Both the position numbers and the translations under genes were made by a program. The notes under the pieces are model-generated. The model ran no database searches and was not told where the DNA came from. It was given only the letters and a program-made list of their open reading frames with translations. This document shows positions 1-35,523 of a stretch of DNA of 35,523 bases, piece after piece; position 1 is the first letter of the stretch, and each line of letters begins with the position of its first letter. Source of the stretch: Candidatus Bathyarchaeota archaeon JdFR-07 (GTDB taxonomy: Archaea > Thermoproteota > Bathyarchaeia > Bathyarchaeales > Bathycorpusculaceae); the NCBI GenBank assembly GCA_002010975.1, contig MTLU01000017.1, positions 1-35,523 of the forward strand, read 5' to 3'.

Positions 1-1
1 T

Positions 2-100
2 CCCCGCTGGAACCCCAACCTCGACATCAACGACGACAACACCATCGACCTCAAAGACTACTACGCCACCGTACTAAACTACGGAAAAACATACCCATAA
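2..100 (+). CDS. C-terminal end of a dockerin-like surface protein (partial, 5' end outside window)
   Basis: Reading from base 2 gives 32 residues and a TAA stop at 98-100. The peptide has the pattern W-N-P-N-x-D-I-N-D-D-N-x-I-D-L-K-D, a calcium-loop repeat (D, N, D, N, D, D at alternating positions) like one half of a type I dockerin. Archaeal surface proteins often end in this way. The stretch is very rich in codons ending in C (aac, gac, acc, atc), unlike the AT-rich codon use of the genes after it. That may mean high expression, or a surface gene with a different history. Only the tail is present, so the rest of the protein cannot be described. A dockerin-like end just before a cohesin-like protein (181-831) may be functionally linked; that is inference. 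Confidence 0.7.
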   Translation, partial: PRWNPNLDINDDNTIDLKDYYATVLNYGKTYP

Positions 101-180
101 CATCCCCAATCTTTTAGAAGTTAAAGCGAAATCGTTAAGAACATGAACTAAAATATTAACAAAGACTGGAGGAAACTACA

Positions 181-831
181 TTGAAAACAACAAGCTCCTT
201 GCTTCTCCTGACCCTATTATTTACAATGAGCAACAGCCTATACTCTGTAAACGCCCAAGAAACAACAGTATTAATAGAACCTCAATTTTTATCGATACCA
301 GCTGTTGGAGAAACTTTTAGTGTGAATATATCAATTTATAATGTATCGAATTTGTTTGGCTATGACTTCTTATTATGGTATAACACTACGTTAATAGACT
401 GTTTAAGTGTCGAATGGCCGAAAGGTCACTTTCTTACACCTGTCTTAAGACCTAATAACCTCTTTAAGATCAAGACAATAGAAGATAACATTAATGAAAC
501 AACAGGAGCAGTAAGAGTTACTGCCACACTTACAGACGGTGAACCACCTAAAAATGGTAGTGGTCTTCTGGTTAAAATAACCTTTAAAGCTACAGCTACA
601 GGCTCTACGTTCTTACAGTTATACTTTCCAGGATTCGATTATCCAGTTAAATTAAGTGATCCGGAAGGTAATGCAATTCCATGCAGCACAATCAATAGTG
701 AGGTAACAGTAATTCCAGAGTTTACTGACCCCTCAATAATGCTTCTACTTCTTACTATAGTCTTAGTAATTATATTTCTAAAAAAATCAGTGATAAGAAA
801 GAGAAGCAAAATTCCTGCAGCTTTCCTCTAA
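181..831 (+). CDS. Secreted cohesin-like protein with C-terminal membrane anchor
   Basis: This 216-residue protein begins at a TTG preceded by a GGAGGA ribosome site (168-173). Residues 1-25 form a signal peptide ending near NAQ. The middle (about 27-175) is a beta-rich, N-glycosylation-rich domain (several N-x-S/T) with cohesin-like features: a start of the form TxVxIEPQxxxxPxVGExFxVNVxI, an F-G-Y-D-F segment, and a late GLLVKITFKA strand. The end is V-I-P-E-F followed by about 18 hydrophobic residues and a basic tail, the usual cell-surface anchor of archaeal exported proteins, perhaps processed by an archaeosortase-like enzyme. It would sit on the outer face of the membrane and could hold a dockerin-bearing partner, such as the protein ending at base 100. 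The fold is assigned by pattern, not by a search. Confidence 0.65.
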   Translation: MKTTSSLLLLTLLFTMSNSLYSVNAQETTVLIEPQFLSIPAVGETFSVNISIYNVSNLFGYDFLLWYNTTLIDCLSVEWPKGHFLTPVLRPNNLFKIKTIEDNINETTGAVRVTATLTDGEPPKNGSGLLVKITFKATATGSTFLQLYFPGFDYPVKLSDPEGNAIPCSTINSEVTVIPEFTDPSIMLLLLTIVLVIIFLKKSVIRKRSKIPAAFL

Positions 832-988
832 TTCTTTGTCACCGTAGCTTACTAGTCACGTTTAGTATTTACAATTATTTAGACAAAGACTTTACAATGA
901 TTGAAAAAGCTGAAACCTATATTATTAGGTCGAAACATTCATAAATGAGAAATGTTGATAAGACTGTGCATTTGAGAGGGTGAGGCTT

Positions 989-1372
989 ATGTCTAAACCA
1001 TTCTATATAAAATTTGAGGTTCCAAAGGAAGTTGCAGATGCGGCCTATGAAGCCCTGCAAATAGCCGCGAAAACTGGTTCCGTTAGAAAAGGCACAAATG
1101 AAACTACAAAGGCTGTTGAACGAACTCAAGCAAAACTTGTAGTTATCGCTGAAGATGTTGATCCTCCAGAAATTGTAGCACATCTGCCACTTTTGTGTGA
1201 AGAGAGAAAAATTCCATATATATTTGTTCCGAGCAAAGAGAAAATTGGTAGTGCTGTTGGTATTGAGGTTCCAGCTGCTTCTGCATGCATTGTTAAAGAG
1301 GGTGAAGCTGCAGGGTTGGTTAAAGAAATAGTTACAAGAATTGAGCAGATTAGAAGAGGAACTACCGAATGA
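989..1372 (+). CDS. rpl7ae: Ribosomal protein L7Ae (also box C/D RNP and RNase P subunit)
   Basis: A 127-residue L7Ae-family protein that binds kink-turns in 23S rRNA, C/D and H/ACA guide RNAs and RNase P RNA. Visible signatures are the N-terminal [14 protein letters not shown], the RNA-binding segment [34 protein letters not shown], and C-terminal [20 protein letters not shown] nine bases upstream (980) could give three extra residues, but ATG 989 fits both the family N-terminus and the purine-rich ribosome site GAGAGGGTGAG just before it. It is the first gene of a ribosomal operon and overlaps the S28e start by four bases (ATGA). In other archaea L7Ae can repress its own mRNA through a leader kink-turn; no convincing kink-turn was found here. 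Confidence 0.96.
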
Positions 1373-1596
1373 GCAGGGAAGAGAAGGGAGCTGCAGAGGA
1401 GCTTGCCCCAGCAGAAGTTATTCAAATTATTGGGAGAACGGGAGTAACAGGTGAAATTACGCAAGTAAGGGTGCGCATTTTAGAAGGTAAAGAAAAGGGA
1501 CGGATTATAACACGTAATGTTAAAGGACCAGTTCGCGTTGAAGATATTTTGATGCTTAGAGAGACAGAGAGGGAAGCAAAAAAAATTAGTCGCTAA
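1369..1596 (+). CDS. rps28e: 30S ribosomal protein S28e
   Basis: A 75-residue small-subunit protein of archaea and eukaryotes, near the platform close to the mRNA exit. The body shows the family core [20 protein letters not shown] followed by [27 protein letters not shown], which nearly defines S28e. Length is typical; the N-terminus carries a short acidic/alanine-rich extension ([12 protein letters not shown]). The ATG overlaps the L7Ae stop in an ATGA arrangement, so the two are probably translationally coupled. L24e follows after about 30 bases, the common archaeal order L7Ae-S28e-L24e. Confidence 0.97.
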
Positions 1597-1627
1597 TCCT
1601 AAAATTATTTAAAAGAGGGGATTGCCA

Positions 1628-1825
1628 TTGCCTAAACCAAGAAGATGTTCATTTTGCGGCAGCGAATTCTCAGCTGGCACAGGCATGATGTACGTTAAAA
1701 ATGATGGATCTATTTTGTGGTTTTGTTCTAGCAAGTGTAGAAAAAGTTCTTTGATGTTTGGGAGAGACGCTCGAAAACTTAAATGGACAGAATACTTCGG
1801 AAAGGAAGAAAAAGGAAAAGCATAG
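1628..1825 (+). CDS. rpl24e: 50S ribosomal protein L24e
   Basis: A 65-residue zinc-binding large-subunit protein. It has the L24e zinc knuckle: C-S-F-C near the N-terminus and C-S-S-K-C about 25 residues later, with the typical [21 protein letters not shown] core. I chose TTG 1628 over TTG 1622: the ribosome site GAGGGG (1615-1620) is seven bases from 1628 but only one from 1622, and the resulting N-terminus [11 protein letters not shown] matches the family. Third gene of the ribosomal operon. The ndk and infB genes that often follow in archaea are absent; the next gene runs convergently. Confidence 0.95.
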
Positions 1826-1840
1826 TGCTGTCTACTACTT

Positions 1841-3361
1841 TCATTTTTTCATGATAATTTTTTCCCATAAAGATTTGTTATGGATACAACCTATATCAGG
1901 GGCATTTACGTTACCGCTAAAATAGCTGTAAGCTCTTGCTCTACAACCGCCACAAATATACTTGTCAGAGCAGATCCCGCATCCCACATGTTTTCCGTTA
2001 ACTATATAGTTTTCTAGATTTTCCCTAACACGAAGTTTCCACAAAAACGGATGAGTATCCCATATCTCCTCAAAATCGTCTCTAAGAATATTTCCAAGTC
2101 CTGTTTCTTGGTTTGTAGGGAAAAATACACAGGGTTTTATATCTCCATTAGGCTCCAGACAGCAGTAAAGCCGTCCTGCACCACATCCACCCAGAAAATT
2201 TGCAATATTTTCTACACCCTTCTTCGCAGCGTAGTGAGCTTCAACCATGAATTTTTCTCCAAACTTCTGTGAAAGCTCCTTAGTAACGCAGGCATATTGT
2301 GGACAGGTACTAAAAAATTTGTCAACCTTTACATTTGAATTACCACTGCGGCTTTCCCTTTTCGTTTTTAAGTATAATTTAATGATCTCTTCTCCAATGG
2401 TTTCTAAAACATGAAGCCTTTCTTCAGGTGTTAAATCCAGTTCGACAAAGGCTTTTGCCCTTCCAGTTGGAATGTAATTGAAATGCATAAATCTTACGTC
2501 TAACCTTTTTGATAGGGCAATAAGTTTTTCTAATTCGGTAATGTTGTCTCTATGTAAAACTGTGGCAATACAAGTGTCTATGCCTTCTTCTATGCAGTTT
2601 TTGACACCTTCCATGGCCTTTTCAAAGGCTTTCGGAACTCCTCTAAACTCATTGTGCACTTTTGGTGTAGCACCATCAATACTTATTTCTACATAATTTA
2701 TTCCTGCGTCTTTTATTTTCTTGGCTTTGTCTTTCGTAATTAAAGTTCCATTTGAGGCTACGCTAACATAGCCTATACGTTTTTTCGCATAAGTAGCTAT
2801 TTCAAAGAAATCTTTTCGAATCAGTGGTTCACCTCCACTAAAAGAGAGAGCCGGCAACCCTATACCAGAAATATTTGAAAGGATATCCAAAACTTTCTTA
2901 GCTTCTTCCGTTGATAGCTCTTCTTGTTTAGTATTTCCTGCATTTTCGTAGCAATGTTTGCATCTAAGATTACATTGATAAGTGAAATTCCAGACAACTT
3001 CAAAAGGAGCAGATGGTATGAAAGGAATGCGTATCCCATATTTTTTTATGCCTTTCATCATTAAGCCGAAACCTCTAATCCATGCTTCTCCATATTCACT
3101 GTTAAGAAACTGGCTTTGCATGAAATTCTTATCTGCGTGCAGGAATCGACTCCCCAATTCATAAAAAGGTTTAGCTATTTTTTGGCTTATATGTCGACAT
3201 GTAGGACACAATGAGACGGGTGCACCTAGAAAAACCTTTAGTGAGTTCAAAAGTAAGTTTCCGTCTTTGGAGCATTCTCTGTCTAGATTGTTTATTAAAG
3301 GTTTTAGAAATGGCGTGGCTATGATAGGTACAACGAAATTTTCGAGATTGTTAAGTTGCAT
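1841..3361 (-). CDS. Radical SAM/SPASM-domain enzyme, substrate unknown
   Basis: A 506-residue radical SAM enzyme. The cluster motif CNLRCKHC puts the 4Fe-4S ligands at C130, C134 and C137; SGGEPL (175-180) is the SAM-binding GGE segment. The C-terminus is a SPASM region rich in cysteines (C393, C400, C401, C411, C461, C464, C470, C473, C492) that would hold one or two auxiliary clusters. About 120 residues precede the barrel, with a lone C30 and a CPTC at 52-55. SPASM proteins mature peptides, modify cofactors (heme d1 or heme b pathways) or act on metalloenzymes; nothing in the sequence decides between these. No small precursor peptide is visible nearby. It runs convergent with rpl24e and divergent from the subtilase. 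Confidence 0.85.
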   Translation of the reverse strand: MQLNNLENFVVPIIATPFLKPLINNLDRECSKDGNLLLNSLKVFLGAPVSLCPTCRHISQKIAKPFYELGSRFLHADKNFMQSQFLNSEYGEAWIRGFGLMMKGIKKYGIRIPFIPSAPFEVVWNFTYQCNLRCKHCYENAGNTKQEELSTEEAKKVLDILSNISGIGLPALSFSGGEPLIRKDFFEIATYAKKRIGYVSVASNGTLITKDKAKKIKDAGINYVEISIDGATPKVHNEFRGVPKAFEKAMEGVKNCIEEGIDTCIATVLHRDNITELEKLIALSKRLDVRFMHFNYIPTGRAKAFVELDLTPEERLHVLETIGEEIIKLYLKTKRESRSGNSNVKVDKFFSTCPQYACVTKELSQKFGEKFMVEAHYAAKKGVENIANFLGGCGAGRLYCCLEPNGDIKPCVFFPTNQETGLGNILRDDFEEIWDTHPFLWKLRVRENLENYIVNGKHVGCGICSDKYICGGCRARAYSYFSGNVNAPDIGCIHNKSLWEKIIMKK

Positions 3362-3443
3362 TGTGTACTTATCTTGAGAATTGTGTGAATTTAAATTTTA
3401 GCTCGTATTAGGTGATGTTCATATTTTTAAAGAATTTATGAAG

Positions 3444-3498
3444 GTAGGTTTAGTTTGCTTCTATATAGAAGTAAATTCCATAAAAATTATTTACCTAC
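3444..3498. promoter_or_regulatory. Nested inverted repeats between divergent radical SAM and subtilase genes
   Basis: A perfect 14-nt palindrome CTTCTATATAGAAG (3458-3471) is flanked by a second inverted pair, GTAGGT (3444-3449) and ACCTAC (3493-3498). They lie in the 186-bp divergent spacer, upstream of a TATA-like CTATATAC (3509-3516) that would serve the subtilase. Such nested dyads could be operators for one or both genes. No regulator is encoded next to them, so the role is inferred from symmetry and position only. Confidence 0.35.
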
Positions 3499-3547
3499 GA
3501 AGATCAGACTATATACTGCTTATACTTGAAGAGAGGGAGAAAGAGAA

Positions 3548-6070
3548 ATGTATACTGCACTAAAATATTCTACTAAGAACAATCTGTTGGTTGGTTTAGT
3601 TGTTTCCTTGCTTGCGTTTTCCGCCGTTTTTGGTGGATTGTTGCTAAATGGCACTCAATTGACAGCAAAGGCTCCAGTAAATATCTCAGGGATAGAAAAG
3701 ATTTCAATGAGTTTATTTGAGAATATTCGTTTAAACAGTCAAGAAAGCGTCAACGTGTTAATAGAAACTTTAGACATGAATTATAAAATAGTAAAAGCAG
3801 AAATCCTTAAACTGGGAGGGAATGTGCGATTCGAATTCAAATATGTTAAAGGATTAGCTGCTACTTTACCCGCTAACGCAATATTGAAGCTGGCAAGTAA
3901 CGAAAATATCAAGAAGATCTATCTAGACTCGCCGAGGTACCCTGCTCTTTCATCATTTAAGTCTATGCCTTTGGTGGATGGAGAGGAATTTCCCTTTGCT
4001 TTGGTAGACAGAAATGCTTTTGACGAGCGAAAGCATTTCAGTGGCGAGTCTCTTGATAAAGAATTTGTTCCCACAGTTGACCAAGTTGCTCCTTTAAACG
4101 ATGCTCTCACTATTACTTTGTCTCAAGAGCAAATTGAACTTTTGGAGCCCAGCACTTACTGGAATCCTTTTGCAATGGGTGCGATTGGTGCTTGGGCACT
4201 TGGAGACTACGGGCAAGGTTCTCTGGTTGTGGTTATTGATACAGGCATTTATGCTGATCATTTTATGCTTAGTGGCTCTGTTATAGGTGGGGTGGACTTA
4301 AGCCCTGACGTTGGAACATCATATGAAGGTTGGAACTTATCATCTAATCATTGGCACGGCACACATGTAGCGGGCATAATTGCTGGACATGGTGCTATCC
4401 TTGTTCATTCAAGCGATCTATTGTATCGATCAATTTCAACATATGCTATGCCCCCACAAGAGGCTTCTAGTTTTGGATATCCAGGTTACAAGATAATTCC
4501 GCTTCTTGGAATGGCGCCGTTGGCACAACTGTACGCCATAAAAGTCTTTCCGCACACCGGTGCCGGCGTGTCTGAATCTATAATTATTTCTGGAATTGAG
4601 TATGCTATCGAGTTGAAACTTAATGGAACTTATGATGTTGACGTCATCAGTATGAGTCTTGGAGGTCCCACATTGTTCGACGGTAGAGATCTAGAAGATA
4701 CTCTCGTTGATTATGCAACATCGGTAGGAATAACTGTGGTGGCAGCCGCTGGAAATGAAGGACCAGCATCGATGACTATTGGCAGTCCAGGTAGTGCTGA
4801 GTCGGCTATAACAGTAGCTGCGGCTGCACATCCTGTTAACACAAGAGTTTTCTGGGATTACGTTTACAATAGGCAGGGGTTAGGATGGCAATTATTCACT
4901 AGTGACACGCCACAAATTTACGCCTTTAGCAGTCGGGGGCCTACGTCTGATGGGCGTGAGAAACCTGACATTTCAGCAACTGGAATGTTTGTCCTGTCAT
5001 CCTACAACGAACCTGGTTGGCCTCAAGGCTTGGCCTTTGCTTCAGGCACTTCTATGGCTACTCCCGCTGTTTCTGGTGCTGTTGCGTTACTTAACACCTA
5101 TGCAGAAACTTTCATCCCAGCTGCATCCCCCCTGGATTACAAGCAAGCGATCAAAAATGGAGCTGAATGGCTTGAAGGATACGATAAATATGACCAAGGA
5201 GCAGGATATCTAAATGCTTACAATGCTTTAGTAGAACTTGTAGATGACCCTTCAATTGGAGACCTCTACCCGCTACTACCAAGCGAATACGAACTTGCTG
5301 ATATAACCAATATTCCGATAGTTGGAACAGGTGTATATGAAGATTCCATAGAGGGACTAAAACCAGGACTTAGCCAAGAATTTATATTCCAAGTTACTGA
5401 AGCTACAGACTCTATTAAACTTACCATAACCGATGTTATCTTAAATAAAAGAAATCCATATGACTTGAACAGTTTTGAAATCTACATCCAAAGCGCTAAA
5501 AGAACAATGTACGCGTACTGGATTGAAACGGCAAACGTTTGGGGCAATGCTCAGTTTATCATCACAGACTATAGCCAAACATGGTCAGGAGCAGTTACAG
5601 GCGTTTATCAACTTGATCCATACACTCTTAGAACTGCCATAGAACCTGGTTATGTTAAAATAGTTATTGAAAACGACTGGACAAGTTCCGGACCAATTTC
5701 ATGCAGTTTCAGAATAGAAGTAACAGCAGATCCAACAACACCAGACGAAACTTATTCAGGGAGCATTGATCAACATAAATGGATAGCTTTTGGAATATCT
5801 CCTCCAACAGGAACACAAAAAGTCACTCTAGAACTATGGTGGACTAATGACTGGAGCAAATATCCAACAAACGATCTAGACATGTACATCCAATGGTTTA
5901 ACGGAACAGACTGGGTCTTTGAACCCTTCATCGAAGGTGCCACACTAAACTCCCCCGAGAGGGTCGTGATAGAGGCGCCAGCGATAGGCAGTATATACGT
6001 CTATCTCTACGGGTACGCATTATGGACAGGTGTGTCGGAAGACTGGACTCTCGATCTATATTACGGCTAA
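3548..6070 (+). CDS. Secreted subtilisin-like serine protease (S8) with prodomain and C-terminal beta domains
   Basis: An 840-residue extracellular protease. Residues 12-34 form a signal or anchor helix. Residues 67-128 look like an I9-type prodomain (VNVLIETLD... LPANAILKLASNENIKKIYLDS). The S8 catalytic core follows with all key residues: Asp231 in VVVIDTG, His270 in HGTHVAG, oxyanion Asn403 in AAAGNEGPAS, and nucleophile Ser502 in GTSMATPAVSG. About 270 residues follow the core and appear to hold two beta-sandwich pre-peptidase C-type domains (near 590-720 and 735-840). There is no C-terminal anchor, so the mature enzyme is either free or held by its N-terminal helix. A ribosome site GAGGGAG lies upstream. 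The convergent neighbour resembles a subtilisin inhibitor. The natural substrate is unknown. Confidence 0.93.
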   Translation: MYTALKYSTKNNLLVGLVVSLLAFSAVFGGLLLNGTQLTAKAPVNISGIEKISMSLFENIRLNSQESVNVLIETLDMNYKIVKAEILKLGGNVRFEFKYVKGLAATLPANAILKLASNENIKKIYLDSPRYPALSSFKSMPLVDGEEFPFALVDRNAFDERKHFSGESLDKEFVPTVDQVAPLNDALTITLSQEQIELLEPSTYWNPFAMGAIGAWALGDYGQGSLVVVIDTGIYADHFMLSGSVIGGVDLSPDVGTSYEGWNLSSNHWHGTHVAGIIAGHGAILVHSSDLLYRSISTYAMPPQEASSFGYPGYKIIPLLGMAPLAQLYAIKVFPHTGAGVSESIIISGIEYAIELKLNGTYDVDVISMSLGGPTLFDGRDLEDTLVDYATSVGITVVAAAGNEGPASMTIGSPGSAESAITVAAAAHPVNTRVFWDYVYNRQGLGWQLFTSDTPQIYAFSSRGPTSDGREKPDISATGMFVLSSYNEPGWPQGLAFASGTSMATPAVSGAVALLNTYAETFIPAASPLDYKQAIKNGAEWLEGYDKYDQGAGYLNAYNALVELVDDPSIGDLYPLLPSEYELADITNIPIVGTGVYEDSIEGLKPGLSQEFIFQVTEATDSIKLTITDVILNKRNPYDLNSFEIYIQSAKRTMYAYWIETANVWGNAQFIITDYSQTWSGAVTGVYQLDPYTLRTAIEPGYVKIVIENDWTSSGPISCSFRIEVTADPTTPDETYSGSIDQHKWIAFGISPPTGTQKVTLELWWTNDWSKYPTNDLDMYIQWFNGTDWVFEPFIEGATLNSPERVVIEAPAIGSIYVYLYGYALWTGVSEDWTLDLYYG

Positions 6071-6098
6071 AATTAGAAAACTCCGCACCTAAATCCCC

Positions 6099-6125
6099 TT
6101 TTTTTGGTAATTCTGTCAACAGAAT
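6099..6125 (+). terminator. T-tract and small hairpin after the subtilase
   Basis: Downstream of the subtilase stop there is a C-run followed by seven T residues (6099-6105), then an inverted repeat ATTCTGT-CA-ACAGAAT (6110-6125). Oligo-T tracts commonly end archaeal transcripts; the hairpin may be incidental. Confidence 0.35.
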
Positions 6126-6265
6126 GAGAGTAAAAAATCTAATCTGCAAAACTTGTTTCTTTAAGCCTAACTTGACAATTAAATTAAGGTTTCTCAAACC
6201 ATCTAAATTTAGCTACAGCCAATGTAAGCAAAACCAAAATTAGAACAAGGGGGACATGCGAAAAC

Positions 6266-6781
6266 TCACATAGCATGTATACCTATATCAATGGTTGCTT
6301 CGGACTGTGTTTCCCCAGAAATGGCTTTAATGAAATAGGATCCCGGTTCAAGCAGCGATGTAGAATAGTTCAAATTTAATATTTCTTTTGAAGAGTACGG
6401 CTCAACCTTAACAGATGTTATCACGGGAATAAAAACATAATCTTTTGCATCGTAAATCTTTTCGAAAAACTCGCCGTCCTTGCTGTAGATCCATACGGAT
6501 CCATCAAAAACTTTAGATGTTCTAAAAGTTAAGGTAATAACCTCTTCTGTAGGATTGGCTAGACTTAAACTGATCAATGTATATTCTCCAACACTATAAC
6601 TAGTTTTATCCGTAGAAATCTGAAGTAACAAGCTTTCATTCCTCTTAAAAGCACCCTGACAAACAGAAACAAAGAAAAGAACTATTAACACAGAAAACCC
6701 CACAACAATATGAGCCTTTTGGAATTTTGTTCTATCAAACACCTGTCGTGCACAATAGAGAATATAAAGGCTGAAATGCAA
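6266..6781 (-). CDS. Membrane-anchored BsuPI-like (intracellular proteinase inhibitor family) protein
   Basis: A protein of up to 171 residues with one hydrophobic segment (about 24-42, AHIVVGFSVLIVLFFVSVC) and an extracellular beta domain. The domain (about 50-165) has the layout of BsuPI-type inhibitor domains: a strand with L-A-N-P-T-E-E-V-I-T-L-T-F, then S-x-x-x-F-D-G-S-V-W-I-Y-S-K-D-G-E-F-F, a hydrophobic-proline stretch, and a closing L-x-P-G-S-Y-F-I-K-A strand. Known members inhibit subtilisin-type proteases. It lies tail to tail with a secreted subtilase, so an anchored inhibitor or chaperone for that enzyme is a reasonable inference. The start is uncertain: TTG 6781 gives the full length, and GTG 6742 would give a neater signal peptide; neither has a good ribosome site. 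Confidence 0.6.
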   Translation of the reverse strand: MHFSLYILYCARQVFDRTKFQKAHIVVGFSVLIVLFFVSVCQGAFKRNESLLLQISTDKTSYSVGEYTLISLSLANPTEEVITLTFRTSKVFDGSVWIYSKDGEFFEKIYDAKDYVFIPVITSVKVEPYSSKEILNLNYSTSLLEPGSYFIKAISGETQSEATIDIGIHAM

Positions 6782-6982
6782 AAATTTCTGTTACTAACCC
6801 AACAGCGCACTTTTTCGCGGTCTGTTGAACATAACCTATCAAGTAAACATCATTAACAGGCATTTTAGCGGATACTTTTGATTTTCAAAGGATGAAGACA
6901 TACCATGTATTATTTTGTATAAAACAAATGAGAATTCTTGAGAAGTAGGTATTTAGTAGCGGGGGGTTGATTTGAACAACCG

Positions 6983-7006
6983 TTAGAGGCAGCCGAACAG
7001 GCTGCT
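6983..7006 (-). other. Non-canonical tRNA intron in the variable loop (24 nt)
   Basis: The RNA folds into an exact bulge-helix-bulge: outer CC/GG, central 4-bp helix AGAG/CUCU, 3-nt bulges AUA and AAC, and inner helix GCAGCC/GGCUGC closed by UGUUC. Cutting after the second base of each bulge removes 24 nt and restores AGAUC. Confidence 0.9.
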
Positions 7007-7016
7007 ATCTCTGGGT

Positions 7017-7037
7017 ATCTTAGAGCAATTTTGCTCT
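7017..7037 (-). other. Canonical tRNA intron at 37/38 (21 nt)
   Basis: Inner helix GAGCA/UGCUC with loop AAAU; central helix CUCA/UAAG has one C-A mismatch at C34; bulges UAA and AUA. Cutting after the second base of each bulge leaves CUCAUA-A, a standard anticodon loop with CAU. Confidence 0.85.
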
Positions 7038-7101
7038 TATGAGCCCAGCGGGTTAATCCTGGCTACCCCACCCCGCTACATTATGCTACAGCAGAACCAT
7101 T

Positions 7102-7113
7102 CTTAAATATTTT
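7102..7113 (-). promoter_or_regulatory. TATA box of the initiator tRNA gene
   Basis: Minus-strand AAATATTTAAGA is centred 30 bases before the tRNA 5' end at 7077, the expected place for an archaeal TATA box. The plus-strand gene at 7174 diverges from here. Confidence 0.55.
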
Positions 7114-7173
7114 CATGAAACACTTAGTAAAGCATTAGTATTACGCTTTAGTTTATGAGTTTGGGCATAGTAA

Positions 7174-7818
7174 ATGGATGAACCTTATCTTTATCAGATA
7201 TTCCGTCCAGTTTTTAAAAACCCAATTTTCGTTCAAGGGCTTCCAGGCTTTGGAAATGTGGGAAAAATAGCTGCATATCTTTTAGTAAAATTTTCTGGAG
7301 CAAAAATTTTTGCAGAGTTATATTCGCCTTCTTTCCCAGATTATATATCAGTCGATTCAAACGGTATTTGTCGCTTGCCAAAATACGAGTTTTATGCGGC
7401 TCATATGGAAAAGAACGATTTCATAATAATGACCGGAGATACGCAACCCTCTTTTGACGATGTAGTAGCGCATTACTGGGTTTGCAGTGAAATACTTGAA
7501 TTAGTAGAAAAATATGGTTGCACCTTCGTTGTAACAATTGGTGGTGTTCCAATAACCGATAAAAAAGTGCAGGTTTATGTGGCTGGAACTTCGCCAAGGC
7601 TTGCAAGAGAATTTATGGAAAAAGGGGCTGTAATCTACAGTAAAGGCAGAATTGTTGGAGCCACGGGGTTGACTTTGGCTCTTGCAAAAGAACGTGGTTT
7701 GGAGGGAATATGTCTCCTTGGATCGACAACGGGACTTAGCGCAGACAAGGCTGCTGGTTTTGCCGTTTTCAAGTTTCTCATGAAAGCTTTAGGGAATGAG
7801 GTGAAGGAAGGGTTATAA
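7174..7818 (+). CDS. PAC2-family protein (proteasome assembly chaperone 2 superfamily)
   Basis: A 214-residue protein of the archaeal PAC2 family (COG1938/2047 type). Near the N-terminus it shows the typical GLPGFGNVGKIAAYLLVKFSGAKIFAELYSPSFPDY, then an IIMTGDTQPS strand-loop, a CTFVVTIGGVP segment and a late GATGLTLALAKERGLEGICLLGSTTG. Eukaryotic relatives help assemble the proteasome alpha ring; the archaeal proteins have been proposed to do the same or to bind a nucleotide, but their role is not settled. No ribosome site is visible, so a leaderless mRNA is likely. A small membrane protein follows 40 bases downstream, probably in the same transcript. Confidence 0.88.
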   Translation: MDEPYLYQIFRPVFKNPIFVQGLPGFGNVGKIAAYLLVKFSGAKIFAELYSPSFPDYISVDSNGICRLPKYEFYAAHMEKNDFIIMTGDTQPSFDDVVAHYWVCSEILELVEKYGCTFVVTIGGVPITDKKVQVYVAGTSPRLAREFMEKGAVIYSKGRIVGATGLTLALAKERGLEGICLLGSTTGLSADKAAGFAVFKFLMKALGNEVKEGL

Positions 7819-7858
7819 GACAAAACTGCAAATTTGATTTGAATTGGAAAGTGGAAGC

Positions 7859-8074
7859 ATGTCGGTAAAGCCAAACTTAAAGTCAAAATTCTGGAAAACG
7901 TTCCTAACATTGTTAGTAGCTCTTTTGACTTTTGCAGGACCAACATACATGGTTTACATGCTAGTACATGTTCTTAATGTGGATTATGTAAGCTCTATGA
8001 TTTCTGGAGGAATTCTCTTTATTGCTGGCTTAATCCTCTTATGGTATCTGGTTAAAAACAAAATTGTTTCTTAA
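7859..8074 (+). CDS. Small two-helix membrane protein
   Basis: A 71-residue protein with a basic N-terminus (KPNLKSKFWK) and two hydrophobic helices, about 13-35 and 45-64, joined by HVLNVDYVSS; the C-terminus is KNKIVS. ATG 7859 has a GGAAAG-type site upstream; an in-frame TTG at 7844 would add five residues but lacks a site. No enzymatic motif is present. It lies just after the PAC2 gene and may be co-transcribed. I do not recognise a named family. Confidence 0.7.
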   Translation: MSVKPNLKSKFWKTFLTLLVALLTFAGPTYMVYMLVHVLNVDYVSSMISGGILFIAGLILLWYLVKNKIVS

Positions 8075-8134
8075 GGGCTTTTCTAGTGTTCTAAAAGTTG
8101 TTTGTGTACTCTAAGTTAGTAATGCATATAAGAT

Positions 8135-8731
8135 ATGCTAGAAGATATAAAAATTATGCAGAAAGACGAAAAGAAAAAGCTCAGAGAACTCGAGAGTAAA
8201 AATGAAGAGCCTACCAGAAGGACAACAATAATTCTAGAAAAAGAGGAAAGAGAATTTATAGATTCGTTGATTCGAGAAGGAAAAGAGCCTGGAATAAAAC
8301 CTCTAATTTCTAAAATGCTTGATGTTTACAGAAGTATGATGATTTATGATTGGCGTTTTCCAGGCGAATACTATTGCGGTATAAGCCGCATAGCCTTTGT
8401 AAATGTGGAGTTAATCAACATCCTCATTCAGAACATCCCTTGCGAAAAATGGCGAGAAATAGGGCGAAAAATGGGTGAAGTAGCAAAGGTTTCTATGGAA
8501 GCTACCCTAGGTATTGAAACAATAAACCGTGAAAAATGGCCGGCGGTTTTCAAACGTTTAAGGGTTCAAGGGTTCGGTGATTTTTATCTTAAGGATAAAT
8601 ATATCCTTATAAAGGCACCATTCATTGGTGAGTCGGAAATATGGGCTGGGCTTTTAGAAGGCTTGCTAGATGTCAAGTTGGATGTAAAGACCAATGCTCC
8701 GCCGTTTGTGTTGGAGATCAAAGAAAGTTAA
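8135..8731 (+). CDS. Unknown protein with ribbon-helix-helix-like N-terminal segment
   Basis: A 198-residue protein I cannot name. After a charged start (residues 1-27, rich in K and E) comes RRTTIILEKEEREFIDSLIREGKEPGIKPLISKMLDVYRSM, which has the strand-helix-helix pattern of CopG/RHH DNA-binding proteins. The rest (about 65-198) is a mixed alpha/beta domain with WREIGRKMGEVAK, FGDFYLKDKYILIKAPF and a C-terminal segment ending VLEIKES; it could be a sensor domain, but shows no recognised ligand motif. No ribosome site precedes the ATG; an internal ATG eight codons later is an alternative start. It lies between the small membrane protein and the AmrS-like gene with gaps of about 60-90 bases. 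Confidence 0.65.
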   Translation: MLEDIKIMQKDEKKKLRELESKNEEPTRRTTIILEKEEREFIDSLIREGKEPGIKPLISKMLDVYRSMMIYDWRFPGEYYCGISRIAFVNVELINILIQNIPCEKWREIGRKMGEVAKVSMEATLGIETINREKWPAVFKRLRVQGFGDFYLKDKYILIKAPFIGESEIWAGLLEGLLDVKLDVKTNAPPFVLEIKES

Positions 8732-8819
8732 GATGCAGAAGGTTGAAGAGAGATAGGTGTGAAATGCGAAAGATTTACAGATAAGGTTTGAACCTTTAAA
8801 ACCGAGGATAGAAAGTTAA

Positions 8820-9875
8820 ATGTCTTTACATGAAGCAATGCTTTATGAAAAAATAGGGAATAAGAAGGTTAAGTGCAATTTATGTGGAAGACGATGTTCA
8901 ATAAAAGATAATGGAACTGGTTTCTGTCTTGTTAGAAAAAACGAAGGGGGCACACTTTTTTCTCTTGTTTATGCCAAGGCAATATCAGCATGCGTAGATC
9001 CTATAGGAAAAAAACCCCTTTCTCATTTCCATCCAGGATCCTTAGTCTTGTCTATAGCCACTGTTGGATGTAATTTTCGATGCAAATTTTGTGACAATTG
9101 GATGATTAGCCAAGAGAAGAATATAAAAGGGAAACATTTCCCACCCGAAGAGGTTGTTAAAGCTACGAGGGACAATGGTTGCCAAGGAATCAGTTATACC
9201 TATACAGAACCCACAGTATTTTTTGAATACGCCTATGATACGGCTAAGCTAGCTCATCAAGTCGGATTTTTTAACACTTTTGTGACTAATGGATATATGA
9301 CACCTGAAGCTGTAAAAATCATAGCACCATATCTGGATGCAGCAACCGTAGATTTCAAAGGAGGTGGAGATCCCAAATTTTACAAGTCTTTCTCGTCTGT
9401 TTCTTCTGTTGAACCGATTTATGAATTTTTAAAAGAAATGAAGCGGAATGACATTCATATCGAGATAACGAATCTTGTTGTGCCGAAAATTGGAGACTCC
9501 ATTGAAAGAGTAAGAGACTTGGCCTCATGGATTGTGAAAAACCTTGGGAAAAATGTTCCATTCCACTTGCTGCGTTTTCATCCAGACTATAAGCTAACAA
9601 CAATTTCTTCCACTACTATTGAAACTTTAGAAAAAGCTTATGTAGCTGCAAAAGATGCTGGGTTAAACTATGTGTATATCGGAAATGTGCCTGGCCATCC
9701 TTGTGAAAATACGTATTGCCCCAGTTGTAACGAGCTTTTAATAAGACGTTTCAGCTTTGAAATTACAAAGTGGAACTTAACAAAGGATATGCGCTGCCCA
9801 GTTTGCGGAGAAGAGATTCCGATTAAAGGTAAATTACATGCAAGCGGATATTCTTATCCTTACGCTTTGTTTTAA
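8820..9875 (+). CDS. amrS: AmrS-like radical SAM enzyme (pyruvate formate-lyase activase homologue)
   Basis: A 351-residue member of the AmmeMemoRadiSam radical SAM family. The N-terminus has a cysteine-rich module (C19, C22, C26, C36). The cluster motif CNFRCKFCDNW puts the 4Fe-4S ligands at C84, C88 and C91, followed by SYTYTEPTVFFEY, FVTNGYM and ATVDFKGG, all typical of AmrS. Near the end CPSC and CPVC form a zinc ribbon. The family is usually genomically linked to AMMECR1 and Memo proteins; neither is encoded in this window. Its reaction is not established. A second activase-like radical SAM gene begins about 30 bases downstream in the same direction, so the two are probably co-expressed. 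Confidence 0.9.
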   Translation: MSLHEAMLYEKIGNKKVKCNLCGRRCSIKDNGTGFCLVRKNEGGTLFSLVYAKAISACVDPIGKKPLSHFHPGSLVLSIATVGCNFRCKFCDNWMISQEKNIKGKHFPPEEVVKATRDNGCQGISYTYTEPTVFFEYAYDTAKLAHQVGFFNTFVTNGYMTPEAVKIIAPYLDAATVDFKGGGDPKFYKSFSSVSSVEPIYEFLKEMKRNDIHIEITNLVVPKIGDSIERVRDLASWIVKNLGKNVPFHLLRFHPDYKLTTISSTTIETLEKAYVAAKDAGLNYVYIGNVPGHPCENTYCPSCNELLIRRFSFEITKWNLTKDMRCPVCGEEIPIKGKLHASGYSYPYALF

Positions 9876-9907
9876 TAACCTTTTTACCTTAAAGATAGTT
9901 GAAGGTA

Positions 9908-10999
9908 ATGTGGAAACTTCTCCGTCCTGATGCAACGGCAGTACTGAACAGCAAAAGGGCAAGAAAAAGCTTGAGTAGATATTTCGCTGTCGTATACAAC
10001 GAAAAACCAGCAAAATTCGTTTTAGCCAAAAAACTTCCTGCAGAGTACAACGAAAAGAACTCTTTAAATGAACTCTGGAAAGAACATACAACCCTCACAA
10101 AGGAATTCTATGAACTAGAACACGAGGTGGATACAAGAAAGAGAACTTTAAAAGAAATGCCAAATGTTGAAAAATCTTATCTTGACCTAAAAATTGAAAT
10201 TGCAAGAAGAATCCTCGCCAGCTGCCATTTCTGTGTTCGCAGATGCAAAGCCAATAGGCTTGAAGGTAGAGTAGGCTTTTGCAGATGCGGCTCTGAAATA
10301 ACAATTTCAAGCATTTTTGAACATTTGGGTGAAGAACCGGAACTTGTCCCTTCTGGAACCATTTTCGCTATGGGATGTACAATGCGTTGTAAACATTGTC
10401 AAAACTGGACGATTTCCCAATGGATAGAAAAAGGCAAAGTTTACAAACCAGGAGAGCTAGCTAGGGAAGTTAAAACTCTGCGGCTAAGTGGATGTAGAAA
10501 CGCCAACCTTGTGGGTGGAGAACCAACACCATGGCTTAAGGATTGGCTTGAAACTTTCAAGCACACTGATATAAATATACCAGTTGTATGGAATTCTAAC
10601 ACCTATTACAGTCCAGAAACAGCCCAGCTCTTAGCTGGATTTGCCGATGTCTATCTTTTAGATTTTAAATATGGACCTGGCAACTGCGCTGAGAGAATAT
10701 CAGAAGCCCCAAATTATTGGGAAGTATGCACCTATAATCATTTAATGGCAAAGAAGTTTGGAGAATTGATAATTCGCGTACTTGTTCTACCAGGACATCT
10801 AGAATGTTGCACTAAGCCCATTTTAGAATGGATAGCTGAGAATCTGGGTGTAGAAACTCGAGTAAACGTTATGTTTCAGTATAGACCAGAATGGCGGGCC
10901 TATGAGATAAAGGAACTGCGGAGAAGACTTACCAAAGATGAAATGGATGAAGCAATAAAATTGGCTAAAAAAGCGAAGCTTGTAAACTTTATAACATAA
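9908..10999 (+). CDS. PflX-like radical SAM protein (COG1313 type) with N-terminal extension
   Basis: A 363-residue radical SAM protein. The first ~100 residues (a charged helical region including LNELWKEHTTLTKEFYELEHEVDTRKRT) precede the core and look like an extension. A CHFC...C...CRC module (106-127) is followed by the cluster motif CTMRCKHC (C157, C161, C164), then VGGEPTPW, WNSNTYYSPE and VYLLDFKYGPGN, all characteristic of PflX-type proteins related to pyruvate formate-lyase activases. The target is unknown. ATG 9908 is chosen over the in-frame TTG 9899 because GAAGGT precedes it. It sits directly after the AmrS-like gene; no formate-lyase-type glycyl radical enzyme is visible in the window. 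Confidence 0.85.
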   Translation: MWKLLRPDATAVLNSKRARKSLSRYFAVVYNEKPAKFVLAKKLPAEYNEKNSLNELWKEHTTLTKEFYELEHEVDTRKRTLKEMPNVEKSYLDLKIEIARRILASCHFCVRRCKANRLEGRVGFCRCGSEITISSIFEHLGEEPELVPSGTIFAMGCTMRCKHCQNWTISQWIEKGKVYKPGELAREVKTLRLSGCRNANLVGGEPTPWLKDWLETFKHTDINIPVVWNSNTYYSPETAQLLAGFADVYLLDFKYGPGNCAERISEAPNYWEVCTYNHLMAKKFGELIIRVLVLPGHLECCTKPILEWIAENLGVETRVNVMFQYRPEWRAYEIKELRRRLTKDEMDEAIKLAKKAKLVNFIT

Positions 11000-11063
11000 C
11001 GGTAAAAAGAAGCGAAACTTATTTCTCAAAGAAGATTCATTTCTAAAAGAGAAAGTGAAGTAG

Positions 11064-11264
11064 ATGCCTTATTGTCCAGAATGCGGTGGCGAAATGCAGT
11101 ACATAATAGCCACAAAACACTATGTATGCAAGAGTTGCGGATTATCCGTAACGCGTCAGGAACTTATGGAGCTTCGAGAAAAACTTCGCCCCTCGATAGA
11201 AGAGGACGAACGGGAAAAGCGAAGAAAAGAGTATTTAAAATGGTGGTTTAGCAAGAAGAAATAG
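11064..11264 (+). CDS. Small zinc-ribbon protein
   Basis: A 66-residue protein with a single zinc ribbon: CPEC at 4-7 and CKSC at about 22-25 (MPYCPECGGEMQYI...HYVCKSCGL). The second half is a highly charged helix (RQELMELREKLRPSIEEDEREKRRKEYLKWW). Similar small proteins are common in archaea and have no settled role. The gene has a GAAAGTGAA-type site upstream and lies in line with the two radical SAM genes. Confidence 0.8.
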   Translation: MPYCPECGGEMQYIIATKHYVCKSCGLSVTRQELMELREKLRPSIEEDEREKRRKEYLKWWFSKKK

Positions 11265-11357
11265 ACAAAATAGGTAGCTTTTAAAGTGGCTTATTAGCAA
11301 ACAGCATGAAAAGGATTTATCTCCCTTATTTTTAAGAGTAGTAGAAAGTGAAAAATT

Positions 11358-12173
11358 ATGGATAAGCACATGGAAATTATCTGCATAGGAAACGAGTTAT
11401 TGATCGGGAAGACCTTAAACACTAATGCGCAGTGGCTGGCGAAGCGGACAACTTCCTTGGGAATAGCCGTAAAAAGAATAACGGTTGTAAGTGATGATGT
11501 TGACGAAATAGCCCAAGCAATTCGCGAAGCACTACAACGCAACCCGCGCTTCATAATAACAACAGGTGGGTTAGGACCTACATTTGATGATAAAACACTT
11601 GAAGGAATTGCTAAGGGTCTCAACCGAGAATTAAAGGTTGACGATAGGGCTTTAAAAATGGTTAAAGAGAAATATGACTCCTACGCAAAAGCTGGAAAAA
11701 TAGGAAAAACCGAATTGACACGCCATAGGATTAAAATGGCAACTCTCCCTGACGGGGCGGAACCACTCTCTAATCCTATTGGTACCGCTCCAGGGGTTCT
11801 GATGCAGTCTAATAAAACTATTATTGTAGCCTTACCTGGTGTTCCTTCCGAGATGGAGGCTATATTTGAAGAGTCTGTTGCTCCTTTGCTTAAGAAAGAG
11901 GCTGGTGATGTAATGTTTTTTGAAGCAAGCATTTATGTAGATGGCATAATGGAATCTGCCTTAGCACCCCTTATAGACGAGACAATGCATGATAATCCAT
12001 ACATTTACATTAAATCTCATCCAAAAGGTGAAGAGAAAAAACCGCATATAGAAATCCATTTTTCCACGACAGCAAAAAATTCGCAAACCGCTAAAAACCG
12101 GTTAGGAAAGGCAATAATCCAACTTTCTGAACTTATCCAAAAAAGTGGCGGAAAAGTTAAACAAAAAAAGTAA
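11358..12173 (+). CDS. CinA-type molybdopterin-binding-domain protein
   Basis: A 271-residue protein with the MoCF/MogA fold that forms the N-terminal half of bacterial CinA. Visible motifs are EIICIGNELLIGKTLNTNAQWLA near the start, FIITTGGLGPTFDDKTLEGIAK (family TGGxGPTxDD signature) and a later IGTAPGV...IIVALPGVPSEMEAIFE. The C-terminal NMN-deamidase domain of full CinA is missing, as in other archaeal members, so the activity is probably nucleotide or pyrophosphate hydrolysis rather than deamidation, but this is not established. It ends the co-directional run that starts at the PAC2 gene. The start ATG is followed by a second in-frame ATG four codons on, which is also possible. Confidence 0.87.
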   Translation: MDKHMEIICIGNELLIGKTLNTNAQWLAKRTTSLGIAVKRITVVSDDVDEIAQAIREALQRNPRFIITTGGLGPTFDDKTLEGIAKGLNRELKVDDRALKMVKEKYDSYAKAGKIGKTELTRHRIKMATLPDGAEPLSNPIGTAPGVLMQSNKTIIVALPGVPSEMEAIFEESVAPLLKKEAGDVMFFEASIYVDGIMESALAPLIDETMHDNPYIYIKSHPKGEEKKPHIEIHFSTTAKNSQTAKNRLGKAIIQLSELIQKSGGKVKQKK

Positions 12174-12361
12174 AGTAATGTTTTTTAAGATTTTCCTCTG
12201 AGAATATTAAACTATTGAGTGTAATAAATGGTTTAAGTTAGGTGCTGGTTTAATAAATAGAGAGTTCATTTTCTGGATCACTACCTTCACTTAAAAAATT
12301 TATAGGGCTATAGAGTAAGAGTTCATAAATGCCTTAAGTTAGAATTACAACAAAAAATTCT

Positions 12362-13531
12362 ATGAAAAGAACAAGAAAAATACTGACATTTACAGTGTTG
12401 ATTTTAATAGTTTTAGTTGTTTTTCTCGTTTCATTACCTCAATGCTTAGCAGAAAATTATAATTTAACTTATCAACTTTTAGACCATCCAGATGGCTCTA
12501 CATATTATAGGTTGAATATTGTAATCTCTCAATCACTTTATAGTTATTACCAGTCTCAAAGCCATAAAGCAAGCACTGAGAATGATTTCGTAAAGTTTGT
12601 TACACCTTATGCCTTAGAACCTATTGCAGAAAGTCTGTGGCAAATTTATACGGATGACGAAGATTTTGCTAACGGTGTATTAATGATTGTTCATCAAATA
12701 CCTTATGTAGAAACTTTGCCTGCGAAGTATCCTGTGGAAACAATGGTAGAGAACAAGGGTGACTGCGACTTACTTTCATACATTGCAGCTTCGATAATGA
12801 AAGCCGGCGGTTTAGATGTAGTGCTTTTATACTATGAAAACAAGGCACATATGAACATTGGCATTAGTCTATCTCATGTGCCTTATGATGCAAGAGATAA
12901 TGTCTATTCTGTGTCGTATAATCATGTAGAGTATTATGTAGCTGAATGCACAGGTGGAAACTGGCAAAAAGGATGGAGAGTAGGCGAATGTCCAGACGAT
13001 TTAAAACAAGCCTTTACAAATGTGCAAGTAATCAGCTTAGAAAACACCGAGCAAATATCTCCAGGACAAGTTTCAGCAAGCTATCAAACTCTAATAGCAT
13101 CTTCAATTTCTTTAACAGTTTCTTCCGCATTTCTTATTCAAGGAGGATCCATTAAAATATCTGGAAAACTCTTGCCTCAATTAAAGAATGAAACAGTTTT
13201 AATATATGTTCAAAAAAACAATTCTCCATGGGAAATTCTTCAAGCACTCACTACAAATCGTGAAGGAAAATTCGTTTATATTTGGGATATAGAGACAGCT
13301 GGTATATACCATGTTCGTGCAAGTTGGTCTGGAAATGAAGAATATGCGGGAGCAGATAGTTCTATCTACATGATAACTGTAATCCCCACGTTTATGGTGT
13401 TATTGCTTATCTTTATCGTAGTTGTAATATGCTTAGGCATTGTAGCTATTTCGATTTCAAAACAAACACAACTTCAGATTCCCGATACATCACTTCCAGA
13501 AATCTCTTCTTTAAAGAAAAACTTTTACTAA
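12362..13531 (+). CDS. Membrane-anchored transglutaminase-like protein with Ig-like domain
   Basis: A 389-residue exported protein. Residues 1-30 are a signal peptide (MKRTRK then a hydrophobic stretch ending at CLA). The central domain looks like a transglutaminase/cysteine-protease fold: Cys135 in NKGDCDLLSYIAASIMKAGGLDV, His163 in KAHMNIG, and an acidic Glu195 in YYVAECTGGN as possible third residue. Residues about 250-345 form an Ig-like beta domain (SISLTVSSAFLIQGGSIKISGKL...YHVRASWSGNEEYAGADS), a pattern seen in archaeal surface proteins. A transmembrane helix (about 348-370) and a short cytoplasmic tail end the protein. It would act on surface or extracellular protein; the substrate is unknown. 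An AT-rich spacer of 188 bases precedes it. Confidence 0.78.
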   Translation: MKRTRKILTFTVLILIVLVVFLVSLPQCLAENYNLTYQLLDHPDGSTYYRLNIVISQSLYSYYQSQSHKASTENDFVKFVTPYALEPIAESLWQIYTDDEDFANGVLMIVHQIPYVETLPAKYPVETMVENKGDCDLLSYIAASIMKAGGLDVVLLYYENKAHMNIGISLSHVPYDARDNVYSVSYNHVEYYVAECTGGNWQKGWRVGECPDDLKQAFTNVQVISLENTEQISPGQVSASYQTLIASSISLTVSSAFLIQGGSIKISGKLLPQLKNETVLIYVQKNNSPWEILQALTTNREGKFVYIWDIETAGIYHVRASWSGNEEYAGADSSIYMITVIPTFMVLLLIFIVVVICLGIVAISISKQTQLQIPDTSLPEISSLKKNFY

Positions 13532-13584
13532 CAAACGAAGCTTGATAATAAGCACTCATCTAAAATGGAGAGGGACAAAACCCG

Positions 13585-14346
13585 ATGTTTATTATATTTA
13601 TTATAGGGACAGCTGGATCGGGAAAATCTCTGTTAACTGCAACTTTCAGCGAATGGCTAAAAATGTCCAAACAGGATGTTGCTATAATTAACCTTGACCC
13701 GGGAGTATTAACATTGCCCTATTCACCTGATGTGGATGTCTGTGACTATGTAAATATTGAAAGCATAATGAAGGAATATGGTCTTGGACCTAATGGTGCT
13801 TTAATATTGGCTGCTGATCTGATTGCAGACAAAATTGAGGAGATCTCAAGGGAAATTAAAGATTTGAAATCAGATATTGTGTTGATAGATACTCCTGGAC
13901 AGATGGAACTTTTTGCCTTTCGTGCTAGTGGTCCATACATAGTTGCAGAAATCGCAAAGGAACCAAAAGCCATAGTTTACCTTTTTGATGCTGTTTTTTC
14001 GGCTAATCCACTGAATTATGTTTCAAACCTTTTTCTTTCTGCAGCAGTCTACAACCGCTTCTTTACTCCTCAAGTCCATTTGCTCTCAAAATGCGATTTA
14101 CTTCCCCGAGAAGAAGTTAATAAAATTGTGGATTGGTCAGCAAATCCAAAGACTTTGGAAATTGCCATAGAAAAGCAACTTGAAGGAACAAAACGTCTGC
14201 TAAGCAGAAACATGATGCGTGCAATCCATCAAATAGGATTAAAATTTCTTCTGATTCCAGTTTCAGCTAAAACAAACGAAGGAATGATCAATTTTAACAC
14301 AGCTTTAGAACGAATCCTTACTGGCGGCAATAAATACACATATTAG
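13585..14346 (+). CDS. GPN-loop GTPase (XAB1/GPN1 family)
   Basis: A 253-residue GTPase. Walker A is GTAGSGKS (8-15), the family-defining Gly-Pro-Asn loop is at 68-70 (GLGPNGALI), and the Walker B/G3 segment is VLIDTPGQMELFAFR. A base-recognition region SKCDLL follows at about 170. Eukaryotic GPN proteins help assemble RNA polymerase II; archaeal relatives are dimeric GTPases of unsettled role. Length is typical. GGAGAGGG upstream of the ATG is a strong ribosome site, though spaced about ten bases. The gene is convergent with the winged-helix gene, with an 17-base gap. Confidence 0.94.
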   Translation: MFIIFIIGTAGSGKSLLTATFSEWLKMSKQDVAIINLDPGVLTLPYSPDVDVCDYVNIESIMKEYGLGPNGALILAADLIADKIEEISREIKDLKSDIVLIDTPGQMELFAFRASGPYIVAEIAKEPKAIVYLFDAVFSANPLNYVSNLFLSAAVYNRFFTPQVHLLSKCDLLPREEVNKIVDWSANPKTLEIAIEKQLEGTKRLLSRNMMRAIHQIGLKFLLIPVSAKTNEGMINFNTALERILTGGNKYTY

Positions 14347-14363
14347 GCGAAAACTTCTTCGCA

Positions 14364-14990
14364 TCATTCGTTAATAAGCGTCCATGCGGCCGCTAAAACT
14401 CCGTATTCTGCCTTTGAGGGGTCATCAGCACTTGCAACAATTACTACATCGTTTTCCCGAGGTTTTAAAAGATCGGAAATCTGGCTTGCAGCTTGCGGGA
14501 AATCTCTGTCTACATCTTCACTAACAGCAGGAATTAACAAACGTCCATGCTTCATAACTATTGTAGTTGCTCCTTTCGCTCCCGCAATAATGGCGGCGTC
14601 TCTTTGTTCTACGCCTGATTTAATTTTATGTCCCGAATTTTTTACCAAAATGGCGAAGTTGTAATTGGCTATTGCTAGTTCATTTGCTTCAATTTCGGTT
14701 TTTTCCTCAAAAATCGACTTATATTCTTTCCAAAAACCCAAGCCTTTACTTGTGAGTGTACATCCCGCTTTAGAGATTGTAATTAATTTGGCAGCTTTTA
14801 ATCTTTCAATTAGTGTTCGTATAGCTCCCGGTCCTAATTTCAATTCTTCAGCTAGTTTGCTACGACCTATTGGTTTTTGAGCTATAAGTTCTATAGCACG
14901 TAATATGTGAAAAATTGTAAAGGTGGGAGAAGGCCCTGGAGCTTTTTCACATACTATTTTCTCTAAAATTCTTTTTAGTTTGTAGGACAT
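14364..14990 (-). CDS. Winged-helix protein with DUF4443-like C-terminal domain
   Basis: A 208-residue protein. The N-terminal part (about 20-95) is a winged helix-turn-helix: FTIFHILRAIELIAQKPIGRSKLAEELKLGPGAIRTLIERLKAAKLI followed by a wing TISKAGCTLTSKG. The C-terminal part (about 105-208) has QRDAAIIAGAKGATTIVMKHGRLLIPAVSEDVD and VVIVASADDPSKAEYGVLAAAWTLI, which I associate with the archaeal DUF4443 family; that assignment is from memory. It probably regulates transcription in response to an unknown ligand. A TATA-like element TAGTTTAATAATTA lies upstream on the minus strand. Confidence 0.72.
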   Translation of the reverse strand: MSYKLKRILEKIVCEKAPGPSPTFTIFHILRAIELIAQKPIGRSKLAEELKLGPGAIRTLIERLKAAKLITISKAGCTLTSKGLGFWKEYKSIFEEKTEIEANELAIANYNFAILVKNSGHKIKSGVEQRDAAIIAGAKGATTIVMKHGRLLIPAVSEDVDRDFPQAASQISDLLKPRENDVVIVASADDPSKAEYGVLAAAWTLINE

Positions 14991-15182
14991 AAGTTTTCGT
15001 GATTATAGTTGGAACAGATAATTATTAAACTATTATGTTCGGTGCTAGGTGCTGCTTTTTTAGATGTGGTTTCTCTAAAAAGATAGTTAACACTATTCGA
15101 TCAAACATAACAGGGTGGATACTTGGGAAAAGCAAAACTTCCAATTTAAGATGGAAAATTCAAACATGCTGTCTAAAAGTGC

Positions 15183-15443
15183 TTATTTTGAAACAAGTTT
15201 GGGTGTTAACTGTTCTATTGCGCTTTTCAGCTTATTCCACTCATCCATGTTTCTTATGTTAAATTTGTGTTTTCTTTTCCAAACATCACCTCTTTTTTGC
15301 CAAAGGTATAAGCCTATAGAACGTCTTCCAAAAGATTCAAAGAGAACTATGGCTTCCCACCATTTTTCACTTTTAAAAATAGTAATGTACTCTACAACTT
15401 TGTAGAAATCAGATATGGGCAGCTTTTCATCTGTTGAAGACAT
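15183..15443 (-). CDS. Small conserved-looking hypothetical protein
   Basis: An 86-residue protein I do not recognise. It is rich in aromatic and charged residues: YITIFKSEKWWEAIVLFESFGRRSIGLYLWQKRGDVWKRKHKFNIRN, then a helix DEWNKLKSAIEQLTPKL. The strand-rich first half and closing helix suggest a compact alpha/beta fold, reminiscent of small nucleic-acid-binding proteins, but no motif supports a function. ATG 15443 starts in AAGATTTATG without a clear ribosome site. The longest plus-strand frame over this region is shorter on conserved features and is taken as a shadow. Confidence 0.6.
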   Translation of the reverse strand: MSSTDEKLPISDFYKVVEYITIFKSEKWWEAIVLFESFGRRSIGLYLWQKRGDVWKRKHKFNIRNMDEWNKLKSAIEQLTPKLVSK

Positions 15444-15498
15444 AAATCTTCCCTTGTTTCCTCATATGTTTAGTTTTCTCTTGTTTATAAACGATCTC

Positions 15499-16509
15499 TT
15501 AAAATGGCTGGAAAACACCTGTCTTAAGAATGTCAAAACTTGATCCATCTTCGTAGAAAATTTTCACGTCAGGTTTAGAGATTAGCAAGTCCATGTGGTT
15601 TTTAGATTTATTCTTGCCTCCTGGCATGTCAGAATTGTTTCCAAAGGCTATGTGAATTGTGCCAAGTATTTTTTCCGCTTCTAGAAATTCTTCAACAAAT
15701 CTTGCTTTAGGATTTATGCCGAAAGCAAATTCCCCTACAACCTTCGCCCATTCATCAGTGTTTGAGGAATCCTTAACCCTTTTTAACACCTGTAAATCTT
15801 CTGAAACTATCTCTTCTGCCTTGCCATTGTGAATTATTATCTTTACTGGTGTTTTAAGGGGGCCAATTCCGCCTACAGCCATATCACAGACCAGCTTGCC
15901 ATTAAGGGAGTCTTCGATTGGTGCAACTATTACTTCCCCTGTGGGAAGATTCATCCACTTCATGGTTTCCCAGTTGATAATAGTGTCTGTGAAGAAAGGT
16001 CTACCTTTCACCCTTAAAGAAAGATCCGTGCCCATCGAATTTTTAACTTCAACTTTTACAGCATTCTTCAACTTTTGGATTAATGCACTGGCAAAGTTTT
16101 GCATTTTTCTATGTTCTTCTACAGTTAATGCAAGAGCACCATTTGTCAACATGTCTAAGGTTACCCCTGGACAATGACCTAAACGAGCTCTTTTTCCCAT
16201 AGTTTCCATTTGAATAAGTTTTATTCTGAAAGGGGTTTCTTCGCGAATGCCTTGTAAAATATTAATGTAGATTTCTGAGGGATGTTTTTCCAAAATTTTC
16301 ATGATCTCCATTGGGACTTCTTGTCTGAAAGACTGCCTACTTGTTTTCAAAACAACAAGTCTTGTTTGAAGACCAAGTTTTAATGCGCCACTAGCAAAGA
16401 CTTCGCCAACTTCCTTCTTTAAATCATCACAAAAAATGATTATTTTTTCGCCTTGTTTTGCTTCTAATACACATTCTAAAGCATTCCTTGCTGATTTCCA
16501 TGCTTCCAT
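15499..16509 (-). CDS. Aminopeptidase of the M29-like (AmpS/aminopeptidase T) family
   Basis: A 336-residue metallopeptidase-like protein (COG2309 type). The C-terminal region keeps the M29 metal-ligand pattern: an acidic residue in VGEFAFGINPKAR, acidic residues in EEFLEAEKILG, His in GTIHIAFGNNSD, and His/Asp in NHMDLLI. An earlier segment GHCPGVTLDML and PTGEVIVAPIEDSLNG are also typical. It would remove N-terminal residues from peptides in the cytoplasm. I start at ATG 16509 (MEAWKSARN...) rather than TTG 16518, since family members begin in this helix; neither start has a clear ribosome site. It is about 50 bases downstream of the MAT gene on the same strand. Confidence 0.84.
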   Translation of the reverse strand: MEAWKSARNALECVLEAKQGEKIIIFCDDLKKEVGEVFASGALKLGLQTRLVVLKTSRQSFRQEVPMEIMKILEKHPSEIYINILQGIREETPFRIKLIQMETMGKRARLGHCPGVTLDMLTNGALALTVEEHRKMQNFASALIQKLKNAVKVEVKNSMGTDLSLRVKGRPFFTDTIINWETMKWMNLPTGEVIVAPIEDSLNGKLVCDMAVGGIGPLKTPVKIIIHNGKAEEIVSEDLQVLKRVKDSSNTDEWAKVVGEFAFGINPKARFVEEFLEAEKILGTIHIAFGNNSDMPGGKNKSKNHMDLLISKPDVKIFYEDGSSFDILKTGVFQPF

Positions 16510-16565
16510 AAGAATCAACTGTCAGGTTATTTAGTAAAGAAATTAAAAAGCTTTAAAGCTGAAAG

Positions 16566-17774
16566 TTAGTAAGTTTGAATTTTTCCCTGTGCTAATTCAT
16601 CACAGAATTTATCTATGTTTCCAAGCTCAAAATCCAATACTTCCCCTATTTCGCGTCTAACTTTTTCTAAGGAATTGTTTCCTTTCATAACTACCTGAGC
16701 AGCTGCCACTGCTGGCTGGTCTATGGGGCTTCCAATCTTGCTTAATAGCCATATATATACCTCTTCAACTTCTGGAACTTCGTCATAAACATGTTGAGCT
16801 ATTCTAAAGGTTAACACATTATAGATTTTTCCAACATGACTTACAGGATTTTTGCCTGCTGCAGCCTCCGAACAGAAAGGCCTATTCAGCGATATTAGCC
16901 CATTCACTCTATTTCCCCTTCCAACCTGCCCCGAGTCTCCACTGTCTGCACTGGTGCCCAACACTGTCAGATATAAACCGCCAAGACCTCTTCCACGCAT
17001 GTCTAACGTGTTGAGTTGGACATTTACACTATCAAAATTCGTGTTCTCGACCACAAATTTTTCTATTTCTTCAAGGATTTTCGCTTTTTTATCAAAGTAC
17101 TCTTCTTCACTACTTATGTATCTGTCTACAAAGGCCATGGATATCGTCATATTTAAAATGTTATTGGAACGAAACCCCATTACCTTTATATCTTCACCCG
17201 ATTCTGGAAACCGATCCTTAAATTCTCTAGAATTGAGAAATTGTTCTGTCTTTAAGACAATTTTTTCGGTTCTAGTCATAGGAGCATAACCTACAGCAGC
17301 TGAAGTGTCATTTGCTCCTAAAACCTTACCTTTTCTCTTAAAAATGTCGATAAGCCCAACGGAGCCAGGTTTTAGTTCTACCTGATATTTTACATGCTTT
17401 TCTGGATTGACAAAGCGCATGTTTTTCTTAAACCATTCTTTAGCTGTAGTTATGGCTATTTGTTCCACATCTATTTTTATGTCTTTAAACTCTGCTGTTG
17501 CTCTATCTCCGAAAATGAAAAGCATAGGTTGTTTGACGATTCCACCGCCAAATCTTGGTTCAGCTTCCCCAGCTACAAGCAAAGATTTGTCAACGTTATG
17601 GTGAAGTATGAATCCTGCCTTTTCTAAATATTCCTTGCTTAATCTTATGGAGATACTGTCCATCACAGCATCGCATATATAGTCTGGATGCCCTAATCCT
17701 TTTCTTTCTACAATCTCTATACGTTGCTTTTCAAGAGGCACCTGTTTTAGATCTTCTACAATTATGTTTCGCAT
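16566..17774 (-). CDS. mat: S-adenosylmethionine synthetase, archaeal type (MAT)
   Basis: A 402-residue archaeal methionine adenosyltransferase, making SAM from methionine and ATP in the cytoplasm. Signatures include MRNIIVEDLKQVPLEKQRIEIVERKGLGHPDYICDAVM near the start, EAEPRFGGG, the GSADSGDSGQVGRGNRVNGLI motif around residue 255, and a C-terminal VYIWLLSKIGSPIDQP. The frame opens further upstream (TTG 17834), but ATG 17774 with GAGAGGG just ahead matches the family N-terminus. The gene provides SAM for the radical SAM enzymes, PIMT and the geranylgeranyl pathway in this region. It is divergent from the HTH-CBS regulator, and an AT-rich TATA-like stretch (17812-17825) lies in the shared spacer. 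Confidence 0.96.
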   Translation of the reverse strand: MRNIIVEDLKQVPLEKQRIEIVERKGLGHPDYICDAVMDSISIRLSKEYLEKAGFILHHNVDKSLLVAGEAEPRFGGGIVKQPMLFIFGDRATAEFKDIKIDVEQIAITTAKEWFKKNMRFVNPEKHVKYQVELKPGSVGLIDIFKRKGKVLGANDTSAAVGYAPMTRTEKIVLKTEQFLNSREFKDRFPESGEDIKVMGFRSNNILNMTISMAFVDRYISSEEEYFDKKAKILEEIEKFVVENTNFDSVNVQLNTLDMRGRGLGGLYLTVLGTSADSGDSGQVGRGNRVNGLISLNRPFCSEAAAGKNPVSHVGKIYNVLTFRIAQHVYDEVPEVEEVYIWLLSKIGSPIDQPAVAAAQVVMKGNNSLEKVRREIGEVLDFELGNIDKFCDELAQGKIQTY

Positions 17775-17848
17775 TGCAACCCTCTCGTGGAATCTAACGT
17801 GTATGCACTGGAATAAATATATATTTTGCTGCATTAAATCTATAATAA

Positions 17849-17869
17849 AAAATAACCAGTGGTTATTTT
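17849..17869. promoter_or_regulatory. Perfect 21-nt palindrome at the HTH-CBS start (candidate operator)
   Basis: The half-site AAAATAACCA, a central G, and its exact inverse form a 10+1+10 palindrome. It lies just downstream of a TATA-like CTATAATAAA (17839-17848), over the predicted transcription start of the regulator gene, and about 75 bases upstream of the divergent MAT start. This is the classic position for a repressor binding site, so autoregulation is likely and shared control of MAT possible. Confidence 0.65.
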
Positions 17870-18401
17870 GATCATAACGGGAAATCTTATCAGAAAGTTA
17901 AGAAGAGAAGCGGGGTTAACCCAGAAAAAACTAGCAGAACTAGCTGGAGTTTCGCAAGCACACATAGCCAAAATTGAAAAGGGGAAAGTGGATCCAAGAC
18001 TCTCAACAGTTAACAAGATTATAGAAGTACTTGCTAAAGGAAGTATAAAAAAATGTAGAGATGTAATGACTAAAGGTGTTCTTTTCGTAAAACCAGAGGA
18101 CAATGTTCTCAAAGTAAGTGAAGTTATGGTTAACCATGCAATTTCTCAACTACCTGTATTGGACGGAAACAAGGTCGTTGGAACAATAACAGAGGAGATT
18201 ATAGTTCGAAATTTAGGCGCTAACATCGCCAAAGAACAGGTAAAGAAGGTTATGGGCCCACCTTTACCTATGGTTTCTGAAGAAACATCAATTGAAACTG
18301 CTCGTTCTTTGTTAGAAAAACATCAAGGAGTTTTAGTGACTGGAGAAAATGAAATCTTGGGGATAATAACCCGCTCAGATCTATTAAAAATAATAGGTTG
18401 A
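17868..18401 (+). CDS. HTH-XRE regulator with CBS-domain pair
   Basis: About 177 residues. Residues 1-50 are an XRE-type helix-turn-helix (LIRKLRREAGLTQKKLAELAGVSQAHIAKIEKGKVDPRLSTVNKI). Two CBS motifs follow, at roughly 60-118 (DVMTKGVLFVKPEDNVLKVSEVMVNHAISQLPVLDGNKVVGTIT) and 120-177 (VMGPPLPMVSEETSIETARSLLEKHQGVLVTGENEILGIITRSDLLKII). CBS pairs bind adenosine compounds (AMP, ATP, SAM), so this is a ligand-sensing regulator. Start: TTG 17868 fits the TATA box about 26 bases upstream and would give a leaderless mRNA; GTG 17859 would lie at the centre of the palindrome. It is divergent from MAT and only seven bases ahead of the DHH nuclease gene. Confidence 0.88.
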   Translation: MIITGNLIRKLRREAGLTQKKLAELAGVSQAHIAKIEKGKVDPRLSTVNKIIEVLAKGSIKKCRDVMTKGVLFVKPEDNVLKVSEVMVNHAISQLPVLDGNKVVGTITEEIIVRNLGANIAKEQVKKVMGPPLPMVSEETSIETARSLLEKHQGVLVTGENEILGIITRSDLLKIIG

Positions 18402-18408
18402 AAGGACT

Positions 18409-19599
18409 ATGCTCACGCAATTGGAAAAATTTGAACAAATGGCAGCCCAAGCTATTCGACAGTTAAGAAGAGTTCCCTCTGAAGAAGTTTTAGTAGTTCA
18501 TCATGACGATGCTGATGGATTGTGCTCCGCTGCCATAACTAAAGAAGCCTTAGGGCGTGAGGGAATAAAAACCAAAACCCTTTGCCTAGAGAAAGTTTAC
18601 CCTGAGGTAGTTGAAGATTTACACTCTAGTAATGGAAAAACAATTTTTTATGTAGACATAGGCTCATCTCATGCAGATTTTATATCCCAATGTAATAAAG
18701 AAAGAAATTTGACAATAATATTGGATCATCATGATCCTAAAGCGGCTGAAGATCCAAAAGTTTTTGACTTAAATCTGGAACATTATGGATTTAAAGGCGA
18801 AACAGATTTTTCTGGAGCGACATGTTGTTACTTATTTGCAAAAGCCTTAAACAAAAACAATTTAGATTTGAGTTATTTAGCCTTAGTGGGAAGTTGCGAG
18901 ATTCCTAAAGGATTTTCTGGATTAGACAAACTTGTTTTGGAAGAAGCCCTAAATGAAAATGTAGTTCAGCAAAAAGGCAAGGGTTTCGAAATAACAAAAT
19001 TTAAGACTCGCATAAATACGCTTTTTTCAAAACTTCAGATTCTCGGAGCCGTAGGGTATTATGAAGGGGGGCCTGAAATTGGTGTAAACGCGTGTTTAAA
19101 AGGTTTTAGCAAAGAACTGGAAGAGAAAATTAATGTTTTAGAGACTAGGCGAAAAGAGGCGAATCGACGTCTGTTGGGAAGGCTTTATCGGGAAAGGCTT
19201 AATGAAACAGAGCATATTCAATGGTTTGATGCTGGAAACATGTACTCTGGCATGGGTACAAAGGTTATAGGACAATTTTGTTCTTTTATTTCTTATCAAG
19301 CTCGTTTAGTAAAGCCTAACAAATACATTTTAGGATTTATGAATGTACCACCAGAGATTCCAAAATGGGGAAGATTGAGTGAAAGGTTTGTAAAGGCTTC
19401 TGTAAGGGTGCCTAAAACTTTACATCCACTAATAAACGAGGGAAAAATTCTTGGAGCAGTGAACCTTTTGGTGGAGGCTTCAACAGATTTTGGTGTAGCA
19501 GATGGTCATCAATATGCTGCAAGTGTTGTAGTGCCTGTGAAAAAGAAAATGTTATTAGTGGAAAATGCTGAGAAGGCTGTCTCTAGCTATCTTTCTTAA
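18409..19599 (+). CDS. DHH-family phosphoesterase/nuclease (archaeal RecJ-like)
   Basis: A 396-residue DHH-superfamily protein. Motif I is VVHHDDADGLCSA (30-41), motif II is FYVDIGSS with Asp83, and the name-giving DHH is at 106-108 (ILDHHDP). The C-terminal DHHA1-like part ends with LLVEASTDFGVADGHQYAAS, in the position of the RNA/DNA-binding GGGH motif, here DGH. Archaeal members are single-strand exonucleases, some acting with the replicative helicase (GAN), or act on short RNAs or dinucleotides; the sequence does not decide which. It is almost certainly co-transcribed with the HTH-CBS gene, and its stop overlaps that of truD on the other strand. Confidence 0.88.
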   Translation: MLTQLEKFEQMAAQAIRQLRRVPSEEVLVVHHDDADGLCSAAITKEALGREGIKTKTLCLEKVYPEVVEDLHSSNGKTIFYVDIGSSHADFISQCNKERNLTIILDHHDPKAAEDPKVFDLNLEHYGFKGETDFSGATCCYLFAKALNKNNLDLSYLALVGSCEIPKGFSGLDKLVLEEALNENVVQQKGKGFEITKFKTRINTLFSKLQILGAVGYYEGGPEIGVNACLKGFSKELEEKINVLETRRKEANRRLLGRLYRERLNETEHIQWFDAGNMYSGMGTKVIGQFCSFISYQARLVKPNKYILGFMNVPPEIPKWGRLSERFVKASVRVPKTLHPLINEGKILGAVNLLVEASTDFGVADGHQYAASVVVPVKKKMLLVENAEKAVSSYLS

Positions 19600-20969
19600 A
19601 ATCCCGCTCTTATTGGATTTCTAGGTTTCATAATTTCTCTTAAAAAAATTGTTGCATACGAACCACGGTAGAGGGTAAAGCATAATTTTACAAATTTTTT
19701 TGAAGGATTGGCAAAATCTTTACTTATTTTGCAAAGAGAATAATTTCTTAACTCCGTTAATGCTGTCCGCAACTCTCCTTTTACGCTTATCTCTGGAATT
19801 GAACGAATTTTAAACTGTTCTTTAGAGACGCCTTCTTTTTCCAATATTTCCTTTTCGATTCTTCCTTGAACTCCTTTAGAGAGAGATTGTTTAAAACCAA
19901 CTATCGGAATTGCAAGGCGCATTCGTCCCTTTTTTACTGCTTGATTTATGTCGCTCAATTTCTGCGAACTTACTATTGTGTACATCCTTATCATGGGTAG
20001 TCCGGAACGTTCCACGTTCACAACATAATCGCCGACATCAACATTATTCAATGGTAATCCATGTGCTATTCTACTGCTTAGAAACTTGTTAAAAAGGTAA
20101 GCCTGATAAGCTTGGGGAAAGAGTTGACGAAGCTTTATTGGCAGCCTTCTGAATGCACCAACAAAATCTTCTGGTTTTTTTGCCAAATGTTTTAACATTA
20201 ATCGTTCATAATGGAGCTGTTTCGGAAACTTTCTTAATGCCTTTCTGAAATTCAGATCTGATCGGAGTTCTTCTCTACACTTTCTTGATTCTAAATGTTC
20301 AAAGGAACTCGGCTTAGCCAGAAAAAGCATGATAGCCTTCTTGAAGTTTCCTTGGATCAATGCTTTTCCCACTAAATGTGTTATGGGACGGATAGTTCCG
20401 AAGCGTTGATGACCGAAAAAGTTTGGAATCCCCCCTTTAGTGTTTAGTTCCTCTAGAGTTTTTGTAATTCTCTTTTCAATTATTTCTTTCGAATGACTTA
20501 CAGCACGGATAGTAATGTGAAAGTTATTTCCTAAAAGAAAATAAGGCGAAATCTTTGTGCGAAAATATTTTATTGGTCGAACTTTAATATCCTTAACCTT
20601 TATCTTTCTGACGTCTTCTGGCGTTACGTCTTCAATTGTTATGTGTTGAGCAGTAACTGCTTTAGCGTCTTTTATGCCTGCAATTTGGATTTTTCCAACA
20701 TTAATTTTTAGTTGATTAGCAATTTCTCTGAGGGCTAGAAATGTGTCCCAGTTTCGCTTAATTAACACACACAATAAATGTCTTTCTTTGTTAACCGCTT
20801 TAATTTTCTCATAACCCTTACTGGGGCATATTTCAGCTTTTAAACCATTTACAAGAATTTCTTCAACAGCGAAGTCTTCGATGAACTGTTTAATAGTTCC
20901 GCCTATGCCTGAAGAGTGACTTGCATAAACTTCTATCCCCATTGATTTTTCTAATTTAGGCACAAACAA
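19596..20969 (-). CDS. truD: tRNA pseudouridine synthase D (TruD)
   Basis: A 457-residue TruD, which makes pseudouridine 13 in tRNAs. The catalytic Asp101 lies in AGIKDAKAVTAQHI, preceded by the N-terminal domain start IKQFIEDFAVEEI. NFFGHQRFGT around residue 220 is the other TruD hallmark. The length is that of the larger archaeal members, with an insertion domain (about 250-400). It starts at TTG 20969, with GGTGAAGG upstream inside the intergenic 16 bases after pth2, so pth2 and truD form an operon. The stop codon overlaps that of the convergent DHH gene in a shared TTAA. Confidence 0.95.
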   Translation of the reverse strand: MFVPKLEKSMGIEVYASHSSGIGGTIKQFIEDFAVEEILVNGLKAEICPSKGYEKIKAVNKERHLLCVLIKRNWDTFLALREIANQLKINVGKIQIAGIKDAKAVTAQHITIEDVTPEDVRKIKVKDIKVRPIKYFRTKISPYFLLGNNFHITIRAVSHSKEIIEKRITKTLEELNTKGGIPNFFGHQRFGTIRPITHLVGKALIQGNFKKAIMLFLAKPSSFEHLESRKCREELRSDLNFRKALRKFPKQLHYERLMLKHLAKKPEDFVGAFRRLPIKLRQLFPQAYQAYLFNKFLSSRIAHGLPLNNVDVGDYVVNVERSGLPMIRMYTIVSSQKLSDINQAVKKGRMRLAIPIVGFKQSLSKGVQGRIEKEILEKEGVSKEQFKIRSIPEISVKGELRTALTELRNYSLCKISKDFANPSKKFVKLCFTLYRGSYATIFLREIMKPRNPIRAGF

Positions 20970-20985
20970 TGAAGCATACCTTCAC

Positions 20986-21348
20986 CTATAATAAGAGAAG
21001 TTTACCCGTTATCTTGTCCACTTTTTCGCTGGGTGCAGGGCCTATTCCCAAGCATGTTACAGTTCCAGGAGGTATTTCTGTCAATCCTCTATCAGTTATT
21101 AATGAGTAAGGTAAGGTCATCTCTTTCGCTTGCTTTTCTAGTTCTAAAAGTTCTTTTTGGCTTTCCACTTTGACAGCTATTTTACATTGTCCTTCAACTA
21201 TCCAAGCTTTCCACCATTTAGGATGATGTTTACGAGCTTCTTCAGAGGCGGAAACGGCTGCGTGACCTGCTTGGGCCGCGATCTTGCCTTTGCTCAAATG
21301 TAAATCTGAACGAAACACAAGAACTTGCTTGTAACGAAACTCCGACAT
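20986..21348 (-). CDS. pth2: Peptidyl-tRNA hydrolase, archaeal type (Pth2)
   Basis: A 120-residue Pth2, which frees tRNA from prematurely released peptidyl-tRNA. The family signature QVLVFRSDLHLSKGKIAAQAGHAAVSA is at the N-terminus, with the later KIAVKVESQKELLELEKQAKE, LITDRGLTEIPPGTVTCLGIGPAPSEKVDKITGKLLLL also near-diagnostic. Length is typical. Upstream gene of the pth2-truD pair on the minus strand. Confidence 0.97.
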   Translation of the reverse strand: MSEFRYKQVLVFRSDLHLSKGKIAAQAGHAAVSASEEARKHHPKWWKAWIVEGQCKIAVKVESQKELLELEKQAKEMTLPYSLITDRGLTEIPPGTVTCLGIGPAPSEKVDKITGKLLLL

Positions 21349-21383
21349 AATGCATCTATCCTCTCTTACCTGTTTGCTAGGTT

Positions 21384-22607
21384 TTAAGGATTTGCAGAAA
21401 AGTATAGAAAAAAGAAGTAAAACAGTGCAGCTAATATTTGAGGTTTTGGTAAAGAACGCAAAAGGGAACTACCTTGAAAATCTATATCCTCTATGTCCTT
21501 CACACTCTTACCAAAACCTAGTTTTATACAAAAACTGATAGCTTCGTCTATTTTATCATCTGACAAAGCATTTAGCATTTTTCGCAATTTTAACATAACC
21601 TTCATATCAAAACCCAACATTTTATTGCAGAGTTTTTGGTAGTTGCTCAAAAATTTTGAAGAAAAATCTTTCCTTTTTAAAGCTTCGTGAGCTACTGTTG
21701 CAGCGATTCTTGCACAGTTTAATCCAAAAATTACGCCGCCTCCTGTTGTAGGTTTGACTTGAGAGGCTACATCTCCCACAGCGAGAAAACTGTTAAAATA
21801 TGTTTTTGGGATGGGGCCTCCGATGGTTATGGGGTGAAACACTGTGCCTAATATTTTTGCTTTACCAAGTTTTTTCGATGCTGTGGGATGTTTATGCATA
21901 AACCTTTGCAAAAAATCCTTTGGATTTCCGATACTTGTTGCTAGCCCTATTTTTGCCTTTGAATTTTTTCTTGGAATGAGCCATGCATAAAAACCTGGAG
22001 CATATTTTTTTCCTAGAAAAACTTCTACCATATCTGGTTCAATGTCTTTAACATTTTCTATATTTACTTGCACGGCGTTAACAACCATGCGAGAATCAAG
22101 CATTGTCAATCCTGTTTGTCTTAAAATTCTCGATGAAATTCCTTCTGCGTCAATGATGATATTAGCTGTGAATTTTCTGGTTTTTTCGTTTTGATTTACT
22201 TTTACACCTTTTACGACATTGTTTTCAATAATTAAAGATTTAACTTGTGATTTCAAAAAATATTGGGCTTTAGCGTTTTCAGCTATATTCGCAAGATATT
22301 TATCGAAAAGCTCGCGATTTACGGAGCAAGTTACAGTCTCAGCGAGTTCTACCGTTAATTTTTTACCTTTCGGAGAATGGAATATGGCGCCTTTAAATCT
22401 GTTTTCAACAATTCCTTTTGGGAGTTTATGTAACCCCAGCTTTTTTAATCCTTGAATGCTCAAATGTCCAGCACAATGGCATGGAACCCCGATTTCGTTG
22501 TGTTCTTCAAATACTGTTACTTTGGCGCCTAGCCTTGCAAGGTTGAAGGCTGTAAATGAGCCGCAAGGTCCTCCTCCAACGACTATTATGTCTGAAGCTT
22601 CACTCAT
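21384..22607 (-). CDS. Geranylgeranyl reductase family protein (lipid saturation)
   Basis: A 407-residue FAD enzyme. The N-terminal dinucleotide fold is DIIVVGGGPCGSFTAFNLARLGAKVTVFEE (6-35), followed by IGVPCHCAGHLS with C43 and C45. YAPGFYAWLIPRKNSKAKIGLATS is the substrate-side motif of the family, and VGDVASQVKPTTGGGV binds FAD. Such enzymes reduce the double bonds of archaeal membrane lipid chains. I start at ATG 22607; the frame extends to GTG 22616. Next to it on the same strand is a short winged-helix protein and CDC48; a shared transcript is possible. Confidence 0.9.
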   Translation of the reverse strand: MSEASDIIVVGGGPCGSFTAFNLARLGAKVTVFEEHNEIGVPCHCAGHLSIQGLKKLGLHKLPKGIVENRFKGAIFHSPKGKKLTVELAETVTCSVNRELFDKYLANIAENAKAQYFLKSQVKSLIIENNVVKGVKVNQNEKTRKFTANIIIDAEGISSRILRQTGLTMLDSRMVVNAVQVNIENVKDIEPDMVEVFLGKKYAPGFYAWLIPRKNSKAKIGLATSIGNPKDFLQRFMHKHPTASKKLGKAKILGTVFHPITIGGPIPKTYFNSFLAVGDVASQVKPTTGGGVIFGLNCARIAATVAHEALKRKDFSSKFLSNYQKLCNKMLGFDMKVMLKLRKMLNALSDDKIDEAISFCIKLGFGKSVKDIEDIDFQGSSLLRSLPKPQILAALFYFFFLYFSANP

Positions 22608-22644
22608 GTAATGCACACTAATAGTGGTTGCGTAATTGTTGCCG

Positions 22645-22872
22645 TTAGGTCAATAGTTCTACTCTTCTTTTTCCGCGAGCCAAAGAAGTGGTTCTTATTT
22701 TTCCGCCAATTTCTAAACGCATAAGCTGCTCATTAAAATCTTTAAAGCCTAAATCTTTGAATTCTTCATTTAACTCTTCGAAAAGTTCTGTATCCGTCAT
22801 GGCTCCCTTCTTTTTTAGAATTTCTAATAAGACATAGTTGGTTGGATGCGTTTTCCAAGTTTTAATGGGCAT
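22645..22872 (-). CDS. Small winged-helix protein after CDC48
   Basis: A 75-residue protein with a winged-helix pattern: NYVLLEILKKKGAMTDTELFEELNEEFKDLGFKDFNEQLMRLEIGGKIRTTSLARGKRRVELLT, that is, helix, turn, second helix and a basic two-stranded wing. No DNA target is known. It starts 12 bases after the CDC48 stop with the stop-start spacing of an operon, so it may travel with CDC48. I do not know a settled function. Confidence 0.78.
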   Translation of the reverse strand: MPIKTWKTHPTNYVLLEILKKKGAMTDTELFEELNEEFKDLGFKDFNEQLMRLEIGGKIRTTSLARGKRRVELLT

Positions 22873-22884
22873 GTATGCAAGCTC

Positions 22885-25056
22885 CTAAGCAACTGGTGTT
22901 GCTGGTTTTTTCACCTGTCTAATCTGTCGCATAAAACCTTTATACCACTTCTCCATATCCGGTGTGATTGAGGGCCCTATTCTCTTCATTGCTTCTTGAA
23001 AATCTTCCATAGAGACTTCCTTTGCGTTGATGTCTCTTCTTAAAGCGTGCATGGCAGCTTCTCTGCAAAGAGCCTCGATGTCTGCGCCAGAATAATATTT
23101 AGTCATTTCGGTAAGTTGAGTTAAATCTACATCTTTAGATAAAGGCATGTTTTTCGTGTAGATTTTAAATATTTCTAACCTGCTCTTTTCGTCAGGTTCA
23201 GGAACATATATTAATCGATCAAACCTGCCCGGGCGGAGTACTGCAGGATCAACTATGTCAGGTCTATTAGTAGCTGCTATAACAACTATATCTTCCAAGG
23301 TTACTATTCCATCCATTTCCGTTAACAGTTGACTTATTACCCGTTCGGTTACTCCGCTGTCTGCGAAACCTAGCCCTCGGCGAGGAACGAGCGAGTCAAT
23401 CTCATCAAAGAAAATTACAGCTGGAGCAGCCATTCTCGCTTTTCTGAAAACTTCTCTAATGGCTTTCTCAGACTCGCCAACCCATTTAGAGAAGACTTCT
23501 GGGCCTTTAATTGTTATAAAGTTAGCTTCGCTCTCTGTCGCCACTGCCCTTGCCAACAAAGTTTTGCCACAACCAGGCGGGCCATAAAGCATAATTCCTT
23601 TGGGAGGCTTTATGCCAAGCTTTTTGAAGATTTCAGGATTTTTAAGTGGCCATTCCACGGCTTCTTTTAGTTCTTGCTTTACTTCTTCGAGACCGCCTAT
23701 GTCATCCCAATGCACTGTAGGTACTTCTATGTAAACCTCTCGCATTGCTGTGGGCGTTACTTCTTTGTATGCATTTATGAAATCTTCCATTCTTACCTCC
23801 ATTTTTTCCAGAACGCTTGGAGGTATGCGTTCTTCTTCTAGGTTTATTTGTGGTAGGTATCTCCTGAGGGCTTTCATAGCTGTTTCTCTGCATAAGGCAG
23901 CAAGGTCTGCGCCAGTGTACCCGTGAGTCATCTCTGCTAATTTTTTAAGGTTCACATCCTCTGCAAGAGGCATTCCACGGGTATGTATTTGAAGGATTTC
24001 GTATCTTCCCTGCTTGTCTGGAACTCCAATCTCAATTTCTCTGTCGAACCTTCCAGGTCTTCGAAGGGCCGGGTCTAAGGCTCCAGGCCTATTTGTGGCG
24101 CCTATTACGATAACATTTCCTCTTCCAGATAAACCGTCCATCAAAGCAAGGAGTTGTGCAACCACACGTCTTTCTACCTCGCCTGTTACTTCTTCTCTTT
24201 TTGGTGCAATGGCATCTAATTCATCTATGAATATTATGCTTGGCGAATTTTGTTGGGCTTGTTGGAAAATTTCTCTTAGTCTCGCTTCGGATTCGCCGTA
24301 AAACTTGCTCATTATTTCAGGTCCATTTATGGAAAAGAAATTAGCTTCGGATTCGTTTGCCACAGCTCTGGCCAAAAGGGTTTTACCACATCCTGGTGGA
24401 CCATGAAGTAGAACCCCTTTTGGAGGTTCTATGCCAAGCCTTTGAAATAGTTCTGGATGTCTTAGGGGAAGTTCAACCATTTCCCTTACTCTTTGTATTT
24501 CTTCATGTAATCCTCCAATGTCTTCGTAGGTTGTTCGCGGTAACCCCCTTCCTTCCGGGGCTGGTTCATTTAGTATGGTTAATCTTGTTTCTGCGGTGAC
24601 TTTCACTATGCCGTGAGGTCTGGTTTTTGTTACAGTGAAGGGTATTGCATGACCGAGCATCATAACAAGAGTTGTGTCTCCTTCAACAAGGGTTCTTTCC
24701 ATTAGGCGGTTTCTAACAAAGTTTGTAAAATCTTCATCTACGTTTAACCGCATATCAACTGGAGCTAGGGTTATGCTTAGGGCGTTCTTTACTTTGGCTG
24801 GGCGTACTATAACGTACTCGTTTATGGCTACGCCTGCATTCTTTCTTGTAAAACCATCTATTCTTATAATGTCTCTATTTTGATCTTCGCTATACGCTGG
24901 CCATGCTATTGCTGAGGTTGTTCTTTTTCCAACGATTTCTATAACGTCGCCTGCTGAGATACCTAATTTCTGCATTGTTTTCTGGTCTATGCGGGCTATT
25001 CCTCTTCCTACATCTCTTTGTCTCGCATCTCCGACACGAAGTTGAACTTCACTCAA
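22885..25056 (-). CDS. cdc48: CDC48/VAT AAA+ ATPase
   Basis: A 723-residue two-ring AAA+ unfoldase acting with the archaeal proteasome. The N-domain (1-165) is a double-psi barrel type ([17 protein letters not shown]). D1 has Walker A GPPGCGKT (219-226) and Walker B with D278-E279; D2 has Walker A at 492-499 and D551-E552. Arginine-finger regions ([18 protein letters not shown]) are present in both rings. The C-terminus KKPATPVA lacks an obvious HbYX proteasome-docking end. TTG 25056 is preceded by a good ribosome site GGAAGGA. It runs into the small winged-helix gene downstream. Confidence 0.97.
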
Positions 25057-25137
25057 TTAGAATCCTTCCGTTTTATACATAATACGTTCCGACACAAAGT
25101 TTCAATCCTATATAAATGTTTAAATCACGAATTAAGG

Positions 25138-25413
25138 TTATCTGCTTGTTCTACGAACCATGACAGATTGTATCTGGCTTATATCTTTTATTCCTTCAAG
25201 TTTCTTTTCTAGTTCGTCTAACAAGCCGCTTTTGTCTTCTGGGAATTTAATGTGTGCTATTAACGCGTTTAATCCAAAGGCTATAGGTTCTTCTCCATAT
25301 CCGTAAATCGATGCAAACTCTGGCAAAGATGCCTCGATCTTTTTTTTCAAATCTTCAAAATCTACAGTTATATCTATTGGAAATATTTTGTAAGAAACAA
25401 CGACACTGCCCAT
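25138..25413 (-). CDS. ef1b: Elongation factor aEF-1beta
   Basis: A 91-residue guanine-exchange factor for aEF-1alpha: MGSVVVSYKIFPIDITVDFEDLKKKIEASLPEF near the start and EEPIAFGLNALIAHIKFPEDKSGLLDELEKKLEGIKDISQIQSVMVRR at the end, matching the archaeal family in length and layout. ATG 25413 is preceded by GGAGGG six bases upstream. The frame opens further upstream, but those residues overlap the zinc-ribbon gene. The zinc-ribbon gene immediately upstream on the same strand is a common partner in archaea. Confidence 0.96.
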   Translation of the reverse strand: MGSVVVSYKIFPIDITVDFEDLKKKIEASLPEFASIYGYGEEPIAFGLNALIAHIKFPEDKSGLLDELEKKLEGIKDISQIQSVMVRRTSR

Positions 25414-25436
25414 TTTCATCCCTCCTTTTCCTATTA

Positions 25437-25625
25437 TTATGGTCCGGTAAAGCCGCATTTTGGGCATTTGTACGGACGACCAAACTTTCTACATTTTTGG
25501 CAACGACGTATGAGAATTTCCCCACAGTTGGGGCAGAAGAATTTTGTGGATTCAGCTCCAGGCAGTATTGTTTTACCACAGCTGGTACATGTTACTAATG
25601 TTAATGTTGATGTTCTTTCAGTCAT
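25437..25625 (-). CDS. Small double zinc-ribbon protein next to aEF-1beta
   Basis: A 62-residue protein with four CxxC pairs: CTSC, CPNC, CQKC and CPKC, making two zinc-binding ribbons in a row. This short form is found beside the aEF-1beta gene in many archaea; no role is settled, though nucleic acid or ribosome binding has been suggested. The stop lies 23 bases ahead of the aEF-1beta ATG, so they are probably one transcript. Confidence 0.9.
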
Positions 25626-25737
25626 CTATATTCCTCGATGATGGTTCTGTAATTAGCAAGCTTGCTTATATTTTCTATGCTTCTCTCGCAAGTTTATTAT
25701 TACAGTTTTAAGCCTAATATTTAGAAGGGTAGACCTT

Positions 25738-26772
25738 TTGGGTGTAAATCTCCGCGATCTCGTTCCTAAAACAACTGTTAGGCTTGAGGATTTAAGTGGA
25801 AAATCCATTGCCATAGATGCTTACAATGCCCTATATCAGTTTTTAGCCATAATTCGCCAGCCAGATGGTACACCATTAATGGATAGTAGTGGAAGAATAA
25901 CAAGTCACTTAAGCGGTTTACTCTATAGAACAAGCAATTTAGTGGAAATGGGTATAAAGCCCGTATATGTTTTTGACGGAACCCCGCCAGCGCTTAAAGA
26001 GGCAGAAATAAAGAGGCGAATGAGAGCCAAAGAAGAAGCTCTCATCAAATATGAACAAGCCTTGAAAGAGGGAAGAATTGAAGAAGCACGTATGTATGCA
26101 CAATCAACTTCCCGTTTGAAGGATTATATGGCAGAAGACAGTAAGAAACTCTTAAAATTGATGGGTATTCCTTGGGTTCAGGCTCCAGGTGAAGGAGAAG
26201 CTCAAGCTGCCTATCTGGTCAAGCGAGGAGACGCAGATTATTGTGCAAGTCAAGACTATGATAGCCTCCTTTTTGGTGCACCTAAGCTTGTGAGAAATTT
26301 GACAATTTCTGGTAAGAGGAAACTTCCAGGAAAGAATGTTTACATAGAAGTTGTACCTGAGATCGTGGAATTGGAAAAATTATTGAAAGAATGTGAGATA
26401 ACTTATGAACAGCTTGTTGATATAGGAATCTTGATAGGAACAGATTTCAATCCAGAAGGTGTAAAAGGATTAGGTCCCAAAACAGCCTTGAAAATAATAA
26501 AGGAACATGGAAGCTTAGAAAAGGCGCTGCCCCATTTAAAAAATGTAGAGTTTCCAGCAAACCCTCAAAAAATTAGAGAGATTTTTCTTCATCCAAAAAT
26601 TACAGACAACTATAAAATAGAATGGAAGCCTCCAGACGTTGAAGGAGTTATATCTTTCATTTGTGGAGAGAGAGATTTTTCAGAAAATCGCGTGAGAAAG
26701 ACTTTAGAAAAGATGCAGAGAGGTATAACTAAGCTTAAAGGTAAAACGACATTAGAAAAATGGTTTAGGTAA
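25738..26772 (+). CDS. fen1: Flap endonuclease FEN-1
   Basis: A 344-residue structure-specific nuclease of Okazaki-fragment processing and repair. Metal ligands of the XPG fold are visible: D27 (IAIDAYN), D80 (VFDGTPP), E152 and E154 (GEGEAQ), D173 and D175 (SQDYDSL), then an Asp in GTDFNPEGVKGLGPKTA, the helix-hairpin-helix entry. The C-terminus KTTLEKWFR is a PCNA-binding PIP box. Start TTG 25738 gives MGVNLRDLVP, the usual family N-terminus; no ribosome site is strong. It is divergent from the zinc-ribbon gene. Confidence 0.96.
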   Translation: MGVNLRDLVPKTTVRLEDLSGKSIAIDAYNALYQFLAIIRQPDGTPLMDSSGRITSHLSGLLYRTSNLVEMGIKPVYVFDGTPPALKEAEIKRRMRAKEEALIKYEQALKEGRIEEARMYAQSTSRLKDYMAEDSKKLLKLMGIPWVQAPGEGEAQAAYLVKRGDADYCASQDYDSLLFGAPKLVRNLTISGKRKLPGKNVYIEVVPEIVELEKLLKECEITYEQLVDIGILIGTDFNPEGVKGLGPKTALKIIKEHGSLEKALPHLKNVEFPANPQKIREIFLHPKITDNYKIEWKPPDVEGVISFICGERDFSENRVRKTLEKMQRGITKLKGKTTLEKWFR

Positions 26773-26855
26773 AGTCGGTGAAACGATCTGACAACATACA
26801 TAAGTTTTAATTGAGAAAGTGTATTACCTATAAATCTTCAAATTGGTGAAAAATC

Positions 26856-28157
26856 ATGGAGAGAGACCAAATTGCATTGGGCATTGACGAACTACCCACT
26901 AAATGGTATAACATTATACCTGATTTACCAGAGCAACTTCCGCCCCCGAAAGAGCCAGAAACTGGCCCGTCTAGAATGGAGTTTTTGGCGCAAGTTATGA
27001 TTAAGGAATGTTTAAGTCAAGAAATGTCAAGTGAAAGATGGATATCAATTCCTGAAGAAATCCGCGAGCTCTATATTCATATGGGTAGACCGAGACCACT
27101 TTATAGGGCACGACGTCTGGAGAAAATTTTGGGATTAAAGAAAGTTAGACTTTATTATAAACGAGAAGATTTGTCACCTACTGGCTCTCACAAGACTAAC
27201 ACCGCTGTTGCCCAAGCTTATTACGCATTGAAAGAAGGAAAAACAACTTTAAGTACGGAAACTGGAGCCGGACAATGGGGCACGGCCCTCGCTTACGCTG
27301 CTAGTCTATTAGACCTTGAATGCGTGATTTTTTGGGTTAAATCTGTCTACGACTGGAAAGTGGATAGAAAAACTCTAATGAAATTGTTAGGTGCCAAAGT
27401 TTATTCTTCACCTAGCATGGAAACAAAAACTGGCAAAGAAGTTCTCTCTAAAAACCCGAATAGTCCAGGTTCTTTAGGAATCGCAATTTCTGAAGGTTTA
27501 GAATACGCTGAAACTCATGAAGGCTCCGTATATTGCTTAGGCTCCGTTCTAAACCACGTTCTCATCCACCAATCTATAATAGGCCTTGAAACCCTAAAAC
27601 AATTTGACTTAATTGACGAAAAACCAGACTTAATAATTGGCTGTTTGGGCGGAGGCTCCAACTTCGGCGGGATAGCCTTGCCCTTTATAGGTGAGGTTTT
27701 ACAAGGAAAAAGAGAATGTGAATTTCTTGCGGCTCAATCCCTCGCTGCACCCAATCTCGTTAAGGGCGAATATAAATACGACTTTGGAGACGTAGGTGAG
27801 CATACACCCCTACTCAAAATGTATACTCTTGGACATAAAATTGAAATGGTGCCCATTAAAGCTGACGGTTTAAGATATCATGCTGCTGCCCCAATTATAA
27901 GCTTGCTAAGACATCATAACATAATTAAAGCTGTGGCCTATCCCACTGATGAGAAAACAATCTTTGAGGCAGCAAGAACTTTTCTTCAGGGAGAAGGATG
28001 GTTGCCTGCTCCTGAATCCAGCTATGCAATTCGAGCCGGAATAGATGAAGCATTAAAGGCAGAAAAAGCTGGTGAAGAAAAAGTAATATGTATGAATATC
28101 AGTGGACATGGCTTTTTAGATCTAATAGCTTACAAGGAGAAACTAGAGTTAAAATAG
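26856..28157 (+). CDS. trpB2: TrpB2-type tryptophan synthase beta chain
   Basis: A 433-residue PLP enzyme of the TrpB2 group: indole plus serine to tryptophan. The PLP lysine is K113 in SPTGSHKTNTAVAQ; GCLGGGSNFGG binds the PLP phosphate. The long N-terminal extension (WYNIIPDLPEQLPPPKEPETG) and length are typical of TrpB2, not TrpB1. No trpA or other trp gene is nearby; TrpB2 members often stand alone, and some act without TrpA. A TATA-like element lies in the 83-base spacer. It is convergent with PIMT. Confidence 0.94.
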   Translation: MERDQIALGIDELPTKWYNIIPDLPEQLPPPKEPETGPSRMEFLAQVMIKECLSQEMSSERWISIPEEIRELYIHMGRPRPLYRARRLEKILGLKKVRLYYKREDLSPTGSHKTNTAVAQAYYALKEGKTTLSTETGAGQWGTALAYAASLLDLECVIFWVKSVYDWKVDRKTLMKLLGAKVYSSPSMETKTGKEVLSKNPNSPGSLGIAISEGLEYAETHEGSVYCLGSVLNHVLIHQSIIGLETLKQFDLIDEKPDLIIGCLGGGSNFGGIALPFIGEVLQGKRECEFLAAQSLAAPNLVKGEYKYDFGDVGEHTPLLKMYTLGHKIEMVPIKADGLRYHAAAPIISLLRHHNIIKAVAYPTDEKTIFEAARTFLQGEGWLPAPESSYAIRAGIDEALKAEKAGEEKVICMNISGHGFLDLIAYKEKLELK

Positions 28158-28174
28158 AAACTAAGGGCTAAAAT

Positions 28175-28852
28175 TTAAGATCGATGTCCATACTTCCCAG
28201 TTAAGGGCACGAAGGCCACTCCACCAAGATTTTCTCTCTTGATTTTTCCATTAGGACTCTTCGTAATTTTTATCAAGCTTTGGAATAGATGAACGGTTCC
28301 TACAGGAATTAGCATTATGCCATTGGGTTTTAATTGATCTGTTAGGGGTTGCGGAACGTCTGGGGCGGCTGCGGTAACAACTATGCGGTCATAAGGGGCT
28401 TTCTCTGGATACCCTATGGATCCGTCAGCATGGATTGTTGTTATCCTATCGCTATAACCAGCATCTCTGATGTTCTTTCTTGCAAACTCAGCTAGGCCTT
28501 CAATAATTTCCACAGTGTAGACGTGACCCCATTCGCTTCTTGGTGCATCGTGGGGAGCAACTATCTCAGCTATTGTAGCCGCATGCCATCCAGAACCAGC
28601 GCCAATTTCCAGCACTTTTTGACCAACCTCCAGTTGAAGGGTTTCATTCATTATTGCAACCATGTGGGGTGCTGATACTGTCTGTCCAAAACCTATTGGA
28701 AGGGGTGTGTCTACTGCGCTGTAGGATTTCATGTTTTCCGGTAGAAATTTTCTACGAGGCACTGAACGCATAGCTTTTATGATTTTTGGAGTGTGTAGAA
28801 TTCGTTCTTTTATTAGATTGTCAATTAGTTTTTCCCAGTCTCCTTTCTTCAC
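28175..28852 (-). CDS. pcm: Protein-L-isoaspartate O-methyltransferase (PIMT)
   Basis: A 225-residue SAM-dependent repair enzyme that methylates isoaspartyl residues in damaged proteins. The SAM fold is shown by VLEIGAGSGWHAATIAEIV (about residues 80-98), preceded by GFGQTVSAPHMVAIMNETLQL, the family's characteristic substrate segment, and followed by ITTIHADGSIGYPEKAPYDRIVVTAAAPDVPQPLTDQLKPNGIMLIPVG. Length is normal. It is convergent with trpB2 by 17 bases and about 60 bases after the glmS stop on the same strand. Confidence 0.96.
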   Translation of the reverse strand: MKKGDWEKLIDNLIKERILHTPKIIKAMRSVPRRKFLPENMKSYSAVDTPLPIGFGQTVSAPHMVAIMNETLQLEVGQKVLEIGAGSGWHAATIAEIVAPHDAPRSEWGHVYTVEIIEGLAEFARKNIRDAGYSDRITTIHADGSIGYPEKAPYDRIVVTAAAPDVPQPLTDQLKPNGIMLIPVGTVHLFQSLIKITKSPNGKIKRENLGGVAFVPLTGKYGHRS

Positions 28853-28914
28853 TTAAAGCACCGAAGAATAGTCTGCAAGGAGACATTTAAAAGATATGAA
28901 AAGTTAAGAGCAAA

Positions 28915-30744
28915 TTATTTTACCGTAACTGATTTTGCCAGGTTTCTAGGTCTATCTGGGTTATGTCCTCTTTCTATCGCTATGTAATAGGCTAGAAGCT
29001 GCAGAGGGATAACATATGGTATGGGAGACAAAACTTCTGGAACTCCGTTTGGAATTTCTACATAGTCATCTGCTAACTCTCTAATTTCTGAGTCACCTTC
29101 CTCTATTATTGTTATGATGGAAGCGCCTCTAGCTTTCATCTCCATAATATTTCCTATCAAAGTTTTATGTGTGCCATCTTTCGGACATATAAAAATAACA
29201 GGAAACCCTTGTTCAACAAGGCTTATGGGTCCATGTTTGCTTTCTCCAGCTGGAAAGGCTATAGCTGGCACATAAGCTATTTCCATCAGTTTAAGTCTTC
29301 CTTCGTAGGCTGTAGCTGTGCTTGTTCCCCTTCCAAGGAAAAAGAATGTTTTGGCGTCTTTGTATTTTTTGGCGATTTGCTTAACTTTTTCTTCTTGGGT
29401 TTGAAGTATAGTTTCCACAATATCTGGCAGTTTTTCCATTTTTTCTGCTAGAAAATCCATTTCATCTTGAGAGACTTTACCCCTTTTCTTGGCGAGTCTA
29501 AGAGCAAGCTGGGATAGTACTGAAAGTTGGGAAGTAAAAGTTTTGGTTGCTGCAACGCCGATTTCTGGACCTGACTGCTGTCCAATGTAAACTCGTGAAA
29601 TTCGCGTCAATGTGGAACCAATAACATTTGTTAATCCAAGAATTGTTGCAGCCCTTTGTCTGGCACAGTTTACTGCTGCCAAAGTATCAGCTGTTTCACC
29701 TGACTGGCTTACAGCCAAAATAGTGCTATCAATATTTACTGATTTTCCATGCTGTTCTACAAATTCTGAAGCTATTACCGGGTAAGTTGCTAAGAACGCA
29801 AGTTTAGAAAACATATATGAAGCTGCCAAACAAGCGTGATAAGATGTCCCACATGCCACCAGAAATACTTCATGAGCACGGTCCAGAAATGTGGTCATAA
29901 GGTCAAGGTAGTGCTCTTGTAATCGAAGAGTATTCCGTAAAGTTGCTGGCTGCTCGTGAATTTCTTTTAGCATGAAATGGGGATAACCCTGTTTAAGCGC
30001 CATTTCAGGTGTCCAATCAAGAATTTTAGGTTTTCTCATAACAAGGCTTGAATCACTAATTTTTTTGATCTCGTAACCCTCTAGGGAGAGGGTTACAAGT
30101 TCTCCATCGTTAATTATAACTGCCTTATTTGTTAAAGGCAGAAAAGCAGGAATGTCGGAGGCGCAATAAATTGAATTTTCATTTACTCCTATGACTAGGG
30201 GGCTTTCATTTCTAGCACACACAATTTTGTTTGGTTCTTTAGGCGAGATTACAGCAATGGCATAAGAACCTTCTAACCTTCTTATGGCTTCTAAAATAGC
30301 TTCCGCGAGACTTAGAGAAGGATTGGTTTTCCAAGCATGTTCGATAAGATGTGCAATTACTTCGGTGTCAGTTTTAGACCTGAAAACATGGCCTATATTT
30401 TCCAACTCTTGCTTTAACTCTGAGAAATTCTCAATTATGCCGTTGTGAACAACAGCTATTTGTCCACTACAGTCCAGATGGGGATGAGCATTTATCTGTA
30501 ATGGTGCACCATGAGTCGCCCATCTTGTATGTCCAATGCCTATGTTGCCAGGCAAGTCGTCTAAATTGTGGATTTTATTGACTTCATCTATTTTTCCTTG
30601 GTCTTTTTTTATGTAAAGCTTGCCTTCATAGAGGGTGGCTTCTCCAACAGAGTCGTATCCTCTATATTCTAGTCTTTTTAAAGCCCCATGGATTATGGGT
30701 GCAGCATTTCCATCTTTAAGGATGCAGCCGAAGATTCCACACAT
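28915..30744 (-). CDS. glmS: Glutamine-fructose-6-phosphate aminotransferase (GlmS)
   Basis: A 609-residue enzyme that makes glucosamine-6-phosphate for cell-surface glycans. Cys2 after the initiator Met (MCGIFGC) is the glutaminase nucleophile; GHTRWATHGAP and NGIIENF follow in the same domain. The second half has two SIS domains with SQSGETADTLAAV and GRGTSTATAYEGRLKLMEIAY, and the terminal NLAKSVTVK is the usual GlmS end. The 188-base spacer before it is T-rich with no further gene; no glmS ribozyme is expected or seen in archaea. Same strand as, but separated from, the metE pair. Confidence 0.96.
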   Translation of the reverse strand: MCGIFGCILKDGNAAPIIHGALKRLEYRGYDSVGEATLYEGKLYIKKDQGKIDEVNKIHNLDDLPGNIGIGHTRWATHGAPLQINAHPHLDCSGQIAVVHNGIIENFSELKQELENIGHVFRSKTDTEVIAHLIEHAWKTNPSLSLAEAILEAIRRLEGSYAIAVISPKEPNKIVCARNESPLVIGVNENSIYCASDIPAFLPLTNKAVIINDGELVTLSLEGYEIKKISDSSLVMRKPKILDWTPEMALKQGYPHFMLKEIHEQPATLRNTLRLQEHYLDLMTTFLDRAHEVFLVACGTSYHACLAASYMFSKLAFLATYPVIASEFVEQHGKSVNIDSTILAVSQSGETADTLAAVNCARQRAATILGLTNVIGSTLTRISRVYIGQQSGPEIGVAATKTFTSQLSVLSQLALRLAKKRGKVSQDEMDFLAEKMEKLPDIVETILQTQEEKVKQIAKKYKDAKTFFFLGRGTSTATAYEGRLKLMEIAYVPAIAFPAGESKHGPISLVEQGFPVIFICPKDGTHKTLIGNIMEMKARGASIITIIEEGDSEIRELADDYVEIPNGVPEVLSPIPYVIPLQLLAYYIAIERGHNPDRPRNLAKSVTVK

Positions 30745-30932
30745 TTCTGGGCCTCGCTCTTTAACTGTTAGGTAGGTTTACTCAAAGGTTTTTGATAGTA
30801 TAAGGTTTTTTAATGGAAATTTTTCAGTTCTAAAAATTTTTTGAGAATGTTTCTAGGAAAAGAATGGCTAGTTTTGATGTGTACATTGTTATTTGGTTTA
30901 AAGCATTAGTAAAAATTTTATAACGGTTTTCT

Positions 30933-32084
30933 TCACTCCAAACTTTGTCTAGCCAGCTCCGCCCCCAACACCATGTTTTTAAGCTTTTGAAAGCTTACAT
31001 CCCAACTTCTTGTTCTTAAACCACAATCAGGGTTTACCCAAATCCTAGAGGAATCCCCAACAATTTTTGCAGCATAGAGAATTCTGTCTCTTATCAGTTC
31101 TGGAGGCTCTACAAAATTTGAGTGAACGTCGATTACTCCCAAACCATAGTTTCCACTAAAACCATATTCTTCGAAAAATTTTATTTCCTTGTAGCTTGTT
31201 CTAATGTTGTCCAATCCGATTTGCGGATTGTCTCGATTCGCGAATTCTAGTGCTAATTGGCCGCAGTTTTGCAGTTTAGGAGCGTATTTTGCTAAAATTT
31301 TATAGTTGCTATAACAGTTGTGTAGGCTGAAAATGCAGTTAAAACCTCTTACAGTTTCGTTGAAGGCTTCAACAAAAAGTTCCATTTCTTCACTTGAAGG
31401 GTTGGTTGTGGCTGCAGGCTCATCTATTTGAATCCATTCAGCTCCTGAATCTACAAGAGTTTTTATTTCGGGTCTAATCACATTTTTGATTAAGTCGAAA
31501 AGAAAATCTTTTTTTGCTTCAAACTTTCTTCGTGTAAAATCTTGAACCTTATCAACTACTCTTTTTTCATAAAATTCGTTAAAAGTCCAGTCGACTAGTG
31601 TGTAAGCCCCAGTAAAAGGAACCTTAATTTTTCTAGTAGTGTTTTCCTTTGTAAACAAGAATTCTTCTAAATATATCGGCTTAATATATTTTGGCGGATC
31701 TATGCAAGCGGCTTTGTTAAAATATCTATAATCAAAAGATTTTACAAATCCCAAAACTTTGAAGCCTGATACTCTCCGTATAAAATGCTCATACATTTCA
31801 GATCTCCACTGTTCTCCATTAAACACAACATCTAAACCTGCAATCTCAAAAAATTTTATAGCATATTTTGCAGCCCACTCCAGTATTGCTTTTCTTCTTT
31901 GAGGTGAATTTTTGTTCTTTAGCACTTGAATAAGTTGTTCCAAATTGGCTATTCCTAATTTTTCTCCCCAACTCATCGCTTCGGCTATTTCATTTTCAGT
32001 TAGCTCATCACCTTGGTATCCTTTCACTCGCCAACTAGGTTTGGCTAAGCTTCCGATTTCTTGTGTTGGAAAAAGTTTATCCAT
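30933..32084 (-). CDS. metE: Methionine synthase, C-terminal (catalytic) half of a split MetE
   Basis: A 383-residue protein matching the catalytic C-terminal barrel of cobalamin-independent methionine synthase. The zinc ligands are all here: H255 and C257 (SLHNCYS), E280 (LALEFAN), and C354 in WVNPDCGLRTRS. Homocysteine-side segments WIQIDEPAATT and VVFNGEQWRSEMYEHF agree. It transfers a methyl group to homocysteine; the donor for short archaeal MetE is often not methyl-tetrahydrofolate, and cannot be read from sequence. The ATG overlaps the N-half gene's stop by eight bases, so the two are surely coupled. A possible regulator is divergent at 33147. Confidence 0.92.
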   Translation of the reverse strand: MDKLFPTQEIGSLAKPSWRVKGYQGDELTENEIAEAMSWGEKLGIANLEQLIQVLKNKNSPQRRKAILEWAAKYAIKFFEIAGLDVVFNGEQWRSEMYEHFIRRVSGFKVLGFVKSFDYRYFNKAACIDPPKYIKPIYLEEFLFTKENTTRKIKVPFTGAYTLVDWTFNEFYEKRVVDKVQDFTRRKFEAKKDFLFDLIKNVIRPEIKTLVDSGAEWIQIDEPAATTNPSSEEMELFVEAFNETVRGFNCIFSLHNCYSNYKILAKYAPKLQNCGQLALEFANRDNPQIGLDNIRTSYKEIKFFEEYGFSGNYGLGVIDVHSNFVEPPELIRDRILYAAKIVGDSSRIWVNPDCGLRTRSWDVSFQKLKNMVLGAELARQSLE

Positions 32085-33099
32085 GAAGTTCTTCCTCCAA
32101 TCGTGTAGCTAACACTCGTAAGGTCTTTATCTTTTCTTTGGCTCGTTTCCATGGTAAATACTCTAAATCGCAGTTTGGGCACACAAAGATTTCCTCAAAA
32201 TCTGAAAGGTAGATTGTCTTAACAATTTTTTTGGCAAGCTTCACTAGTTCATCCATATTTTCCATTAAGGAATTTCTAGCGTCGATTATGCCTAGGGCGA
32301 TGCCTTTATCAAAACTATATTTTACGAGTTTTTCCATATGCGTCTCGTATATATCAACTCCTAAATGGTCTACAGAAAACTCAAGAGCTTCTGGAAGAAT
32401 TTGTGTGAAGTCTCCGAAAAAAGTTTGAAGACATGTTTTTACTGATATTCCCTTGAATGTCGTATCCAAAGCTGCTTTCACCATACTAAGCTCGTCTCGA
32501 GATATGCTTTTAGAAATTGGTTGATAAACTAGTGCAGGGTCGCTTAATTGAATATATTTGACCCCTAAGTTTACTAATTTAGAGAGTTCTTTGTTTAGGA
32601 TCTTTGCATATTCAAACATTAAATCGGTTTTATTGCTATAAGCTTGATTTTCAGCTAATTGGATGAAAGTATACGGTGCAGGTAAAATAACTTTCCATAA
32701 AACATCTTTAGGTATAAGCTTTCTGTAGGTTATCTCTTCCAGAATGTTTTTTTCACAAGTTATTCTGTTGGTGATTATAGGTTTTCGATAAAAGGTGTTG
32801 TTGTTAAACCATCTGGCTAAACTTCCAACATGGACTCCTTCTAATTTTTCTGTGAATGGACGAAAAAGATCTTGCCATTTAAGCATACCATCCGTTATAT
32901 AGCTTAAGCCTGCTGTTATTTGGATTCTTATTACTTCTTTAGTAGCTTTTTCGAAGGCATTTTCCAGTTCTTCTCTGCTTATCCTAGCTCTATCATACGC
33001 TCTTGTAACTTCGATAAGTTCTTCTGGTCGGGGAAGAATTCCTGTAATGTAGCACTCAATAGTTTCCATTTTTGGCTCATAGACTTGTTTGTTTACCAT
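32077..33099 (-). CDS. Methionine synthase, N-terminal-half-like protein
   Basis: A 340-residue protein resembling the N-terminal barrel of MetE: SLARWFNNNTFY (like MetE's TKWFDTNYHY), IQLSDPALVYQP, GIALGIIDARNSL and CPNCDLEYLPW (the position of MetE's PSCSLLHVP). The zinc site of the catalytic half is not intact: the HxC position reads KTC. This is expected for the N-half, which is not catalytic in MetE. It precedes the catalytic-half gene with an eight-base overlap. A split arrangement of this kind is known in some Sulfolobales. Whether the halves form one enzyme is inference. Confidence 0.82.
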   Translation of the reverse strand: MVNKQVYEPKMETIECYITGILPRPEELIEVTRAYDRARISREELENAFEKATKEVIRIQITAGLSYITDGMLKWQDLFRPFTEKLEGVHVGSLARWFNNNTFYRKPIITNRITCEKNILEEITYRKLIPKDVLWKVILPAPYTFIQLAENQAYSNKTDLMFEYAKILNKELSKLVNLGVKYIQLSDPALVYQPISKSISRDELSMVKAALDTTFKGISVKTCLQTFFGDFTQILPEALEFSVDHLGVDIYETHMEKLVKYSFDKGIALGIIDARNSLMENMDELVKLAKKIVKTIYLSDFEEIFVCPNCDLEYLPWKRAKEKIKTLRVLATRLEEELHG

Positions 33100-33146
33100 A
33101 ATAAAAATTTTAATAATAGTGTGTTCCTTTATGCCTCTGAAAGGTC

Positions 33147-34112
33147 ATGGACAGAAAACTTTTGTTTCACGTTGAAGAAAACATGCAAAAAGTCAAAGAA
33201 ATATTAATGGTAAAAGAACCGCAAAAACTCAGAATGATTCTAAATAAATTGACTTGGAAAATTTTATTATTGCTTTGTGAAAAAGAAATGTATCCCCTTG
33301 AAATAGCTAAAAAACTTGAAATTCACGAACAAAAGGTCTACTATCACATAAGAAAACTTGTTAAAGCTGGAGCCATAAAAGTTGTCCGTGAAGAAGAAAG
33401 GAAAGGAGCTACTGCAAAATATTACAAACCAGTTTCACACGCTTTTGGAATAGAACTTCCAAATGAGTATAAAACATTAAAACGCTTTTCCCTTCAAAGC
33501 ATAGAGGCCAAAATCCAAAAATTTTTTGAAGAATTTATTAGTGAAGATGGCGTTTTTGAAGGGAAAATAGTTGTTGGCAGTCCTATACCCCATGGACCTT
33601 TTAAAACAAGCGCCAGAGACGGCCACTACGCTTCCCACTTAACTTTCTTTCTAGGACAATTTACTTCTTTGCCAGAAGAATTTGCAATAAAACTTGATGT
33701 TGACGTGAAAGCTGAGAAAGAAGAGAAGAACAACTTAATTCTTGTGGGGGGACCTGGTACGAACCTTTTAACACAGGAATTGAATGAGCATTTACCGATA
33801 AAATTTAATATGAAACCATCAAGGGAAGGTTTTCTTTTTGGCGGTTTAGTTTCAAGGAAAACTTTTCGTACATATAACGCAGATACTGTAGGACTAATCG
33901 CAAAGATTGTGAATCCGTGGAATACAGATAAGCGAATAATTGTTTTAGCGGGAAACAAAGCAGTGGGCACAAAAGCTTGTGTCTTAGCTTTGACAAACTT
34001 TTGGAAAAAAACCTTGAAAGAATATGATGGAAAGGCAACATTTGCTAAGGTTATTCAAGGATTCGATCTTGATGGGGACGGAAAAGTAGATTCAATAGAA
34101 ATTCTAGAATAA
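33147..34112 (+). CDS. ArsR-like winged-helix regulator with S-layer-like C-terminal region and EF-hand tail
   Basis: A 321-residue protein. Residues about 20-95 are an ArsR-type winged helix (LTWKILLLLCEKEMYPLEIAKKLEIHEQKVYYHIRKLVKAGAIKVV followed by a wing and AKYYKP). The C-terminal part has LILVGGPGTNLLTQELNEHL and RIIVLAGNKAVGTKACVLALTNF, a VGGP...LAG pattern known from S-layer-related domains. The tail holds a full EF-hand loop at 307-318, D-L-D-G-D-G-K-V-D-S-I-E, and the protein ends IEILE. It is cytoplasmic by sequence (no signal peptide). It is divergent from the split metE operon by 47 bases and so may control it; the ligand, perhaps calcium or a metabolite, is unknown. Confidence 0.8.
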   Translation: MDRKLLFHVEENMQKVKEILMVKEPQKLRMILNKLTWKILLLLCEKEMYPLEIAKKLEIHEQKVYYHIRKLVKAGAIKVVREEERKGATAKYYKPVSHAFGIELPNEYKTLKRFSLQSIEAKIQKFFEEFISEDGVFEGKIVVGSPIPHGPFKTSARDGHYASHLTFFLGQFTSLPEEFAIKLDVDVKAEKEEKNNLILVGGPGTNLLTQELNEHLPIKFNMKPSREGFLFGGLVSRKTFRTYNADTVGLIAKIVNPWNTDKRIIVLAGNKAVGTKACVLALTNFWKKTLKEYDGKATFAKVIQGFDLDGDGKVDSIEILE

Positions 34113-34155
34113 TGTAACCACCCCACTTAGTTTGGCTATAAGAAATATTCTTAAT

Positions 34156-34488
34156 TTATGTTCTCTTTGTACTGCATTGAAGAACTTTGGGACATATTAA
34201 GCATTCCTCTGGTATTGAGGCCTCTTTTGGAATGGTGTTTAAAAATCCAAAAAAGTAAGCGCATTTTGCTGGAGAATCAAAAACTTTCGGGTATTCAGAT
34301 GGTTTCACGCCTATAATTTTCATGTTTTCCACTATAACGTCAATTTTGGACATGCAATATGGGCAGGCATAGTAGCTTTGTCTAGGCACTGTAGACGAGT
34401 CTGTCAAAACCGTTGGTTTTTTGAAACTCCTTTCGCAACCTTTGTAAGGACATTTTAATTTTTGGCTGTGAGCGTGAAAGAGGCGCAT
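34156..34488 (-). CDS. Zinc-finger protein with two CxxC-type sites
   Basis: A 110-residue protein of unknown role. It has CPYKGC near the N-terminus and CPYCMSKID about 30 residues later, together a plausible zinc site, then a second cysteine set in SPAKCAYFFGFLN, EECLICPKVLQC near the end. I start at ATG 34488 because GGAGAGGGT, a strong ribosome site, lies five bases upstream; the frame also runs back to 34515. It is convergent with the ArsR-like regulator. Confidence 0.78.
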   Translation of the reverse strand: MRLFHAHSQKLKCPYKGCERSFKKPTVLTDSSTVPRQSYYACPYCMSKIDVIVENMKIIGVKPSEYPKVFDSPAKCAYFFGFLNTIPKEASIPEECLICPKVLQCSTKRT

Positions 34489-34589
34489 TTCTACCCTCTC
34501 CATACATATCTGCAATATTAATATTTAATAAACGTTTCTGTATATCCGTACAACATAAATACAAATCCACAAAAACTAAAGATCAAATA

Positions 34590-34617
34590 AGAAAAGCATG
34601 AACGTTCATGCTTTTCT
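34590..34617. repeat. Perfect 28-nt palindrome beside tRNA-Thr
   Basis: The 14-base half AGAAAAGCATGAAC is followed by its exact inverse with no spacer. It starts 19 bases beyond the 3' end of the minus-strand tRNA-Thr gene and, read on the minus strand, is followed by TTATTTG. It may be a terminator-like hairpin of the tRNA transcript or a protein-binding dyad. Confidence 0.75.
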
Positions 34618-34635
34618 CCCAGAATCATAATTTGA

Positions 34636-34709
34636 AGCCTCGGGCGGGCCTTGATCCCGCGACCTACGGCTTACAAGGCCGTTGCTCTACCAGACTGAGC
34701 TACCGAGGC
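34636..34709 (-). tRNA. tRNA-Thr (UGU)
   Basis: A 74-nt tRNA with acceptor GCCUCGG/CCGAGGC, D-arm GCUC...GAGC, anticodon stem ACGGC/GCCGU around CUUGUAA (anticodon UGU), and T-arm CGGG-AUCAAGG-CCCG type. Discriminator U, as in many archaeal tRNA-Thr. No intron is present and CCA is not encoded. A TATA-like TGCATATTTC (read in the genome as GAAATATGCA, 34728-34737) lies about 25 bases upstream. Confidence 0.95.
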
Positions 34710-34770
34710 ATCAAGTCGTAGTTTATTGAAATATGCAAAAACGACAACGTAAATAAAAATATTGTCAAAA

Positions 34771-35193
34771 TTAGGTGTTAGACAGGTTTTTCAGAATTTC
34801 GGATGCTTTATTCATAATTTTCTTTTCATTTACATAGGTTAAAACCTTGATAGCATCGGCAATTGGAAACCATTTTACCCTTTCCATTTCAGAATCATGG
34901 GCTTCCATGGATCCGCCCACGAACCTTAAAAGGTAAAAATGTACTGTTTTAAAATAACGTTGTTTTCTGAAAAAACTGTAGCTAACTTCCCCGATTTTAC
35001 TTACGATTTCTCCTTTCAAACCTGTTTCCTCTTGAACTTCCCTTAAAGCTGCTTCTTCAGCTGTCTCATTTGCTTCTATAAGCCCTTTAGGCAAGCACCA
35101 AATATTTCGCCTTGAAACCAGAGCCACTTCAAAATCGCCATTGGCATTTCTAAAAATAACACCTCCAGATGATACCACTTTTTTCACACTCAC
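34771..35193 (-). CDS. Nudix hydrolase
   Basis: A 140-residue Nudix protein with the complete box G37-x5-E43-x7-R51-E52-V-x-E55-E56-x-G58-L. The spacing is exact. The N-terminus VVSSGGVIFRNANGDFEVALVSRRNIWCLPKGLIE and tail with VKWFPIADAIKVLTYVNEKKIM resemble diadenosine tetraphosphate hydrolases (Ap4A-type), which clear nucleotide by-products; that assignment is only likely. The start is GTG 35193; no ribosome site is clear and a second GTG lies two codons on. Upstream is the promoter region of the 23S rRNA gene, which diverges. Confidence 0.9.
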   Translation of the reverse strand: MSVKKVVSSGGVIFRNANGDFEVALVSRRNIWCLPKGLIEANETAEEAALREVQEETGLKGEIVSKIGEVSYSFFRKQRYFKTVHFYLLRFVGGSMEAHDSEMERVKWFPIADAIKVLTYVNEKKIMNKASEILKNLSNT

Positions 35194-35490
35194 CGTTAAC
35201 CACTATCCCCAATCATTTTTGCAATGCTGTTTCCAATAAATTAATACTTAAACCCTTTTAAAATCTTTAACCAGCAACACTTATCTTAAACGACGCAATA
35301 CTTATATGTGGGAAAACAGCTTCAGAAATATTTTAGCTACAATAGCTCGAACTACAAAATGCAACTCACATCCATTTACGGATGAGGAGTGAAGGGTAAA
35401 ATGAGCCTTTAAAGCTCATAATGAAACCATGCACAAGCTACATACTCCAAAGGTTCACCGAAAACGTTAAACAGACACTGCTTAAAGGCC
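35194..35490 (+). promoter_or_regulatory. Promoter and long leader of the 23S rRNA gene
   Basis: No gene is visible in this spacer. A TATA-like TACTTATATG (35299-35308) would place the rRNA start near 35330, leaving about 160 bases of leader. The leader has a stem-loop CATCC/GGATG within ACTC...GAGT (near 35369-35393) and a hairpin ATGAGC/GCTCAT (35401-35419). An AT-rich stretch at 35236-35262 could hold the promoter of the divergent Nudix gene. A processing stem usually formed with the 3' flank of 23S lies outside the window. Confidence 0.5.
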
Positions 35491-35523
35491 CGACATGCTA
35501 CGCCGTCTGGAGGATGGCTCGGC
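35491..35523 (+). rRNA. rrl: 23S rRNA, 5' end (partial, runs off window)
   Basis: The last 33 bases contain CTACGCCGTCTGG-AGGATGGCTCGGC, which lines up base by base with the archaeal 23S 5' region (CUACUAUGCC...CUGGUGGAU.GCUCGGC). The mature 5' end is placed at about 35491, give or take ten bases, by matching a known haloarchaeal start from memory. The gene continues beyond the window. No 16S gene lies upstream; the nearest upstream gene is a divergent Nudix hydrolase. Confidence 0.85.

Follow-up and report, generated by a model that had tools for sequence, protein, structure and literature searches.

The window, the whole 35,523-nucleotide stretch of Bathyarchaeon DNA that was analysed, contains what is very probably a functional initiator tRNA-Met gene, interrupted by two bulge-helix-bulge introns that are predicted to be spliced by an (alpha-beta)2 endonuclease (EndA) and RtcB. 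The gene lies on the minus strand, with nucleotide 1 of the tRNA at 7077 and the discriminator A73 at 6957, and reads AGCGGGGTGGGGTAGCCAGGATTAACCCGCTGGGCTCATA-[AGAGCAAAATTGCTCTAAGAT]-ACCCAGAGAT-[AGCAGCCTGTTCGGCTGCCTCTAA]-CGGTTGTTCAAATCAACCCCCCGCTA (introns in brackets). Exon 1 (nucleotides 1-37; 7038..7077) carries the CAU anticodon at 7041..7039 and equals the corresponding part of the initiator gene in G035 and G011, two relatives in which it is intronless. It is followed by a 21-nt intron between nucleotides 37 and 38 (7017..7037), exon 2 (nucleotides 38-47; 7007..7016), a 24-nt intron in the variable loop between nucleotides 47 and 48 (6983..7006) and exon 3 (nucleotides 48-73; 6957..6982), all on the minus strand, with exons 2 and 3 delimited by alignment to the intronless relatives. 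The coordinates of the gene and the lengths and sites of both introns were given correctly in an earlier note on this DNA, and the intronless homologues agree with them. By sequence reading, a TATA-like box (AAAATATTTAAG; 7102..7113, minus strand) precedes nucleotide 1 by about 30 nt, a spacing that would suit a transcript with almost no leader or none at all. The gene adjoins a divergent neighbour encoding a PAC2-family protein (7174..7818, plus strand); a similar start is also found beside the initiator gene of a relative (G042, L082), suggesting an orthologous locus. Elsewhere in the window, a large predicted subtilase (Peptidase_S8) occupies 3548-6070 on the plus strand, and an ORF resembling the intracellular proteinase inhibitor BsuPI lies at 6266-6781 on the opposite strand.

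Once both introns are removed, 76 nt remain, and these agree at 76 of 76 positions with the initiator tRNA genes of G035 and G011, which have no introns. This identity is the strongest evidence, because both exon boundaries are fixed without any motif model, and it bears out the earlier claim that a normal 76-nt initiator tRNA results. The defining features of initiator tRNAs are the CAU anticodon, the A1-U72 pair and three G-C pairs at 29-31/39-41, all of which are present here; in the spliced tRNA, the stems that were checked pair at 7/7 (acceptor), 5/5 (anticodon) and 5/5 (T-stem) positions. A pseudogene or decaying copy, with the real initiator tRNA encoded in the third of the genome that lacks sequence, could be proposed on the grounds that the genome is 64.6% complete, that two copies of the initiator gene occur in a few relatives, and that standard finders miss the gene: in the window, ARAGORN and Rfam (at the gathering cut-off) each report only a tRNA-Thr at 34636-34709. 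However, the exons are undecayed and agree with intact genes at each of their 76 nt, both introns keep an exact splice geometry, the intron type has been kept in four genera, and where a relative has two initiator copies (G008) both carry the same intron. Another intact initiator gene, which the earlier note had named, together with the lack of a spliced product, as refuting its reading, was searched for in the available part of the genome and was not found. Decay of the gene is thus very unlikely, and a functional initiator gene is the preferred reading.

The earlier note held that both introns fit the bulge-helix-bulge rule. The rule, two 3-nt bulges set apart by a 4-bp helix, is followed strictly by the 47/48 intron: with each cut placed between the second and third bulge nucleotides, exon AGAG (nucleotides 42-45) and intron CUCU form four of four pairs, as the note had described, and the bulges are AU|A and AA|C. 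In the 37/38 intron the motif is of a relaxed form, in which CUCA (nucleotides 32-35) and UAAG form three of four pairs (C-G, U-A, a C.A mismatch and A-U); the mismatch counts against the proposed reading. The 47/48 intron allows a single register, and the 37/38 intron can be read in two, both of which give an identical product. The relaxed 37/38 motif is also present in many relatives. The combination of the central helix and a 6-bp intron hairpin was reached in 7 of 200,000 shuffles for the 37/38 intron and in 5 of 200,000 for the 47/48 intron. As a small and related sample, with rows trimmed to the junctions, the six distinct 47/48 junctions provide support rather than proof: every helix cell is paired, nucleotide 42 covaries with its intron partner (A-U, G-C, U-A), and sliding the helix by 1-3 columns leaves pairing in only 17-54% of the cells. 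The 24-nt insert, with its 6-bp hairpin at a site where long arms occur, might alternatively be a long variable arm of the class II tRNA kind that stays in the mature molecule. Initiator tRNAs, however, belong to class I; relatives have a normal 5-nt variable loop between identical flanks, and these flanks build a bulge-helix-bulge that covaries at nucleotide 42, a feature for which a retained arm has no need. A retained arm is therefore extremely improbable, and the insert is best regarded as an intron.

The variable-loop intron of the window gene is not a one-off. The pattern GAGATAGC..GCYTCYAACGGT was found in 4 of 163 genomes of the order, each time in an initiator gene, and the four span three families: the genome of the window, Candidatus Bathyarchaeota ILS 300 (G076, WUQV01000212), Candidatus Bathyarchaeota BA2 (G102, LIHK01000023) and Candidatus Bathyarchaeota 8_1_July_SF_Bin33 (G112, JAOUMI010000015). 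The type of 47/48 intron common to these four genomes is AGCAG...CTGCCTCYAA. Eight genomes of another order of the same class (f10) have an unlike 47/48 intron (TGRTCGA...CCTCAAG) together with a T-loop intron. An origin of the 47/48 intron by transposition from another tRNA of the same genomes was rejected; the core pattern occurs in the initiator gene only. The genome of the window is a fragmented draft of 43 contigs, in which an assembly chimera or a sequencing artefact might be suspected; the probability of this is negligible, given that three separately assembled genomes besides this one carry the same intron type in the same place and that the exon-intron pairing is exact. A genuine intron remains the preferred reading.

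The earlier note predicted a splicing endonuclease of broad specificity and proposed a check of its subunit type. Two PF01974 genes are found in the genome (C7:29825-30070, minus strand, and C4:33676-33930, plus strand), as in most relatives, and an RtcB gene was also found. The first of these, the alpha subunit (L160), keeps the catalytic Tyr, His and Lys (Y122, H130 and K161) and is closest to the catalytic subunits of Sulfolobus (structure 2cv8) and Aeropyrum pernix (3p1z, chain B); its residues K39-P40-K41 align with K44-P45-R46 of the Crenarchaea-specific loop of the A. pernix enzyme, a loop marked by a conserved Lys and, after it, Pro or Val and then Lys or Arg. The second, the beta subunit (L161), is without the catalytic His. 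In this genome and its relatives, every alpha subunit examined has the Crenarchaea-specific loop, and every beta subunit examined is without both the loop and the His. To judge from these alignments, the two genes code for the two halves of a splicing endonuclease of the crenarchaeal (alpha-beta)2 type, and broad specificity is the corresponding prediction; reviews associate enzymes of this type with relaxed motifs and with introns at varied positions (PMC6379350, PMC12397907).

In the mechanism that we propose, the precursor would be transcribed from the TATA-like promoter, the (alpha-beta)2 EndA with its Crenarchaea-specific loop would cut within the 3-nt bulges of both motifs (37/38 and 47/48), and RtcB would ligate the exons into a standard 76-nt initiator tRNA. 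The helix of the 47/48 motif occupies nucleotides 42-45, and the two lowest pairs of the anticodon stem (27-43 and 28-42) must therefore open; as a consequence, splicing at 37/38 and at 47/48 would compete and is probably ordered. Neighbouring introns are known to sometimes need sequential removal (PMC8450103). In the predicted folds, removal of intron 2 alone gives a cloverleaf with the 37/38 hairpin, while after removal of intron 1 alone the D-arm remains paired with intron 2; an order in which the 47/48 intron is spliced first is therefore preferred and, going by folding energies alone, is the most likely one. When the whole precursor is folded freely, the minimum-energy structure (-52.2 kcal/mol) has the D-arm paired with intron 2, and the fold in which both motifs are formed is weaker (-43.7 kcal/mol), which counts against the proposed explanation.

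Introns are also present in other tRNAs of this genome, and the initiator is therefore not a special case in it. Anticodon-loop introns are found in tRNA-Lys, tRNA-Ser and the elongator tRNA-Met (isotypes and sites read by eye). Two further genes, both read by eye and both missed by ARAGORN, are a tRNA-Leu(CAA) with inserts in the D-loop and the anticodon loop (L024, C3:13339-13467) and a probable tRNA-Val(UAC) with an intron near nucleotide 26 (L021, C11:5217-5317). The latter was also considered as a case of a variable-loop intron, a reading that was rejected in favour of the tRNA-Val(UAC); this gene was searched for an exact register that gives a full helix, and none was found.

To place the window gene in its class, 120 initiator genes of the Bathyarchaeia, which are not a random sample, were split into exons and introns: 52 have no intron, 48 have one, 17 have two, one has three and two have four. 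The introns are located at 37/38 (47 genes), 59/60 (19), 4/5 (13), 47/48 (12) and in the D-loop (2), where all 4/5 sites and the 47/48 and 59/60 sites of f10 were set by sequence and motif, as the automatic aligner misplaced or missed several. The two genes with four introns are those of BA2 (L184), with introns at 4/5, 37/38, 47/48 and 59/60, and of ILS 300 (L133), with introns in the D-loop and at 37/38 (where the helix is weak), 47/48 and 59/60. Removal of all four introns from either gene gives a 75-nt tRNA with full acceptor, anticodon and T stems. Four is one above the maximum of three introns given for archaeal tRNAs by tRNAscan-SE 2.0 and two reviews (PMC8450103, PMC4033280, PMC3218864), and a search of the open-access literature for four-intron archaeal tRNAs or Bathyarchaeial tRNA introns found nothing relevant. 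A search with an anticodon-arm pattern for hyper-intronic genes, in the genomes without a BLAST match, gave matches of which the eight examined are not tRNA genes. Among individual genes, the initiator tRNA of G015 (L134) has a 55-nt intron in the D-loop, where introns are otherwise rare in this set, and G008 has two initiator copies (L136, L034) on a single contig, with identical introns.

In the family of BA2 (f6), 13 of the 20 genes examined have an intron between nucleotides 4 and 5, in the acceptor stem (L184 of BA2, L185 of G112, L169 and L174-L183). In the central helix of this motif, leader nucleotides together with A1-G2 pair with the intron (GTAG/CTAT and variants), and the outer helix, ACC/GGT, is formed by the leader and the region after the cut. 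Seven pairs of the motif are kept in 97% of the cells, with one compensatory change; most of the pairs never vary, so that the count alone is weak. All 13 intron-containing genes have GCGGGG shortly before the exon, nearly always as TGGCGGGG, a near-copy of the 5' acceptor strand that is absent from the seven f6 genes examined that have no 4/5 intron. In predicted folds of twelve precursors this leader copy pairs at 6/6 positions with the 3' acceptor strand, and a temporary acceptor stem is inferred from this pairing. It seems rather more probable than otherwise that the Bathyarchaeial initiator tRNA gene is a hot spot for the gain of introns, which use five sites and reach four in one gene, and that in the BA2 family the leader copy acts as a temporary acceptor stem until the true one is restored by splicing. 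In two genomes without the 4/5 intron (G106 and G116), ACCGT/ACCAT persists immediately ahead of the gene, which suggests that the intron was lost. For the BA2 family, a reading with a 7/8 intron starting from an upstream GGCGGGG was considered and rejected, as no helix matches it and the tRNA would have G1.U72 rather than A1-U72. The introns of the window gene itself are of a known archaeal kind, and the four-intron relatives and the leader copy of the acceptor strand are the more surprising observations.

The start of translation in the Bathyarchaeia appears to depend on the correct, and probably ordered, splicing of up to four introns. Within the class, what appears to be one orthologous gene ranges naturally from no intron to four, always alongside a single type of endonuclease, which makes the gain and loss of tRNA introns, and the effect of the Crenarchaea-specific loop on substrate range, testable. 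Common tRNA finders miss such genes, and genomes may consequently seem, wrongly, to be without an initiator tRNA.

The earlier note set the gene against the multiple introns of the Thermoproteales, a context that needs adjusting, as the host is a Bathyarchaeon and such introns are common in its class. The resemblance to the Thermoproteales (Pyrobaculum, Thermofilum) lies in the small introns at 37/38 combined with others in the D-, V- and T-arms, and in an (alpha-beta)2 EndA with the Crenarchaea-specific loop; the differences are the Bathyarchaeial host, the initiator tRNA, the 47/48 site and the four introns reached in relatives, as against three (PMC8450103, PMC4033280, PMC3218864). The tRNA-Thr(GGU) of Caldiarchaeum subterraneum, with introns at 24/25 and 45/46, likewise combines a variable-arm intron with a second intron outside the Thermoproteales, but it is another tRNA with another site and is linked to a mobile element (PMC3293823); in an unsystematic look, no element of this sort was noticed next to the window gene. 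Disruption of the essential initiator tRNA gene has precedents in the split initiator of Nanoarchaeum equitans and the permuted initiator of Thermofilum pendens, which are rejoined through bulge-helix-bulge motifs at 37/38 and 59/60 (PMC3218864); unlike these, the window gene would give one contiguous transcript, with its introns in cis.
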